A DNA stretch of 64,000 nt, from contig JAAYEQ010000047.1 in assembly GCA_012728655.1 (NCBI GenBank), forward strand, positions 1 through 64,000, written 5' to 3'. The position numbers and the translations under genes were made by a program. Origin of the DNA: Syntrophomonadaceae bacterium. Lineage in GTDB: Bacteria; Bacillota; Syntrophomonadia; Syntrophomonadales; DTU052. Positions 1-64,000 of the stretch are shown here, in pieces (within the stretch, counting starts at the first letter, position 1; each line of letters opens with the position of its first letter). A model generated the notes under the pieces. The model made no database searches and was not told where the DNA came from. It worked only from the letters and a program-made list of their open reading frames with translations.

Positions 1-1
1 C

Positions 2-1318
2 ACTTTCAAAGTGACCTTTGATAAGGCCCAGGACCCTGAGTATCGGGATCTGGTCGTGGTTAAATCACACCTGACCGGCAAGCCCATCAACAGGTGGACC
101 CATATCCATCAGAGTATGGAAGACCTGCTCGCCAAGCAGTTGATCACCAGAAAGCTCTGCAACCTAACCGGCGGATGCATCCAGAGGTGTATGGGGACCG
201 ATGCCATGAACGCCTTGTCGGTGGTCACCAAGGATTGCGATCTGAAGTACGGAACCAACTATTATGACAGATGGCTCAAGTATCTGGAATACTTCCAGGA
301 GAACGATATCGTCGCCTCCTGCGGACAGACCGATGCCAAAGGCGACCGGAGCAAACGCCCGGGCGAACAACCGGATCCGGATCAGTATGTGCATGTGGTG
401 GAAAGGCGTCCGGACGGGGTGGTGGTCCGGGGAGCGAAACTTCACAACACCTCGGCGATGGTCGATGAGATCATTGTTATTCCCACCCGGGCTCTGCGGG
501 AAAACGAAAAGGATTACGCTATCGCCTTTGCCATCCCTGCGGATACGGAAGGGGTTTATCTGATCAGCAAGTACTCGGAGTTTAGCACCCGTGCTCCCGG
601 TTTGGAGTCGCCGCTGTCCGAAATCGGCGATGTTGAATGTATGGTGGTGCTGGATAATGTCTTTGTTCCCAATGAGCGGATCTTTCTAAACGGTGAAACC
701 GAGTTCGGCGGGCAGTTGGCTCTGTTGTTTGCACTCTTCCACCGCCACAGCTACACCGGGTGCAAACCGGGCATGGCCGATGTCATGATGGGAACGGCTG
801 CTCTGGTTACCGACTACCTGGGAATTGGCAAAGCTCCCCACATAAGAGAAAGACTGGCCGAGATGGTAAGCACGGCGGAAATCGTTTTCGCCTGCGGCGT
901 TGCGGCCGCACATTATGGGCGCAAAGCGGCTTCGGGGACTTACGTGCCTGATATCGTCTTCGCCAATGTTGGCCGCCGCCACGCCGGGCACAACATCTAC
1001 CATGAATATGCACTCCTGAGCGAGATGGCGGGCGGACTTGCCGCCACGCTGCCTCACTCCCGGGATTACAACAGCCCGGTGGTCGGCGATTTTGTCCGCA
1101 AATATGTAACCCGGCGGGCGGGCGTTTCGGCGGAGAACCATTACCGGGCCTGGCACCTGGCAGCCGACCTTCTGGTCTCCCACACCGCAAGTGTGGCCCA
1201 CGTAGCCGGACTGCATGGCGGCGGCTCGCCGATCATGGAGGATATTGCCCTGATGAATTCATACGACCTGGAGTCCAAAAAGAACCTGGCCAAATACCTG
1301 GCCGGCATTAAAGAATAG
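2..1318 (+). CDS. abfD: 4-hydroxybutyryl-CoA dehydratase / vinylacetyl-CoA isomerase family protein, 5'-truncated by window edge
   Basis: Open frame continues upstream of the listed start (T-F-K-V-T-F-D-K from position 2). Contains CIQRC (CxxxC) and HRHSYTGC (H-x6-C), matching the four [4Fe-4S] ligands known for this family. Confidence 0.88.
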   Translation, partial: TFKVTFDKAQDPEYRDLVVVKSHLTGKPINRWTHIHQSMEDLLAKQLITRKLCNLTGGCIQRCMGTDAMNALSVVTKDCDLKYGTNYYDRWLKYLEYFQENDIVASCGQTDAKGDRSKRPGEQPDPDQYVHVVERRPDGVVVRGAKLHNTSAMVDEIIVIPTRALRENEKDYAIAFAIPADTEGVYLISKYSEFSTRAPGLESPLSEIGDVECMVVLDNVFVPNERIFLNGETEFGGQLALLFALFHRHSYTGCKPGMADVMMGTAALVTDYLGIGKAPHIRERLAEMVSTAEIVFACGVAAAHYGRKAASGTYVPDIVFANVGRRHAGHNIYHEYALLSEMAGGLAATLPHSRDYNSPVVGDFVRKYVTRRAGVSAENHYRAWHLAADLLVSHTASVAHVAGLHGGGSPIMEDIALMNSYDLESKKNLAKYLAGIKE

Positions 1319-1420
1319 GGAGCGGGAACGGGCCTGCGCGGCTCAGATATATGTCGGGGATGGGACCGGGGGCTGCCAGGTGGAATCCGGGTCCCGGGTC
1401 CCGCAATTTTCAATTAAGAA

Positions 1421-2974
1421 TTGAGGGGTGAAAGAGTGATCAGAACACCGGAACAATACCTGGAATCAATAAACGACGGGCGCGAGATATGGGTACTGGG
1501 GGAGAAGGTCAAGGATGTACGCACCCATCCCACCCTCAGGAGCATCATCCAAACCACGGCCATGGATTTTGTCCTGCCCAATCATCCCGAGTTCCGGCAT
1601 CTCTTCGTAACCCAGGATGAGGATGGGGAGGATATCAATTTCCTTTTGACCTCACCCAGGACGGTCGAGGACCTCTTGCGGAGACGGGAATGCTATATTG
1701 CCGGGATGCGCGCCGGGGGAGGAGTAGTCGTCCATTGCATGGGGTCCGATGCCTTGGCCGCCTTTGAAGTGGTGGCCCAGCTGATGGACAACGAGTTGAA
1801 AACCAATTATTCGGAGCGGGTCAAGAATTATCAGCGGATGCTGCAGAAAAAGGACCTGGCCATTACCGGAGCCGTCACCGATGTCAAGGGTGACCGCAGC
1901 CTTAGGCCCTCCCAGCAGAAACAGCACCAGGACTATTACCTGAGGATAGTTGACAAGAACAAAGACGGGATTGTGGTGCGGGGCGCGAAAGTCCATATCA
2001 GCTGCACCCCCGGAGCCAACGAAGTCCTGTGTCTGCCCTGCCGCACTCACGGAGAGGCCGACAAGGATTACGCACTGGCTTTTGCCACCCCCTTAAACGC
2101 ACCCGGGATCAAACTCCTGGGGGTTGAGCCGATTACCCGGACTTACGGTGCGGAAGGAGACTTTGATTTTCCAAAATCGAGCCATTTCCAGCCGCCTGAG
2201 TGCCTGATAATTTTTGATGACGTGTTTGTGCCCTGGGAGCGCGTCTTCATGTGCGGGGAGTGGCAGTTTACCCGTAACCTGGCTTATGCCTTTGCCAGCT
2301 ACCACCGCCTGTTCGGAGCCTGCAAAATGGTCGGCAAGCTGGAGATACTGACCGGGGCTGCGGCGCTGATGGCGGAGTACAACGGGGTAGACAAAGAGGA
2401 TCACATCCGCAAGAAACTCGCCTGGATGGCCATGATTACAGAAACGGTGGCCATGCTGGGGAAAGCGGCCTGCATGGAACCGGAGAAGGAATTCGGTTCA
2501 GATATATTGATGCCAAACCGGATGGCGATCAATGCCGCCAAGTACACGTTTGCCAGCAACTTCCATCAGATGTGCCAGTACCTCCAGGACATCAGTGGAG
2601 GACTGGTGGCAACCGTTCCTTCATACCGGGATTGGATGAACCCCGAATTACGTCCCTATATCGAAAAGTATCTCAGCGCCCGGGACGGCGTTCCCACCGA
2701 ACACCGGCTGCGCATGCTCCGTTTGGCCAAGGATTACACCAGCAATTTCTACCAGGTTGATACCATCCACGGCGAAGGTTCTATGGCCGCTCAACAGATG
2801 TTCCTTTACAACAGTGCCGATTGGGACAAGATGAAAGCGGCAGCGAAAAGAGCGGCTCACATCGATGGCTGGCAGGATCACCCGATTTACGGCAAACTCC
2901 CGGTGACCGAGGAAGAAGTAAAGATGCCGCCGGTGGATGAGTCCTACCAGGCCATCCCCAAAGCCGCGCCGTAA
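1421..2974 (+). CDS. 4-hydroxybutyryl-CoA dehydratase / 4-hydroxyphenylacetate 3-hydroxylase (HpaB) family paralog
   Basis: 517 aa, collinear in sequence with the preceding ORF (VKGDRS, VVRGAKVH, DDVFVPWERVF, GGLVATVPSYRD), but the Fe-S ligand positions differ. Confidence 0.8.
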   Translation: MRGERVIRTPEQYLESINDGREIWVLGEKVKDVRTHPTLRSIIQTTAMDFVLPNHPEFRHLFVTQDEDGEDINFLLTSPRTVEDLLRRRECYIAGMRAGGGVVVHCMGSDALAAFEVVAQLMDNELKTNYSERVKNYQRMLQKKDLAITGAVTDVKGDRSLRPSQQKQHQDYYLRIVDKNKDGIVVRGAKVHISCTPGANEVLCLPCRTHGEADKDYALAFATPLNAPGIKLLGVEPITRTYGAEGDFDFPKSSHFQPPECLIIFDDVFVPWERVFMCGEWQFTRNLAYAFASYHRLFGACKMVGKLEILTGAAALMAEYNGVDKEDHIRKKLAWMAMITETVAMLGKAACMEPEKEFGSDILMPNRMAINAAKYTFASNFHQMCQYLQDISGGLVATVPSYRDWMNPELRPYIEKYLSARDGVPTEHRLRMLRLAKDYTSNFYQVDTIHGEGSMAAQQMFLYNSADWDKMKAAAKRAAHIDGWQDHPIYGKLPVTEEEVKMPPVDESYQAIPKAAP

Positions 2975-3024
2975 ATTTTGGAGGAAACCCATTACCCGCA
3001 ATAGGTGGAGAGTTATAACAGGCA

Positions 3025-3062
3025 TCCCGTGTCACGACAGCAGTGGCGCGGGAATTTTTATT
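3025..3062 (+). terminator. Rho-independent terminator after the 4-HBD-like genes
   Basis: TCCCGTGTCAC-GACAGCA-GTGGCGCGGGA stem (11 bp with G-U pairs) followed by ATTTTTATT. Confidence 0.7.
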
Positions 3063-3203
3063 GGATAAAAAACGACTGCGATGCGACAGGTCTTGCACCG
3101 ATTTTTGAGCGCCAAAACATTCGGCAATAAATGGATGGACCTTATGGTGCAATGATGTATGGGCGACGGATGAAGTGGTCAGAATTTAGGACGAGGTGAC
3201 AAA

Positions 3204-3626
3204 ATGGGCAGGATATCTTCATGGCTGCTGTTGATCCTGATAGCCGCAGTTTTTATAGCCACCAATCCTACGAAGGACGGGTATGCTGACTGGGCGGCCG
3301 GACAATTGAGCCTGACAGCCCAAGCCGAGCAGAATCGCATTGAAAGCCTGATAATGGGCTGGGGGATAAGGACCTTCGCCCCCGGGGTCATTAAAGAGAA
3401 CACCAGTGAACGTAACTGCTATCTTTTTTCCCTCTACTCCACCCGGGTGGGAGAACAGAGATTTACCGCCATTGGCCTGTTAAACCATTTTGTGTTTATC
3501 GAACCCCCAAACGGATCCGCGGTGTCTTCCCGGACAAATTCGAGTGCCGCCAAAGATTCTCCGCCCCCTTATCTCCAGTTCATCTACAAGCAGTTGGCAA
3601 GATGGTGCAGTGCCGAGCCCCATTAA
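3204..3626 (+). CDS. Small secreted/membrane-anchored protein, DUF4359-like
   Basis: N-terminal hydrophobic segment (SSWLLLILIAAVFIATNPTKDGYADWA) and NCYLFSLYSTRVGEQRFTAIGLLNHFVFIEPP resemble DUF4359 proteins. RBS-like aggatgag region upstream. Confidence 0.55.
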   Translation: MGRISSWLLLILIAAVFIATNPTKDGYADWAAGQLSLTAQAEQNRIESLIMGWGIRTFAPGVIKENTSERNCYLFSLYSTRVGEQRFTAIGLLNHFVFIEPPNGSAVSSRTNSSAAKDSPPPYLQFIYKQLARWCSAEPH

Positions 3627-3817
3627 TCAACAACGATTACCTGGTTGAGCGTTTCTGCCGGATCCCATCCGGCAATTCAAGAGACATTTCTGGCACGACC
3701 TGCCTCAGGGGAGCCCACAGCTTGCCGGTACTTTTCTGTTCGGCTGGATGGCGTATCTTTCAGGTGTGGGTTACTATATAGTAATAGCATACAAAGTCCG
3801 TCACTGGGGAAGAGAAC

Positions 3818-4222
3818 ATGGGAGAATTGGTTTTTGTTTACGGGACCCTGATGCGAGGGGAGGGCAACTACCGCCGGTTTTTTCAAGGCAACCCGGAAGT
3901 CGAATTCGTGGATGAGGGCGTGGCGGAAGGACTTGGTCTTTATAATGTAACCAAATACTACCCGGGAGCGGTTCGGGAGGAGGGAGCATTCACCAAAGGT
4001 GAGGTCTTCCGGGTTTCTCGCAGAGTGTTACGAAAGTTGGACCGCCTGGAGGATGAAGGCGACCTGTATATTCGGCAAAAGATGCAAGTGAGGTTAAAAA
4101 GTGGGACCACGGTTGAAGCCTGGGTTTACCTTTGGAACCGGAGACCCGATCCTAGAACCCGGGTCTGGGAAAATGAACAGCCATGGTGCTCGCCGGGCCC
4201 AACCGGTAAAGGGGCAGTATAG
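3818..4222 (+). CDS. Gamma-glutamylcyclotransferase (AIG2-like) family protein
   Basis: FVYGTLMRGEGNYRRF at the N-terminus is the family signature; also GEVFRVSRRVLRKLDRLEDEGDLYIR. Confidence 0.85.
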   Translation: MGELVFVYGTLMRGEGNYRRFFQGNPEVEFVDEGVAEGLGLYNVTKYYPGAVREEGAFTKGEVFRVSRRVLRKLDRLEDEGDLYIRQKMQVRLKSGTTVEAWVYLWNRRPDPRTRVWENEQPWCSPGPTGKGAV

Positions 4223-4548
4223 GATGCGCATCCTGCCGGGCGATTACTATTTGTGCTCAGTAACGAAATAGGTGTGTCGTGTCCATTGAGGTGTTCCGGC
4301 ATTTGTATGCTTTCGTTCCAACCAGTGTGTCAATAGTGAGTCAAAAAGCGCGGAAAAACGGATTATGGTTTTAGTGATAATGAGGCCTTTGGTATAGAGA
4401 GAAGACAAAACAAGGGTCATAATGGAAGTTGAGATTATACAATTCGCATATGATCTCGGATTCAAACATGGAGTACAAATGTTAGTAAAGGCATTGATAT
4501 CTTGACTTCAAAATAGTGTTTCTATGGTGTGTCAAAAGGAAAGAGAAA

Positions 4549-4574
4549 GGGGTTTCCGTGAAAACGGAAACCCC
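4549..4574 (-). terminator. Perfect hairpin downstream of the tRNA gene (likely terminator)
   Basis: GGGGTTTCCGT-GAAA-ACGGAAACCCC, 11 bp with a 4-nt loop. On the minus strand it is followed by TTTCTCTTT and lies just past the tRNA 3' end. Confidence 0.65.
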
Positions 4575-4584
4575 GCAATTTTCA

Positions 4585-4662
4585 TGGTCGGAGCGACTAG
4601 ATTTGAACTAGCGACCTCTTGCACCCCAAGCAAGCGCTCTATCCAAGCTGAGCTACGCCCCG
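4585..4662 (-). tRNA. tRNA-Pro (anticodon GGG), CCA encoded
   Basis: Reverse complement CGGGGCGTAGCTCAGCTTGGATAGAGCGCTTGCTTGGGGTGCAAGAGGTCGCTAGTTCAAATCTAGTCGCTCCGACCA folds as a cloverleaf. Anticodon loop TTGGGGT. Confidence 0.93.
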
Positions 4663-5016
4663 AACGATTATGATTATACCATGTCAAACCGTGGCTTTCA
4701 ACTGCCTGCGGGCGCGGTCTCCAGGGGGAGAAAAAGAGATTTTGGGCAAAAGCCTTACTTGGTGGGAATTATATCCATCATTTAATCCTTATTCGGCCAG
4801 ATTGAGCCGTGACCCCGGTTTTAACGGCAGGATAAATTCTTCCCCGGTGCTGACCATCTACACCGGGCACCGGTGTTAATGGTTCCGGGGAAGGCGCTTA
4901 AGAAGGGGAACGTGAACCAACGGCGTTGGGTGATACCGAGATGAGACCGGGTCGCACCGGAATTATGCTCCGCGGTTTTAGGGATAATAAGTTCAAAACC
5001 TGAAGGAGGCGTGATA

Positions 5017-5269
5017 GTGAAGCCCAAGAAGAAGATATCCCCCAAAAGAAATGAAATCATTCGGCGCATGGGCAACGCTATTAAAGAAGGGAACGCCAGG
5101 ATGGGACCGGTATGCGGTTCACCTGAAAGAGGCTGCCAAGTGCGGGGTGTGCAGCCGGGAAGGGAGAACCATGGTGAGACTGACCTATAATGACGGGCAG
5201 GAGGCCTATCTGGGCAAGACCTGCGCCCGTTACGTCCTGGACTACGTAAATTCTGAACCCATCTCCTGA
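5017..5269 (+). pseudogene. Small cysteine-containing protein, apparently interrupted by a +1 frameshift at GGG 5089-5091
   Basis: AAGGAGG RBS at 5003-5009 then GTG 5017. Frame 1 gives KPKKKISPKRNEIIRRMGNAIKEG; frame 2 continues TPGWDRYAVHLKEAAKCGVCSREGRTMVRLTYNDGQEAYLGKTCARYVLDYV. Confidence 0.55.
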
Positions 5270-5351
5270 ATCGGCCTCCGCAACTCCTTGCAAGGAGCCG
5301 GTGATTTTGGGTAAAGTGGATAAAAACACCTGAAATTAACCGGATGGAGGG

Positions 5352-5882
5352 GTGTCAATGGACTGCATGGAAGCTCTGAAAACCAGGAGAAGTGTAAGGA
5401 GATACAAAACGGATATGATCCCGGAGCAGGACCTGCTGGAGATTATGGATGCAGGAAGGCTTGCTCCCACCGCGGGAAATTTTCAGCCCTGGGAATTCAT
5501 AGTGGCTCGGGATAAGGAGACTATCGCCGCGTTGCGGGAGGCTACTTATAACCGGCAGGAATTATTCGCCACCGCGCCCGTGGTTATTGCCGTATGTGCC
5601 GATCCCAAGAAGTCCGAATACTACGGCGAGCGGGGTATGAACTACTTCTGTATACTGGATTGTGCCATTGCGACCCAGAACATGCTGCTGGCAGCTCATG
5701 CCCTGGGGTACGGAGGATGCTGGGTAGGGGGATTCTCCGAAAAGAAAGTCCGCCAGGTTCTGGGAATACCCGACAACATAAGAGTGGTGTCCTTAATGCC
5801 CTTGGGCAAACCGGCGGAAGGTGAACCCTGGAATCCTCCCAAACGTGACTTAAAAGACATAATCCACTGGGACCGGTGGTAA
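5352..5882 (+). CDS. Nitroreductase family protein
   Basis: ALKTRRSVRRYKTDMIPEQDLLEIMDAGRLAPTAGNFQPWEFIV, then GYGGCWVGGF...VSLMPLGKPAE. Start may be ATG 5358. Confidence 0.93.
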   Translation: MSMDCMEALKTRRSVRRYKTDMIPEQDLLEIMDAGRLAPTAGNFQPWEFIVARDKETIAALREATYNRQELFATAPVVIAVCADPKKSEYYGERGMNYFCILDCAIATQNMLLAAHALGYGGCWVGGFSEKKVRQVLGIPDNIRVVSLMPLGKPAEGEPWNPPKRDLKDIIHWDRW

Positions 5883-5888
5883 GCAAAA

Positions 5889-5916
5889 GAAGCAGGGGTC
5901 AACCCCTGCTTCCTTA
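5889..5916 (+). terminator. Hairpin after the nitroreductase gene
   Basis: GAAGCAGGGG-TCAA-CCCCTGCTTC, perfect 10 bp, followed by CTTATATT. Confidence 0.6.
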
Positions 5917-5942
5917 TATTATCGAGGTAGTGGCTGTCGGTA

Positions 5943-7151
5943 TCAGTCACCTTTTATATAGTGATCCATCAGCAGATGGCCCTGGGGAAAACGATGCGCG
6001 CTCCGCCGGGCCGTTTCTTCATTGTAGCTTTCGGCTCCCTCAAGCCGGCGATAACTGCGGTAGATAACATACGGCACCTCTTCCGCCGTATGCGTGCGCT
6101 TGCTGATCGGGGTTGGGTGATCGGGCATAAGCAGTATCTTGTAATCACCCAGGCCCTCAAGCCCCCGGAGCACTTCACCGACCACCTTTTCATCGATCTC
6201 TTCGATGGCCCGGATCTTGGTCTCCAGTTCCCCCCGATGACCGGCCTCATCGGGTGCTTCAATATGAATGTAGACAAAATCCCGGCCGTTGCGGATTTCT
6301 TCCAAAGCCGCCCGGGCCTTCCCGCGAAAATCCGTGGTTATGTTGCCGGTGGCTCCGGGAACGTTAACCACCTCTAGCCCGGCGCAGATACCGAGGCCCT
6401 TGGTCAGATCAACAGCCGAGATGACTGATCCGGTGAGGCCGTATTTGTCGTAGAACTGCGGCAGGGAAGGTTTTTTTCCCTGACCCCAGAACCAGATATG
6501 GGTGGCGGGTTTAAGGCCCCTCTTGATTCGGTCCTTATTCACTTCATGCTCGGCCAGGATCTTTTCGCTGGCCGCCATCAAGGCGGTCAGATGCTCGGCT
6601 CCCTCGCCTTTGGGCAGGTAATCCTTTATCACCAGGCCGTGTATATCATGGGGTGGAGTTAAATCCGTCGTCAGGGGTCCGCCGCGCCATACCGCCAGGT
6701 GACGGTAGCTGAGTCCCGCGTAGAACTTAAGGTGGTCGCTGTTGAATTCCTCGGCAATGGCCTTCATTAATATTGACGATTCCGCAGTGGGTATTTCATC
6801 CGAACTGTAGTCCACCATCGATTTTTCGGCAAACACCGGTTCGGAGGAAAGGGTCACCAGGTTGCAGCGGAAAGCAACGTCGTCGGGACCCAGGTCAATA
6901 CCAAGGCTTAAAGCCTCGAAGGGCGAGCGGCCCGTATAATAAAGGGCCGGATCGTAGCCCAATACCGACAGGTTAGCCACATCACTGCCTGGGGGTAATC
7001 CGGGTGGTATGGTCTTGACCATGCCCAACTCGCCACCCCGGGCCAGGAGATCCATATGGGGGGTTTTGGCGTACTGCAACGGGGTCAGATTTCCCAATTC
7101 GGGAATGGGATAATCTGCCATGCCGTCTCCTATAATTACAATATATTTCAT
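5943..7151 (-). CDS. apgM: Cofactor-independent phosphoglycerate mutase, archaeal/ApgM type
   Basis: MKYIVIIGDGMADYPIPELGNLTPLQYAKTPHMD...GSDVANLSVLGYDP...HIEAPDEAGHRGE...LMPDHPTPISKRTH. Start set at MKYIV. Confidence 0.93.
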   Translation of the reverse strand: MKYIVIIGDGMADYPIPELGNLTPLQYAKTPHMDLLARGGELGMVKTIPPGLPPGSDVANLSVLGYDPALYYTGRSPFEALSLGIDLGPDDVAFRCNLVTLSSEPVFAEKSMVDYSSDEIPTAESSILMKAIAEEFNSDHLKFYAGLSYRHLAVWRGGPLTTDLTPPHDIHGLVIKDYLPKGEGAEHLTALMAASEKILAEHEVNKDRIKRGLKPATHIWFWGQGKKPSLPQFYDKYGLTGSVISAVDLTKGLGICAGLEVVNVPGATGNITTDFRGKARAALEEIRNGRDFVYIHIEAPDEAGHRGELETKIRAIEEIDEKVVGEVLRGLEGLGDYKILLMPDHPTPISKRTHTAEEVPYVIYRSYRRLEGAESYNEETARRSAHRFPQGHLLMDHYIKGD

Positions 7152-7279
7152 CTGTATCTTATCTCCTCGCATTATTTCTCTGTTATGCTGACATATAATT
7201 CATTACCTTAACTTAACAAAGAAAAGGTCTGCAATCAAGGCCTATGTAGAATAAAACCAAAAGAGATGAAGACGTAAAC

Positions 7280-7316
7280 GCCCGGGCAGGAAGTTCCGAC
7301 TGTTTCCTGCCCGGGC
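7280..7316 (-). terminator. Strong hairpin downstream of trpS
   Basis: GCCCGGGCAGGAA...TTCCTGCCCGGGC, perfect 13 bp. Lies between trpS and apgM (both minus). Weak T-tract. Confidence 0.5.
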
Positions 7317-7340
7317 CGGTTAACCGACTCCCGCCCTGAT

Positions 7341-8339
7341 TCATCTTGCCTGGAAATAATTGATTTTCATGGCTTCGCGGACCTCTTCAATTGTGCGTTC
7401 TGTTACCTCTCTCGCTTTGGCGGTGCCGTCGTGAAGGATATCCCAAATGAGATCGGGGCGGTTTTCCAGTTTCGCCCTCCGGGCCCTCATCGGCTCCAGC
7501 AGGTTGTTAATGGAGGCGGTAAGTTTCAGCTTGCAGTCAACGCAGCCGATTTTCCCGCCTTCGCACTCCTCGCGGATCGATTGGACTTCGTCCTTGGTGA
7601 ACACCTTATGGTAGGTAAACACCGAGCAGACATCGGGATGACCGATATCCGTTTTTCTGATGCGCTGCGGGTCGGTAACCGCGTTCCAGACCCGCTGTTT
7701 GACCACCTCGGGGGGATCTGAGAGGTAAATGGCGTTATTCAGGCTTTTGCTCATTTTGGCGGTTCCATCCAGTCCGGTTAGACGAGGTACGTCCCCAATC
7801 AAGGCCTCCGGTTCAACCAGGACCGGAGCATACAGGGAGTTGAAGCGCCGCACGATCTTGCGGGTCAGTTCGATATGGGGGATCTGGTCCTCGCCCACCG
7901 GTACCAGGTGCGCCTTGAAAGCGCAGATATCCGCGGTTTGGCTGACGGGATACCCCAGGAAACCGTAGGGCATATCCTTGAAGCCGTGCTGGGCGGCTTC
8001 GGTTTTAATAGTCGGGTTGTGACGGAGGACATTGACCGGAACAATGAGTCCCAGGTACATCGCCAGTTCATGAATGGCGGGCACGTGTGACTGAATGAAA
8101 ATGGTACAGATATTGGGATCCAATCCGGCCGCCAGATAATCAAGGGTAATATTGAGGATGTCTTCTTTAAGGTTTTCCGGGCGGTCAAAGTTGGTGGTCA
8201 GGGCCTGGACATCGGCAATGATAATATAAGTATCGTATTCACGCTGCAGCTTTACCCGGTTCAAGAGGCTGCCAACATAATGGCCCAGGTGCAGTTTGCC
8301 GGTCGGACGGTCCCCGGTGAGGATTATCTTTCGCGTCAT
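7341..8339 (-). CDS. trpS: Tryptophanyl-tRNA synthetase
   Basis: MTRKIILTGDRPTGKLHLGHYVGSL (HIGH-like) and KMSKSLNNAIYLSD (KMSKS). Start at MTRKII, shorter than the listed ORF. Confidence 0.96.
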   Translation of the reverse strand: MTRKIILTGDRPTGKLHLGHYVGSLLNRVKLQREYDTYIIIADVQALTTNFDRPENLKEDILNITLDYLAAGLDPNICTIFIQSHVPAIHELAMYLGLIVPVNVLRHNPTIKTEAAQHGFKDMPYGFLGYPVSQTADICAFKAHLVPVGEDQIPHIELTRKIVRRFNSLYAPVLVEPEALIGDVPRLTGLDGTAKMSKSLNNAIYLSDPPEVVKQRVWNAVTDPQRIRKTDIGHPDVCSVFTYHKVFTKDEVQSIREECEGGKIGCVDCKLKLTASINNLLEPMRARRAKLENRPDLIWDILHDGTAKAREVTERTIEEVREAMKINYFQAR

Positions 8340-8358
8340 ACCTGTAGACTCCTTTCCC

Positions 8359-8386
8359 AAAAAATCCCGCCCGAGCAGGGACGGGA
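8359..8386 (-). terminator. Terminator-like hairpin in the trpS leader (candidate attenuator)
   Basis: Minus strand TCCCGTCC-CTGCTC-GGGCGGGA followed by TTTTTT, about 20 nt upstream of the trpS ATG. Confidence 0.6.
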
Positions 8387-8431
8387 GAAATGAAACCAAA
8401 TTATTGGTGTAAAACGAAATAATCCACAAGT

Positions 8432-8437
8432 ATTATA
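8432..8437 (-). promoter_or_regulatory. Extended -10 (TGGTATAAT) promoter for trpS
   Basis: Minus strand TTGTGGTATAATACTTG upstream of trpS. Confidence 0.55.
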
Positions 8438-8704
8438 CCACAATAAACAACAAGTTAAGGCCGGATACCGGGAGGGCTTAAAAGGCCGCCTTAACCGCCA
8501 TCGTATGTGAGGGGCTGCGGCCTCTCTGCGGTTGGATTCAATATGAGAAAGACCGGCGACCGAAATCGTATATAAATAGCGGCGGCTGCAGATCGGCAGA
8601 ATTCTTGACTAATATTGACAGGTGGGATAGGGTATTTAAGAGACGTCATCGGGATTTGGACCAAGTCAACTTCTGGTGTTATCAGCCATTGGAGGTTATG
8701 GGGG

Positions 8705-9085
8705 GTGCCCGCCTTAAATACTCAGTTTTATTGGTTATTGGGCCTGGCAGTGCTGTTTAATGCACTGGCCAATATCGTGGTTAAATGGGCAATGCGGGGC
8801 GAACCCTCGCCGTTTGCCGAGGGGATTGGCGCGGCGGTAAGGAGCGTAGCCGCCAACTATTGGCTGTGGGCGGGGATAGCCCTTTTTGGGCTGGCTTTTA
8901 TTCTGTACAGCCTGGTCCTGACCAGGATTAACCTCAGCATTGCCTATCCGGTAATGACCAGTTTGGGTCTGGTGATCATCACCCTGGTTTCGATACTGGT
9001 ATTTAAGGAGGTAATAACCGGCATTCAGGCCGGTGGATTGCTGTTGATCATCATCGGCGTATGGCTGGTCTCATTCGGGCACTAG
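8705..9085 (+). CDS. SMR/EamA-type small multidrug-resistance-like membrane protein
   Basis: Four predicted hydrophobic segments: QFYWLLGLAVLFNALANIVVKWAMRG...INLSIAYPVMTSLGLVIITLVSILVFKE. GTG 8705 follows GGAGG. Confidence 0.8.
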   Translation: MPALNTQFYWLLGLAVLFNALANIVVKWAMRGEPSPFAEGIGAAVRSVAANYWLWAGIALFGLAFILYSLVLTRINLSIAYPVMTSLGLVIITLVSILVFKEVITGIQAGGLLLIIIGVWLVSFGH

Positions 9086-9097
9086 GAGGACTGTACC

Positions 9098-10177
9098 ATG
9101 AACGGCAGGGTAGCGGTGATAAAGACCAGACCGGAAACGGTGCTGGAGGATACGGAAAAGGTCATGAAGATGGCCGGTTTTGAGGATGTCCTGGACAAGG
9201 GAGCCACCACCATCCTCAAGGATAATATCTCCTGGCATTACCCCATGCCGGGAGCCAACACCACCCCCTGGCAGTTGGAAGGAGTGATCCTGGCCCTCCT
9301 GAACAGTGGATACCGGGATTTGGTGGCGGTAGAAAACAAAACCGTGGTAACCCGTCCCGAGAAGGGACGGTACATGAACAAGTACGACCGCGTCTACGCA
9401 AAGTATGATATTCCTATTCTGCTCAACTTCGAGGACGATGATATGAAGTGGGTCCGGTACGAACCCAAGGCGCGGATGCGGGTCTTAAACCACATCTATC
9501 CCGAGGGCATCCACATCCCCGACTACTTTATGGGGAAGAATATAGTGCAGCTTCCCACCATGAAATGCCATATATATACCACCACTACCGGGGCTATGAA
9601 AAACGCTTTCGGAGGGCTCCTCAACACCCGACGGCATTATACCCACAGTTGGATCCATGAAACCCTGGTGGACCTGCTGCAGATACAGTATGAGATCCAC
9701 ACCGGGCTGTTTGCGGTGATGGATGGGACCACCGCCGGCAATGGACCGGGTCCCCGCACTCTGCAGCCGGTTACCGCCAACTACCTCCTGGCCAGTGCCG
9801 ATCAGGTGGCCATTGATGCAGTAGCCGCCAAAATGATGGGCTTTGAACCCATGAGTATCCCCTACATCCGGATCGCCCATGAGGAGGGCCTGGGGATCGG
9901 CAAACCGGAGGAGATTACCGTCATTGGGGAAGACATCTCGGGAGTTAACCTGCACTTTACCGTTGGAGACAATCTGGCCAGCATGGCCGGGGATGTTCTG
10001 TGGTTTGGGCCCCTGAAGCGGTTCCAGAAGTTATTCTTTCACACGCCCTTGGTGGGGCTTTTTATCTGGGCGTCGGATTTCTACCATGACCGGGTCTGGT
10101 GGAACGCCAAGGGGATTAAAACCTACCGGCAGTGGCTGCAGGAATCGCCGTGGGGAAGGCTGTTTGACCGTTACTGA
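9098..10177 (+). CDS. DUF362 domain-containing protein
   Basis: NGRVAVIKTRPETVLEDTEKVMKMAGF...IVQLPTMKCHIYTTTTGAMKNAFGGLL...DGTTAGNGPGPR, typical of DUF362. Confidence 0.85.
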   Translation: MNGRVAVIKTRPETVLEDTEKVMKMAGFEDVLDKGATTILKDNISWHYPMPGANTTPWQLEGVILALLNSGYRDLVAVENKTVVTRPEKGRYMNKYDRVYAKYDIPILLNFEDDDMKWVRYEPKARMRVLNHIYPEGIHIPDYFMGKNIVQLPTMKCHIYTTTTGAMKNAFGGLLNTRRHYTHSWIHETLVDLLQIQYEIHTGLFAVMDGTTAGNGPGPRTLQPVTANYLLASADQVAIDAVAAKMMGFEPMSIPYIRIAHEEGLGIGKPEEITVIGEDISGVNLHFTVGDNLASMAGDVLWFGPLKRFQKLFFHTPLVGLFIWASDFYHDRVWWNAKGIKTYRQWLQESPWGRLFDRY

Positions 10178-10193
10178 GTGAGGAGGCAGGAGC

Positions 10194-11672
10194 TTGAGTC
10201 GCGGCACTGAAACGCTGAACCGGATACTTGATTATCAGCAGTTGGTAACACGCCCTGTGTTCTATCGTTTCCTGCCGCTGCTGATTTTCGGTTTTATCTG
10301 CGCTTTTGCTTTTTATCACAGCCTCCACCTCTTTCAATATAAGGACTTTTATTCCTGGACATTTCTCTTTTTGTATCTGGGACTGGGATTTATCATAATC
10401 AGTTCCGCCCGCTTGCGCCGGTATCTGGATGCGATTGATTCTCGCTGGGTAATGGCCTTGATCCTCCTTATGGCGGCCGGAATACGCATCTATTTCATCA
10501 ACAATCTCCCGACCCAGCCGATATACGACTACGCCACCTACCAATTGACAGCTGCGCAGGTGAGTCAGGGGAACTGGGAAGCCCTGACCCTGCTCGAGGG
10601 CAAACCCTGGGGCTACCCCCTGCTGTTGGGGCTGATATATAAGCCCCTGGGGGTCAAGATATTATTTGCCCAGTACCTGAATGTGATCCTGTCCCTGATC
10701 AGCATCGCACTGCTCTACCTGCTGGTCAACCGGCTGGTGGGGCAGTCATACGGTCTTCTCGCCGCCTTCCTTTATGCCCTGCTTCCTTCGCAGGTATTCA
10801 TGAACAATGTGGTCAACAGCGAGATCCTGTTCATCACCCTGGTTCTTTCCGGTGTCTATTTCAGCATCAGGTTTATGCAGGACTACAGATGGAGAAACCT
10901 GGTGTTGGCCGGGGTGTTCCTGGGGCTGTCACAGGCGGTGCGCCCGGTGGGAATGATATATCTTCTGGTCTTCATGGCCTTTCTTTTCCTGCAACTGTTC
11001 CCCCGGCACCTGAAAAGGGTTGTAAAATACTGGGCTGTAATCCTCCTGTCATTTTACCTGATGCTCCTGCCTTTCCTGGCCATGAAAAGCGCGATTTACA
11101 AAGAGGTGATCCTGTGGGAGAAGGGCACCTTCGGCATGGTATTCGTTATGGGCACCAACGTGAATTCAGGGGGGTTTTGGAACCAGGAGGATTATGATTA
11201 CCTTAAGAGCCTGTTTATAAAATACGATAACAATGCGGAGAGGGTTAACCGGGAAGCCTTTAAGCTGGCTCTGTGGAGGCTGACCCGGAGTGAGGAATTC
11301 AAATTCATGGTCCCTTCCAAGATCTACAATATGTGGTCTATCGATACCTTTGGTTTTGAGTGGGCCAATGAGGACGGCAAGGGAGGGATGATTATCAAGG
11401 AGGAGGAACCGCTGCGGACATACCGCGGAGTTTCGCAGATATTCTATGCCCTCTTGCTGTTCTTAATCGTATCATCTATCGCCGGCTTCCCGATGGAGAA
11501 GGATGCCGGGTACCGTTACGTTATGTTAATCTTCCTGGCCTTCTTTGTGCTTCACATATTTATTGAGATCCAGGGCAGGTACCATATGCCTCTGACTCCG
11601 TTTTTCCTGGTAATGCTCGCTTATGGCTGGTCATTCCGGGACCGGGAGGGCAGTGAACGGGATTCATTTTGA
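10194..11672 (+). CDS. GT39/PMT-like polytopic glycosyltransferase (GT-C)
   Basis: Many TM segments; GKPWGYPLLLGLIYKPLG...LLPSQVFMNNVVNSEILFITLVLSGVYFSIRF. TTG start after AGGAGGCAGG. Confidence 0.8.
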   Translation: MSRGTETLNRILDYQQLVTRPVFYRFLPLLIFGFICAFAFYHSLHLFQYKDFYSWTFLFLYLGLGFIIISSARLRRYLDAIDSRWVMALILLMAAGIRIYFINNLPTQPIYDYATYQLTAAQVSQGNWEALTLLEGKPWGYPLLLGLIYKPLGVKILFAQYLNVILSLISIALLYLLVNRLVGQSYGLLAAFLYALLPSQVFMNNVVNSEILFITLVLSGVYFSIRFMQDYRWRNLVLAGVFLGLSQAVRPVGMIYLLVFMAFLFLQLFPRHLKRVVKYWAVILLSFYLMLLPFLAMKSAIYKEVILWEKGTFGMVFVMGTNVNSGGFWNQEDYDYLKSLFIKYDNNAERVNREAFKLALWRLTRSEEFKFMVPSKIYNMWSIDTFGFEWANEDGKGGMIIKEEEPLRTYRGVSQIFYALLLFLIVSSIAGFPMEKDAGYRYVMLIFLAFFVLHIFIEIQGRYHMPLTPFFLVMLAYGWSFRDREGSERDSF

Positions 11673-11694
11673 ATCCCGAGAGAGGTGGTAATCG

Positions 11695-12573
11695 ATGGTG
11701 ATGAAGCTAAAGGCGATATTTGAGCTGATAAGGGTCAGGCAGTGGATAAAAAACCTGTTTGTTTTTGCTCCACTGGTGTTTTCCCTGCAGCTTTTTAATG
11801 CCCAAGCCTGCCTGCAGGCGGTTACCGCCTTTTTTGCCTTTTGCCTGGTATCCGGCTCATTGTATGCCATGAACGATATAATTGACCTGGAACGAGACCG
11901 GCATCATCCGCGCAAAAAAAACCGGCCCCTGCCGGCCGGTATTCTGACCGTACCAGAAAGCGCAATCATCGGAGCCTTAGGCCTGGGATTCGGATTCTTT
12001 TTGGCTTTCTCCCTGGATATCACCGTCACCATTATTCTGGTTATATACCTCTTGATGAATGTCTATTACTCCCTGTGGGGCAAGAACATCATCGTATTTG
12101 ACACCATGCTTATTGCGTTAGGCTTTGTGCTGCGGGTTATGGCCGGAGCTTATGCCATAGCGGTGCATCCCTCCTCATGGCTCCTGGTCGCCACTTTCTT
12201 CCTGGCTTTGCTGCTGGGTTTGGGCAAGAGGTACAACGAACTTCGGGTGTTGGAGGAGGATTCGGCCCATCACCGCAGGGTACTGGAAGAATACAGCGAA
12301 CCCTTCTTGAAGCAGCTTTTTGCGGTGGCATCATCGGCTACTATCGTGGCTTATGCGCTCTATACCATGGACGACGAGGTGATTGCGGCTTTTCAAACCG
12401 AAAACCTGGTATTCACCATGCCTTTCGTTGTTTTCGGGGTATTCCGCTACCTGTACCTGGTATACAGGCATGAACTGGGGGGCGATCCGGCGGAAATGGT
12501 CTACCAGGATCGGCCGCTTCTGCTGACGGTTGTATTATGGGGCATTTCGGTGATTGCCTTGATTTACCGGTGA
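11695..12573 (+). CDS. UbiA-family prenyltransferase, decaprenyl-phosphate phosphoribosyltransferase-like (DPPR synthase)
   Basis: NDIIDLERDRHHPRKKNRPLPAG and GKRYNELRVLEEDSAHHRRVLEEYSEPFLKQ match DPPR-synthase motifs (compare Rv3806c NDVRDVEADRxHPTKRFRP and KRYAEL). Confidence 0.85.
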   Translation: MVMKLKAIFELIRVRQWIKNLFVFAPLVFSLQLFNAQACLQAVTAFFAFCLVSGSLYAMNDIIDLERDRHHPRKKNRPLPAGILTVPESAIIGALGLGFGFFLAFSLDITVTIILVIYLLMNVYYSLWGKNIIVFDTMLIALGFVLRVMAGAYAIAVHPSSWLLVATFFLALLLGLGKRYNELRVLEEDSAHHRRVLEEYSEPFLKQLFAVASSATIVAYALYTMDDEVIAAFQTENLVFTMPFVVFGVFRYLYLVYRHELGGDPAEMVYQDRPLLLTVVLWGISVIALIYR

Positions 12574-12724
12574 GACCGCGGTTAAGCCCCGTCCGGAACA
12601 TGGCTGAGCATACGCCATGCCTGCATAATCGAAGAAACCCGATTATTGACATGCCGAATTGCTGAAGGTTAAACTTTATAGGACTACAATTTTTTATATG
12701 GCAGTATCGAAAGGAAAATGACGT

Positions 12725-13144
12725 ATGGCGAGTTTTACTGAGTTCACTTGTTTTCTAATGAGATCCGCGATGAAAAAAATTGACCGTTATCTGTCCTTCC
12801 AGCTGGAAGAGTACGGTATAAGCGTACCCCAGTCATTTATCCTGTTCGCTCTGCTGGAAGAAGACGGGTCGACTCTGAAAGAGATTGGCACCAAAGCCCA
12901 AATCGACAGTTCCTCCATGACCGTGCTGGTTGACAAACTGGAGAACGAGGGATTTTTGGAAAGAAAGCTTGACTCGCAGGACCGTCGAGCGATAAGGGTC
13001 TTTCTGACCCCCAAGGGAAGAGACCTGGCGGAGAAGGTCCTGGAACTGGCCCTCAATTTCAACCGCCGACTGCAGGAAACACTCGGAGATACCGAGGATT
13101 CATTCCAGCAGGGACTGGGGCGAATCATCCGCAGTTTTGATTAA
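12725..13144 (+). CDS. MarR family transcriptional regulator
   Basis: LKEIGTKAQIDSSSMTVLVDKLENEGFLERKLDSQDRRAIRVFLTPKGRDL winged-helix signature. Confidence 0.93.
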   Translation: MASFTEFTCFLMRSAMKKIDRYLSFQLEEYGISVPQSFILFALLEEDGSTLKEIGTKAQIDSSSMTVLVDKLENEGFLERKLDSQDRRAIRVFLTPKGRDLAEKVLELALNFNRRLQETLGDTEDSFQQGLGRIIRSFD

Positions 13145-13940
13145 AAGACAGACCCGGCAGCCAAACGGTGGAGGGCGGGAGATGCGTTACGTAAGATATC
13201 TGCGGGACGGTCAGCCCCGACACGGGATCATTGAGCAGGAACGGGTCCTGGAGATTGAAGCTCCCGGAGAAAAAACGGTCAGGTTCACCGGAAGATCCTA
13301 TGAAATAAGCGATTTGGAGCTTCTGGCTCCGGTAATGCCGGGCAAGGTCATCGGGGTCGGCTTAAACTACAAAGATCATATCGCGGAGTTAAACCACCAG
13401 ATCCCGGATGAACCTCTGCTCTTTTTGAAACCCCCCTCGTCAGTCATTGGAACCAACATGCATATAATATACCCAGGAATAAGTAAGCGGGTTGACTTCG
13501 AGGCGGAGTTGGCAGTGGTTATAGGTGAGGCCTGTCGCCATGTTTCTCCCCGGGAGGCGTTAAAGAAGGTCTGGGGATATACCTGCGGCAATGATGTTAC
13601 CGCTCGGGATCTGCAGACCCGCGACGGCCAGTGGACCCGCGCCAAATCATTTGACACCTTCTGCCCGCTGGGACCGTGGATTGAAACCGATATTGATCCT
13701 CAAAACCTCGAAATCATTGCCCGGGTTAACGGGGAGATCAGGCAACATTCTAATACCAGCCGGATGCTTTTCTCCGTCGCCGAACTGATAGCCTTCGCTT
13801 CCGCAGTGATGACCCTCAACCCCGGGGATGTGATTTTGACGGGAACCCCGAGCGGTGTTGGCCCGCTGGAATTGGGCGACGAAATCAGCATTGAGATTGA
13901 GGGGATTGGCGTTCTCAAAAACAAGGTGGTTGCCGCTTGA
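13137..13940 (+). CDS. Fumarylacetoacetate hydrolase family protein
   Basis: GKVIGVGLNYKDHIAELN...DFEAELAVVIGEACRHV...GYTCGNDVTARDLQ...DVILTGTPSGVG. Confidence 0.93.
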   Translation: MIKRQTRQPNGGGREMRYVRYLRDGQPRHGIIEQERVLEIEAPGEKTVRFTGRSYEISDLELLAPVMPGKVIGVGLNYKDHIAELNHQIPDEPLLFLKPPSSVIGTNMHIIYPGISKRVDFEAELAVVIGEACRHVSPREALKKVWGYTCGNDVTARDLQTRDGQWTRAKSFDTFCPLGPWIETDIDPQNLEIIARVNGEIRQHSNTSRMLFSVAELIAFASAVMTLNPGDVILTGTPSGVGPLELGDEISIEIEGIGVLKNKVVAA

Positions 13941-13991
13941 CCGGGGAGAAATGCAAAAGGCATATCGGTTGGGGAAGCTGAATATTTACTG

Positions 13992-14019
13992 TTGACATGA
14001 TCAAGCATTGTGCTAAAAT
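13992..14019 (+). promoter_or_regulatory. Sigma-70-type promoter upstream of speD
   Basis: TTGACA (13992-13997), 16 nt spacer, TAAAAT (14014-14019). Confidence 0.65.
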
Positions 14020-14048
14020 TGTTTTTGATTGAAAACTTGGGAGGCGAT

Positions 14049-14095
14049 AAAGGGTTGAAAAATGAGAATAGACGATTATGTCTCATCGACCCTTT
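14049..14095 (+). promoter_or_regulatory. Long structured hairpin in the speD 5' leader
   Basis: AAAGGGTTGA/TCGACCCTTT outer stem (10 bp, one G-U), A-rich bulge, then TGAGA/TCTCA inner stem and a 13-nt loop. Read directly from sequence. Confidence 0.5.
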
Positions 14096-14129
14096 CAGTA
14101 ACTAGTTCAGGAAGGGAGGTTGAGAACGG

Positions 14130-14498
14130 GTGCAGTCTTTAGGGCGTCACATCCTGGCTGAAATTTACGGTTGCAGCTTCGAGTGTCTTAATGATGTGGA
14201 AAAAGTTGAGGAAACCATGATCAACGCGGCTTTAGAGGCTGGTGCCGAGATTCGGGAGTTTGTGTTCCACAAGTTCAGCCCGCAGGGAGTCAGCGGAGTG
14301 GTGGTTATCTCGGAGTCCCATTTGGCCATACATACCTGGCCGGAATTGGGATACGCTGCGGTAGATGTGTTTACCTGCGGTGACCATGTGAACCCCTGGG
14401 ATGCCTGCAACTACCTGGTGGAGCATTTTAAAGCCACCAGCATGAACGCCACCGAGATAAAGCGCGGGCTTATCGAGGAGATGGAGGCAACAGCCTGA
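14130..14498 (+). CDS. speD: S-adenosylmethionine decarboxylase proenzyme
   Basis: [31 protein letters not shown], pyruvoyl cleavage-site signature ([11 protein letters not shown]). Confidence 0.95.
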
Positions 14499-14556
14499 GT
14501 TTATAGGGGGGATACTATTTTAGTAGACCGAAGACGGTTTAGGGTTCTGAGGATAT

Positions 14557-14603
14557 AAAAGGCCTTGTTCGTGGAGAAGGAGCGAACGAGGTCTTTTATA
14601 TTT
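14557..14603 (+). terminator. Rho-independent terminator after speD
   Basis: AAAAGGCCTTGTTCG...CGAACGAGGTCTTTTATATTTT. Confidence 0.7.
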
Positions 14604-14705
14604 TCATAGCCCGTTGGTATCCCCAAGCGGCGATGGTAAAATTACTGATGAAAAAGCATACAAAAATACCAACTGTTCTCAATAATCGTTGGGAGGGGAG
14701 AGGAC

Positions 14706-16190
14706 TTGGGGAATGAGTATATAATGGCGATTGACCAGGGAACCACCGGGACCACGGTATTGATTTTTGACCACGAAGGCAGGATTGTCTCCCGGGGGTA
14801 TAACGAATTCTCTCAGATTTATCCGCAGCCCGCGTGGGTCGAACACGATCCCCAGGAGATATGGGCGGTTACCCTGGGGACGGCCAAACAGGCACTGCTG
14901 ATGAAAAACCTGAACAGCAGCCAGATTAAGGCTATCGGAATCACCAACCAGAGGGAAACCACGGTGGTCTGGGACCGGAATACCGGTCAGCCGGTTTACA
15001 ATGCCATCGTCTGGCAATGCCGACGTACTGCTCCCATCTGTGATGAACTGCGGGAACAGGGACTTGAACCCTACGTCAAAGCCACCACCGGCCTGCTGAT
15101 CGATGCCTATTTTTCGGGAACCAAAATTCTCTGGATACTGGAGAATGTACCCGGGGCCAGGGAGCGGGCGGAAAGAGGGGAGCTCCTGTTTGGTACCATC
15201 GACTCGTGGCTGTTATGGAAGCTGACCGGAGGACAGGTTCATGCCACCGACTATTCCAATGCTTCCCGGACCATGCTCTTTGACATCCACAACCTCTGTT
15301 GGGATCAAAAGCTTTTGGAAAAACTCAACATCCCGAAGGAGATGCTGCCCGAGGTCAGAGGTTCCAGCGTGATTTACGGCTATGCGGTCCCGGAAATCCT
15401 AGGCTCCGCCATACCCATTGCCGGTATGGCCGGCGACCAGCAGGCGGCATTATTCGGACAGACCTGTTTTCAACCGGGGATGGCCAAGAATACCTATGGC
15501 ACCGGTTGTTTTCTTTTGATGAACACCGGTTCCCAGCCGATTGCCTCCAAAAACGGGCTTATCACAACCATTGCCTGGGGAGTGAACAACAAGGTCGATT
15601 ATGCCCTGGAGGGGAGCATCTTTGTTGCCGGTGCAGCCATCCAATGGCTGCGTGATGAGATGCGGCTGATCGGCACGGCGGCCGAGTCTGAAGCTATGGC
15701 CATGTCGGTACCCGATAATGCCGGGGTTTACATGGTTCCCGCCTTTGTCGGTTTGGGAGCGCCGTACTGGGATATGTATGCCCGCGGTACCCTAGTGGGT
15801 CTGACCCGGGGGACCCGACGGGAGCATGTGGTGAGAGCAGCCCTGGAAGCAATTGCCTACCAGACCGCCGATGTGCTGGAAGCGATGAGCGAGGATGCCG
15901 GCATCAACCTGAGCTCCTTAAAGGTGGACGGCGGAGCGGTGGTGAACAATTTCTTGATGCAGTTTCAAGCCGATATCCTGAACGTTGAGGTGGAGAGACC
16001 GGTTGTTCAGGAAACCACCGCAATGGGGGCGGCATTCCTGGCCGGCCTGGCCGTGGGTTATTGGAAGAGCATGGAGGAAATCCAGAGTATTCGGGCGGTT
16101 GACCGGAGGTTTATTCCCTCCATGAACGCAGGGAAGCGGAAGGAGCTTCTGGACGGCTGGCGCAAGGCGGTTAACCGCACCCTGAGGTAA
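14706..16190 (+). CDS. glpK: Glycerol kinase
   Basis: [19 protein letters not shown]...[17 protein letters not shown]...[13 protein letters not shown]...[11 protein letters not shown]. Confidence 0.96.
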
Positions 16191-16233
16191 TGGAAGGTTA
16201 ACGCCGAGGAGTCAAACAGAAAAGAGGGTATTA

Positions 16234-17667
16234 TTGTTGGTTTACGATGTGGTGATAATTGGCGGCGGGGTGATTGGGGCTGCTGTGGCCCGCACCTTGT
16301 CCCGCTTCCGGCTTTTGGTTGTCTTGATTGAAAAAGAGAGCGACCTGGCCATGGGTGCCAGCGGGGCCAACAGCGGCATTGTGCATGCCGGTTATGATCC
16401 GCTGCCGGACAGCAACAAAGCCTCCCTGTGCGTGCGCGGCAACAGGATGATGGAAAACCTGTGCGACGAACTGGAGGTGCCTTTCAAGCGGACGGGTTCA
16501 CTGGTGGTGGGGTATTCTGACGATGACCTCCGCGTTCTGGAAGAGCTGTTGGCTCGGGGGAGGCTCAACGGATTGGCGGGGCTGGAAATCTTGAATCAGG
16601 CCCGGTTAATGACAATGGAGCCGAACCTGTCACCGCAAGCCAGGTATGCGCTGTATGCGCCGCAGGCCGGGATTGTGTGCCCCTACACCCTGACGATTGC
16701 ACTGGCCGAGAATGCGGTTCAAAACGGGGTGACAGTACAATGCGGGACCCGGGCTTGCGGAATCCGGAGCGAGAAGGGAAGGGTAAAAGGGGTCGTCACT
16801 TCCCGAGGTCTTATCCCCTGCCGTTATGTGGTTAACGCCGCCGGGGTTTGGTCCGATGAAGTGGCCAAATGGGCGGGTTCCGCCTCCCATACCATCCTGC
16901 CCTATCGGGGCGAGTACTGCTTGCTGGACAAGAAAAGAGGCGATTTGGTGCGCCGGGTTCTGTTTCCCATCCCGGGTGAAAAAACCAAGGGGATACTGGT
17001 TGCACCGACGGTGAGCGGAAACATTCTCCTGGGTCCCAACCGGAGATTGGTCGAAGACCGCGAGGATCGAGCCACCACCGATGAAGGTATTGACGAGGTG
17101 CTGACAGGGGTCAAAAAATTGGTACCGGGAATCAATGAAAAGGATGTTATTACTTCTTTTGCCGGTATCAGAGCCGTATCCGACAGCGGTGAATTTGTTA
17201 TTGGGCCGACCGACCTGCAGGGATTTATTAATGTCGGGGGGATTCAATCCCCCGGGTTAACCGCAGCCCCGGCCATCGCCGAAATGGTGAAGAATATCCT
17301 GCAGGAGGAGGGGTTGAGGCTTGTCAAAAAGCCCGGCTATGTTCCCCGGCGGAAGGGTATTTTCAATTTTGCGGTGGCGAGCATGGAAGAGCGCCAATCT
17401 CAAATTGCAAAGAACCCGCGGTTTGGCGAGGTGGTATGTCGCTGTGAAACCGTTACCGCCGGGGAGATTGTCGCAGCGATTAACAGCCCGGTTGGCGCCG
17501 GGACCCTGGATGCGGTGAAGCGGCGGACCCGCAGCGGTATGGGACGTTGCCAGGGCGGGTTTTGCGGTTTCAGGATTGCCGAAATAATTTCATCCGAATT
17601 GGGAATACCGGTAGATAAGATCACCAAGAACGGGCCGGGTTCGGAACTGGTACGTTCGCGAACGTAA
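16234..17667 (+). CDS. glpA: FAD-dependent glycerol-3-phosphate dehydrogenase-like protein with C-terminal BFD [2Fe-2S] domain
   Basis: VVIIGGGVIGAAVARTLSRF (Rossmann), GANSGIVHAGYD, and C-terminal CRCETVTAGEI...RRTRSGMGRCQGGFC. Confidence 0.88.
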   Translation: MLVYDVVIIGGGVIGAAVARTLSRFRLLVVLIEKESDLAMGASGANSGIVHAGYDPLPDSNKASLCVRGNRMMENLCDELEVPFKRTGSLVVGYSDDDLRVLEELLARGRLNGLAGLEILNQARLMTMEPNLSPQARYALYAPQAGIVCPYTLTIALAENAVQNGVTVQCGTRACGIRSEKGRVKGVVTSRGLIPCRYVVNAAGVWSDEVAKWAGSASHTILPYRGEYCLLDKKRGDLVRRVLFPIPGEKTKGILVAPTVSGNILLGPNRRLVEDREDRATTDEGIDEVLTGVKKLVPGINEKDVITSFAGIRAVSDSGEFVIGPTDLQGFINVGGIQSPGLTAAPAIAEMVKNILQEEGLRLVKKPGYVPRRKGIFNFAVASMEERQSQIAKNPRFGEVVCRCETVTAGEIVAAINSPVGAGTLDAVKRRTRSGMGRCQGGFCGFRIAEIISSELGIPVDKITKNGPGSELVRSRT

Positions 17668-17807
17668 CATTTACTGCCAATCAAAACTGGCTTTCATAAA
17701 ATTGGCTTTTGGGTTAAAATCATATGTGTCGTCAATGTCCCTGATCCCATTTGGCAAATTTCAATTTCTGCCTGGGAACTTGATGGGGTACGGAAAGGAA
17801 ATACGCT

Positions 17808-18551
17808 ATGAAGGTGCCTTTAGTCCATGAACTGAACGAGCTAGCTGAAACCGATCTCCTGCTGAGGGAATGCCTGCAACCGTGGGAGGAATACCTGTAT
17901 GGATACAGGAATGAACTGAAAAAGGTGATACACTGGACAGCCCTGCCGGCGATTACGGTTGCAGTGAACCGGCGCTTTGACAGTCACGACAGTTGGGGAT
18001 CACACATGGCGGCCATATTTTCACTTATTTACCTGGCGGACCATATCCACTGCAGTGTGAAAGAGGACGAAGAGTATAGTCCGCACGGGGTTCAATACCC
18101 CATCCTATTGGGGGATTATTTTTTTAGCAAAGCCGTGGGATTGCTGGAGCGGGTTAACGGTCATTATCTGCTTCAGCATTTTGCCGAGCTGATGTGCACG
18201 GTAAATGAGGGTCATGTCATGAGGAAACTCGCCGATGACAAGCCCGATTTGGTGGTCCTGGCGCACGAAAAAGCCAGCTACTACAAGTATTCTTTCCTGA
18301 CCGCAGCAGTTGCCGGCGGGTGTGGCGCGCTGGAACGCAGGTTTTACGAAGAAACCGGATTTAATCTCGGCATGGCCATAACCCTCTACGATGAAGGGCT
18401 GGATAAGATAGCTCTCGGTTATCTGGAAAAAACTCGGGCTCTTATGTCATCCTGGACTCGTCCGCGAAATGACAAGGTATGTATTATCCGCAGCCTATCC
18501 GAGGAACTGATCCGGAGCATAAAGCCGGCTCAGGAGGTAATGGCAATCTAA
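17808..18551 (+). CDS. Polyprenyl-diphosphate synthase-like protein lacking DDxxD motifs (HepS/component I-like small subunit)
   Basis: YLADHIHCSVKEDEEYSPHGVQYPILLGDYFFSKAVGLLERV resembles the LAGDYFSGLYYSLL region of HepS. No DDxxD motif present. Confidence 0.65.
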   Translation: MKVPLVHELNELAETDLLLRECLQPWEEYLYGYRNELKKVIHWTALPAITVAVNRRFDSHDSWGSHMAAIFSLIYLADHIHCSVKEDEEYSPHGVQYPILLGDYFFSKAVGLLERVNGHYLLQHFAELMCTVNEGHVMRKLADDKPDLVVLAHEKASYYKYSFLTAAVAGGCGALERRFYEETGFNLGMAITLYDEGLDKIALGYLEKTRALMSSWTRPRNDKVCIIRSLSEELIRSIKPAQEVMAI

Positions 18552-18627
18552 TAGCAAGCCTGATTAAAATGTAATGCGCCGCTGGGGATGACATGACCGG
18601 GCGAAGATATCAGTCGGAGGGACGGGA

Positions 18628-20076
18628 GTGGCATACAGAGACTTACAGGAATTTGTCAACCTCTTGGAAAAGCGCGGTGAGTTAAAAAGAATTGCGGCAG
18701 AGGTTGATCCGGAACTGGAAATAACTGAAATAACGGATCGTATCAGCAAGGCCTACGGCCCTGCTTTACTTTTTGAGAACGTAAAAGGATCCAAGATACC
18801 GCTGCTGATCAACGCCATGGGCACTTATGAGCGGATGGCATTGGCATTGGAGGTCGAATCTCTGGATGATATAGCCCGGGAGATCACCGAGCTGTTTCAG
18901 TTGGCCGAGGTGCCCTCATCCCTGCTGGAAAAGATGAAGGTACTGCCGCGCCTGGCACAACTGGCTTCCTACAGCCCCCGCCTGGTAAAGAGCGGTATAT
19001 GCCAGGAAGTGGTCATCAAGGGCAATCCTTCGCTGGATTTTCTCCCGATTATGAAGTGCTGGCCGGAGGACGGCGGCAAGTATATCACCCTGCCTCTGGT
19101 GATCACCAAGGATCCCGATACCGGCAAACGCAATATGGGAATGTACCGTATGCAGGTTTACGATGGTCAGACTACGGGCATGCACTGGCATGTCCATCAT
19201 GACGGTGCCAAAAACTATCAGAAGTACTGCGAAAAAGGGATGCCCACCCCGGTGGCTGTGGCTCTGGGGTGTGACCCGGCGGTGATTTACAGTGCCACCG
19301 CACCGCTGCCCAAGGACATCGATGAATTGATTCTGGCCGGGTTCCTGCGCAAGCAACCGGTGGAACTGGTCAAATGCAAGACCGTTGACCTGGAGGTTCC
19401 CGCCAATGCCGAGATCGTCCTGGAGGGATACGTAAATCCGGGAGAGACGCGCCTGGAAGGGCCGTTTGGGGATCATACCGGTTACTATTCGCTGGTCGAC
19501 GAGTACCCGGTTTTCCGCCTGACCTGCATAACCCACCGTAAGAACCCGATTTATCCGGCAACCATTGTGGGCATGCCGCCCATGGAAGACTGCTATATGG
19601 CCAAGGTCACGGAGAGGATATTCCTGCCGGTATTAAAGTTCCTGTTGCCGGAGATAGTGGACATCAACCTCCCGCTGGAGGGTGTATTCCACAACTGTGT
19701 CCTGGTTTCGATCAAAAAGAGTTATCCCGGCCACGCCCAGAAGGTGATGAACGCCCTATGGGGTATCGGGCAGATGATGTTTGCCAAGTTTATTGTGGTG
19801 GTGGATGAACAGGTTGATGTCCAGAATGTTTCCGAGGTTATGTGGAAGGTGTTTAATAACGTGGATCCAAAGCGGGATCTGTTAATTGTCGAAGGCCCGC
19901 TGGACGTCCTGGATCACTCGGCCCCTCGACCGCTGTTTGGAGCCAAAATGGGAATAGATGCCACCAAAAAATGGCCCTCGGAAGGACATGCCCGGGAATG
20001 GCCCAATGACATCGTGATGGACCGGAAAACCAAGGAGATGGTCACAAAAAAGTGGAAGGAATATGGATTGGACTAG
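18628..20076 (+). CDS. ubiD: UbiD family decarboxylase (menaquinone biosynthesis type)
   Basis: YRDLQEFVNLLEKRGELKRI...NMGMYRMQVYDGQTTGMHWHVHHDGAKNY...EGPFGDHTGYYSLVDEYPVF. Confidence 0.95.
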   Translation: MAYRDLQEFVNLLEKRGELKRIAAEVDPELEITEITDRISKAYGPALLFENVKGSKIPLLINAMGTYERMALALEVESLDDIAREITELFQLAEVPSSLLEKMKVLPRLAQLASYSPRLVKSGICQEVVIKGNPSLDFLPIMKCWPEDGGKYITLPLVITKDPDTGKRNMGMYRMQVYDGQTTGMHWHVHHDGAKNYQKYCEKGMPTPVAVALGCDPAVIYSATAPLPKDIDELILAGFLRKQPVELVKCKTVDLEVPANAEIVLEGYVNPGETRLEGPFGDHTGYYSLVDEYPVFRLTCITHRKNPIYPATIVGMPPMEDCYMAKVTERIFLPVLKFLLPEIVDINLPLEGVFHNCVLVSIKKSYPGHAQKVMNALWGIGQMMFAKFIVVVDEQVDVQNVSEVMWKVFNNVDPKRDLLIVEGPLDVLDHSAPRPLFGAKMGIDATKKWPSEGHAREWPNDIVMDRKTKEMVTKKWKEYGLD

Positions 20077-20920
20077 ATTCACCAGGTTTCTAAACCTCAT
20101 CGATTTCCAACATACGATTTTCGGGCTTCCATTTGCATACTTGGGAGCCTTTTTAGCCTTGCCCGGTTTTCCGGGCTGGCTTAAGCTCTTCTGGATCACG
20201 GTGGCTATGGTCGGTGCCCGCACGGCGGCCTTATGCATGAACCGAGCCATTGATATTCACATTGACCGCAAAAACCCCCGCACCGCCCACTGGCCGTTGC
20301 CGAGCGGGGAATTCTCCCTCCGGCTGACCTGGGGTGTTGCTGTAGTATCGTTGGTGATATTGGTGGTAGCCGCATGGCAGTTGAACCCGCTCTGCCTCAT
20401 GCTCTCTCCCCTGGCCATCCTCGTTCTTTGGGGTTATTCGTATACCAAACGGTTTACCTGGTGGTGCCACCTGTGCCTGGGTCTGGCCATCGGTATCGGT
20501 CCTACCGCCAGTTGGATCGCCGTCACCGGCCAGTTGGCCTGGCAGCCGGTTCTTCTCACCCTGGCCGTTGCCTTCTGGGTAGCCGGCTTTGATACCGTGT
20601 ATGCCTGTCAGGACATCGAATTCGATCGCCGGGAAGGACTGTACTCCATCCCTGGTCGTTTCGGAGCCCGCGGAGCCCTTAACTTTGCCCGGGCATTTCA
20701 TTTCCTGACCCTGGTTTGTTTTGTGGCCACGGGCCTGGTCTTGGGGTTGGGATGGCTGTATTATCTGGGAGTCGCCTTTGCCGGTGCGATCCTGATATAC
20801 GAGCACTCGCTGGTTTCGCCTGAAAACCTGGAAATGGCAAACTTTGCCGCCTTTAAGGTCAACCGTTATGTCAGCTCCACCATGTTTGTAATGACCTTGC
20901 TTGATATCTTCTTGTTCTGA
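20063..20920 (+). CDS. UbiA-family prenyltransferase (MqnP/4-hydroxybenzoate polyprenyltransferase-like)
   Basis: NRAIDIHIDRKNPRTAHWPLPSGE and DTVYACQDIEFDRREGLYSIPGRFG, both UbiA Asp motifs. Confidence 0.92.
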   Translation: MDWTRFTRFLNLIDFQHTIFGLPFAYLGAFLALPGFPGWLKLFWITVAMVGARTAALCMNRAIDIHIDRKNPRTAHWPLPSGEFSLRLTWGVAVVSLVILVVAAWQLNPLCLMLSPLAILVLWGYSYTKRFTWWCHLCLGLAIGIGPTASWIAVTGQLAWQPVLLTLAVAFWVAGFDTVYACQDIEFDRREGLYSIPGRFGARGALNFARAFHFLTLVCFVATGLVLGLGWLYYLGVAFAGAILIYEHSLVSPENLEMANFAAFKVNRYVSSTMFVMTLLDIFLF

Positions 20921-21049
20921 CGGGGGTTATGGTTGGAACCCGGATATAAGGGAGGCAGAATACGATTACGCGAAGGATTGCGTCGAGAAAAAACTGTCAC
21001 CGGACTCCGGTTAAGGAAGCGTTCATATGGAGGAACAGGGGGTGACGGC

Positions 21050-21637
21050 ATGGCCAAGATCATTGTCGCTATTACCGGTGCCAGCGGGGTGGTGTACGGG
21101 ACCGAGTTGGTTAATTGGCTCTTGACCAACGGTCACCAGGTGTTTTTGGTGATAAGCGACCCCGCCCGGCTGGTACTGAAGCAGGAACTGGATTGGGAAA
21201 TCAAAAGCTGTCAGGATGCTGCCGGATATTTTGAGGCCGGAAATTTAACCTGCTTTGAGAATTCAGACATTGCAGCACCCATTGCCAGCGGTTCCTTTAT
21301 TCACGATGGGATGGTGGTGGTTCCGTGCAGCATGTCCACCTTGGCGGGAATCGCCCACGGCACCTCCAACAACCTGATCGAAAGGGCGGCTGATGTCTGC
21401 CTGAAAGAGGGAAGGAATCTGGTACTGGTCCCGCGGGAGACCCCGCTCAGCCTGGTTCATCTGCGGAACATGGTGGCGGTCGTGGAAGCGGGGGCTAGGA
21501 TGGTTCCGGCCATGCCCGCGTTTTATGCCGGTGCCGGCGGAGTAAAGGACCTGGTGTATTTCATGGTAGGGAAAATACTGGACAGCCTGGGTATCGATAA
21601 CGATGCTTACCGCCGCTACCGCCGGGGCTTCGATTAA
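21050..21637 (+). CDS. ubiX: UbiX family flavin prenyltransferase
   Basis: MAKIIVAITGASGVVYGTELVNWLL...VPCSMSTLAGIAHGTSNNLIERAADVCLKEGRNLVLVPRETPLS. Start at ATG 21050 rather than the longer ORF. Confidence 0.95.
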   Translation: MAKIIVAITGASGVVYGTELVNWLLTNGHQVFLVISDPARLVLKQELDWEIKSCQDAAGYFEAGNLTCFENSDIAAPIASGSFIHDGMVVVPCSMSTLAGIAHGTSNNLIERAADVCLKEGRNLVLVPRETPLSLVHLRNMVAVVEAGARMVPAMPAFYAGAGGVKDLVYFMVGKILDSLGIDNDAYRRYRRGFD

Positions 21638-21795
21638 GGGTCACCTCCGGTGTGAATGTGATCCCACTGGGCCGGCGCGTTATGAAGGCGGTAAAAAGTC
21701 CCTGACGGCATGATCTTGAGCCCTGCCCACAGTATAATTGTGAGGCCGGGGCCAAACCTATATAATAAAATCTGAATACTGAATACGAGGTAACT

Positions 21796-22767
21796 TTGAT
21801 GCAATCGCACGAATTCTTTACCCCCATAAAGCGTGAATTGCAAATAATGGAAGAAGAGTTGATCAAGGCGGTTGATACGAACCAGCCCCTTTTAAAACAG
21901 GCTTCGGGCCATCTGATACATGCCGGTGGCAAGAGGTTAAGGCCGGCTTTTGTTCTCCTGACCGGTTCTTGTTTTACCTCCAAGATAGACCATCTCATAC
22001 CGATGGCGGTGGCCATGGAATTAGTTCACATGGCAACGCTGGTTCACGACGATGTAATCGACAACTCCATGTCCCGAAGGGGAAGAGATACGGTCAAAGC
22101 CCGCTTTGGCAACCGCATGTCAATTTATTCGGGGGATTATATGCTGGCCAAAGCCCTGCACAAGGTTGGAGAGTACTGCCGGGCAGACCTGATGAAGATC
22201 GTGACCGAAACCAGCGTCAAAGTCTGCCAGGGGGAAATAGTTCAGCTTCAGAGCGCCTTTGATGTGGATCAGGGGATTACCGATTACCTTCGCCGTATTG
22301 AACGAAAAACGGCATTATTAATATCCGTCGCCTGCCAGGTGGGGGCCTTGCTGGCCGGAGCTTCGCCTCCGATGGTCAGAGCAATGCGGCGTTTCGGGCA
22401 TTATCTGGGTATGTCTTTTCAAATTACGGATGACATCCTGGATTTTACCGCCGATGAAAGTGTTCTGGGGAAACCCACGGGAAGTGATATCAGGCAGGGA
22501 ATAATAACCCTCCCGGCGCTGTACGCTCTGAGATACAGTCCCGAAGCTTCAGGACTGCGCGCTATCTTGAGTTCCCCGGACAATGTGGCCCGGCAGGCCA
22601 ATCGGGCTATTAGTATCATAAACCGCTCCGGCGGAATCGAGTACTCTCAAAAAGTGGCCGAGAAGTATATTAACAAGGCTCAGTTGATGCTGGAGCAGAT
22701 ACCTTCAAGCCAGGCCAGGACGGCTCTGAGCAGGATTGCTGATTTTGTTTGCACCAGAGATTACTGA
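21796..22767 (+). CDS. Polyprenyl diphosphate synthase (HepT-like catalytic subunit)
   Basis: MATLVHDDVIDNSMSRRGRDTV (first DDxxD region) and QITDDILDFTADESVLGKPTGSDIRQGIITLPALYA. Confidence 0.93.
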   Translation: MMQSHEFFTPIKRELQIMEEELIKAVDTNQPLLKQASGHLIHAGGKRLRPAFVLLTGSCFTSKIDHLIPMAVAMELVHMATLVHDDVIDNSMSRRGRDTVKARFGNRMSIYSGDYMLAKALHKVGEYCRADLMKIVTETSVKVCQGEIVQLQSAFDVDQGITDYLRRIERKTALLISVACQVGALLAGASPPMVRAMRRFGHYLGMSFQITDDILDFTADESVLGKPTGSDIRQGIITLPALYALRYSPEASGLRAILSSPDNVARQANRAISIINRSGGIEYSQKVAEKYINKAQLMLEQIPSSQARTALSRIADFVCTRDY

Positions 22768-22828
22768 TATTGTGGAGATTGCTTTGCCGGGCCGGGGCGG
22801 ATAGTGACAGCCGGGAGGAATAGGATTA

Positions 22829-23584
22829 ATGTTCAGTTTTCGGAACTTGACGGTTGATGAAAAGCAGACCATTCTCGAACACCTTGAGGACCTCAGAAAA
22901 TCATTGCTGATATCATTAATAGCCATAATTATCGCCGCGGTGGCGGCGTTCTACTTTAGCGATCAACTCCTGGCCATCATACAACGTCCCTTGAAGCCGA
23001 TGGACCTGGATCTCGTTTTTATCGGTATTCTTGAAGGGTTTTATATAAAACTGAAACTTGCATTATTTGGCGGTATAGTGCTGGCCTTTCCCGTGATAGC
23101 ATGGCAGATGTACAGGTTTATGGCCCCGGCCCTCTACCCCCATGAGCGCAAGTATGTATTAATCATGTTTCCATTGATGATCATTCTCTTTGCCGCCGGG
23201 GTATTGTTTGCTTACTTTGTGGTTTTAAAACTGGTGATCAGCTTCCTGATTATGATCGCCGGTGACCTTGAACCCATGTTGACGGTGGACAAATACGTTT
23301 CCTTTGTCATCGCCTTTACCCTTCCCTTTGGTCTTATTTTTGAACTGCCGGTAGTAGTTTATTTCCTGACCCGCCTCGGTATCATCACACCGGAGTGGCT
23401 TTCCGAAAAGAGAAAATACGCCCTTCTCGGAATATTTGTAGTGGCTGCAGTTGTAACCCCCGGCGGTGATCCCATTTCACAGTGCCTGATGGGGATACCC
23501 GTTTACCTGCTGTATGAAATAAGCATACTGGTAAGCAGAATTTTCCGCCCCAAGCAGAAGGATGATCCGGAGTTGGAATATTAA
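22829..23584 (+). CDS. tatC: Sec-independent protein translocase TatC
   Basis: TILEHLEDLRKSLLISLIAIIIAAVAAFYFSDQLL...PHERKYVLIMFP...FGLIFELPVVVYFLTRLGI. Confidence 0.95.
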   Translation: MFSFRNLTVDEKQTILEHLEDLRKSLLISLIAIIIAAVAAFYFSDQLLAIIQRPLKPMDLDLVFIGILEGFYIKLKLALFGGIVLAFPVIAWQMYRFMAPALYPHERKYVLIMFPLMIILFAAGVLFAYFVVLKLVISFLIMIAGDLEPMLTVDKYVSFVIAFTLPFGLIFELPVVVYFLTRLGIITPEWLSEKRKYALLGIFVVAAVVTPGGDPISQCLMGIPVYLLYEISILVSRIFRPKQKDDPELEY

Positions 23585-23795
23585 GACCCATCGCAGGTGC
23601 CCGCTGTAATCCACAAGATCAACGAATGCCTTATTAAAAAAATAACTTGTGTTTATATTGAGACTGATTTTTAATTCTCAATAGAGGATACTTGAGTTTT
23701 TCCTCGAATAATAAGTAAGGTATACCTATTCATACCCCGAACCCCGGCAAAGGCAGTTAAATTAAATTTAATATTCAAGAAAGGAGACGTTCGGT

Positions 23796-26700
23796 GTGAA
23801 GGTTACGCGAAGACAGTTCCTAAAAATCACCGGAGCAAGCGCTGCCACCTTTGCCGTCGCGGACCTGGGATTTAACCTGGGCGCTACGGCTGCCGAGCTA
23901 AAAGAGTCGCGTATTAAAAACGTAACTCCTACACCTACGGTCTGCCCGTACTGCGCCTCGGGGTGTGGTCTCCTGGTTTACGCAGAGAGAGATGCGGAAG
24001 GGAAGTTTGTAAAGCTTCTCAGCGTGGAGGGAGATCCGGACAACCCGATTAACCGCGGTGCAGCGTGTGCCAAAGGTGCGGCAATGTTCAACCTTAGAGA
24101 GATTTATGATGAGAAAACCGGCGAGCAGATTATTAACCCGAAACGGGTGCAAAAACCCCTCTATAGGGCTCCCGGCAGCGAGAAGTGGGAAGAAAAAGAC
24201 TGGGATTGGATGCTTGATACGATAGCCAAGCGGGTCAAGGAATCAAGGGACAGGGATTTTATTCACAAAGAGAAACTGGCAGATGGGACTGAAATTATTG
24301 TAAATCGTACCGAGAGAATTGCGTCGATAGGGGGTTCCGGCCTGGATAACGAGGAAGCATACCTGCACAGCAAGCTGATGCGGGCCCTCGGAGTTGTCTA
24401 TCTTGAAACCCAGGCCCGTATCTGACACTCCGCTACGGTGGCAGGGTTGTCACCTACGTTCGGCAGGGGTGTTATGACCAACCATGTTATTGACCTTAAA
24501 AACACCGATTGTGCATTAATCATTGGCAGTAATGCCGCCGAGAATCATCCGATAACCATGAAATGGCTGACCAAGGCCAGGGAAGAAAGAGGGGCCAAGA
24601 TAATCCATGTTGACCCCCGTTTTACCAGAACTTCAGCGGTTGCCGATATTTATGCACCTCTGCGTTCTGGAACAGACATACCATTTATCGGCGGCATGAT
24701 AAAGTATGTCCTCGACAACGAGCTTTATCACCGGGATTATGTAGCCTATTACACCAATGCCTCATTCCTGGTGGCCGAGGGCTACGATTTTCATGATGGT
24801 CTATTTTCGGGTTATGATCCCGAAAAACGTCAGTATGATTCGTCCTCATGGGATTACCAGAAAGATGCCGCGGGCAACCCGATAAGGGATATGACCCTGC
24901 AGCACCCGCGCTGCGTTCTGCAGTTGATGAAAAAGCATTATGAGCGGTATGACATTGATACGGTATGCAAAGTGACCGGGTGTCCCAAGGACAAATATAT
25001 GGAGGTTCTTAAAACCTATTGTGCCACCGGAGCACCCAACAAGGTCGGGACCATAATGTATGCCATGGGTACCACCCAGCATACGGTTGGAAGTCAGAAC
25101 GTTCGCGCTTATGCCATCCTGCAGCTCCTCCTGGGCAACGTCGGGAGACCGGGAGGCGGAGTAAATGCCCTGCGCGGGGAAAACAATGTTCAAGGGGCCA
25201 CGGATATGGCACTCCTGTTCCATATCATCCCCGGATATATCAATTCCCCGATGAACACAGCGGCGCACAAAGACCTGCAGGCTTTCCTGGCCACGGAAAC
25301 TCCTTCATCAGGCTTCAAGGTCAATACTCCCAAATGGGTGGTAAGCCTGCTTAAGGCTTGGTGGGGAGACTCTGCCACCAGGGATAATGACTTTGCTTAC
25401 CATTATCTCCCCAAACGGGATGCCAGCAAAAACTACTCTCATATAGCTATGTTCGAGGCCATGTATGAAGGAAAGGTTGACGGTCTTTTCATCATGGGCA
25501 GCAACCCGGTAGTAGGCGGTCCCAATGCCAATAAGGAACAGGCCGCCATGAGCAAGCTTAAATGGTTGGTGAGTGTAGACCTGTGGCTCAATGAGTCGGC
25601 TGAATTCTGGTCTTACAAGGCCTGGGAAAGACCGGTTAAGAACCCGAATGTGCCTCAACTGAAACCTACTGATATTGAAACCGAAGTATTCTTCTTGCCG
25701 GCGGCAGGGGTTTATGAGAAAGAAGGAACTGCCTCCAATACGGGACGCTGGATGCAGTATCGTTGGAAGGGTGCCGAACCGGTTGGGGAGTCCAAACCCG
25801 ACCTGTGGATTATTGACCAGATCGCCAAACGGGTTAAGAAGCTCTATGAAAACAGTACCCTTCCTCAGGACGAACCGATTAAAAACCTCACCTGGGGTTA
25901 CGGTCACGGGGACGAACCCGAGGTCGAACTGGTAGGACTGGAAATTAACGGATACTATGTGGACAGCGGCAAACCGGTGGAAAGTTTTGCCAATCTCCGG
26001 GACGACGGCAGCACTACCTCCGGATGCTGGGTCTACTGCGGCTGCATGACTACCAAACCCAACGGTGAACTGGACTACAAACCGAAATGGCGTGACAATA
26101 CTGACAATTCCAAGACCGGTTTGGGATTGTACTCCAACTGGGCCTGGGCGTGGCCGTTAAATCGCAGGATTGTTTACAACCGGTGCTCGGTACAACCGGA
26201 TGGTGTCACTCCATGGCCGGGCGACGAAGACCGGGTGCTTATTAAATGGGATCCCATCGCAGGTGCCTGGGTGGGAGATGATGTATGCGACTTCAACAAG
26301 ACTCTGGCACCCGACGCACCCGGTGGAACCAACCCCTTCATCATGAAGCCGGACGGTGTTGGCGGCTTGTTTGCAACCACCACCGGTATGAAGGACGGTC
26401 CGTTCCCCGAACACTACGAACCGTGGGAGAGCCCGTTTAAGAACGTATTCAGCAGTCAGCAGAACAACCCGTGTATAAAGATATGGGAGCCCGACAAACA
26501 GGGTACGTCGGACAAGTATCCGATTATCGGTACCACTTATCGCGTGGTTGAGCACTGGCAAACCGGAGCTTTGACCCGTAACCTGCCGTGGTTGGCCGAG
26601 CTTATGCCCAACATGTTTGTAGAGATGAGCGAGGAGTTGGCTCGCCTTAAGGGCATAAAGAACGGCCAAAAGGTTATCGTAAGCACCACCAGAGGTGACA

Positions 26701-26906
26701 TCGAAGCCGTTGCCTGTGTTACCAAACGGATTAAGCCGATGGTCGTAAACGGTAAGGAGGTTCACCAGATTGGAATGGTTTGGCACTTTGGATTCAAGGG
26801 TTATGCTGTCGGTGATCCTGCCAACCGCTTGACACCGCATGTTGGTGACGCCAATACCATGATACCTGAATACAAAGCCTGGCTTTGCGATGTAAGGAGG
26901 GCATAA
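23796..26906 (+). CDS. fdnG: Formate dehydrogenase alpha subunit, selenoprotein (in-frame UGA = Sec), Tat-exported
   Basis: ORFs 23796-24425 and 24438-26906 share one frame, separated only by TGA 24423-24425. Protein context LETQARI-U-HSATVAGLSPTFGRG. Tat signal VTRRQFLKITGASAATFAVADLG; PTVCPYCASGCGLLVY Fe-S motif. Confidence 0.95.
24426..24460 (+). promoter_or_regulatory. Bacterial SECIS element
   Basis: 11 nt after UGA: GGTGGC-AGGGTT-GTCACC stem-loop (24437-24454), same placement and loop style as the E. coli fdh SECIS. Confidence 0.8.
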
Positions 26907-26908
26907 CT

Positions 26909-27718
26909 ATGGCGAAGATGGGTAATCTTTACGACGCGACCAAATGCACTGCCTGCCGCGGTTGCCAGGTAGCCTGTAAGAACTGGAATCAATTGCCGGC
27001 AGTGATTGAGCCTTTTAAGGGCAACTACCAAACCCATGAGAGCACCAATGCCAACACTTTTACCATTGTCAAGTTCTTTGAATACGATGATGTTTATGGC
27101 CCCAAATGGTATTTCTGCAAACACCAGTGTATGCACTGTGAATACCCGGCTTGTGTCGATGTCTGCCCTCGTAAGGCTTTGTACAAGAACGAGTGGGGTG
27201 CGGTGCTGAAGGACTACCAGAAATGCGTGGGTTGCCAGTACTGTGTGTATGCATGTCCGTTTGAGATTCCGAAGTACCATAAGGAATCGGATATGGTCAC
27301 CAAGTGTACCCTGTGTGCCGAACGGGTGGAGGCGGGCGGAATTCCGGCTTGTGCCAAAACCTGTCCCACCGGTGCGCTGCAGTTTGGTGAACGACAGGAA
27401 CTGCTGGCCATCGCCCGGGAAAGGGTAAAGTACCTGCGGGCCAACGGTTTCCCCAACGCTACCATATATGGTGAGCACGAACTGGGAGGGCTGAATAAGC
27501 TTTATATTCTCGGCGATGTGCCCGAAAAGTACGGTTTGCCGTCAGAACCGAAAGTTTCATCAATAACCACATTCTGGCAGAATATTGTTCAACCCTGGTT
27601 TGGCTTGCTGATTCCTCTGGCCTTGGCCGGTTCTGCCGCCAGTTTCTTTACCACCCGGTTCCTTAAAGCCAGGCGGGAGCAGCAGGAAGGAGGTGCAACC
27701 CATGGAACTCATAACTAA
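26909..27718 (+). CDS. fdnH: Formate dehydrogenase beta (4x[4Fe-4S] ferredoxin-type) subunit
   Basis: CTACRGCQVACKNWN, CEYPACVDVCPRKAL, CVGCQYCVYACPFEIP, C-terminal TM anchor. ATG 26909. Confidence 0.93.
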   Translation: MAKMGNLYDATKCTACRGCQVACKNWNQLPAVIEPFKGNYQTHESTNANTFTIVKFFEYDDVYGPKWYFCKHQCMHCEYPACVDVCPRKALYKNEWGAVLKDYQKCVGCQYCVYACPFEIPKYHKESDMVTKCTLCAERVEAGGIPACAKTCPTGALQFGERQELLAIARERVKYLRANGFPNATIYGEHELGGLNKLYILGDVPEKYGLPSEPKVSSITTFWQNIVQPWFGLLIPLALAGSAASFFTTRFLKARREQQEGGATHGTHN

Positions 27719-28379
27719 ATATGAACCTGATGTTGAGCGTATAGAACGGTTTAGTTTCGTTGCCCGGTTTGCTCACTGGAGCCATACGATTACTTTTGTC
27801 ATCCTGTTGTTAACCGGATTACTCCTGTTTATGGATTCCCGGTGGGACTTTTTGGCAGTTGTATTTGGCGGATACCGGGGAGCAGGTCTGATTCATCGCA
27901 TTATGGCGGTCATCTTTACCGTGGTTCCGCTTGTTTGCGTAGTCCTCAACTGGCGGGGCTTTGTGGAATGGTGGAAGGATGTATTCTCCTTCGGGAAGAA
28001 TGATATCAAGTTCCTTCTGAAATTCCCGCTCGAGTTCATGGGGTTTCATGTGGATATTCCTCCCCAGACCAAGTTTAACGGTGGGGAGAAAATGAACTCG
28101 GTGGTTACCACTACTTCCTGTATACTGGTGGCGATCAGCGGTTATATCATGTGGTTCCCGTCGATATTCCCTCCGACTCTGGTCAGGTTGGCCTACCCGA
28201 CCCATGATATATTTATGATTATAGCCACCATGATGGTTTGCATGCATGGGTACCTGGGTTCGTTACATCCCGGTTCGGGTGAATCGTTCTGGGGGATGGT
28301 AAAGGGTACCGTTAAGGCCGATTGGGCGGAACACCATCACAAGGCCTGGTACGACAAGCAGCGTGAACAACAGGGTTAA
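27693..28379 (+). CDS. fdnI: Formate dehydrogenase gamma, cytochrome b556 subunit
   Basis: RFSFVARFAHWSHTITFVILLLTGLLLF...HRIMAVIFTVVPLVCVVLNW...HDIFMIIATMMVCMHGYLG. Start probably ATG 27702. Confidence 0.92.
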   Translation: MQPMELITKYEPDVERIERFSFVARFAHWSHTITFVILLLTGLLLFMDSRWDFLAVVFGGYRGAGLIHRIMAVIFTVVPLVCVVLNWRGFVEWWKDVFSFGKNDIKFLLKFPLEFMGFHVDIPPQTKFNGGEKMNSVVTTTSCILVAISGYIMWFPSIFPPTLVRLAYPTHDIFMIIATMMVCMHGYLGSLHPGSGESFWGMVKGTVKADWAEHHHKAWYDKQREQQG

Positions 28380-28397
28380 ACCCTTACCAAAACCGCA

Positions 28398-28425
28398 AAA
28401 AAGGGGGAGAGGACTCCCCCTTTTT
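28398..28425 (+). terminator. Rho-independent terminator after fdnI
   Basis: AAAAAGGGGGAG-AGGA-CTCCCCCTTTTT. Confidence 0.85.
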
Positions 28426-28490
28426 CTTTACAAGGTCCGGATGGATTTGTAATAATATCAACAAGTGTTGGGAATAGGAGATGCTATGAT

Positions 28491-29333
28491 ATGAAAAACC
28501 GGCTCCCATTTGTTCTACCCGAGGGTTATGTAGAATTCTATAAAGCTGTAGAATCATGGCAGAATGAGTTTTTCTTCAAACTGAAAAGGACGGCGGGTAC
28601 TGGCGAATATGATGCCGACAGAGTCCCTCAAAATATTGAGAGACCGGTATTGGAAACCCACGGTATCGACATAGATCCCGATCATTACCGGGAAGCTTTT
28701 TTGGAACTGACGCAACTGGTGATGAAGGAAAGGGAAGGTATAAAGGAATCTCTGCAGGAGATTGTAAAGGTGTTTTCAGAAATGGACTTTATCGAGGTAG
28801 CTTCCCGGGTTATAAACAATGACTATCAGCATTTTAAAAACCTTGCGGCAGAAAAAGGCCTGGCCGGTGAGTTGGCTTACTTCCTGCTCGATCATGCGTT
28901 AAGGCCGTTCTTAAGGTGCTATGCCCTGCCCTACCAGGAGGTGGTAGGCGGGGAGGATTTTCACTGGGAAATGGCGGTTTGCCCGGTTTGCGGTTTTCAG
29001 GTTACTTTTTCACGGTTCCGGGCCGAGGACGGACAGAGATTCCTGTTCTGTGAGCACTGTTTTACGGAATGGCCTTCAAGGTATTTGGGATGTATCTACT
29101 GTGGCAATGCTGAGCCACTTACCATAAAGTACCTGGTGGTTGAAGGCGATGATGCCCACCAGTTGTTCGTTTGTGAAAAATGTAAAGGTTATCTGAAGAC
29201 CTTTGACGAGCGCAAGGGGGATGCCAAAAGGGATCTTTTTATTGCCGGAATTGAGACCGTTTATCTGGACTTAATTGCTGAAGAAAACGGGTATACCAAT
29301 ACCAGAACAGAGGATGAGCGCAATTTGAATTAA
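28491..29333 (+). CDS. fdhE: Formate dehydrogenase accessory protein FdhE
   Basis: Four CxxC pairs (CPVCG, CEHC, CIYCG, CEKC) in FdhE context (WPSRYLGCIYCGNAEPLTIKYL). Confidence 0.88.
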   Translation: MKNRLPFVLPEGYVEFYKAVESWQNEFFFKLKRTAGTGEYDADRVPQNIERPVLETHGIDIDPDHYREAFLELTQLVMKEREGIKESLQEIVKVFSEMDFIEVASRVINNDYQHFKNLAAEKGLAGELAYFLLDHALRPFLRCYALPYQEVVGGEDFHWEMAVCPVCGFQVTFSRFRAEDGQRFLFCEHCFTEWPSRYLGCIYCGNAEPLTIKYLVVEGDDAHQLFVCEKCKGYLKTFDERKGDAKRDLFIAGIETVYLDLIAEENGYTNTRTEDERNLN

Positions 29334-29346
29334 GAGGGGGATAGGT

Positions 29347-29532
29347 ATGATCGGCCTGATCGGCAGCATTGGACCGTGGGAACTGGTACTGGTACTGGCT
29401 ATCCTTCTGATCATCGTGGGTCCCGGAAAGCTGCCAGGTGTCGGTAAAGCTATAGGCAAATCGATCGTAGAATTTAAGAAGGCCAGGGATGGTGAAACTG
29501 AACCAACGGACCAAGAAAAAAAGGCTGAATAA
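29347..29532 (+). CDS. tatA: TatA/E family twin-arginine translocase subunit
   Basis: IGSIGPWELVLVLAILLIIVGPGKLPGVGKAIGKSIVEFKKA: TM helix, GPGKLP hinge, amphipathic helix. Confidence 0.93.
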   Translation: MIGLIGSIGPWELVLVLAILLIIVGPGKLPGVGKAIGKSIVEFKKARDGETEPTDQEKKAE

Positions 29533-29595
29533 CAGGAAGGATTTAAAAGGTATGTTAACAGGTCTTTTGTTTTAATAAGCAGCGGAGGGGATTAC

Positions 29596-30237
29596 ATGGC
29601 CCGGATGTTCCCCATCGTCGTTAAGCTTGAGGGTTGTAGTTGTTTGGTGGTGGGAGGGGGCACGGTTGCTGTGCGCAAAGTCAGAAACCTCCTGCAATGC
29701 GGAGCGGCAATCAATGTGGTCAGTCCGTCATTTTGCGAGGAGATGGTGCTTCTGGGGCAGGAGGAGCAGGTCACTCTGATCCCCCGTAAGTTCGAAGATC
29801 GTGATGTACAGGGGCATATGATGGTTTTTGCCGCCACCAGCGATGAAGCTGTTAATCAAAGGGTTTATGAGGTCTGTCGGGAGAACGGAATACTGGTCAA
29901 CACGGTGGATGATCCGGATAAGTGCAATTTTTTGGTGCCCGCAACCATGAGACGGGGCGCGCTGACCATCGCCATCAATACCGAAGGGAAGAGCCCGCTG
30001 CTGGCCCGCAGGTTGCGCATGGAAATGGAAGACCGGTACGGACCAGAATATGCCGATTACCTGGAACTTCTGGGTGATGCCCGCGCGGTGGTGAAGAGTA
30101 CCTTTGACCGAGAATCCACTCGTAAAGAGGTATTTGCCAGGCTCCTGGAACTCCCGATATTATCTTTGTTGCAGCAGGGCAAAAAGGAAGAGGCGAAGGA
30201 GCGAATAATGGAATGTATATACTCCTGGCCGGATTAA
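29596..30237 (+). CDS. Precorrin-2 dehydrogenase / sirohydrochlorin ferrochelatase-like (siroheme synthase N-terminal)
   Basis: MFPIVVKLEGCSCLVVGGGTVAVRKVRNLLQCGAAINVVSP...VNTVDDPDKCNFLVPATMRRGALTIAINTEGKSPLLARRLR. Confidence 0.94.
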   Translation: MARMFPIVVKLEGCSCLVVGGGTVAVRKVRNLLQCGAAINVVSPSFCEEMVLLGQEEQVTLIPRKFEDRDVQGHMMVFAATSDEAVNQRVYEVCRENGILVNTVDDPDKCNFLVPATMRRGALTIAINTEGKSPLLARRLRMEMEDRYGPEYADYLELLGDARAVVKSTFDRESTRKEVFARLLELPILSLLQQGKKEEAKERIMECIYSWPD

Positions 30238-31523
30238 GTCACAAAACGGCTCCGGTGGAGCTGCGCGAGAAGATCGCGCTGAGCGGGAAGGCCCTTGAAC
30301 GATTTTACCAAGACATTGAGGAAGAACCGGCTTTGGAAGGGACGGTAGTGCTTTCAACCTGCAACCGGGTCGAGGTTTATACCACCACCAGGGACCTGGA
30401 AGCAGGCAAAAAAGCCCTGAGGGACCTGGTGGCCCAGCGTCTGGAGGTGGATGACGAATACCTGGACCAGGTCTTATATATGCCCAGTTGCTACCAGGCG
30501 GTTGAACACCTGTTCAGGGTGGCTTCCGGGCTTGAGTCCATGATTGTGGGAGAGACCGAGATCCTCGGCCAGGTACGGCAGGCTTATGACCAGGCGAGGG
30601 AGCGCGGAGTTTCCAGCGGGGTGTTGAATACCCTGTTTCAAAAGGCCATAAGCGTCGGCAAGAGGGTGCGCACGGAAACCGGGGTGGATCGCAATGCGGT
30701 TTCCATAAGCTACGCGGCGGTGGAGAAAGCCAAACAGGTATTCGGCAGTCTTAAGGGGCGCACCGTTTTGGTTGTAGGTGCGGGTAAAATGAGCGGACTC
30801 GCTCTGAGATACCTGATGGATAACGGGGTAACAACGGTCGTGGTTTCCAATCGTTCCTACGACCGTGCCATAGAACTCGCCGGAAGAGTCGGGGGAAAGG
30901 CGGTGCGTCTGGACCGTTTGTATGAAGAACTGGAGAAGGCCGACATAGTTATCAGTTGTACTGCTGCTTCTCATTATGTGATTCGCCGCAAGGACCTGGA
31001 ACCTTGTCTTGCCCGCCGCAGTACCGACCTGCTCTTGATCGATATTGCCGTTCCCCGGGATATCGATCCGGCCATAGGCGGGATACCGGGTGTCCATCTC
31101 TATGACATTGACGATTTGAATAATGTGGTGCAGTCAAATCTCCTGGCTCGGCAGAGAGCGGCGCGCCAGGCGGAGAGGATCATTGCCGCGGAGACTGAGG
31201 AGTTTAATGATTGGCTGGCCACACTCTCGGTGGTGCCGGTGATTAAAGCCTTGAAGGCCAGAGGCGAGGAGATACGCCAGGCCGAGGTCCGCCGCGCTTT
31301 AAATCGGCTGGGGAATGTGAGCCCGCGGGAAGAGAAGGTGATTAACGCCCTGGCATCGTCAATTGTCAACCAACTCCTGCACTTCCCGGTGGTAAACCTC
31401 AAGGAGATGGCCGCAGGCGATAGGGGACACCTTTATGCCGAAGTAACCAAAAAGCTGTTTCAATTGGAAGTGGATGCAGAGGAGCATGTGGATGCGCAAA
31501 ATCAGGGTCGGAACCAGGGGTAG
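30213..31523 (+). CDS. hemA: Glutamyl-tRNA reductase
   Basis: LLAGLSHKTAPVELREKIAL...VVLSTCNRVEVYTTT...ESMIVGETEILGQVRQAYDQA. Confidence 0.97.
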   Translation: MYILLAGLSHKTAPVELREKIALSGKALERFYQDIEEEPALEGTVVLSTCNRVEVYTTTRDLEAGKKALRDLVAQRLEVDDEYLDQVLYMPSCYQAVEHLFRVASGLESMIVGETEILGQVRQAYDQARERGVSSGVLNTLFQKAISVGKRVRTETGVDRNAVSISYAAVEKAKQVFGSLKGRTVLVVGAGKMSGLALRYLMDNGVTTVVVSNRSYDRAIELAGRVGGKAVRLDRLYEELEKADIVISCTAASHYVIRRKDLEPCLARRSTDLLLIDIAVPRDIDPAIGGIPGVHLYDIDDLNNVVQSNLLARQRAARQAERIIAAETEEFNDWLATLSVVPVIKALKARGEEIRQAEVRRALNRLGNVSPREEKVINALASSIVNQLLHFPVVNLKEMAAGDRGHLYAEVTKKLFQLEVDAEEHVDAQNQGRNQG

Positions 31524-32421
31524 CAGGTTGGCAATCTGGCAGACGGATTTCGTCATCAATAAATTGCTGGAACTTGACGACCGCCTGGAAATTGAAAAAG
31601 TGATCATAAAAACTACGGGGGACAAATTTTTGGACGTGGCCCTTTCTCGGATTGGGGATAAGGGCCTGTTTATTAAGGAAATCGAAAAAGAACTCCTCGA
31701 CGGCAGTATTGATATGGCCGTCCATAGCATGAAGGATATGCCTACCCGGATAACGGAAGGACTGGCTATCGGGGCGGTTCTGCCGCGGGAGAATTCCAAA
31801 GACGTGCTGCTGTCCCGGGATAATCGGAAGCTGGCGGAATTGCCGGTCGGGGCTGCAGTAGGCACCTCCAGCCTGAGGCGCAAAGCCCAGCTGCTGGCCC
31901 TGCGGCCTGATCTGAACATTGTGGATTTGCGCGGAAACATCGATACCCGCATCAGACGCCTGCAGAACGGGGAATTGGATGCCATAGTCCTGGCCGCCGC
32001 CGGGGTGATTCGGTTGGGATACGAAGAACTGGTGGCCGAGGAACTGGAAATAATACCCGCTGTCGGACAGGGAGCGATTGCGGTGGAAATCCGCGATGAC
32101 GACACGGATATCAGAGAACTGGTTGAAAAGCTTGATGACCGGAGCACACGTTTGGCCATCGCGGGCGAACGTGCATTCCTGGCCGCACTGGAGGGTGGTT
32201 GTCAGATCCCGATAGGGTGCGGGGGCAGTGTTCGGGACGATTTTCTTACCCTTGAGGGTTTGGTATCAGATTTGGAGGGGAAGCAGGTGTTTCGTTCCCG
32301 TCTGTCGGGTCCCGCAGCCGAAGCCGAGGATTTGGGGAGAAAGCTGGCTTTGGAGCTTGTGAGCCGGGGAGCCGGAGCAGTACTGGAGCAGATCAGGATT
32401 CAGGAGATGGGTGATGAGTAA
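31492..32421 (+). CDS. hemC: Hydroxymethylbilane synthase
   Basis: MRKIRVGTRGSRLAIWQTDFV...GDKFLDVALSRIGDKGLFIKEIE...AGERAFLAALEGGCQIPIG. ATG 31492. Confidence 0.97.
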   Translation: MRKIRVGTRGSRLAIWQTDFVINKLLELDDRLEIEKVIIKTTGDKFLDVALSRIGDKGLFIKEIEKELLDGSIDMAVHSMKDMPTRITEGLAIGAVLPRENSKDVLLSRDNRKLAELPVGAAVGTSSLRRKAQLLALRPDLNIVDLRGNIDTRIRRLQNGELDAIVLAAAGVIRLGYEELVAEELEIIPAVGQGAIAVEIRDDDTDIRELVEKLDDRSTRLAIAGERAFLAALEGGCQIPIGCGGSVRDDFLTLEGLVSDLEGKQVFRSRLSGPAAEAEDLGRKLALELVSRGAGAVLEQIRIQEMGDE

Positions 32422-33937
32422 CACTGGCAAGGTTTACCTGGTAGGAGCCGGACCGGGAGATCCCGGATTGCTTACCGTGAGAGCCCTGGAGCTTATCCGC
32501 AGAGCCCAGGTTATAATCTATGATCGCCTGGTGGGGAAAAGAATCATCGACCAGGCAAATACCGAGGCGGAGAAGATATATGTGGGGAAGGAGTCCAACC
32601 GCCATACGCTTCCTCAGGAGGAGATCAACCGCTTGCTGGCGGCTAAGGCCCGAGAAGGCAAGATGGTGGTAAGGCTGAAGGGCGGAGATCCCTTCCTGTT
32701 CGGGAGGGGAGGCGAGGAAGCTCAATACCTGAGACGGAACGGGGTGGAGGTTGAGATCGTACCCGGGGTGACCTCGGCCATTGCCGCTCCCGCATACGCC
32801 GGCATACCGGTGACTCACCGCGACTATAACTCCACCCTGACGATTATCACCGGCCATGAGCGACAGGATAAACTGGTGGATTCGGTTCCTTGGAAGGAGG
32901 TGGCGGCCGGAAAGGGGACCCTGGTCTTCCTGATGGGGATGGAAAACCTGCCCTTTATCGTAGAAAAGCTGCTGGCGGGGGGGCGTTCACCCGATACCCC
33001 GGTGGCTCTGGTGCGATGGGGAACCCTGCCCCAACAGGAGGTCCTGGAGGCTACCCTGGAAAACGTGGTGGAAAGGGTTCGCACCCGGGGATTCCTGCCA
33101 CCGGCGGTTATTGTGGTCGGGGAAGTAGTCAGGCTCAGGCAGGAATTGGCCTGGTTTGACCGGCGGCCCCTGTTCGGCAAAACCATACTTGTAACCCGGG
33201 CTCGGGCTCAAGCCAGCCGGTTGGTTACCCTGCTGGAGGAACTTGGAGCCTCGGTGGTTGAACTGCCAACTATAGCCGTTAAACCTCTGCCGGTTGCGAA
33301 TTTGCCGGCGATAATACCCGGTATGGAGAAATACTCCTGGATTGTTTTTACCAGCGTCAACGGGGTCAAGATTTTTATTGCTCATTTATTGGAACACGGG
33401 TTTGACATAAGAGACCTTAAAGGCCCTCGGATCTGCGCCATTGGACCGGCTACGGCTGCGGAGGCCGAATCATGGGGAATGAGGGTGTCGGCGGTGCCCG
33501 AGGAATTCCGAGCCGAGGCGGTGGCCGAGGTTCTTTTAAGCCATGCGGGGGCGGGAGACCGGATTCTGCTTCCCCGGGCTCGGGGAGCCCGGGAGATTCT
33601 CCCACAACTGTTGAGAGCACAGGGAGTCATGGTGGATGAACTGGAGATATATGAAGCGGTTACCGAAACGATGCTTGATGAGGAAAACCGGCGCTTGCTG
33701 GAAGAGGGTCTGGTGGATGTCATAACTTTTACCAGCAGTTCCACGGTCAAGAACCTGGTGGCCATTATCGGCGAAGAAATGGTTGGAACCCTGCGCGGCC
33801 GGGTTAAAGTGGCCTGTATCGGTCCGATTACGGCTCAAACCGCCCGAGAAGCGGGGTTCGAGGTTGATGTGGTGGCAGCGGAATATACCATTGACGGGTT
33901 GGTGCAGGCAATAATTGAGGCTTGTGCCGGGGCATAG
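32411..33937 (+). CDS. cobA-hemD: Fused uroporphyrinogen-III C-methyltransferase / uroporphyrinogen-III synthase
   Basis: GKVYLVGAGPGDPGLLTVRALELI...VRLKGGDPFLFGRGGEE (SUMT), then TILVTRARAQASRLVTLLEELGASVVELPTI (HemD). Confidence 0.95.
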   Translation: MMSNTGKVYLVGAGPGDPGLLTVRALELIRRAQVIIYDRLVGKRIIDQANTEAEKIYVGKESNRHTLPQEEINRLLAAKAREGKMVVRLKGGDPFLFGRGGEEAQYLRRNGVEVEIVPGVTSAIAAPAYAGIPVTHRDYNSTLTIITGHERQDKLVDSVPWKEVAAGKGTLVFLMGMENLPFIVEKLLAGGRSPDTPVALVRWGTLPQQEVLEATLENVVERVRTRGFLPPAVIVVGEVVRLRQELAWFDRRPLFGKTILVTRARAQASRLVTLLEELGASVVELPTIAVKPLPVANLPAIIPGMEKYSWIVFTSVNGVKIFIAHLLEHGFDIRDLKGPRICAIGPATAAEAESWGMRVSAVPEEFRAEAVAEVLLSHAGAGDRILLPRARGAREILPQLLRAQGVMVDELEIYEAVTETMLDEENRRLLEEGLVDVITFTSSSTVKNLVAIIGEEMVGTLRGRVKVACIGPITAQTAREAGFEVDVVAAEYTIDGLVQAIIEACAGA

Positions 33938-33978
33938 AAAGATGTAACCTAAAGGCTGCAGACAAGGGGGAGAGAAAA

Positions 33979-35163
33979 CTGATTGGGTGCACAAAACTGC
34001 TATGCGGAACCGCCACGGTTTCCGAAGTGATCAAACACCGGGCGGGAGGGGAGGTGCCCGCTTCACTCCTGCAATTCAGCGAGATCAACCGGCCCCTGGT
34101 GGTATGGAACACCACCAACCGCTGCAATCTTCGCTGCCGGCACTGTTATATCGAGGCCGAGAATGATTTCTACCGCCATGAATTGACCACGGAGGAGGCG
34201 GTGCGTTTTATAGAAGACCTGGCCCGGATGCGGGTGCCCGTGCTCCTATTTTCCGGGGGCGAGCCGCTCCTGCGCTCCGATATCATGGAACTGGGGAAGC
34301 TGGCATACCACAGCGGCTTAAGACCGGTGCTCTCCACCAACGGAACGCTTATAACCGATGACGTAGCCCGGGAGATCAAGGAGGCGGGCTTTCAGTATGT
34401 CGGAATCAGCATCGACGGCTTACCCGCCACCCATGACCGCTTCCGCCGCAAAGAAGGGGCTTTTGAACAAGCCATGAGAGGCATAAAAGCCTGTATAAAC
34501 CAGAACCTCAAGGCCGGGATCCGGTTTACGGTCAACCGGGCCAATCAAGCCGATCTGCCCGGTATCCTGGACATTGTGGAGCAGGAAGGCATACCCAGGT
34601 TCTGCATGTACCATCTGGTTTATGCCGGACGGGGCAAGGGAATGATGGACCTGGATACCGATAGGCAGGAGAAGCTGCGGATCCTGGATCTGCTGATCGA
34701 AAGAACACTCGATTTCCACCGGCGAGGGATTGAGGTGGAAATCCTTACCACGGATAATCATGCCGACGGCATATACATCTATAACCGGATAAAGGAAATC
34801 GCACCGGAGCGCTCCAATGAGGTGGTTACCCTCCTGCAGATGCACGGCGGATGCTCGGCCGGGACGAAGTTCGCCAACGTGGACCCGCGCGGCAATGTGC
34901 ACCCATGCCAGTTCTGGCAGGATTATACGGTGGGCAATGTAAGGGAAACCCCCTTCAGCGAGATCTGGAACAGCGACGATCCCCTGATGGTTATGCTGCG
35001 GAACAAGTCAATTCATTTAAAAGGGCGCTGCGGTAAATGCGCTTTCAATAAACTGTGCGGAGGATGCCGGATTCGGGCTCGAGAGGCATACGGGGATATC
35101 TGGGCGGAAGATCCGGCGTGTTACCTGAGTGACGATGAAATTAGCGAAGGGATGGTGTCATAA
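33979..35163 (+). CDS. ahbC: Radical SAM protein of the alternative heme pathway (NirJ1 / AhbC-like)
   Basis: VVWNTTNRCNLRCRHCYIEAE (CxxxCxxC); C-terminal CGKCAFNKLCGGCRIRAREAYGDIWAEDPAC. Start set at in-frame CTG after GGGGGAG; exact start uncertain. Confidence 0.82.
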   Translation: MIGCTKLLCGTATVSEVIKHRAGGEVPASLLQFSEINRPLVVWNTTNRCNLRCRHCYIEAENDFYRHELTTEEAVRFIEDLARMRVPVLLFSGGEPLLRSDIMELGKLAYHSGLRPVLSTNGTLITDDVAREIKEAGFQYVGISIDGLPATHDRFRRKEGAFEQAMRGIKACINQNLKAGIRFTVNRANQADLPGILDIVEQEGIPRFCMYHLVYAGRGKGMMDLDTDRQEKLRILDLLIERTLDFHRRGIEVEILTTDNHADGIYIYNRIKEIAPERSNEVVTLLQMHGGCSAGTKFANVDPRGNVHPCQFWQDYTVGNVRETPFSEIWNSDDPLMVMLRNKSIHLKGRCGKCAFNKLCGGCRIRAREAYGDIWAEDPACYLSDDEISEGMVS

Positions 35164-36134
35164 TGGGTTATCCGGTAGTTAGAATGAGGCGGATGCGTGC
35201 CAGTGAAGGGCTGCGCAGGATGGTACGGGAGACCCACGTTCTCCCTCAAGACCTGATTTATCCCCTGTTTATCGTAGCCGGATCGGGGACGGAGGAACCG
35301 GTAGGATCGATGCCCGGGGTAACTCGTTATTCGCCCGATCGTCTGCCCCCGGTGGTGCGAAGGATACACGATTTGGGAATAGCCGGGGTTTTACTGTTTG
35401 GCATACCGGAGTATAAGGACCACCTGGGAACTTCCGCCCATGACGATAAGGGGCCGGTTCAGCAGGCGATTAAGATTATCAAGGACACCACTCCTGAACT
35501 GGTGGTCATAACCGACGTGTGTATGTGTGAGTACACCAGCCACGGCCACTGCGGGTATCTGACCGAGGACGGCAAAATCGATAACGACCGCAGCCTGGAG
35601 ATGCTGGCCCGGGAAGCGTTATCCCACGCCAGAGCGGGATGCGATATGGTAGCCCCTTCGGACATGATGGACGGGAGGATCGGCTATATCCGTAAAGCCC
35701 TTGACGAGGAAGGGTTTGACCACATACCCATCATGTCCTATGCCGCCAAGTACGCGTCGGCGTTTTACGGACCGTTTCGGGAGGCGGCCGAATCGGCACC
35801 CCAAATGGGGGACCGCAAATCATATCAGATGGACCCGCCCAATGTAAGGGAGGCCCTGCGGGAAGTAGAGCTTGATATTGCCGAAGGCGCCGACCTGGTT
35901 ATGGTCAAGCCGGCCATGGCCTATATGGACGTAATCCGGGCGGTCAGGGAACGATTTGATGTACCCGTGGCGGCGTATAATGTCAGCGGTGAATACTCCA
36001 TGATTAAAGCCGCCGCCGAGCGGGGCTGGATTGACGAGGAGCGCATTGTCAGGGAGGTGCTGACCGGGATTAAGCGAGCCGGGGCCGATATCATAATTAC
36101 CTATTTTGCTCTCGAATTTGCCGGTATTCTTTAA
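35163..36134 (+). CDS. hemB: Delta-aminolevulinic acid dehydratase (porphobilinogen synthase)
   Basis: RRMRASEGLRRMVRETHVLPQDLIYPLFI...VVITDVCMCEYTSHGHCG...VMVKPAMAYMDVIRAVRE. Confidence 0.97.
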   Translation: MGYPVVRMRRMRASEGLRRMVRETHVLPQDLIYPLFIVAGSGTEEPVGSMPGVTRYSPDRLPPVVRRIHDLGIAGVLLFGIPEYKDHLGTSAHDDKGPVQQAIKIIKDTTPELVVITDVCMCEYTSHGHCGYLTEDGKIDNDRSLEMLAREALSHARAGCDMVAPSDMMDGRIGYIRKALDEEGFDHIPIMSYAAKYASAFYGPFREAAESAPQMGDRKSYQMDPPNVREALREVELDIAEGADLVMVKPAMAYMDVIRAVRERFDVPVAAYNVSGEYSMIKAAAERGWIDEERIVREVLTGIKRAGADIIITYFALEFAGIL

Positions 36135-36210
36135 GATGAAAACCGCATTTTCCGGATAATGCGAACATCGCCGGACCACGGATTATTCGTTTTTGTTGGG
36201 GAGGACTGCT

Positions 36211-37230
36211 ATGCTGGTCTCATGGAACACGACCAATCAATGCAACATGTTTTGCGACCACTGCTACCGGGATGCAGGGGTCAAGCTGGAGGACGAGCTG
36301 ACCACTTCTCAGGGGAAAACCTTGATTGATCAGATCAAGGAGGCCGGCTTCCGGATGATGATCATGAGCGGAGGCGAGCCCCTGATGCGTCCCGATATTT
36401 TCGAGTTATGCGCCTATGCGGTTTCCCGGGGATTGAGGACGGTGATGGGTACCAACGGTACCTTGATTACTCCGCAGGTGGCCGATGAACTGCGCCGGAC
36501 GGGGGTGGCCGCATGTGCCGTCAGCCTGGACAGCATTGCAGCCTCCGAACATGACGCCTTTCGCAAGCTTGAAGGTGCCTACGATATGGCTCTTCAGGGT
36601 ATAGCCAACCTGAAAAGAGCCGGAATACCATTTCAGATTAACACCACGGTTATGGATTGGAATGTCGCGCATCTGGACGCACTGACCGACAAGGCCATTG
36701 AGCTGGGAGCCAAAGCTCATCACCTGTTCTTTTTGATTCCAACCGGGCGTGCGGTTAGCATTGAGCAGGAAGCCCTGCGGGTCCGGGAATACGAACGGAT
36801 CCTGCATCGCATCATGGAAAAACAGAAACAGGTGGCCATTGAAATCAAACCTACCTGCGCACCGCAGTTTGTCAGAGTTGCAGATGCCAAGGGCATACCT
36901 ATCCGCTTTACCCGGGGCTGCCTGGCGGGTATTTCCTACTGTATTATCAGCCCTACCGGGGATGTGCAGCCCTGCGCTTACCTGGACATGCGCCTAGGCA
37001 ATGTAAAGCGGGAGTCATTCGCTGATATCTGGCGCCAAAACCCGGTGTTGAAGGAACTCCGCTCCCAGCGGTACGGCGGGAAGTGCGGATGCTGCGAATA
37101 CACGAACCGCTGCGGGGGATGCAGGGCTCGAGCCTATTATTACAGCGGCGGTGATTACATGGCTCAGGATGATTGGTGCCTCTACCAGCCGAAAGAGTTG
37201 AGAAGGGTTGATATGACATGGACCGGGTAG
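36211..37230 (+). CDS. ahbD: Radical SAM protein of the alternative heme pathway (NirJ2 / AhbD-like)
   Basis: VSWNTTNQCNMFCDHCYRDAG (CxxxCxxC); C-terminal CGCCEYTNRCGGCRARAYYYSGGDYMAQDDWC. ATG 36211 after GGGGAGG. Confidence 0.82.
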   Translation: MLVSWNTTNQCNMFCDHCYRDAGVKLEDELTTSQGKTLIDQIKEAGFRMMIMSGGEPLMRPDIFELCAYAVSRGLRTVMGTNGTLITPQVADELRRTGVAACAVSLDSIAASEHDAFRKLEGAYDMALQGIANLKRAGIPFQINTTVMDWNVAHLDALTDKAIELGAKAHHLFFLIPTGRAVSIEQEALRVREYERILHRIMEKQKQVAIEIKPTCAPQFVRVADAKGIPIRFTRGCLAGISYCIISPTGDVQPCAYLDMRLGNVKRESFADIWRQNPVLKELRSQRYGGKCGCCEYTNRCGGCRARAYYYSGGDYMAQDDWCLYQPKELRRVDMTWTG

Positions 37231-37673
37231 ATGCCAGGATACTGAACTATCTGCAGGAAGGAATAAGCTTGAGCCCCCGCCCGTTCCTCGATATGGCCCG
37301 GGAACTGGGGATTTCCGAGGAAACCGTGCTGGCCAGGATTGAAGCCCTGCGCAATCAGGGTCTAATACGCCGCCTGGGAGGGGTGTTTGATTCGCCCCGA
37401 ATGGGGATGAAATCCACTCTCTGCGCGATGGAGGTCCCGGAAGCGAGGATTGAGGAGGTGGCGCAGAAGGTTAATGCCTACCGGGAGGTAACCCATAATT
37501 ACCTGCGCGATGATGTCTATAATATGTGGTTTACCGTAACGGCCTCGTCCCAGGAGGACCTGGAACGGATACTGCAGGAGATAGAGGCCGACACCGGCAT
37601 CGCGGTTGTCAGCATGCCGGTTCGGCGGAGATTTAAGATTAAGGTGGCTTTTGCGTTGGATGAACAGACGTGA
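37218..37673 (+). CDS. ahbA: Siroheme decarboxylase subunit alpha (AhbA, Lrp/AsnC-like)
   Basis: RILNYLQEGISLSPRPFLDMARELGISEETVLARIEALRNQGLIRRLGGVFDSPRMG, typical AhbA/NirD. Confidence 0.9.
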   Translation: MDRVDARILNYLQEGISLSPRPFLDMARELGISEETVLARIEALRNQGLIRRLGGVFDSPRMGMKSTLCAMEVPEARIEEVAQKVNAYREVTHNYLRDDVYNMWFTVTASSQEDLERILQEIEADTGIAVVSMPVRRRFKIKVAFALDEQT

Positions 37674-38127
37674 TATGGTTGACCGGGTTGTCAAAGAGCT
37701 GCAGGGTGATTTACCCGCGGTTTCCCGTCCCTACCTGGCGGTGGCGGAAAGGACCGGACTGTCCGAACAGGAGGTTATTTCAGTTTTGGACGAGCTCCGG
37801 GAAAAGGGCATGCTCAAACGCATAGGTGCGGTTCTCCGGCATCAGAAGGCGGGTTATGATGCCAATGCCATGGTGGTGTGGAAGGTGCCGGAGGAGGATA
37901 TGGACCGGGTCGGCAGCCTTATGGCCGCCTGTCCTCTGGTGAGCCACTGTTACTGGAGGGAAACCCCGCCCGGATGGCCTTATAATCTCTTTACTATGGT
38001 ACACGCCCGCAGCCGCCGGGAACTCCAGGCGGCGATCCGGGAGCTTTCCCGCCGGTCGGGGATCGATGAGTACAGGGTAATCGAAAGCGTAAGGGAACTA
38101 AAAAAAACCAGTGTTCAGTACCGCTGA
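37660..38127 (+). CDS. ahbB: Siroheme decarboxylase subunit beta (AhbB, Lrp/AsnC-like)
   Basis: LPAVSRPYLAVAERTGLSEQEVISVLDELREKGMLKRIGAVLRHQKAGYDANAMVVWKVPEE, typical AhbB/NirL. Confidence 0.9.
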   Translation: MNRRDMVDRVVKELQGDLPAVSRPYLAVAERTGLSEQEVISVLDELREKGMLKRIGAVLRHQKAGYDANAMVVWKVPEEDMDRVGSLMAACPLVSHCYWRETPPGWPYNLFTMVHARSRRELQAAIRELSRRSGIDEYRVIESVRELKKTSVQYR

Positions 38128-38241
38128 CCCGCAGGTGCCCGGGGCCTGTGCTGCCGGGAAGAGAACAGCCGCGGCCGTCCGCGGGTTGTCAAGGTAAGGA
38201 ATTATCATCGACTGCTATCATGGGTATTGGGAGGTAGGAAC

Positions 38242-39528
38242 TTGAAGATCGCAAGGTCAAGCAGTTTATTTGCCAGGGCCAGAGCGGTTATCCCCGGGGG
38301 AGTCAACAGCCCCGTAAGGGCCTTTAGGTCGGTGGGTATGGAGCCGCTTTTCATCATCCGTGCCCAGGGTTCTCGGATCTTTGACGCCGACGGCAATGAG
38401 TTTATTGATTACGTCGGCTCGTGGGGACCGCTGATTCTGGGGCACAGCCACCCCCGGGTGGTGGAAGCCGTACAAACGGCAGCCCAAATGGGAACCAGCT
38501 ACGGGGCTCCGCATGAAGGAGAAGTGGAATTGGCGGAAATGATCTGCCAGGCTATACCCTCAATCGACATGGTCCGGCTGGTTAATTCGGGAACCGAAGC
38601 CGCCATGAGCGCCGTCAGGCTGGCCCGGGCCTTCACCCGTCGGGATAAGATTGTAAAGTTTGCCGGGTGTTACCACGGGCATGCGGATTCCTTCCTCATT
38701 CAGGCCGGTTCCGGACTGCTGACCGGCGGGGTTCCTACCAGTCCCGGGGTGCCGGAGGATTTAATCGCCAATACTATTGTCTGTCGCTATAATGACCTGG
38801 ATTCGGTAAGAACGGTGTTTGAGCAGATGGGTACCGAGATTGCTGCGGTTATTCTTGAACCGATGGCCGGCAACATGGGATTGGTCTTGCCCGATGTTGA
38901 GTTTCTCCGCGGCCTCCGCCAACTGACGGCAAGTCATGGAGCCCTCTTGATATTTGATGAGGTAATAACGGGATTTCGAGTTACCTACGGCGGTCTGCAG
39001 AATCTGGTGGAGATTGAACCTGATTTGACCTGCCTGGGCAAGATCATCGGCGGTGGACTGCCGGTAGGTGCCTACGGGGGCCGGCGCGATATTATGAAGA
39101 TGATGGCCCCGGAAGGTCCGGTATACCAGGCCGGCACGTTGTCGGGAAACCCGCTGGCGGTGGCGGCGGGGATAGCGACCCTGAAGGTCCTTAAAACGGG
39201 GAACATTTATGATGATATGGAGAGAAAGACATCTGTTCTGGAAACCAGACTGCGGACGGTTTTTGAGGAGACCGGATTGAGGGTGACCATTAACCGATAC
39301 GGTTCAATGTTCAGCATCTTCTTCACCGAGGAAGACGTAACCGATTATGAAAGCGCTCTTACTGCCGACACCGGGATGTACGCGCGTTTCTTTGCCGGTA
39401 TGCTGGAACGCGGCATATATTTGCCGCCTTCCCAGTTCGAAACCTGTTTTGTTTCCGCAGCTCACGAAGATGAGGATATCGAACGAACCGCCGAAGCGGT
39501 ACGGCAGGTTGTCGAAGCCATGGCGTAG
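38242..39528 (+). CDS. hemL: Glutamate-1-semialdehyde 2,1-aminomutase
   Basis: [16 protein letters not shown]...[38 protein letters not shown]...[15 protein letters not shown] 38242 after GGGAGGT. Confidence 0.96.
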
Positions 39529-39539
39529 GAGGGTATTTT

Positions 39540-40316
39540 GTGGAAAACTGGGGTTGGGAGTGGTTTGTTAAGAAGTTTGCTCAAAAAAGCGGTATTGATT
39601 TGCACTCCTACAAAAGGCCGCAAATGGAGCGACGTATCAACAGTTTCATGAGGACAATAGGAGTCCCCAATTATGCGGAACTGATCAAGCTGTTTGACGA
39701 GAACCCCGAGGTACACCGGCGTTTTGTCGAGCATCTGACCATAAATGTATCGGAGTTTTTCCGCAATGCCAATCACTGGGAGGTATTGCGAAATCAAATA
39801 ATACCCGAACTGATAAAGCGAAGAACCCCTTTAAAAATCTGGAGTGCCGGCTGTTCCACCGGTGAAGAGCCGTATTCCCTGGCCATTATGATGCAGGAGT
39901 ATTTTCCCGGTCACGCTCAGCGCATATGGGCAACCGATTTAGATCAGGTGGTATTGAACAAGGCCAAGAACGGCATTTACAGTGAGAAGGCGGTTCAGGG
40001 GATCCCGGCTCACCTGCTGAACAAGTATTTTCGCCGCGATTCGGATTATCAGGTCGTGGACAGTATTAAACAGATGGTGAAGTTTGAGAAACACGATCTG
40101 CTGGCCGACAGGTTCCCGGGGGATTTTGACCTGATTCTGTGCCGCAATGTCGCCATCTATTTTACCGAAGAAGCCAAGGAGAAACTTTATTACAAGTTTG
40201 CCAAGGCTTTGGCCAAAGACGGGGTTTTGTTTATCGGCAGCACGGAACAGATATTCCAGGCGCGTGAGCTCAATTTGAAGTCAATTGCCACTTTCTTTTA
40301 TCAAAAAATCGGTTAG
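39540..40316 (+). CDS. cheR: CheR-type protein-glutamate O-methyltransferase
   Basis: KIWSAGCSTGEEPYSLAIMMQEYF...IWATDLDQVVLNKAKNGIYSEKAV...FDLILCRNVAIYFTEEAKEKLY. Confidence 0.93.
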   Translation: MENWGWEWFVKKFAQKSGIDLHSYKRPQMERRINSFMRTIGVPNYAELIKLFDENPEVHRRFVEHLTINVSEFFRNANHWEVLRNQIIPELIKRRTPLKIWSAGCSTGEEPYSLAIMMQEYFPGHAQRIWATDLDQVVLNKAKNGIYSEKAVQGIPAHLLNKYFRRDSDYQVVDSIKQMVKFEKHDLLADRFPGDFDLILCRNVAIYFTEEAKEKLYYKFAKALAKDGVLFIGSTEQIFQARELNLKSIATFFYQKIG

Positions 40317-40636
40317 CGGATTAAACGGAAACAAGAGAAATCTGAAATTTTTGAAAAGAACGAATAAAGCCTTCGGATTTGAAAAAAGAAGGAATAAGAC
40401 CATTCTTATAGAAGTTTTAATGTTGAATGCGCGCACGCCTGTGCGAGACGAATGGATTTTGTGCGTTTTTGGCAATGCTTTAATTGGAATTCGTGGTTAT
40501 GATAGCTAAATGGCTCAAGCCAGAACGATTTTTATGTTTTTACTGGAGGTGGTATTAAGCAAACCGTTTTTCCGCATTTCGGGGTAAGGGGTATTCAGCT
40601 AACACTGCGTAAAACCGAGAAAAGGAGGAAAGGACT

Positions 40637-41392
40637 TTGAAGATTGCTGTATGTGTAAAACAGACATTTGACACAGAGGCTAAGATTGTTCTAAAAGACG
40701 GTAAGATTTCGGGTGACGGTATCAACCTGATTATCAACCCGTATGACGAAGTCGCAGTTGAAGAGGCAATACGCATCAAGGAAAAGCAGGGCGGAGAAGT
40801 GGTTGTCGTCTGTGCCGGCGGGGACAGGGCTACCGAAGCTATTCGTCAGGCTTTGGCTATGGGAGCCGACAGAGGCGTCCATATTAAGGTAAACGATCCG
40901 GATGTTGACGAATATGCCCGGGCGGTTATGCTTGCCGAAGTGTTGAAGGAGCAGGGTGCGGATCTGATACTGTGCGGACACGTTGCGGCTGATGACGGTT
41001 CTTCGCAGGTTCCCACCAGAGTTGCGGAGATTCTGGGATTGCCCCATGCCAACGTGGTAACGAAACTCGAGTTGGGGGACGGCAAGGCAGTCTGCACCCG
41101 TGAAGTAGACGGCGGAATGGAAGTAATGGAAGTTGCACTGCCGGCGGTTATAACCTGTCAGGTAAGTTTGAACGAGCCCCGGTATCCTTCTATGAAGGGT
41201 ATTATGCAGGCCAAGAAAAAGCCGATCGCCAATGTAGATGCAGTTGCAGTTGAATCCAAAGCCAAGATAATTGAACTGGCCCTCCCGGCAGCCAAACAGG
41301 CCGGTAAGAAGATTGAGGGTGAGCCTGAAGATACGGGTAAGCAACTGGCTGAGTGGCTGTTGAACGAAGTAAAGGTTGAAGTTAAGCAGTAA
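40637..41392 (+). CDS. etfB: Electron transfer flavoprotein beta subunit
   Basis: MKIAVCVKQTFDTEAKIVLKDGKIS...GDRATEAIRQALAMGADRGVHI...GSSQVPTRVAEILGLPHANVV. Confidence 0.96.
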   Translation: MKIAVCVKQTFDTEAKIVLKDGKISGDGINLIINPYDEVAVEEAIRIKEKQGGEVVVVCAGGDRATEAIRQALAMGADRGVHIKVNDPDVDEYARAVMLAEVLKEQGADLILCGHVAADDGSSQVPTRVAEILGLPHANVVTKLELGDGKAVCTREVDGGMEVMEVALPAVITCQVSLNEPRYPSMKGIMQAKKKPIANVDAVAVESKAKIIELALPAAKQAGKKIEGEPEDTGKQLAEWLLNEVKVEVKQ

Positions 41393-41452
41393 TTGCCTTA
41401 ACCGTGTTTAATGGAACAATACTCATTGAGCATAAATAAAGGAGGGTAACTG

Positions 41453-42409
41453 ATGGCAAAGGGAACATGGGTTGTCGTTGACCAGAGGGATGGTAAAATC
41501 CGTAAGGTTACGTTTGAACTGCTAAGTGAAGCTCAGAAATATGGTGATGAGGTAACTGCCGTTGTAATCGGTAAAGGTGTTGAGGGATTGGCTCCGGAAC
41601 TGGGCAAATACGGTGCCGACAAGGTCCTCGTAGCCGATGATGATATTTTTGCCGTTTACAATACCGGAGCTTTTGTAGCTCAGATGGCGGCCATGATTAA
41701 GGAATATGACCCGGCAGTAATACTGTTTGGGCATACCACCATGGGCAGAGATCTGGCGGCCAGACTGGCACAGAAGCTGGGAGTCGGAATGGCTACCGAC
41801 TGCATAGCAGCCGAGATTTCCCCCGGCAAGGGCGTTTTCACCCGGGCTATTTATGCCGGTAAAGCCCTGGCCAAGGTACAAGTGGAAGGAACCCCGATCC
41901 TGGCTACTATCCGCGCCGGGGTTATGGAAGTCGTAGAGAGCAATAAAGCCGGTGAGGTTGTCAAAGCGGCAGTGGCTGCCACCGCCGGCGATGTCTACCA
42001 GAATGTCAAGGAGTTCATCCCCACCATTTCCACGCGGCCTGAGTTGACTGAGGCCGAGGTTGTTGTTTCCGGTGGTCGTGGACTGAAAGGTCCGGAAGGG
42101 GTCAAGGTCATTGAAGAACTGGCTGACCTCCTCGGTGCTGCGATCGGCGCTTCCCGTGCATCTGTAGATTCCGGTTGGCTGGGCCATGAGTATCAGGTAG
42201 GTCAAACCGGAAAAGTTGTTAACCCGAATCTCTATATTGCAGCAGGAATTTCCGGTGCCATTCAGCATTTGGCCGGCATGTCCTCCTCCAAGTATATTGC
42301 TGCCATCAACACTGATCCGGAAGCTCCGATCTTCAGCGTGGCAGACTTTGGGGTAGTTGGAGACCTCTTCAAGGTAATTCCCGTCGTTGTCGCTGAACTG
42401 AAGAAATAG
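41453..42409 (+). CDS. etfA: Electron transfer flavoprotein alpha subunit
   Basis: [73 protein letters not shown]. Confidence 0.97.
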
Positions 42410-42417
42410 TAAAAGCA

Positions 42418-42453
42418 GGGTGTCGGGCTCGCGTCGGCGACGCCCGATGCCCT
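42418..42453 (+). promoter_or_regulatory. Intergenic hairpin between etfA and the Fe-S oxidoreductase
   Basis: AGGGTGTCGGGC...GCCCGATGCCCT pairs along 12 bp (two G-U). No T-tract. Confidence 0.5.
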
Positions 42454-42478
42454 ACTTGATTTGAGGAGGAATTGTCTC

Positions 42479-44605
42479 ATGTTATTTGGTTTTATACCAA
42501 TAGACGTATGGTCAGAGCCACCAATGCGGGTAGTAGGAGCAAATATCCCCTACGAATGGTTGATATACCTTATCGCAGTCATTCCTGTTGCCGTACTGCT
42601 GTATGGGCTGTACCAGAAGGTACGGGTCTATATGGCGGCCAACGGTAAAGTGAACAGACTGGATAACATCGGTACCAGAATCTTGTCCTGGTTCACCTAT
42701 ACCTTTGCTCAGGCCAAGGTAATTAAGAATCCGCTCGCGGGGTGGATGCATTTCTTCCTCTTTTGGGGATTCCTTTTGCTGTTTTTGGCAGCCGGTATCG
42801 ACGCCATGCACCACTTCATCAACTGGCCTCATCTTGAAGGTAATTTCTATATCGGCTTTTCCTTCGTTGTAGACACCATCGGTTTTCTGGGGATGGTTGG
42901 ACTAATCGTCCTGGGTATTATCCGCTATGTACAGAAACCGGATCGTCTGAACGATACCAAGAGCAGCGACGGCTGGATACTTCTGGCATTGTTTGCCATC
43001 TTGTTCACCGGGTTCATCATCGAGGGTTTGAGAATAGCCGCTCAGATCAAGATGGCCACGCAGATGGAGCTTATTGCCTATGAAAGGATTGCATCCCCCT
43101 TCGGTTGGCTGTTTGCTCAGATGTTTGTCGGAGCCACTATGGACAGCATTTTGATATGGCATCGGATACTCTGGTGGGTCCATATGGCGCTCGCCTTTGG
43201 GACGGTCGTAGCAATTCCTTTCACCAAATTGTGGCATATTGCCACCAGCATGGCCAACTACTTCCTCCGCGATTTGGGCCCCAAAGGTGCCTACATCAAA
43301 CCAATTGAAAACATTGAAGAAGCCGAAACCTTTGGGGTGGAAAATCTCGAAGATTTTACCTGGAAGGACTTTCTGGACTTTGATGCCTGTATTCGCTGCG
43401 GCCGTTGTCAGGATAACTGTCCGGCATATCTTACCGGTAAACATCTGAATCCCAAGATTACCTTAATTCAGGCCTTGAAGAAGCACATGGATGAGAAGGT
43501 ACCGTACCTCCTGGCTGCGCGCGGTCAAAGTGCAGTCGAGGCGGAAATGGCCATGACCGAAGACGAAGAAGCCAAACCCGTTATGGAACAGAGCCTGCTC
43601 TATGATGTGGTAACTACCGATGTTATCTGGGACTGCACCAACTGCCGCGCATGCATGGAGCACTGCCCGATGTTCATTGAACACATCCCCAAGATAATAG
43701 AGATGCGCCGCAATTTGGTAATGTGGCAGGGAGATATGCCCAGCGAAGCCCAGATGACCTTTACCAACCTGGAGAGGAACTACAACCCATGGGGTGTTGG
43801 TTGGGCAAACCGTGCGGACTGGCTGAATGAACGTGGTGTAGCCGACAAGGTGAAAATTGCTTCCGAAGACAGCGATTTTGATTACCTGTTGTTTGGCGGT
43901 TGTGCCATGGCCTTTGATGACCGCTACAAACGGGTCGGAGAAGCAGTAATCAAGCTGTTTGATCAGGCCGGGATAACCCTGGGTTACCTCGGAACTGAAG
44001 AACAGCACTGCGGTGATACTGCGAGACGCCTGGGGAACGAATACCTGGCGCAAACGTTGATTACCGCCAACATCGAAACCTTTAACAACTATGGGGTCAA
44101 GAAAATTGTCACCACCTGTCCACACTGCTACAATGCACTCAAGAATGAATATCCGCAGTTTGAGGGTGGTCAATTCGAGGTCTATCACTATACGGAGCTT
44201 ATTGCCCAGCTTATTGCCGAGGGCAAGATAAAACCGCAGAAGGCTCTGGGAATCAGACTGACTTATCACGACTCCTGTATGCTGGGTCGTCATAACGACA
44301 TTTACCAGCAACCGCGGGATATCCTGGCAGCTACCGGATCCAACCTGGTAGAGATGGAGCGCAACCGTGATAAAGGATTCTGCTGTGGAGCCGGCGGTGG
44401 CCGCATGTGGCTCGAAGAGCATGCAGCCGAAGGTTACAAGCGCATTAACGACACTCGTACGGAACAGGCCCTGGCCACCAATCCCGAGTGCATAATAACC
44501 AACTGCCCATTCTGCCTGACCATGCTGGATGACGGGGTCAAGGGTGTCGAAGCACCGGTTAAGGTTTTGGATATTGCTGAATTGCTGGCCCAGTCTATGA
44601 ATTAA
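42479..44605 (+). CDS. Membrane-bound (Fe-S)-binding oxidoreductase, DUF224/HdrDE-like, putative ETF:menaquinone oxidoreductase
   Basis: N-terminal nitrate-reductase-gamma-like TM domain, CIRCGRCQDNCPAYLTG and CTNCRACMEHCP ferredoxin motifs, CCG repeats (CPHCYNALKNEYP, GFCCGAGGGRMW). Confidence 0.9.
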   Translation: MLFGFIPIDVWSEPPMRVVGANIPYEWLIYLIAVIPVAVLLYGLYQKVRVYMAANGKVNRLDNIGTRILSWFTYTFAQAKVIKNPLAGWMHFFLFWGFLLLFLAAGIDAMHHFINWPHLEGNFYIGFSFVVDTIGFLGMVGLIVLGIIRYVQKPDRLNDTKSSDGWILLALFAILFTGFIIEGLRIAAQIKMATQMELIAYERIASPFGWLFAQMFVGATMDSILIWHRILWWVHMALAFGTVVAIPFTKLWHIATSMANYFLRDLGPKGAYIKPIENIEEAETFGVENLEDFTWKDFLDFDACIRCGRCQDNCPAYLTGKHLNPKITLIQALKKHMDEKVPYLLAARGQSAVEAEMAMTEDEEAKPVMEQSLLYDVVTTDVIWDCTNCRACMEHCPMFIEHIPKIIEMRRNLVMWQGDMPSEAQMTFTNLERNYNPWGVGWANRADWLNERGVADKVKIASEDSDFDYLLFGGCAMAFDDRYKRVGEAVIKLFDQAGITLGYLGTEEQHCGDTARRLGNEYLAQTLITANIETFNNYGVKKIVTTCPHCYNALKNEYPQFEGGQFEVYHYTELIAQLIAEGKIKPQKALGIRLTYHDSCMLGRHNDIYQQPRDILAATGSNLVEMERNRDKGFCCGAGGGRMWLEEHAAEGYKRINDTRTEQALATNPECIITNCPFCLTMLDDGVKGVEAPVKVLDIAELLAQSMN

Positions 44606-44622
44606 CGCAGGTGTGGAAGTGA

Positions 44623-44659
44623 GCAACAGGGACTGCCGACGGTCCCTGTTGCCTATTTT
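44623..44659 (+). terminator. Rho-independent terminator after the DUF224 gene
   Basis: GCAACAGGGAC...GTCCCTGTTGC (11 bp) then CTATTTTG. Confidence 0.7.
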
Positions 44660-44785
44660 GAGACCAGAGGTGACTTATTAGAGGCATACCAAATTAAACA
44701 ATCCAGGCAAAAACGCGCTTATCGGGGTATTATGCGAAGCAATATATGGACCTGCCTGGCTATTAACAAGCGAGGGGGATGGGCG

Positions 44786-45931
44786 ATGGATTTTCGTTTG
44801 ACGGAAGAACAGGAAATGTTTCGCAAAGTGGTCCGTGACTTCGCAGAGAAAGAGGTAGCCCCCAGCGCAGCCGAACGGGATGAAGAAGAACGGTTTGACA
44901 TGGATATCTTTTTCAAGATGGGAGAGCTGGGCCTCTGCGGCATTCCCTGGGAAGAAGAGTACGGTGGAGCAGGATCGGATTTTGTCAGCTATGTCATAGC
45001 GGTTGAAGAATTGTCACGGGTATGCGCCTCGACCGGGGTGACCCTGTCTGCACACATTTCACTATGCTCCTGGCCGATTTGGAAATTCGGCACCGAGGAA
45101 CAGAAGCGGAAGTACCTGATTCCCCTGGCTGAAGGAACCAAACTGGGAGCATTTGCGATTACCGAGCCCTCAGCCGGCAGTGACGCCGGCGGTACCAGAA
45201 CTACAGCCGTTCTGGACGGTGATCACTACGTACTCAATGGGACCAAGGTATTTATAACCAATGCCTACTATGCAGACATTTATGTCGTCATTGCCCGTAC
45301 CGGGCCTAAGGAATTGAAACACCGCGGCATCAGCGCCTTCATTGTGGAAAAAGGCACTCCTGGTTTCAGTTTTGGCAAGAAAGAGAAAAAACTCGGGATT
45401 CGGTCGTCGGCAACGTACGAACTGATATTTGAGGATTGCCGCATTCCCAAAGAGAACCTGCTGGGCCAGGAAGGCGAAGGATTCAAGATCGGAATGATGA
45501 TCCTGGATGGGGGACGAAACGGTATAGCGGCTCAGGCAGTGGGAATTGCTCAGGGGGCCTTCGATTTTGCACTCCAGTATGCCAAGCAACGGGTTCAATT
45601 CGGACGGCCCATTGCCGAGCAGCAGGCCATTCGCTTTAAATTGGCCGATATGGCTACCCGGATTGAAGCTGCTCGTCTGTTAACCTATCAGGCAGCCTGG
45701 TTGGAGTCGGCCCAGCTTCCTTACGGAAAGGCAAGCGCCATGGCCAAGCTGTACGCCGGTGATACGGCTATGTATGTTACTACCGAAGCCGTGCAGATCC
45801 TGGGCGGTTACGGCTACAGCCGCGAGTATCCGGTGGAACGCATGATGAGAGACGCCAAGATAACGCAGATATACGAAGGAACCAACGAGATCCAGCGGGT
45901 TGTGATTTCCAACATGCTGCTTAAGGATTAG
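44786..45931 (+). CDS. bcd: Acyl-CoA (butyryl-CoA) dehydrogenase
   Basis: [26 protein letters not shown]...[21 protein letters not shown]...[35 protein letters not shown]. Confidence 0.96.
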
Positions 45932-45971
45932 CCACAGAACTAAACATGAGCCTATTAGATTTACAGGAGAG

Positions 45972-47159
45972 GTGAATGTTTTGAACAAAGCGGTAATTGT
46001 TAGCGCCTGCCGGACACCGATTGGAAGTTTCGGCGGAGCCCTTAAGGATGTGTCCGCCCGGGAAATGGGGGCTCTGGTCATTGCCGAGGCCATTAAGCGG
46101 GCCGGTATTAAACCGGAGATGGTAGACGAGGTAATCTTCGGTTGTGTACTGCAGGGTGGTTTGGGACAGAATATTTCGCGCCAGTGCGCATTGGACGCCG
46201 GTATTCCGGTAGAAGTACCCACCTTTACCGTGAACAAGGTTTGCGGTTCGGGGTTGAAGACAGTTGAGTTGGCCGCCCAGGCTATAAGAGCGGGAGACGC
46301 CGATATTATCGTAGCCGGCGGAACCGAGAGCATGTCCGGGGCCCTGTTTGCCATCGACAAAGCGCGCTGGGGATATCGCATGGGCGAGGGCACGGTTATA
46401 GATTTGATGATAAAAGACGGTCTCTGGGATGCCTTTAACAACTGCCATATGGGAATTACGGCCGAGAACGTAAACGAGCAGTGGGGCAACACCCGTGAAG
46501 AACAGGACGAACTGGCACTTCGCAGCCAGCAGCGGGCCGCGGCCGCGATAAGAGAAGGGCGGTTCAAGGATGAAATCGTTCCCGTGGTCGTTAAAACCAA
46601 AAAAGGCGAAACCGTTTTTGACACCGATGAGTTTGTCCGGCCGGATACCACTATGGAAGGTTTGGCCAAGCTCAAAGGGGCCTTTAAGAAAGACGGCAGC
46701 GTAACCGCCGGCAATGCCTCCGGGATCAACGACGGGGCGGCCGCGGTGGTGGTAATGTCCGAGAAGAAAGCGGCCGAACTGGGAATCAAGCCGATGGCGA
46801 CTATTGTGAGTTACGCCTCGGCCGGGGTTGATCCCAAGATCATGGGCATAGGACCGTGGCCGGCAACGCTCAAGGCTCTGGAGAAAGCAGGTCTGTCCCT
46901 GGACGATATAGACCTGATCGAGGCCAACGAGGCCTTTGCCGCTCAGTCGGTTGCGGTCGCCAAAGAACTCAAGTGGGACATCAACAAGGTTAATGTCAAC
47001 GGAGGTGCGATCGCGCTGGGGCATCCCATTGGAGCATCGGGAACCAGGATTCTTGTGACCCTGCTTTACGAGATGCAGAGACGGGATGCCAAAAAAGGGC
47101 TGGCTACCCTTTGTATCGGCGGCGGAATGGGAACCGCACTTATCGTAGAAAGGGCATAA
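45972..47159 (+). CDS. thl: Acetyl-CoA C-acetyltransferase (thiolase)
   Basis: [19 protein letters not shown]...[18 protein letters not shown]...[28 protein letters not shown]. Confidence 0.97.
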
Positions 47160-47178
47160 TAATAAGGTTTATAATACC

Positions 47179-47210
47179 AAAAGGGTCCTTTGGACAAGGA
47201 CCCTTTTTTT
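47179..47210 (+). terminator. Rho-independent terminator after thiolase
   Basis: AAAAGGGTCCTT-TGGAC-AAGGACCCTTTTTTT. Confidence 0.9.
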
Positions 47211-47360
47211 GATGACTGCCGGTAGAGCATGGTTTATACTTTATGCAAGAGTCTGATCCTGAACGATTTTTTGCAACGGGAATCGAGGCTGGGGTACAAT
47301 AACCCCATGGAATGGTACGCACCACCGCAGTATTTTACGTGACAGCACAAGGAGGCAAGC

Positions 47361-47855
47361 ATGGAGAAAGTTGCAGTATATCCTGGCAGTTTTGATCCTG
47401 TTACCAACGGACATTTGGATGTGCTGGAGAGAGCCTGCAGAATCTTCGATCGGGTCATTGTGGCGGTAGTACACAATGTTTACAAGAACCCTCTCTTTTC
47501 CACCGAGGAGAGGGTCGAGATGCTGCGGGAAGTAACCAAACACCTGCCCAATCTGGAAGTGGATTCCTTTACCGGCCTTTTGGTAAACTACGTACGCAAA
47601 CGGCAGGCCCATGCCATTGTCAGGGGTCTGCGGACGGTATCGGATTTTGAATATGAACTGCAGTTGGCCATGACCAACAGCCATTTATACCCGGAAGTTG
47701 ATACCATCTTTATCGCCTGCAACAGCAAGTACTACTTTGTGAGTTCCACCGGCGTTAAAGAAGCCGCCCTGTTAGGCGGCTCCGTTTGTGGCCTTGTTCC
47801 TCCATATGTGGAGCAAAAGCTGCAGGAAAAACTGCGCGAATTGAAAAAAGGTTAG
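47361..47855 (+). CDS. coaD: Phosphopantetheine adenylyltransferase
   Basis: VAVYPGSFDPVTNGHLDVLERACRIFDRVIVAVVHN...RGLRTVSDFEYELQLAMTN. Confidence 0.97.
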   Translation: MEKVAVYPGSFDPVTNGHLDVLERACRIFDRVIVAVVHNVYKNPLFSTEERVEMLREVTKHLPNLEVDSFTGLLVNYVRKRQAHAIVRGLRTVSDFEYELQLAMTNSHLYPEVDTIFIACNSKYYFVSSTGVKEAALLGGSVCGLVPPYVEQKLQEKLRELKKG

Positions 47856-47870
47856 ATTATTTACCTGTGA

Positions 47871-48773
47871 TTATGGGAGAACATACACCTTGACATTCTG
47901 GATCCCAAACTTGAGGGCCGATTGGTGGTCCGAGAAACAGAGGTCAATACGATTGCCCTTTATCGCGCCACCGGTATCGGCGGCAATGGCTTCGCCATAC
48001 CCTTCAATGTAAAGCCGGGTTCCCAGGGGAATAACATTGGGGTCCACCGCAACAATGCCGTGGCCGAGAGGGAGTCCGATATATGACGGCTTACCCCCGT
48101 AAGGATAGTTGCACTGGTTACAGGGACAATACGCGGTGGCGACCATGGTCATGACCTTGGTGTACCGCGGTACGGAACTGCCACGGGAAGGTGTTTCCGG
48201 CTTGGCGGACGCTGTGGGTATGGGTTTGCTCAGAGCCTCCCAGGTCTGGGGACCCGCGATGCCATCGACTTTAATACCGCAGGCCTGCTGGAGAGCAATA
48301 ACTGCGGCCTTGGTTCGGGGGCCGAAAATGCCGTCAACCGGACCGCAATTGAATCCCGCGGCTTTGAGCTTCTTCTGGAGTTCGGCGACCTCATCGCCCC
48401 GGCAGCCCTGGTACAGGGTTGGCGGAGACGACTTTGCCAGGAGGCCGGCGATTGCATTCCTGGTCTGGGGGCCAACTATGCCGTCGACCGCAATACCACA
48501 GGATTTCTGCAGTGCAAGTACGGCGGCATGAGTTTTAGGTCCGAAGATTCCATCAATATTACCACAATTAAAATTAAGGGAATTGAGCTGCGATTGCAGT
48601 GCGGAAACATCATCACCCCGGCAGCCCCAGTACAGGTTGCGCGGTTCGGAGGCGGCCTGAACACCAATGCCGATGGCCAGAACCAATACCACAGCTACAA
48701 TGATTTCCAGGATCCTGCGAATCGGTTTGGATAACAGAAATCCCAACTCCTTTCTTGCTTGTGATAAGGCCAC
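47871..48773 (-). CDS. Two peptidoglycan-binding (PG_binding_1) repeats plus C-terminal 3D domain; exported cell-wall protein
   Basis: Duplicated LYxGCRGDxVxxLQxxL...NCGxxDGIFGPxTxAAVxALQxxCGIxVDGIxGPQT units, then VDPNVIPLGTRLYIEGYGEAIAADTGGAIKGNRIDLCF (3D motif). Confidence 0.92.
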   Translation of the reverse strand: MALSQARKELGFLLSKPIRRILEIIVAVVLVLAIGIGVQAASEPRNLYWGCRGDDVSALQSQLNSLNFNCGNIDGIFGPKTHAAVLALQKSCGIAVDGIVGPQTRNAIAGLLAKSSPPTLYQGCRGDEVAELQKKLKAAGFNCGPVDGIFGPRTKAAVIALQQACGIKVDGIAGPQTWEALSKPIPTASAKPETPSRGSSVPRYTKVMTMVATAYCPCNQCNYPYGGKPSYIGLPLGHGIVAVDPNVIPLGTRLYIEGYGEAIAADTGGAIKGNRIDLCFSDHQSALKFGIQNVKVYVLP

Positions 48774-49117
48774 ACTGGTCGGCGGCGATGTCAGCTGCCA
48801 ACCATTTTAATTGTATTAATGAAAGGCGATAGGCTACAAATCTGGAATAAGGTTACATATGGGGAACACCAAAGGACCTGTCCCCTCAGAAGCGATCCCG
48901 AAGAATATGGACAAAAGTCCTATATAATGGTGCAGATTATTGGTAAATGGGATATTGAGGCATTGGGGGCGGACCTTGCCATCGGAGCGGTTGTAACCGG
49001 GAAATTAGCCGCTTATAATACAAAAGTAAACCCGTATGCAGCCTGAAAGTATGTCAATGTGGATGAATGGCGATAATTCGCTCAGGGGTGGCTGAACGGC
49101 CGGAAAGGTGGAATGAG

Positions 49118-49999
49118 ATGGATTCAGGAGATATCATGCTGAGGGTTATGGACCGGGACCGGACGGTAAGGATCTCCGTCGCCAGGACCACGGCCCTGGT
49201 TGAGGAGGCTCGTGCACGTCAGGGTACCTCTCCCACTGCGACCGCAGCCCTGGGACGGGCATTAACTGCGGCGGTTATGATGGGCCTGGATTTGAAAGAC
49301 GATGAATCGATAACCTTGCGCATTAACGGCGGGGGCCCTCTGGGAACCATACTGGCGATCGCGGAGAGCGACGGTACGGTTAGAGGATATGTCGGCAATC
49401 CCGAGGCAGATCTTCCGGAAAAATATCGAGGGAAGCTGGATGTCGGCGGCGCGGTAGGAACCGACGGGTTTCTCGAGGTTATAAGGGATATGAGGCTCAG
49501 GAATCCGTTTGTGGGACGGGTTCCGCTGCAATCGGGAGAGATTGCGGAGGATCTGGCCTATTACTTTACCCTTTCCGAGCAGATCCCCTCTCTGGTTTCT
49601 CTGGGGGTTGTAATCGAGCCCGAAGGTAAGGTGGGCGGAGCCGGCGGCCTCTTTGTACAGGCCCTGCCCGGTGCCGATGATGAACTGCTGAGAGTTTTGG
49701 AAGAGCGGGTGCTGGAATTGGGACCCATCAGCCACCTGATGCAGGAAGAGGAGCCGGTTAAACTGGTGGAGAGAATTATGGGTGATATCCCCTTCGATAT
49801 CCTGGACAAGAGAGAGGTATATTTCCGCTGCCGCTGCAGCCTGGACAAGGTAGCATCGATCGTAACCGCTCTCAGCGAGGAAGACATTCAAACAGCCCTG
49901 GCTGCCCAGGGCTGTCTTGAAATCTACTGTAATTTCTGTGGTGAAGTATATGTGTTTGACCAGGATGAAACCCGGCGACTGCGGGAAGGGGCCGGTTAA
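49118..49999 (+). CDS. hslO: Redox-regulated chaperone Hsp33
   Basis: RISVARTTALVEEARARQGTSPTATAALGRALTAAVMMG; C-terminal FRCRCS...CNFCGEVYVF zinc motif (CxC/CxxC). Confidence 0.95.
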   Translation: MDSGDIMLRVMDRDRTVRISVARTTALVEEARARQGTSPTATAALGRALTAAVMMGLDLKDDESITLRINGGGPLGTILAIAESDGTVRGYVGNPEADLPEKYRGKLDVGGAVGTDGFLEVIRDMRLRNPFVGRVPLQSGEIAEDLAYYFTLSEQIPSLVSLGVVIEPEGKVGGAGGLFVQALPGADDELLRVLEERVLELGPISHLMQEEEPVKLVERIMGDIPFDILDKREVYFRCRCSLDKVASIVTALSEEDIQTALAAQGCLEIYCNFCGEVYVFDQDETRRLREGAG

Positions 50000-50009
50000 C
50001 GGCCACGCC

Positions 50010-50198
50010 TTAAAGTGCTCTTTGCACCGTGTTGGAGCGCAAACACCGCGTGCAGACGTTTATTCTTTTCGGCGTGCCGTTGATTACCACCTTAACGCGC
50101 TGGGTGTTCGGCTTCCACTGGCGATTGGTTCTTATATGCGAATGGCTGTACTTCTTGCCGAAGGTAATGCCTTTTCCGCAAACATCGCATTTGGCCAT
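50010..50198 (-). CDS. rpmB: 50S ribosomal protein L28
   Basis: MAKCDVCGKGITFGKKYSHSHIRTNRQWKPNTQRVKVVINGTPKRINVCTRCLRS. Confidence 0.96.
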   Translation of the reverse strand: MAKCDVCGKGITFGKKYSHSHIRTNRQWKPNTQRVKVVINGTPKRINVCTRCLRSNTVQRAL

Positions 50199-50295
50199 GT
50201 TTATCCCCCTTTCATTACCACGCATACCATTCTACCAAAACCGGCAGGGATCAGCAACAAGCAGGAATAAAAAAATTGAGCGTTGAACTATACTG

Positions 50296-50676
50296 ATGCA
50301 GACAGGAGGGGATAAGGTGTTTGTCCTTGAATCCAATGAATTGGGGAAGATAACCATATCAAAAGAAGCGGTACAGACCGTTGTCGGTATGGCAACTGTC
50401 GAGTGCTATGGACTGGTGGGCATGATACCGCGGAAGGTATCCAACGGCCTGACCAGTATTCTCGGTTTGGAGTCAATCCGCAAGGGGGTTGAGGTCAACG
50501 AGACCCCCGAAGGCGTTGAGGTCGATGTTTATGTGGTGGTGAGTTACGGCACCAAGATCTCAGAGGTCGGTTATAACGTTATGCAAAAGATAAAATACGT
50601 AATGGAAAAGATAACGGGAATACCGGTAACCCGCGTTAATGTTAACGTCCAAGGGGTTAAGGTTGCCAAAGAATAG
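50296..50676 (+). CDS. Asp23/Gls24 family envelope stress response protein
   Basis: LGKITISKEAVQTVVGMATVECYGLVGMIPRK...VEVDVYVVVSYGTKISEVGYNVMQKIKYVMEKITG. Confidence 0.95.
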   Translation: MQTGGDKVFVLESNELGKITISKEAVQTVVGMATVECYGLVGMIPRKVSNGLTSILGLESIRKGVEVNETPEGVEVDVYVVVSYGTKISEVGYNVMQKIKYVMEKITGIPVTRVNVNVQGVKVAKE

Positions 50677-50693
50677 CCAGAGGAGGACTATGG

Positions 50694-52289
50694 GTGGGGT
50701 TACAGTTTATTGATGGTATAGATATGGTAAAGATGGTCCAGACCGGGGTTGCCGTGCTGGAGAAGAACAAAGCCCGGGTAGACGCGTTGAACGTATTCCC
50801 GGTACCGGACGGCGATACCGGCACCAATATGTATTTAACCCTGTTGTCGGCGGCGCATGAGGCTGAGAAGCGACAGGACCAACACATAGGCAAGGTAAGC
50901 AAAGGGATTGCCATGGGTTCATTGATGGGCGCTCGCGGCAATTCCGGTGTTATTTTGTCTCAGGTGTTCCGGGGAATGGCGAAAGAGCTGGAGAATAAAG
51001 ACCGGATTGATGCCCGGGGATTGGCGGCGGCCCTGCAGGCGGGGTCGGATGCGGCCTATAAGGCGGTTATGAAACCGGTTGAGGGTACGATTCTCACCAT
51101 TGTCCGGGAGGTGGCCCGCGCGGCAGCGGCGGCATCAAAAAAGACTGATGATATTGTCGAAGTTATGCAGGCGGCTCTGGAAAGCGGTAACCGGATGCTG
51201 GAGCGCACACCCCAAATGCTGCCGGTGCTGAAAGAAGCGGGAGTGGTTGATTCCGGAGGGCAGGGATTTTTGTATCTGTTTGAGGGAATGATGAAGGCCC
51301 TGTCATCGGACGAGTTTGCTGCCGCTGAACTGCAGCCTGCGGTTCAGTTGCCGTCTGACGCCGAAACCGAACCGGAGAGCTTGGAGTACCAATACTGTAC
51401 CGAAACCCTGATCAGGGGTTTTCGGCTGGATATTGACCGCATTAAAGAGGAATTGGAACCCTTGGGTGATTCCCTGCTGGTGGTGGGAGAGCAGGATATG
51501 GTCAAGGTGCATATCCATTCCAATCACCCGGGAAAGGTGCTGGAGGTATGCCTGGGCTGGGGCACCCTCCACGATATCAAGATCAACAATATGGAAGAGG
51601 AAACGCAGGCGAGGTTGGAGAGCCTGGCTGAGAACAAGAATACCGGCTTGGTTGCGGTCGGGCAGGGCGATGGCTGGGTCCGGATCATGAAGAGCCTGGG
51701 TGTGGACCAGGTGGTCAGCGGCGGACAGACCATGAATCCCAGTACCGAGGATTTGCTGCGGGCGGTGTCCGAGACCAGAGCCCGGGGGGTAATAATCCTG
51801 CCCAACAACAAAAATGTAATCATGGCAGCCGAGCAGGCGATGAGGATGGCGGACAAACCGGTGCGGGTGGTGCCGACTACCAGCATAACCCAGGCCGTGG
51901 CCGCCCTGGTGGCCTATGAAAGCGACGCCGACCTGGATCAGGTGGCCGAGGCGATGACCGAGGAGATCGGCCGGGTGAGAACAGGTGAGGTTACCAATGC
52001 AGTTAAAGACTCGTCCATCAACGGTTTGTTTATAAAGGAAGGCGACTATATCGGCCTGATTGATGATAAAATCGTAGCCAATGGCGAAAGCGCCGACGAG
52101 ATGGTTTTGGTGCTGTTGGAGAGCATGGCCTCCAACGGCGACCTGATCAGCATTTTTTACGGCGCCGATATAGATGAAGAAACGGCGATGAAGCTCAGGG
52201 AACTGATAGAGGAGAAATACCCTGACTACGATGTCGAACTCCATTATGGAGGACAGCCGTTTTATCATTATTTGGTCTCCGTGGAATAG
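50694..52289 (+). CDS. DAK2/DhaL-domain protein, fatty acid kinase FakA-like (YloV)
   Basis: NVFPVPDGDTGTNMYLTLLSAAHEAE...GSLMGARGNSGVILSQVFRGMAKELE...VVDSGGQGFLYLFEGM. Confidence 0.94.
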   Translation: MGLQFIDGIDMVKMVQTGVAVLEKNKARVDALNVFPVPDGDTGTNMYLTLLSAAHEAEKRQDQHIGKVSKGIAMGSLMGARGNSGVILSQVFRGMAKELENKDRIDARGLAAALQAGSDAAYKAVMKPVEGTILTIVREVARAAAAASKKTDDIVEVMQAALESGNRMLERTPQMLPVLKEAGVVDSGGQGFLYLFEGMMKALSSDEFAAAELQPAVQLPSDAETEPESLEYQYCTETLIRGFRLDIDRIKEELEPLGDSLLVVGEQDMVKVHIHSNHPGKVLEVCLGWGTLHDIKINNMEEETQARLESLAENKNTGLVAVGQGDGWVRIMKSLGVDQVVSGGQTMNPSTEDLLRAVSETRARGVIILPNNKNVIMAAEQAMRMADKPVRVVPTTSITQAVAALVAYESDADLDQVAEAMTEEIGRVRTGEVTNAVKDSSINGLFIKEGDYIGLIDDKIVANGESADEMVLVLLESMASNGDLISIFYGADIDEETAMKLRELIEEKYPDYDVELHYGGQPFYHYLVSVE

Positions 52290-52326
52290 TACCGCTCTGC
52301 CCGGTTGACTTTGGGGGAAGATACTC

Positions 52327-54375
52327 TTGAACGCTCTGTTTGCTTCCGTTCGTTATCTAAAAGGCGTCGGACCGCGAAGGGAAAAGCTGCTGCAGCGCCT
52401 GGGAATCAGAGATGTTTACGACTTGTTATGGCACATACCTCGTTCATATATAGACCGAACGGAAACGGTCAAAATCAGAAACCTGCCGGTGGGAGAGGTG
52501 GCCTCCATCACCGGCGTTATCGAAACGGTGAGAACTTCGGTCAGTTCTCGCCGTATTACTGTTATTAAGGCCATAGTCAGGGATGACTCGGGAGTGATAC
52601 CGGTGGTCTGGTTTAACCAGGATTACCTGAAAAACGTTCTCAAACCCGGATTGCAGATATTTGTGAGAGGCAAGGTAAATCCGGGTTACGGCCAGGCGGA
52701 AATGTGGGCGTATGATTATGACCTTATCGACAAGGACAAAACCGCCGCCGAGCCCGGTATAGATCCGGTATATCCCTCAACCGAAGGTATCAGTCAGAAG
52801 GTATGGCGGCAGATAATAAGAAACGCGCTTGAGGAGTACGCCGGGATCTATCCTGAAATTGCTCCCCCCGGAACCAAAGAAAAGCTCGGCCTGTTGCCCG
52901 CCCGGCAGGCTTTCTGGGGGATCCATTTTCCCGCCCGGTGGGAACAGCAGGAACTTTCCCGGCGCACCCTGGCGTTCGAGGAGCTTTTGCTCCTGCAGTT
53001 GGCCATCAGACGCGAGCATCAGTCGCTAAGGGATCCGCAGGTGAAGGGGGTAAAGAACATCGAACGGGACGACCTGGTGTCCCGGGTCGTTCGCGGGCTC
53101 AAGTTCTCCCTTACCGGAGCCCAGAAACGAGTGATAGCCGAGATCTTCAGGGATATGGAGGACGAGCGTCCCATGAACCGGCTGATTCAGGGGGATGTGG
53201 GTTCGGGGAAGACCATAGTTGCGGCTCTGGCCATGGCCAAAGCAGTAAGCAGCGGCTATCAGGCGGCTTTGATGGCGCCGACGGAGATACTGGCCCTGCA
53301 GCATTATAAAACCCTCAAGCAAGTGTATCCGCCCGATGTCCGGGTGGAAGTTCTGACCGGGTCCATTACCGCCAAAAGGCGGGATGAGATACTAACCGCA
53401 ACCGCCGAGGGATGGAACCACATCCTGGTGGGAACCCACGCCCTGATTCAGGAAAACGTGGTTTTCAAGAAACTGGGGCTGGCGGTAATCGATGAACAGC
53501 ACCGGTTTGGGGTGAGTCAGAGAGCTTTATTGGGGCAAAAAGGGTTTAGGCCTGATGTGCTGGTGATGAGCGCCACCCCGATTCCCCGCACCCTGGCTTT
53601 GACTATATACGGAGACCTCGATATCTCCACTATTGACGAGCTGCCCCCGGGAAGATTGCCGGTTAAGACCCTGGCTCTGCGCGAGTCGGGGCGGGACAAG
53701 GCCTACCGGTTCCTGTTGAAACAGGTCAAGCAGGGGCGTCAGGGTTATGTGGTCTGTCCTCTGATCGAAGAGTCGGAAAAACAGGATTTGACGGATGCCA
53801 CCGCCCTCTACCAGCGCCTTCAAGCCGGCATATTCCGCGATCATACCGTCGGTCTGCTGCACGGGCGCATGAAACCGGCGGAAAAGGACCGGGTGATAGA
53901 AGATTTTCGCCGCGGAAAGATAGATGTCCTGGTCAGCACCACGGTGGTTGAGGTGGGGGTTGATATTCCCAATGCAACCGTGATGATTGTCGAATCGGCC
54001 GAAAGGTTTGGGCTGTCCCAGCTGCACCAACTGCGGGGACGCGTGGGCCGGGGAGCAGAACAGGCCTACTGCATCCTGCTCGGGAACCCGCGTACCGATG
54101 TGGGGCTGGAACGCTTGAAGGTGATGGAGAGAACAAATGACGGTTTTGAAATCGCCAACGAGGACCTGCGTTTAAGGGGCCCCGGTGATATATGGGGGCT
54201 CAAGCAGCACGGTCTGTCGGAGCTGAAACTAACCAACCTGTGGAAGGACAGCGACCTCTTGCACATCACGCGCGATATCGCAGCCCAATCGGTTTCATTG
54301 CCGGATGAAAACCGAGCCATACAGCAGCTCCTGAACAAGAAATATCCTCCAACAGAAAACATTGCCGCCAACTGA
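52327..54375 (+). CDS. recG: ATP-dependent DNA helicase RecG
   Basis: Wedge/OB region, RLIQGDVGSGKTIVAALAMAKA (Walker A), VIDEQHRFGVSQR (DEQH), LHGRMKPAEKDRVIEDFRRGKIDVLVSTTVVEVGVDIPNA. Confidence 0.97.
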   Translation: MNALFASVRYLKGVGPRREKLLQRLGIRDVYDLLWHIPRSYIDRTETVKIRNLPVGEVASITGVIETVRTSVSSRRITVIKAIVRDDSGVIPVVWFNQDYLKNVLKPGLQIFVRGKVNPGYGQAEMWAYDYDLIDKDKTAAEPGIDPVYPSTEGISQKVWRQIIRNALEEYAGIYPEIAPPGTKEKLGLLPARQAFWGIHFPARWEQQELSRRTLAFEELLLLQLAIRREHQSLRDPQVKGVKNIERDDLVSRVVRGLKFSLTGAQKRVIAEIFRDMEDERPMNRLIQGDVGSGKTIVAALAMAKAVSSGYQAALMAPTEILALQHYKTLKQVYPPDVRVEVLTGSITAKRRDEILTATAEGWNHILVGTHALIQENVVFKKLGLAVIDEQHRFGVSQRALLGQKGFRPDVLVMSATPIPRTLALTIYGDLDISTIDELPPGRLPVKTLALRESGRDKAYRFLLKQVKQGRQGYVVCPLIEESEKQDLTDATALYQRLQAGIFRDHTVGLLHGRMKPAEKDRVIEDFRRGKIDVLVSTTVVEVGVDIPNATVMIVESAERFGLSQLHQLRGRVGRGAEQAYCILLGNPRTDVGLERLKVMERTNDGFEIANEDLRLRGPGDIWGLKQHGLSELKLTNLWKDSDLLHITRDIAAQSVSLPDENRAIQQLLNKKYPPTENIAAN

Positions 54376-54567
54376 AAACCGGACCTCCATATGGAAAGCC
54401 GGTTCCGATGGCGGCGGGACTTTCCCGACGTTCACTGCCAACTGTTTACGCCCCGGTCTCGTCAGATGCAGATCACGGCTCGCTGCTCACGCGCAATACG
54501 CCGGGTTCCGGAAATGAACAGGATCCGGATCATGACGCTTGAAAACGGTATTTGTCCTCTCCGATAC

Positions 54568-55527
54568 CTAGGAGGCGTAGAGTTCCAACTGCTCCCGTGA
54601 AATGCCCGGGAACAGGGCATAAGCAATGCCATAGGCGATGACGTTGGATATGTTTTCTACCAGATCGTCAATCTCCTTGGGGGTTACCGTGAGGCTGCCG
54701 CCGAAGTAAGAAAGGACCGGCTTAATGGCGTTCAGGCTGCTTTGCGGGTTGTACTGAATATTGTTGTTGTGACAAAACACCTGTATGGCCTGACTGGCGA
54801 TGACCGCCGCGTTTACTACCATCGGACAGCCGATAGCAATTACCGGCACACCCAGGGACTCTCTGTTTATGGCCTGCTGGCTCGGGGTGCCTACCGCCGA
54901 TCCCGGCTGAATCCCGGTGTCCGAGATCTGGATGGTGGTACCTATGCGCTCGGTGCTCTGGGCGGAGAGGGAATCGATCACCAGTACCAGGGCCGGCTGG
55001 ACTTTTTCCACCACCCCTTTGATTATCTCAAAGGTTTCAATACCGGTGGTGCCCAAGACCCCTGGAGCCATGGCGCATACCGGACGCATGCCTTCAACCA
55101 GTGCCTGGGGGGCATACTTTGAATAGTGGCGGGTAACCGGACAGGCTTCCACCGTCTTGGGACCCAGGGCATCCGGGGTGGCTCTCCAGTTGCCCAGGCC
55201 GATGATTAACACCGTGGCGTTCTTATCGATCTTGTCCACCACACCTTTGAGTTTGGCGGCAATGGAGCGGGAAACTTCTTCATGGACTTCAGGGTGTCTG
55301 ATGCGCAGGTCTTTGGCTTCAATGGTGATGTAAGTACCGACCGGTTTGCCCATCTGTTGTTCGGCGGCCCGGTCCTTGATCCGGATGGTGGTTATCTTGC
55401 CGTAGCTTTGTTCTTCCACTTCCTCCTCGACTCCGGGGATTTCCTGATCGGCAGCCCCTCTGACCAGATCCCGGGCCTCCATAGCCAGGTCAACCCGCAG
55501 AGAAAACTCGCGCAGTATTTCATTCAT
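54568..55527 (-). CDS. gpr: GPR endopeptidase (germination protease)
   Basis: FSLRVDLAMEARDLVRG...NATVLIIGLGNWRATPDALGPKTVEACPVTRHYSKYAP...AMAPGVLGTTGIETFEIIKGVVEK. Confidence 0.96.
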   Translation of the reverse strand: MNEILREFSLRVDLAMEARDLVRGAADQEIPGVEEEVEEQSYGKITTIRIKDRAAEQQMGKPVGTYITIEAKDLRIRHPEVHEEVSRSIAAKLKGVVDKIDKNATVLIIGLGNWRATPDALGPKTVEACPVTRHYSKYAPQALVEGMRPVCAMAPGVLGTTGIETFEIIKGVVEKVQPALVLVIDSLSAQSTERIGTTIQISDTGIQPGSAVGTPSQQAINRESLGVPVIAIGCPMVVNAAVIASQAIQVFCHNNNIQYNPQSSLNAIKPVLSYFGGSLTVTPKEIDDLVENISNVIAYGIAYALFPGISREQLELYAS

Positions 55528-55783
55528 GCTTTTCTACCTCCCAATAAGTACAGCTTGGCCAAAGAACGGATTGGGTCCACTCAGGATTTACGAGTATGTA
55601 AATTAACGGCGGCTGATTGGTTTTTCAGCCGCCTTAAGTTTGGGGAGAGGAGAATTTTGTAAAGTTGTTGGGGAGGGTTTGTTTTTTTCCGGGTATTATC
55701 CCCCGGTTGAGGATATCATTCCCGTTTGGTCCAAGAATAATACATTATTTTTACGGTTTTTTTCTCATGTTTTTTTCTTATGC

Positions 55784-55789
55784 TATAAT
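55784..55789 (+). promoter_or_regulatory. Extended -10 (TGCTATAAT) upstream of rsmD
   Basis: TTATGCTATAATCTTG in an AT-rich stretch about 35 nt upstream of the rsmD start. Confidence 0.55.
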
Positions 55790-55821
55790 CTTGAAATAAG
55801 GAAAAACTGGAGGAACGGCTC

Positions 55822-56373
55822 TTGAGGGTAATTGCCGGCATATCGAAGGGCAGAAAGCTTAAAGTTCCCAAAGGACCAGATATCCGGCCCATAACAGACA
55901 ACATCAAGGAAGCGCTGTTCAATACTATCGGACCTTACCTGGAAGGGAAAACCTTTCTCGACCTTTTTGCAGGAAGCGGAGCCGTCGGGATAGAAGCATT
56001 AAGTCGGCTGGCAGAAAAGGCAGTATTTGTAGAAATCAATCCCCAGGCCGTGAGTGTTCTAAAGGAGAACCTTGAAACCTGTCAGCTCAGTTCGAGAGCA
56101 CGGGTCATAAGAGGGGATGTTTTTCGTGTTGTAGACCAGTTGGCGCGGGAAGAGGCTTCATTTGACATCGTTTATGTAGATCCTCCTTTTCGCAGGGAGA
56201 CGTATTTCCCCAAAATATTGGCCTGTCTGGGAGCGCTGGTCAACAGAGAGGGAGTGGTTATAATACGAAGTCCGCGAACGCTGGAAATGCCCGAGGAGGT
56301 GGACGGTTTAACCAGGTTCAAGGTGAGTGTTTACGGGGATTCCGTACTGAGTTACTACCATAGGGCCGACTGA
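55822..56373 (+). CDS. rsmD: 16S rRNA (guanine966-N2)-methyltransferase RsmD
   Basis: MRVIAGISKGRKLKVPKGPDIRPITDNIKEALFNTIGPYLEGKTFLDLFAGSGAVGIEALSR...VDPPFR. Confidence 0.96.
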   Translation: MRVIAGISKGRKLKVPKGPDIRPITDNIKEALFNTIGPYLEGKTFLDLFAGSGAVGIEALSRLAEKAVFVEINPQAVSVLKENLETCQLSSRARVIRGDVFRVVDQLAREEASFDIVYVDPPFRRETYFPKILACLGALVNREGVVIIRSPRTLEMPEEVDGLTRFKVSVYGDSVLSYYHRAD

Positions 56374-56401
56374 ATCACGACAAACAACGGGGGGTTTATT
56401 A

Positions 56402-56857
56402 ATGGAGATAATCATGCTCCTGGATGAGTTGGAAGATGAAATCAAGAGCGCCAAGAGGGTGCCGTTAACAGCCAAGTCCTTAATCGATGCCGATTATGTT
56501 CTGGAAAAGCTGGATCGCATCCGGGCGGTGTTGCCGGAAGAGATAAAGACCGCCATCAAGATAATCGACGAAAGGGACCGGATATTTGAAGATGCCCGCC
56601 GAGAATCCAAGTACATCCTTGATGATACCAGGTTCCAGGCGGCCAAGATGATTTCCGATGATGAGATTACCAGGAATGCCACCCAATTGGCCGAGGAGAT
56701 GATTAACAAGTCCAAGGCCGTATCCCAGGAAATTCGAGAGGGCGCCAATCAATATGCGATGGAGCTGTTAACCTACGTGGAAAAGGTGCTCAATGAAAGC
56801 CTTAAGTCAGTTGAACAGGGCCTGCGGGAACTCAGCGAATGGAGCGAGAAAACCTGA
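56402..56857 (+). CDS. Conserved coiled-coil (ATP-synthase-b-like) protein of the rsmD-coaD neighbourhood
   Basis: LLDELEDEIKSAKRVPLTAKSLIDADYVLEKLDRIRAVLPEEIKTA, typical of Firmicute proteins following rsmD/coaD. Confidence 0.75.
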   Translation: MEIIMLLDELEDEIKSAKRVPLTAKSLIDADYVLEKLDRIRAVLPEEIKTAIKIIDERDRIFEDARRESKYILDDTRFQAAKMISDDEITRNATQLAEEMINKSKAVSQEIREGANQYAMELLTYVEKVLNESLKSVEQGLRELSEWSEKT

Positions 56858-58016
56858 AGCTAGTGAGCCAGGAGATGAAACCGATAATCAGCAGGACGGC
56901 TGTGCTCCAGATAATCCCCTCACAGCTTGCGCGCAGAAAGTCGGTGGCCGTCGGCATTGATGAAAACCAAAGAGAGGCAGGAGCGGACAGCAGAGGTAGG
57001 TCGGCCGGCCACAGTTTAAAGCCCAAAACCGTTAACCCCAGTGACAGCAGGATTTGTAACAGGCGAGCCTTAAAGTAGAACCAGTAGCGGACCGGAGTAC
57101 CGGCCAGCAGGCTCATCACCTGCGCCTGTACCGACAGACCGCTCCACGCCAGTACTCCTGAGACCGCCAGCAGTTTTTCCAGTTCCGGCGCGGTGGAAGA
57201 CGCTATCGCCTGTGCTCCGATCGTCATCTCGAAGCATCCCATCCCCAGTCCGATGGAAGTTGCGTAGGACGCCCCCAGGAATTGAAAAACACGGGCCACC
57301 TCGAATATTACTCCCCAACGGGATAAGGCAGCACTCAACACGGAAAAAACGATGATAAAGCCCCCCACGACCGCGGTATTGAGGAGGGCCTTTTTTATGG
57401 CTTCTCCCAGCATATGCCCGGGGCCCGGGCTCTCGCGATTTGCTCTTAACAACTCGGCCAGACCCAGTGCGAGGAGGTTCGCGCGGAGGCGATATCCGCC
57501 CGGCGACGGAGGGGCCTTACGGCCGATAAGAAATCCAACCAGGAGGTTGGAGAGGTAATGGGAGGCTGCCAGGAGGTAACCGACTGCCGGGTTATTCAAC
57601 AGACCGGTTCCCACCACCCCGATGATAAAAAGCGGGCTGGCGTTATTGGTGAAGCTGGCCAGCCGCTCGGCTTCGTCGTTTGATAATGAACCCTGCTCAT
57701 AAAGCTGGCGGGAAAGCACCGCGCCCACCGGAAAACCCGAGGTAAATCCCATGGCCACCACAAATCCGGCTGCACCGGGCAGGCGGAAAACGGGGCGCAT
57801 AACCGGTTCCAGGATCACCCCCAGAAAACGAACTACCCCCAGGGCCACCAGCAGGTCGCATACTACAAAAAAAGGGAATAGAGCGGGGAGTACCGCCTGA
57901 AACCAGAGCTTAAGTCCGTTGGCGGATGCTTCAAGGGTGGCGGCCGGTTCGACGATCATAAAAAGAGCCAGGGCCACTGCCAGAACAGCTCCCAGTACAG
58001 CGGGCCAGGATTTCAT
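56832..58016 (-). CDS. ylbJ: Sporulation integral membrane protein YlbJ
   Basis: Nucleoside-recognition-type TM protein: FFVVCDLLVALGVVRFLGVILEPVMRPVFRLPGAAGFVVAMGFTSGFPVGAVLSRQLYEQ. Confidence 0.9.
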   Translation of the reverse strand: MKSWPAVLGAVLAVALALFMIVEPAATLEASANGLKLWFQAVLPALFPFFVVCDLLVALGVVRFLGVILEPVMRPVFRLPGAAGFVVAMGFTSGFPVGAVLSRQLYEQGSLSNDEAERLASFTNNASPLFIIGVVGTGLLNNPAVGYLLAASHYLSNLLVGFLIGRKAPPSPGGYRLRANLLALGLAELLRANRESPGPGHMLGEAIKKALLNTAVVGGFIIVFSVLSAALSRWGVIFEVARVFQFLGASYATSIGLGMGCFEMTIGAQAIASSTAPELEKLLAVSGVLAWSGLSVQAQVMSLLAGTPVRYWFYFKARLLQILLSLGLTVLGFKLWPADLPLLSAPASLWFSSMPTATDFLRASCEGIIWSTAVLLIIGFISWLTSFRFSRSIR

Positions 58017-58225
58017 AAGGGGCCTCCTTGTCGGGGTTCGCCCATTCTAAGACCAAACAGCCGGCAGTAAATTATAGTTATGCCGGCCAACATGTAGAAG
58101 TTAAAATTAAATAGGTGTACCATATATTAGTAAGCATCCTAACGGGGTGCAGTCCGGTGGAGTGAGGTTTTTATGACGATAATTACCGGGTAAACGCGAC
58201 GTATAATACACCGTGAGAAAAGCGG

Positions 58226-59074
58226 TTGCGGATTGAGGTGGACATGATGGGCAACAGTGAACCCAAGATAGGGCTGGTGCTTGGGGCCGGCAGTGCTCGC
58301 GGCCTGGCGCATATCGGGGTCCTGCAGGTTCTGATTGAGAACCGGATCCCGTTTGACTTCCTGGTGGGAAGCAGCATGGGAGCCGTGATCGCCGCCATTT
58401 ATGCCTGCGGAGGCGATATCTACATGACCGGAAAGCTGGCCTCAGCCTTAAACACTTCTATTTTATGGGATGTCGGCATACCCAGAATGGGTTTTATAAG
58501 CGGCAAAAAGATCGAGCACTTTCTGCGGCTCCTCACCAAAGGCAAATCCTTTGAAGATCTGGCCCTGCCTCTGGCGGTGGTGGCTACTGATATTGAGAAC
58601 GGGGAAAAGGTTGTGATCCGTGAGGGTCCGATACACACTGCGGTGAGAGCCAGCATATCCATCCCGGGAATATTCACTCCGGTCAGGTATGGAAATCGCC
58701 TGCTGGTGGACGGTGCCGTGGCTGAACGGCTGCCGGTGGGAGTGGCCCGCGACCTGGGAGCCGATATAATTATCGGAGTGGATGTAACCTTTGCCGAGGA
58801 TCGCCAAACCCACATCCGCAACACCCTTGATGTCATCCTGCAGGCGATAGAAATCCTGGAACGTCAAATCTTTACGCAGATCACGCGCCATCAGGCCACA
58901 GTCCTGCTGCAGCCGAAGCTGGGCAATATAAAATCTAATGAGTTCAACCGGGCGGAGGAATGTATTCTGAGGGGGAGAGAATGCGCGGAAGCGAAATTGG
59001 ACGAGATAAGAGCGGTACTCGAATCTGCCGGGAGGATGAGGACCGACAGGCGGCTGGAAACGGATAATTTATAA
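58226..59074 (+). CDS. Patatin-like phospholipase family protein
   Basis: IGLVLGAGSARGLAHIGVLQVLIENRIPFDFLVGSSMGAVIAAIYA (GxSxG), VDGAVAERLPVGVARDLGAD (DGA). Confidence 0.94.
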   Translation: MRIEVDMMGNSEPKIGLVLGAGSARGLAHIGVLQVLIENRIPFDFLVGSSMGAVIAAIYACGGDIYMTGKLASALNTSILWDVGIPRMGFISGKKIEHFLRLLTKGKSFEDLALPLAVVATDIENGEKVVIREGPIHTAVRASISIPGIFTPVRYGNRLLVDGAVAERLPVGVARDLGADIIIGVDVTFAEDRQTHIRNTLDVILQAIEILERQIFTQITRHQATVLLQPKLGNIKSNEFNRAEECILRGRECAEAKLDEIRAVLESAGRMRTDRRLETDNL

Positions 59075-60322
59075 AGGGCCTTCTCCATACTGAACCGGCG
59101 AACGCACGAAGTCCAAGCCCCCTCGTCCGGGAGAAGGCTGGATTAAGGCATGGAGATCGGTGGCCAGGAAATCATAAGCTATCATCCGTGACAGCAGCGG
59201 GTATCTGCAATAACGGAGTTTGCTGGTTTTGGTAATTACAGGCACGGTTGAAATCGCTTTCATCTCGTGCAGGATTTTTTGTCCCTGTGGAGAAAAACCT
59301 AAAAGGCGAAGGTATTGCGGTCCGCTGGTATCGAAAATTGCGGCCGCGTCTTTGGTAAAATTCAGCAGGATGTAGAGCAGAATGCGGCTGATCCGGGTAT
59401 AACTGTAACGTCGGGTCTTAACCGAGGTGATCAGTTCGTCGCGGGAGCCGCACAAAGGTGCCAGCTTGTGGATTCGGTTTTCCAGCCCTTCGCTGACGTC
59501 GTAGATTTGACTTAAATCGTCCGTGCTCATGCGGCTTAGTGTATAGCGGATCAGGTTAAACAGGGAATGAGAGGATACGGGACCTGAGCCGGTGTTGAAC
59601 TCCCGGGCCAGGATTTCTCGTGTAAATGGCGGCAGTCCCTTAATCTCGGAAAGCGGACGCTTATTCTCAATCTCGTTGCGAATGGCGGTAGCGCTGGCGA
59701 ATTCGTCGTTGCCAATCTGGTGGTACCCCTGCCCCAATCGAGGAATGGTTATCGGGATCAGGTCCGATCTCTCCGCCAGCAGGGCGCGCAGGTATTCCAC
59801 CGCCAGGATGTTGTTGGGGAGACTCAAGATCCCTTGCCAATCGCAGCACGGAACCGTTCCGCCGGTACGCATGTATTCATCAAGAGCATTGGAACGGGCT
59901 TGAGGATAGGAATTGCCTTTCCGAAGCTGCTCTTTTAACAAATGAACAAAACCCTGGGGCTCCTGGTGGAGGATTCGTGCTACCTCCTGCAGCGGTTTTA
60001 TCTCCCCCAACTCGCTCCCAAAACTAAGGTGAGTGGTGACCCCGGTTCTCTGGAGCAGGGAAACCCCTCCCCGGGCGAAATGGTAGGCACTGCGAGCCGC
60101 AAATACAAACGGCAGCTCGAAGACCAGATCCGCTCCCGCCTTGAGCGCCATCTCGGCCCGGGCCCATTTGTTGACCAGGGCGGGTTCACCTCGCTGGGTA
60201 AAACTGCCGCTGATAACGCAGATAACACCGCGGGCGCCGGTTAAACGGCGAGAGGTCTTAATGTGATGAAGATGGCCGTTGTGTAAGGGATTGTACTCGG
60301 CGATAATCCCGACGATCGGCAT
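59069..60322 (-). CDS. tmcAL: tRNA(Met) cytidine acetate ligase TmcAL (YlbM family)
   Basis: MPIVGIIAEYNPLHNGHLHHIKTSRRLTGARGVICVISGSFTQRGEPALVNKWARAEMALKAGADLVFELPFVFA. Confidence 0.93.
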   Translation of the reverse strand: MPIVGIIAEYNPLHNGHLHHIKTSRRLTGARGVICVISGSFTQRGEPALVNKWARAEMALKAGADLVFELPFVFAARSAYHFARGGVSLLQRTGVTTHLSFGSELGEIKPLQEVARILHQEPQGFVHLLKEQLRKGNSYPQARSNALDEYMRTGGTVPCCDWQGILSLPNNILAVEYLRALLAERSDLIPITIPRLGQGYHQIGNDEFASATAIRNEIENKRPLSEIKGLPPFTREILAREFNTGSGPVSSHSLFNLIRYTLSRMSTDDLSQIYDVSEGLENRIHKLAPLCGSRDELITSVKTRRYSYTRISRILLYILLNFTKDAAAIFDTSGPQYLRLLGFSPQGQKILHEMKAISTVPVITKTSKLRYCRYPLLSRMIAYDFLATDLHALIQPSPGRGGLDFVRSPVQYGEGPL

Positions 60323-60380
60323 AGTTGACCCCCCGAAGACAAGGTAAGATTAATTCTAGCACAATGATACCAGTATTTGT

Positions 60381-60408
60381 TTTACTTACCCACAGCTTGT
60401 GATAATAT
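60381..60408 (+). promoter_or_regulatory. Candidate promoter of pta
   Basis: TTTACT - 16 nt - TAATAT in the tmcAL/pta divergent region. Confidence 0.4.
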
Positions 60409-60475
60409 TAACAATGGATGAAAGGGGCTCTAGGCCAGGGGTGCCTGGCAGATAATAAAGAACAAAAGGAGGCAA

Positions 60476-61477
60476 TTGATTAGGATGACCCTGCTCGAAC
60501 AGATTAGACAGAAGGCCCAGGAAAAATTCAAAACCATTGTTCTGCCCGAAGGAACGGAAGAGCGAACATTGAAGGCGGTTGAAACCTTAATCAAGGAGAA
60601 AATCGCCAATCCCGTCCTGCTTGGGGATGAAGAGGCCGTAAGAGCCAAAGCCCAGCAGGTGGGTGCAGACATCGGTGGAGTCGAGATCGTTAACCCGGCT
60701 AAAGCCCCATACTACGGTGAGTTTGTTGAGCAGTTCTATGAGATGAGAAAATCCAAGGGTATGACTCCGGAAAAAGCGCAACAGCTCATGCTCGATCCCC
60801 TGTATTTCGCTTCCATGATGGTGAAAACCGGCAAAGCGGATGGTGAAGTGGCCGGAGCCATCAATACCACCGGTGACGTACTTAGACCCGCCCTGCAGAT
60901 TATCAGAACCGCGCCCGGAATATCTGCAGTTTCCGGAGCATTCATCATGATTGTTCCCAACTGCGACCTGGGTTACAACGGCATCATGGTCTTTGCGGAC
61001 TGCGCGGTCACACCCAATCCGACTGCGGAACAACTGGCGGAGTTTGCCTATGCTTCGGCGGAAACCGCGCGCAGCCTGTGTGGAATTGAAGACCCGGTAG
61101 TCGGGATGCTGTCCTTCTCCACCAAGGGCAGTGCCAGCCATGAGCTGGTTGACAAGGTTGTCAAGGCTACTGAAATTGCCAAGTCCAGATGGCCTGAACT
61201 GAAGGTGGATGGAGAATTCCAGGCCGATGCCGCTCTGGTTCCCAAGGTAGGACAATCCAAAGCCCCGGGCAGTGCCGTGGCCGGAAAGTGCAATGTCCTG
61301 GTATTCCCGGATCTTCAGGCCGGAAACATTGGATACAAGCTGGTGCAGAGGCTGGCCGGAGCCGAGGCTATCGGTCCCATCCTCCAAGGCATGGATAAGC
61401 CGGTTAATGACCTTTCGCGCGGCTGCAGCGTAGAGGACATAATTAATGTAGTGGCCATGACGGCGGTTAGGGCGTAG
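60476..61477 (+). CDS. pta: Phosphate acetyltransferase
   Basis: TIVLPEGTEERTLKAVETLIKEKIANPVLLG...DGEVAGAINTTGDVLRPALQIIRTAPG...LVFPDLQAGNIGYKLVQRLAGAEAIGPILQGMDKPVNDLSRG. Confidence 0.97.
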   Translation: MIRMTLLEQIRQKAQEKFKTIVLPEGTEERTLKAVETLIKEKIANPVLLGDEEAVRAKAQQVGADIGGVEIVNPAKAPYYGEFVEQFYEMRKSKGMTPEKAQQLMLDPLYFASMMVKTGKADGEVAGAINTTGDVLRPALQIIRTAPGISAVSGAFIMIVPNCDLGYNGIMVFADCAVTPNPTAEQLAEFAYASAETARSLCGIEDPVVGMLSFSTKGSASHELVDKVVKATEIAKSRWPELKVDGEFQADAALVPKVGQSKAPGSAVAGKCNVLVFPDLQAGNIGYKLVQRLAGAEAIGPILQGMDKPVNDLSRGCSVEDIINVVAMTAVRA

Positions 61478-61546
61478 TTTTCTCCCCTTCTTGCTCGACA
61501 TTAAGTTAAACCCTGAACTCGGAATTTATAAAACGTTTTATCGGCG

Positions 61547-62773
61547 TTGTACGATATTGAGGAGGTTATTGGCAGAATGAAAGTATTGGTCGTAAACTGT
61601 GGGAGTTCTTCAATCAAGTATCAGGTATTTGATATGACCGATGAAAGCGTTCTGGCGAAAGGTCTGGTGGACCGGGTCGGTATACCGGGAACAGTGTTGA
61701 AACATGAGCCGGCCGGCAAGGATCAGGTGGTCATTAAGAAGGACCTTCCCGATCACACCGAGGGGATGAAGCTGGTACTGGAGGTGCTGGTGAATCCGGA
61801 ATACGGTGTTATCAAGGACATGTCGGAGATCGGGGCGGTCGGACACCGGGTCGTACATGGCGGAGAACAGTTTGCCGACTCTACCGTAATCGATGACAAG
61901 GTAAAACAGGTCATTCGGGAATGCTTCGACATTGCCCCCCTGCACAATCCTCCCAACCTGATGGGGATCGAGGCCTGCCAGGAACTGATGCCGAATGTTC
62001 CGCATGTGGCGGTGTTTGACACGGCGTTCCATCAGTCCATGAAACCGGAAAACTACATGTACGCTCTGCCTTATGATGTTTATGAGAAATATAAAGTAAG
62101 ACGGTACGGATTCCATGGTACCTCCCACTACTATGTATCCCACCGGGCGGCCGAGCTGCTGGGCAAGCCCTTTGAACAGTGCAAGATCATTACTCTGCAC
62201 CTGGGCAACGGAGCAAGTATGGCCGCCATCAAGGATGGCCGGGTAGTTGATACCTCCATGGGATTCACCCCGCTGGAAGGGCTGGTAATGGGAACCCGCT
62301 GCGGTGATATTGACCCGGCAATCGTGTTCTTCCTCATGGAGAAGTTGAACATGAACACCGATGAGGCCAACACTTACTTCAACAAGAAATCAGGTATGTT
62401 GGGACTTTCCGGGGTATCAAACGACCTGCGCGACGTTATCGATGCTGCGGCTTCCGGTAACAAGCGGGCTCAGTTGGCGCTGGACGTTTACCACACCCGG
62501 GTAAAAGGCTACATCGGGAATTATATCGCCCAGCTGAACGGATGCGACTGTCTGGTGTTCACCGCCGGGGTCGGTGAAAACGGCATTGACACCAGGGAGG
62601 CAATCTGTAAAGATCTCGATTATCTCGGCATCAAAATTGATCCGGTCAAGAACAAGGTTCGGGGCAAAGAAGTGGATGTGGCGGCCGATGATTCCAAAGT
62701 GCGGATCTTCGTTATTCCCACCAATGAAGAGTTGGTCATCGCTCGCGATACCAAGCGCCTGTCCCAGAAATAG
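61547..62773 (+). CDS. ackA: Acetate kinase
   Basis: MKVLVVNCGSSSIKYQVFDM...GHRVVHGGEQF...FHGTSHYYVSHRAAELLGK...TLHLGNGASMAAIKDGR. Start at ATG 61577. Confidence 0.97.
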   Translation: MYDIEEVIGRMKVLVVNCGSSSIKYQVFDMTDESVLAKGLVDRVGIPGTVLKHEPAGKDQVVIKKDLPDHTEGMKLVLEVLVNPEYGVIKDMSEIGAVGHRVVHGGEQFADSTVIDDKVKQVIRECFDIAPLHNPPNLMGIEACQELMPNVPHVAVFDTAFHQSMKPENYMYALPYDVYEKYKVRRYGFHGTSHYYVSHRAAELLGKPFEQCKIITLHLGNGASMAAIKDGRVVDTSMGFTPLEGLVMGTRCGDIDPAIVFFLMEKLNMNTDEANTYFNKKSGMLGLSGVSNDLRDVIDAAASGNKRAQLALDVYHTRVKGYIGNYIAQLNGCDCLVFTAGVGENGIDTREAICKDLDYLGIKIDPVKNKVRGKEVDVAADDSKVRIFVIPTNEELVIARDTKRLSQK

Positions 62774-62787
62774 GGGAAAAGACGAGC

Positions 62788-62816
62788 GAGGCGGGCATTT
62801 GCCCGCCTCTTTTGTT
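62788..62816 (+). terminator. Rho-independent terminator after ackA
   Basis: GAGGCGGGC-ATTT-GCCCGCCTC TTTTGTTT. Confidence 0.9.
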
Positions 62817-62942
62817 TGGAGAGCGCTCGGCGCCGGTTGGAGGGTGAAAGCAGAGAAGAAGGGCGGCTTAAAGCCAAAAGAAGGCGCCGGGAAGGGCTTG
62901 AATCGCATCAAGGGGCGTCCGGGGTATCTTAACCCGGCTTTC

Positions 62943-62972
62943 TTGACAATAATAAGAATGCCAGACTATAAT
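62943..62972 (+). promoter_or_regulatory. Sigma-70-type promoter upstream of yceD-rpmF-plsX
   Basis: TTGACA (62943-62948), 18 nt, TATAAT (62967-62972). Confidence 0.8.
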
Positions 62973-62984
62973 GAATCTGGCATT
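62957..62984 (+). promoter_or_regulatory. Perfect inverted repeat overlapping the -10 box (candidate operator)
   Basis: AATGCCAGA-CTATAATGAA-TCTGGCATT. Confidence 0.55.
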
Positions 62985-63002
62985 TTTACCGGGGTGTTAT
63001 GA

Positions 63003-63518
63003 ATGAACATAGATTTATCCTGGCTTAGACATCATCCCAAAGAGCTCGAGGTTTTTCACCTCGAGAAGCGGTATGATGATGTAGAGATTGCCAAGGATGT
63101 TCACCTTCTCGACCAGGTGGCGGTTGATCTGGAGGTCACCAACACCGGCAGGCTCATGGTAGGGAAGGGTGAAATCCGGGCAAATGTGGAATTGCAGTGT
63201 GATCGCTGTCTCAAACCATTCCGGCAGCAGATAAAGCTGCCATTTAACGTGGAATTCTGTCCAGAGGAGAATCGCAGCTTTTTCAAAGATGAGGATACCT
63301 TTGTGTATTTCACGGAACCTCAGGTGGATCTTGAACCTGTGGTTCTCGAGAATATCATGCTCAGCTTGCCATTGAGGGCCCTCTGTTCTCCGGAATGCAA
63401 AGGTCTGTGTCCTATGTGCGGCCAGGAACTGAACCTGGCGGAGTGCAATTGTGAGGAGAAGGAAATTGATCCAAGATGGGAAGCGCTAAAGAAAATACTA
63501 AATGGGGAAGGAGGGTAA
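63003..63518 (+). CDS. YceD/DUF177 family protein
   Basis: [28 protein letters not shown]...[38 protein letters not shown]. Confidence 0.93.
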
Positions 63519-63522
63519 TAAA

Positions 63523-63696
63523 ATGGGAGTACCGAAGAGAAGGCAATCCAAATCCCGCAAAAACATGCGTCGCTCGATCTGGGCCAAACTCGATAGCCCC
63601 GGTTTGGTTGAATGTCCGCAGTGTCATGATTACAAATTGCCCCATCGAGTATGCCAAAAATGCGGATATTATAAAGGAAGAGAAGTCACCAATTAA
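63523..63696 (+). CDS. rpmF: 50S ribosomal protein L32
   Basis: [60 protein letters not shown] 63523 after GGAGGG. Confidence 0.97.
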
Positions 63697-63766
63697 TTCA
63701 CCCAAGGAAAGTAAGGTAAGAGTCGTTTCGGGCTGTTAGCTTACTTTTTGTTTAAGGGGGGTCGGG

Positions 63767-64000
63767 ATGAGGATTGCAGTTGACGCTATGGGCGGCGACT
63801 ATGCCCCGCAGGAGATTGTAAAGGGATGCGTTAAGGCTGCCGACTTGCTGAGCGACGTCGAACTGATACTGGTGGGTGACCGGGAGGTGCTGGAGGAAGA
63901 ACTGCGGCGGTGCGGTTGGGCAGGAAGAGGTATACGCATCCACCATGCCAGCCAGGTGATTGAAATGAATGAACACCCGGCCCTGGCATTGAGAAAGAAA
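63767..64000 (+). CDS. plsX: Phosphate acyltransferase PlsX, 3'-truncated by window edge
   Basis: MRIAVDAMGGDYAPQEIVKGCVKAADLL...; frame open to the window end. ATG after AAGGGGGG. Confidence 0.93.
   Translation, partial: MRIAVDAMGGDYAPQEIVKGCVKAADLLSDVELILVGDREVLEEELRRCGWAGRGIRIHHASQVIEMNEHPALALRKK

Follow-up and report, generated by a model that had tools for sequence, protein, structure and literature searches.

On phylogenetic grounds, ORF2, a protein encoded at the start of the 64,000-nucleotide stretch of Syntrophomonadaceae DNA analyzed here (the window), is a member of an old family that is sister to the cluster-containing proteins related to 4-hydroxybutyryl-CoA dehydratase (4HBD). 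Members of this family are predicted to be cluster-free, and they carry a glutamate at the position of the acyl-CoA dehydrogenase catalytic base. With a little better than even confidence, we propose that ORF2 is a stand-alone cluster-free FAD enzyme that acts on an acyl-CoA by Glu-base desaturation or isomerisation, and not by radical dehydration.

Two HpaB-domain genes at the start of the window

The window opens with two ORFs on the same strand, each containing HpaB_N and HpaB domains according to Pfam (Table 1). The original prediction had described them as tandem 4HBD paralogs that align closely, the second of which lacks two of the four ligands of the [4Fe-4S] cluster. The motifs that it quoted, CIQRC and HRHSYTGC in ORF1 and VVVHC and HRLFGACK in ORF2, were all found in place, although the identity between the two proteins was 36%, which falls short of a close alignment. 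When ORF1 was examined for the residue set of AbfD, the 4HBD of Clostridium aminobutyricum, the four ligands and the Tyr were present and E455 was replaced by Ala or Gly across the ORF1 subfamily. Because this subfamily is without E455, the identity of ORF1 as a 4-hydroxybutyryl-CoA dehydratase is not established, and of the tandem 4HBD paralogs what stands is two same-strand HpaB-domain genes.

The contig of the window (C73) begins at window base 1, and the absent N-terminus of ORF1 was located on a second contig (C54), which has 141 identical terminal bases in common with the window start. Given this exact overlap, the truncation of ORF1 seems to result from the assembler having broken the contig at a k-mer, and not from a true end of the gene. 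ORF2 has 512 amino acids when read from GTG 1436 and 517 when read from TTG 1421, and its residues are numbered here from the latter. The GTG, 117 bases past the ORF1 stop, is most likely the true start, because a likely ribosome binding site sits 7 bases before it. A putative terminator past ORF2 would end an ORF1-ORF2 transcript. Between close genomes, dN/dS was 0.036-0.064 for ORF2 and 0.046-0.062 for ORF1, indicating strong purifying selection on both, and we conclude that both are real, conserved genes. The motifs of ORF2 are near-invariant over more than 40 orthologs, and this near-fixation, together with the low dN/dS, shows that they did not arise by chance.

Table 1. Features of the ORF1-ORF2 region, in window coordinates
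Feature	Position	Strand	Basis
ORF1, [4Fe-4S]-type AbfD-family flavoprotein (CIQRC / AGxHGG subfamily)	2..1318	+	Pfam; best PDB sequence match 1U8V, 358 bits
ORF1 5' end cut by contig end	2..1318	+	missing N-terminus on contig C54
ORF1 CIQRC, equivalents of AbfD C99 and C103	176..190	+	sequence
ORF1 HRHSYTGCK, equivalents of AbfD H292, Y296, C299 and K300	740..766	+	sequence
ORF1 AGLHGGGS; AbfD E455 replaced, position 460 Gly	1205..1228	+	sequence
AGGGG, likely ORF2 ribosome binding site	1424..1428	+	sequence read; inferred
ORF2, predicted cluster-free AbfD-sister flavoprotein	1436..2974	+	Pfam; orthologs; tree; AlphaFold2 model pLDDT 91.5; dN/dS
ORF2 V102-V-V-H105-C106: C99 to Val, C103 kept, AbfD Arg102 to His (clade-invariant)	1724..1738	+	
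ORF2 H295-R-L-F-G299-A-C301-K: H292 kept, Y296 to Gly, H-x5-C spacing like 6VJR	2303..2326	+	
ORF2 E452 codon (motif IHGEGS, 2768-2782), acyl-CoA dehydrogenase catalytic-base position	2774..2776	+	
Terminator-like hairpin then T run, ~50 bases past ORF2	3025..3053	+	pattern scan; hairpin number not above shuffled expectation

The genome of the window encodes eight AbfD-family members, ORF1 and ORF2 included, and three canonical-looking AbfD copies lie on its contigs C31, C39 and C46. On contig C23 of the same genome (locus L027:8857-16053), we found a four-ligand paralog belonging to a third subfamily (GNYHGG), and beside it, all on one strand, genes for an acyl-CoA dehydrogenase, for a thiolase and for a hydratase/dehydrogenase resembling FadB; this gene context suggests a role in beta-oxidation for the GNYHGG subfamily. 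We also observed a small protein of ~93-111 amino acids with the motif [KV]-x-[YF]-C-G-[GH]-C-N-P, whose gene adjoins canonical AbfD-type genes in six loci (L024:9978-10256 (-), L025:3662-3982 (-), L131:9805-10107 (-) and L106-L108), two of them in the genome of the window. It gave no Pfam match in the four copies scanned and no NCBIfam match in the three scanned, and may serve as a so far unnamed partner or as an electron carrier.

Phylogeny and distribution of ORF2

A maximum-likelihood tree of 88 sequences was built without the ligand columns, and HpaB-type rows served as the outgroup. All 30 four-ligand sequences, ORF1 among them, formed one clade (SH-aLRT 99), and the 53 cluster-free sequences formed its sister with a support of 90, which is below the 95 mark; ORF2 was positioned well inside this sister group. 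A thinned tree agreed, with supports of 98.8 and 91.5, and a topology that unites the ORF2 clade with the cluster clade was rejected (p-AU 0.007). ORF2 therefore did not group with the four-ligand sequences, the placement expected of an AbfD-type protein. This position in the cluster-free sister family indicates that ORF2 did not arise from ORF1 by copying and loss of ligands. A recent tandem duplication of ORF1 into ORF2 was ruled out by the 36% identity and the tree.

The closest named records came from Syntrophothermus metagenome-assembled genomes (MAGs). Orthologs, at 63-97% identity, were found in Syntrophothermus-like MAGs, in Desulfobacterota (Desulfobacteraceae, Syntrophaceae and Smithella), in Dehalococcoidia and other Chloroflexota, and on one Lokiarchaeota MAG contig; most of these orthologs come from MAGs, and the Lokiarchaeota contig may have been mis-binned. 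Identity across phyla was 63-76%. Beyond the orthologs, two Dehalococcoidales sequences reached 54%, and the remaining matches were at or below 50%. Within the phylum of the ORF2 host, searches of 100 relatives and then of 300 genomes gave no match above 43% outside the genus. The Syntrophothermus copies were nested within the Desulfobacterota group in the tree, and for this reason ORF2 was probably gained horizontally by this genus.

Cluster-free relatives with the same Glu as ORF2 were also seen on plasmids of aerobic Rhodococcus (L120 and L121), where they are annotated only as HpaB-domain proteins and have acyl-CoA synthetase, SDR or acyl-CoA dehydrogenase genes as neighbors. Our search of the open-licence literature turned up neither an account of a cluster-free sister family of 4HBD nor biochemical data on a cluster-free member.

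Cluster ligands and the radical tyrosine

In AbfD, the radical tyrosine is Y296; its role and those of E455, E257 and T190 were reportedly described by Zhang et al. in 2015. The four ligands of AbfD (C99, C103, H292 and C299) are not all present in ORF2, in which C99 is Val. Throughout the ORF2 clade, the C99 column contains Val, Ile or Phe, while Y296 is replaced by Gly in 32/32 sequences and E455 by Asp in 93%. Similarly, across the 53 cluster-free proteins C99 is never Cys and Y296 is never Tyr. ORF2 very probably cannot run the canonical AbfD chemistry, in agreement with the original prediction.

The claim that two of the four ligands are lacking was borne out for C99 alone. The other position had been scored as lost because the last Cys of HRLFGACK comes one residue early and Lys takes its column. 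However, the 4HBD of Nitrosopumilus maritimus (6VJR) reads HRRSYVCK, with the same H-x5-C spacing as ORF2, so that the "early" Cys301 is not evidence of ligand loss; in this register the Lys after C301 matches AbfD K300. Judged from the alignment, the only certain ligand loss in ORF2 is that of C99 to Val.

The residues that remain could be thought to hold an altered iron-sulfur or metal centre through C106, H295 and C301, a set of three like that of aconitase, or through these and H105, which would make ORF2 a dehydratase of shifted chemistry. C106, H105 and H295 are invariant in the ORF2 clade, C301 is present in 29/32 rows, and the spacing is that of the N. maritimus enzyme. We nevertheless consider such a centre unlikely, given that C301 is Ser in three Chloroflexota orthologs, C106 is absent from near sisters and the radical Tyr is Gly clade-wide. 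Furthermore, since the deeper sisters have no Cys at either place, C106 and C301 look like later gains. The losses of C99 and Y296 and the change of E455 would also fit a catalytically dead or purely regulatory homolog. This is quite improbable in view of the purifying selection on ORF2 (dN/dS 0.036-0.064), the 63-76% identity retained across phyla and the invariance of H292, R293 and Glu452.

A glutamate at the acyl-CoA dehydrogenase base position

At position 460 of AbfD, which corresponds to E452 of ORF2, Glu was found in 53/53 cluster-free proteins and Ala or Gly in 30/30 cluster proteins, and none of the five HpaB-type rows had Glu. The rule linking C99 to position 460 was obeyed by all 48 previously unused sequences (46 with C99 and Ala/Gly, two without C99 and with Glu). 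In acyl-CoA dehydrogenases, a Glu serves as the catalytic base (Glu376 in the medium-chain enzyme).

When the ORF2 family profile was aligned over its whole length with acyl-CoA dehydrogenases, the alignment ended before the EGS motif, and a C-terminal HMM alignment paired E452 with the acyl-CoA dehydrogenase Glu at very low probability. The register was therefore checked by a window scan, in which 13 residues around the catalytic Glu of the acyl-CoA dehydrogenase encoded at window 44732-45931 were compared, without the Glu column, with successive positions of each family profile. In the cluster family, the scan picked G461-SPQAQR (z 5.4, next 2.9), so that AbfD 460 falls on the dehydrogenase base, and the same place came out on top among the remaining cluster-free proteins (z 4.67, next 3.25). 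For the ORF2 clade, the expected place was second without the Glu column (z 3.43 vs 3.61) and first with it (z 3.69, next 2.72). The window scan, and weakly the HMM alignment, support a correspondence of E452 to the catalytic Glu in the C-terminal EG[ST] motif of acyl-CoA dehydrogenases. The loss of C99 and the presence of Glu460 coincide on one branch of the tree and, read from that tree, are one historical event seen many times. Because the split between cluster and cluster-free proteins may be a single event, we treat the Glu as a strong marker and not as proof of function.

Predicted fold and nearest known systems

By Foldseek E-value, the AlphaFold2 model of ORF2 was nearest to AbfD (1U8V, 7e-37), followed by N. 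maritimus 4HBD (5e-36) and HpaB-type structures (7e-32 and weaker), but the TM-scores of 0.86, 0.85 and 0.76-0.84, respectively, hardly separate them; acyl-CoA dehydrogenases were far behind, with a TM-score of ~0.45. A Pfam scan to an E-value of 1 returned HpaB_N and HpaB only, with no acyl-CoA dehydrogenase domain. Among NCBIfam models, TIGR02309 (HpaB-1) scored best, at 226 bits against a cut-off of 480, and another HpaB model scored 141 against 885.

ORF2 has in common with AbfD the fold and the equivalents of K-G-D-R, K-x-H-x-S/T, E257, C103, H292 and H458. It differs from AbfD in the changes of A460 to Glu and of E455 to Asp as well as at C99 and Y296, and the two proteins show 30% identity in the fold alignment and fall in separate clades. 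The residues of AbfD type that ORF2 keeps and HpaB lacks (K-G-D-R, K-x-H-x-S/T, H292, R293 and H458) suggest a CoA-thioester substrate. The 6VJR protein, described in the PDB as an oxygen-tolerant 4HBD, resembles ORF2 in its fold and in the H-x5-C-K spacing after the ligand histidine, but it has CFQRC and the Tyr and sits in the four-ligand clade. The acyl-CoA dehydrogenases resemble ORF2 in a distant fold match and in the Glu of EG[ST] at the base position, and differ in that ORF2 has no Pfam acyl-CoA dehydrogenase match.

HpaB, 4-hydroxyphenylacetate 3-monooxygenase (2YYG/2YYJ), has the Pfam domains and overall fold of ORF2 and no cluster, and TIGR02309 is the best NCBIfam match even if far under its cut-off. 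It is nonetheless scarcely credible that ORF2 works as a flavin monooxygenase like HpaB or as an aromatic hydroxylase turned to another use, an option that had been entertained previously. The catalytic residues of Thermus thermophilus HpaB, Arg100-Tyr104-His142 (PMC10537072), are His, Ala and Gly in 32/32 rows of the ORF2 clade. In addition, ORF2 lies in its own clade on the AbfD side of the tree, apart from the HpaB rows, and has the AbfD-side H292, H458 and KGDR; its hosts belong mainly to anaerobic lineages, and no gene for an HpaC-kind flavin reductase adjoins ORF2 in the window.

Two further systems offer points of comparison. BbuA, a gamma-butyrobetainyl-CoA trimethylamine lyase, is an acyl-CoA dehydrogenase-like flavoenzyme that removes a C4 group and has ~10% identity to 4HBD (PMC8364193). 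It is a possible analogy in outcome only, as a flavoenzyme without the AbfD cluster that eliminates the C4 group from a CoA thioester. In Metallosphaera sedula, no determined activity is listed for the second 4HBD-annotated gene, Msed_1220, which was not up-regulated (PMC7078158); by this description it is a precedent for an AbfD homolog other than a working dehydratase.

Gene neighborhoods of ORF2

Three Syntrophothermus-like genomes, that of the window among them, retain the ORF1-ORF2 pair. Outside the genus, none of 47 ORF2 orthologs had a paralog from the family up to two genes away in either direction, where flanks exist, so that synteny of the pair, which the original prediction had proposed to check, is conserved within the genus and not beyond it. 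One ortholog (L135) is a looser exception, with a paralog of another subfamily 1.2 kb downstream and an alcohol dehydrogenase gene between them. A conserved operon with ORF1 outside the genus was ruled out by the 47 paralog-free neighborhoods. Four-ligand AbfD paralogs commonly occur as tandem pairs in genomes that carry ORF2 (L130, L132, L133 and L136, from Syntrophaceae and Desulfobacteraceae, and also L134), and L130 contains four AbfD-family members within 8 kb.

These neighborhoods bear on the suggestion that ORF2 is a partner subunit of ORF1, in a mixed tetramer with the cluster carried by ORF1. In the window the two genes lie next to each other on one strand with 117 bases between them, and three genomes have the pair; tandem family pairs exist elsewhere, and 29/30 ORF2-bearing genomes encode further family members whose identity to ORF1, 41-54%, is in the range of four-ligand proteins. 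However, a mixed tetramer has little probability in our estimation, because the orthologs outside the genus lack an adjoining paralog, the paralog at L135 is of another subfamily with a gene in between, and the tandem pairs elsewhere are both of four-ligand types. The neighbors of the orthologs included acyl-CoA synthetases, acyl-CoA dehydrogenases, SDR and 3-hydroxyacyl-CoA dehydrogenase, genes that occur commonly in such genomes; where a hint of the substrate was sought, they proved to be mixed acyl-CoA genes, with no neighbor or pathway consistent across the orthologs.

Proposed function of ORF2 and its significance

A stand-alone FAD-only acyl-CoA enzyme is, we infer, the best reading of ORF2; the FAD-only isomerase put forward by the original prediction agrees with it in part, isomerisation being one of several possible outcomes. 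ORF2 would bind FAD and no cluster, and Glu452, aided by H295, would remove the alpha proton from an acyl-CoA that lies over the FAD. If the flavin accepted a hydride, the outcome would be alpha,beta-desaturation; if the flavin stayed in place, a redox-neutral double-bond shift or loss of a gamma-substituent would follow. Neither outcome would involve a cluster-driven radical.

The radical site of 4HBD arose inside an acyl-CoA dehydrogenase-like fold. In two archaeal cycles of CO2 fixation, 4HBD is regarded as the key enzyme (PMC12794621). The annotation of cluster-free homologs as 4HBD or HpaB should not be read as evidence for the corresponding pathways in the genomes of anaerobes. Tentatively, and at somewhat less than even confidence, we suggest that an old and widespread cluster-free branch of the 4HBD family in anaerobes keeps or regained the acyl-CoA dehydrogenase Glu and catalyzes a reaction of CoA thioesters that has yet to be described; the [4Fe-4S]/Tyr radical site and the Glu base would then be mutually exclusive in one fold, and the family would record a switch between two-electron and radical flavin chemistry. 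A sister family without the C99 ligand and the radical Tyr, and with the base Glu, is a natural comparison for the residues that make radical chemistry.
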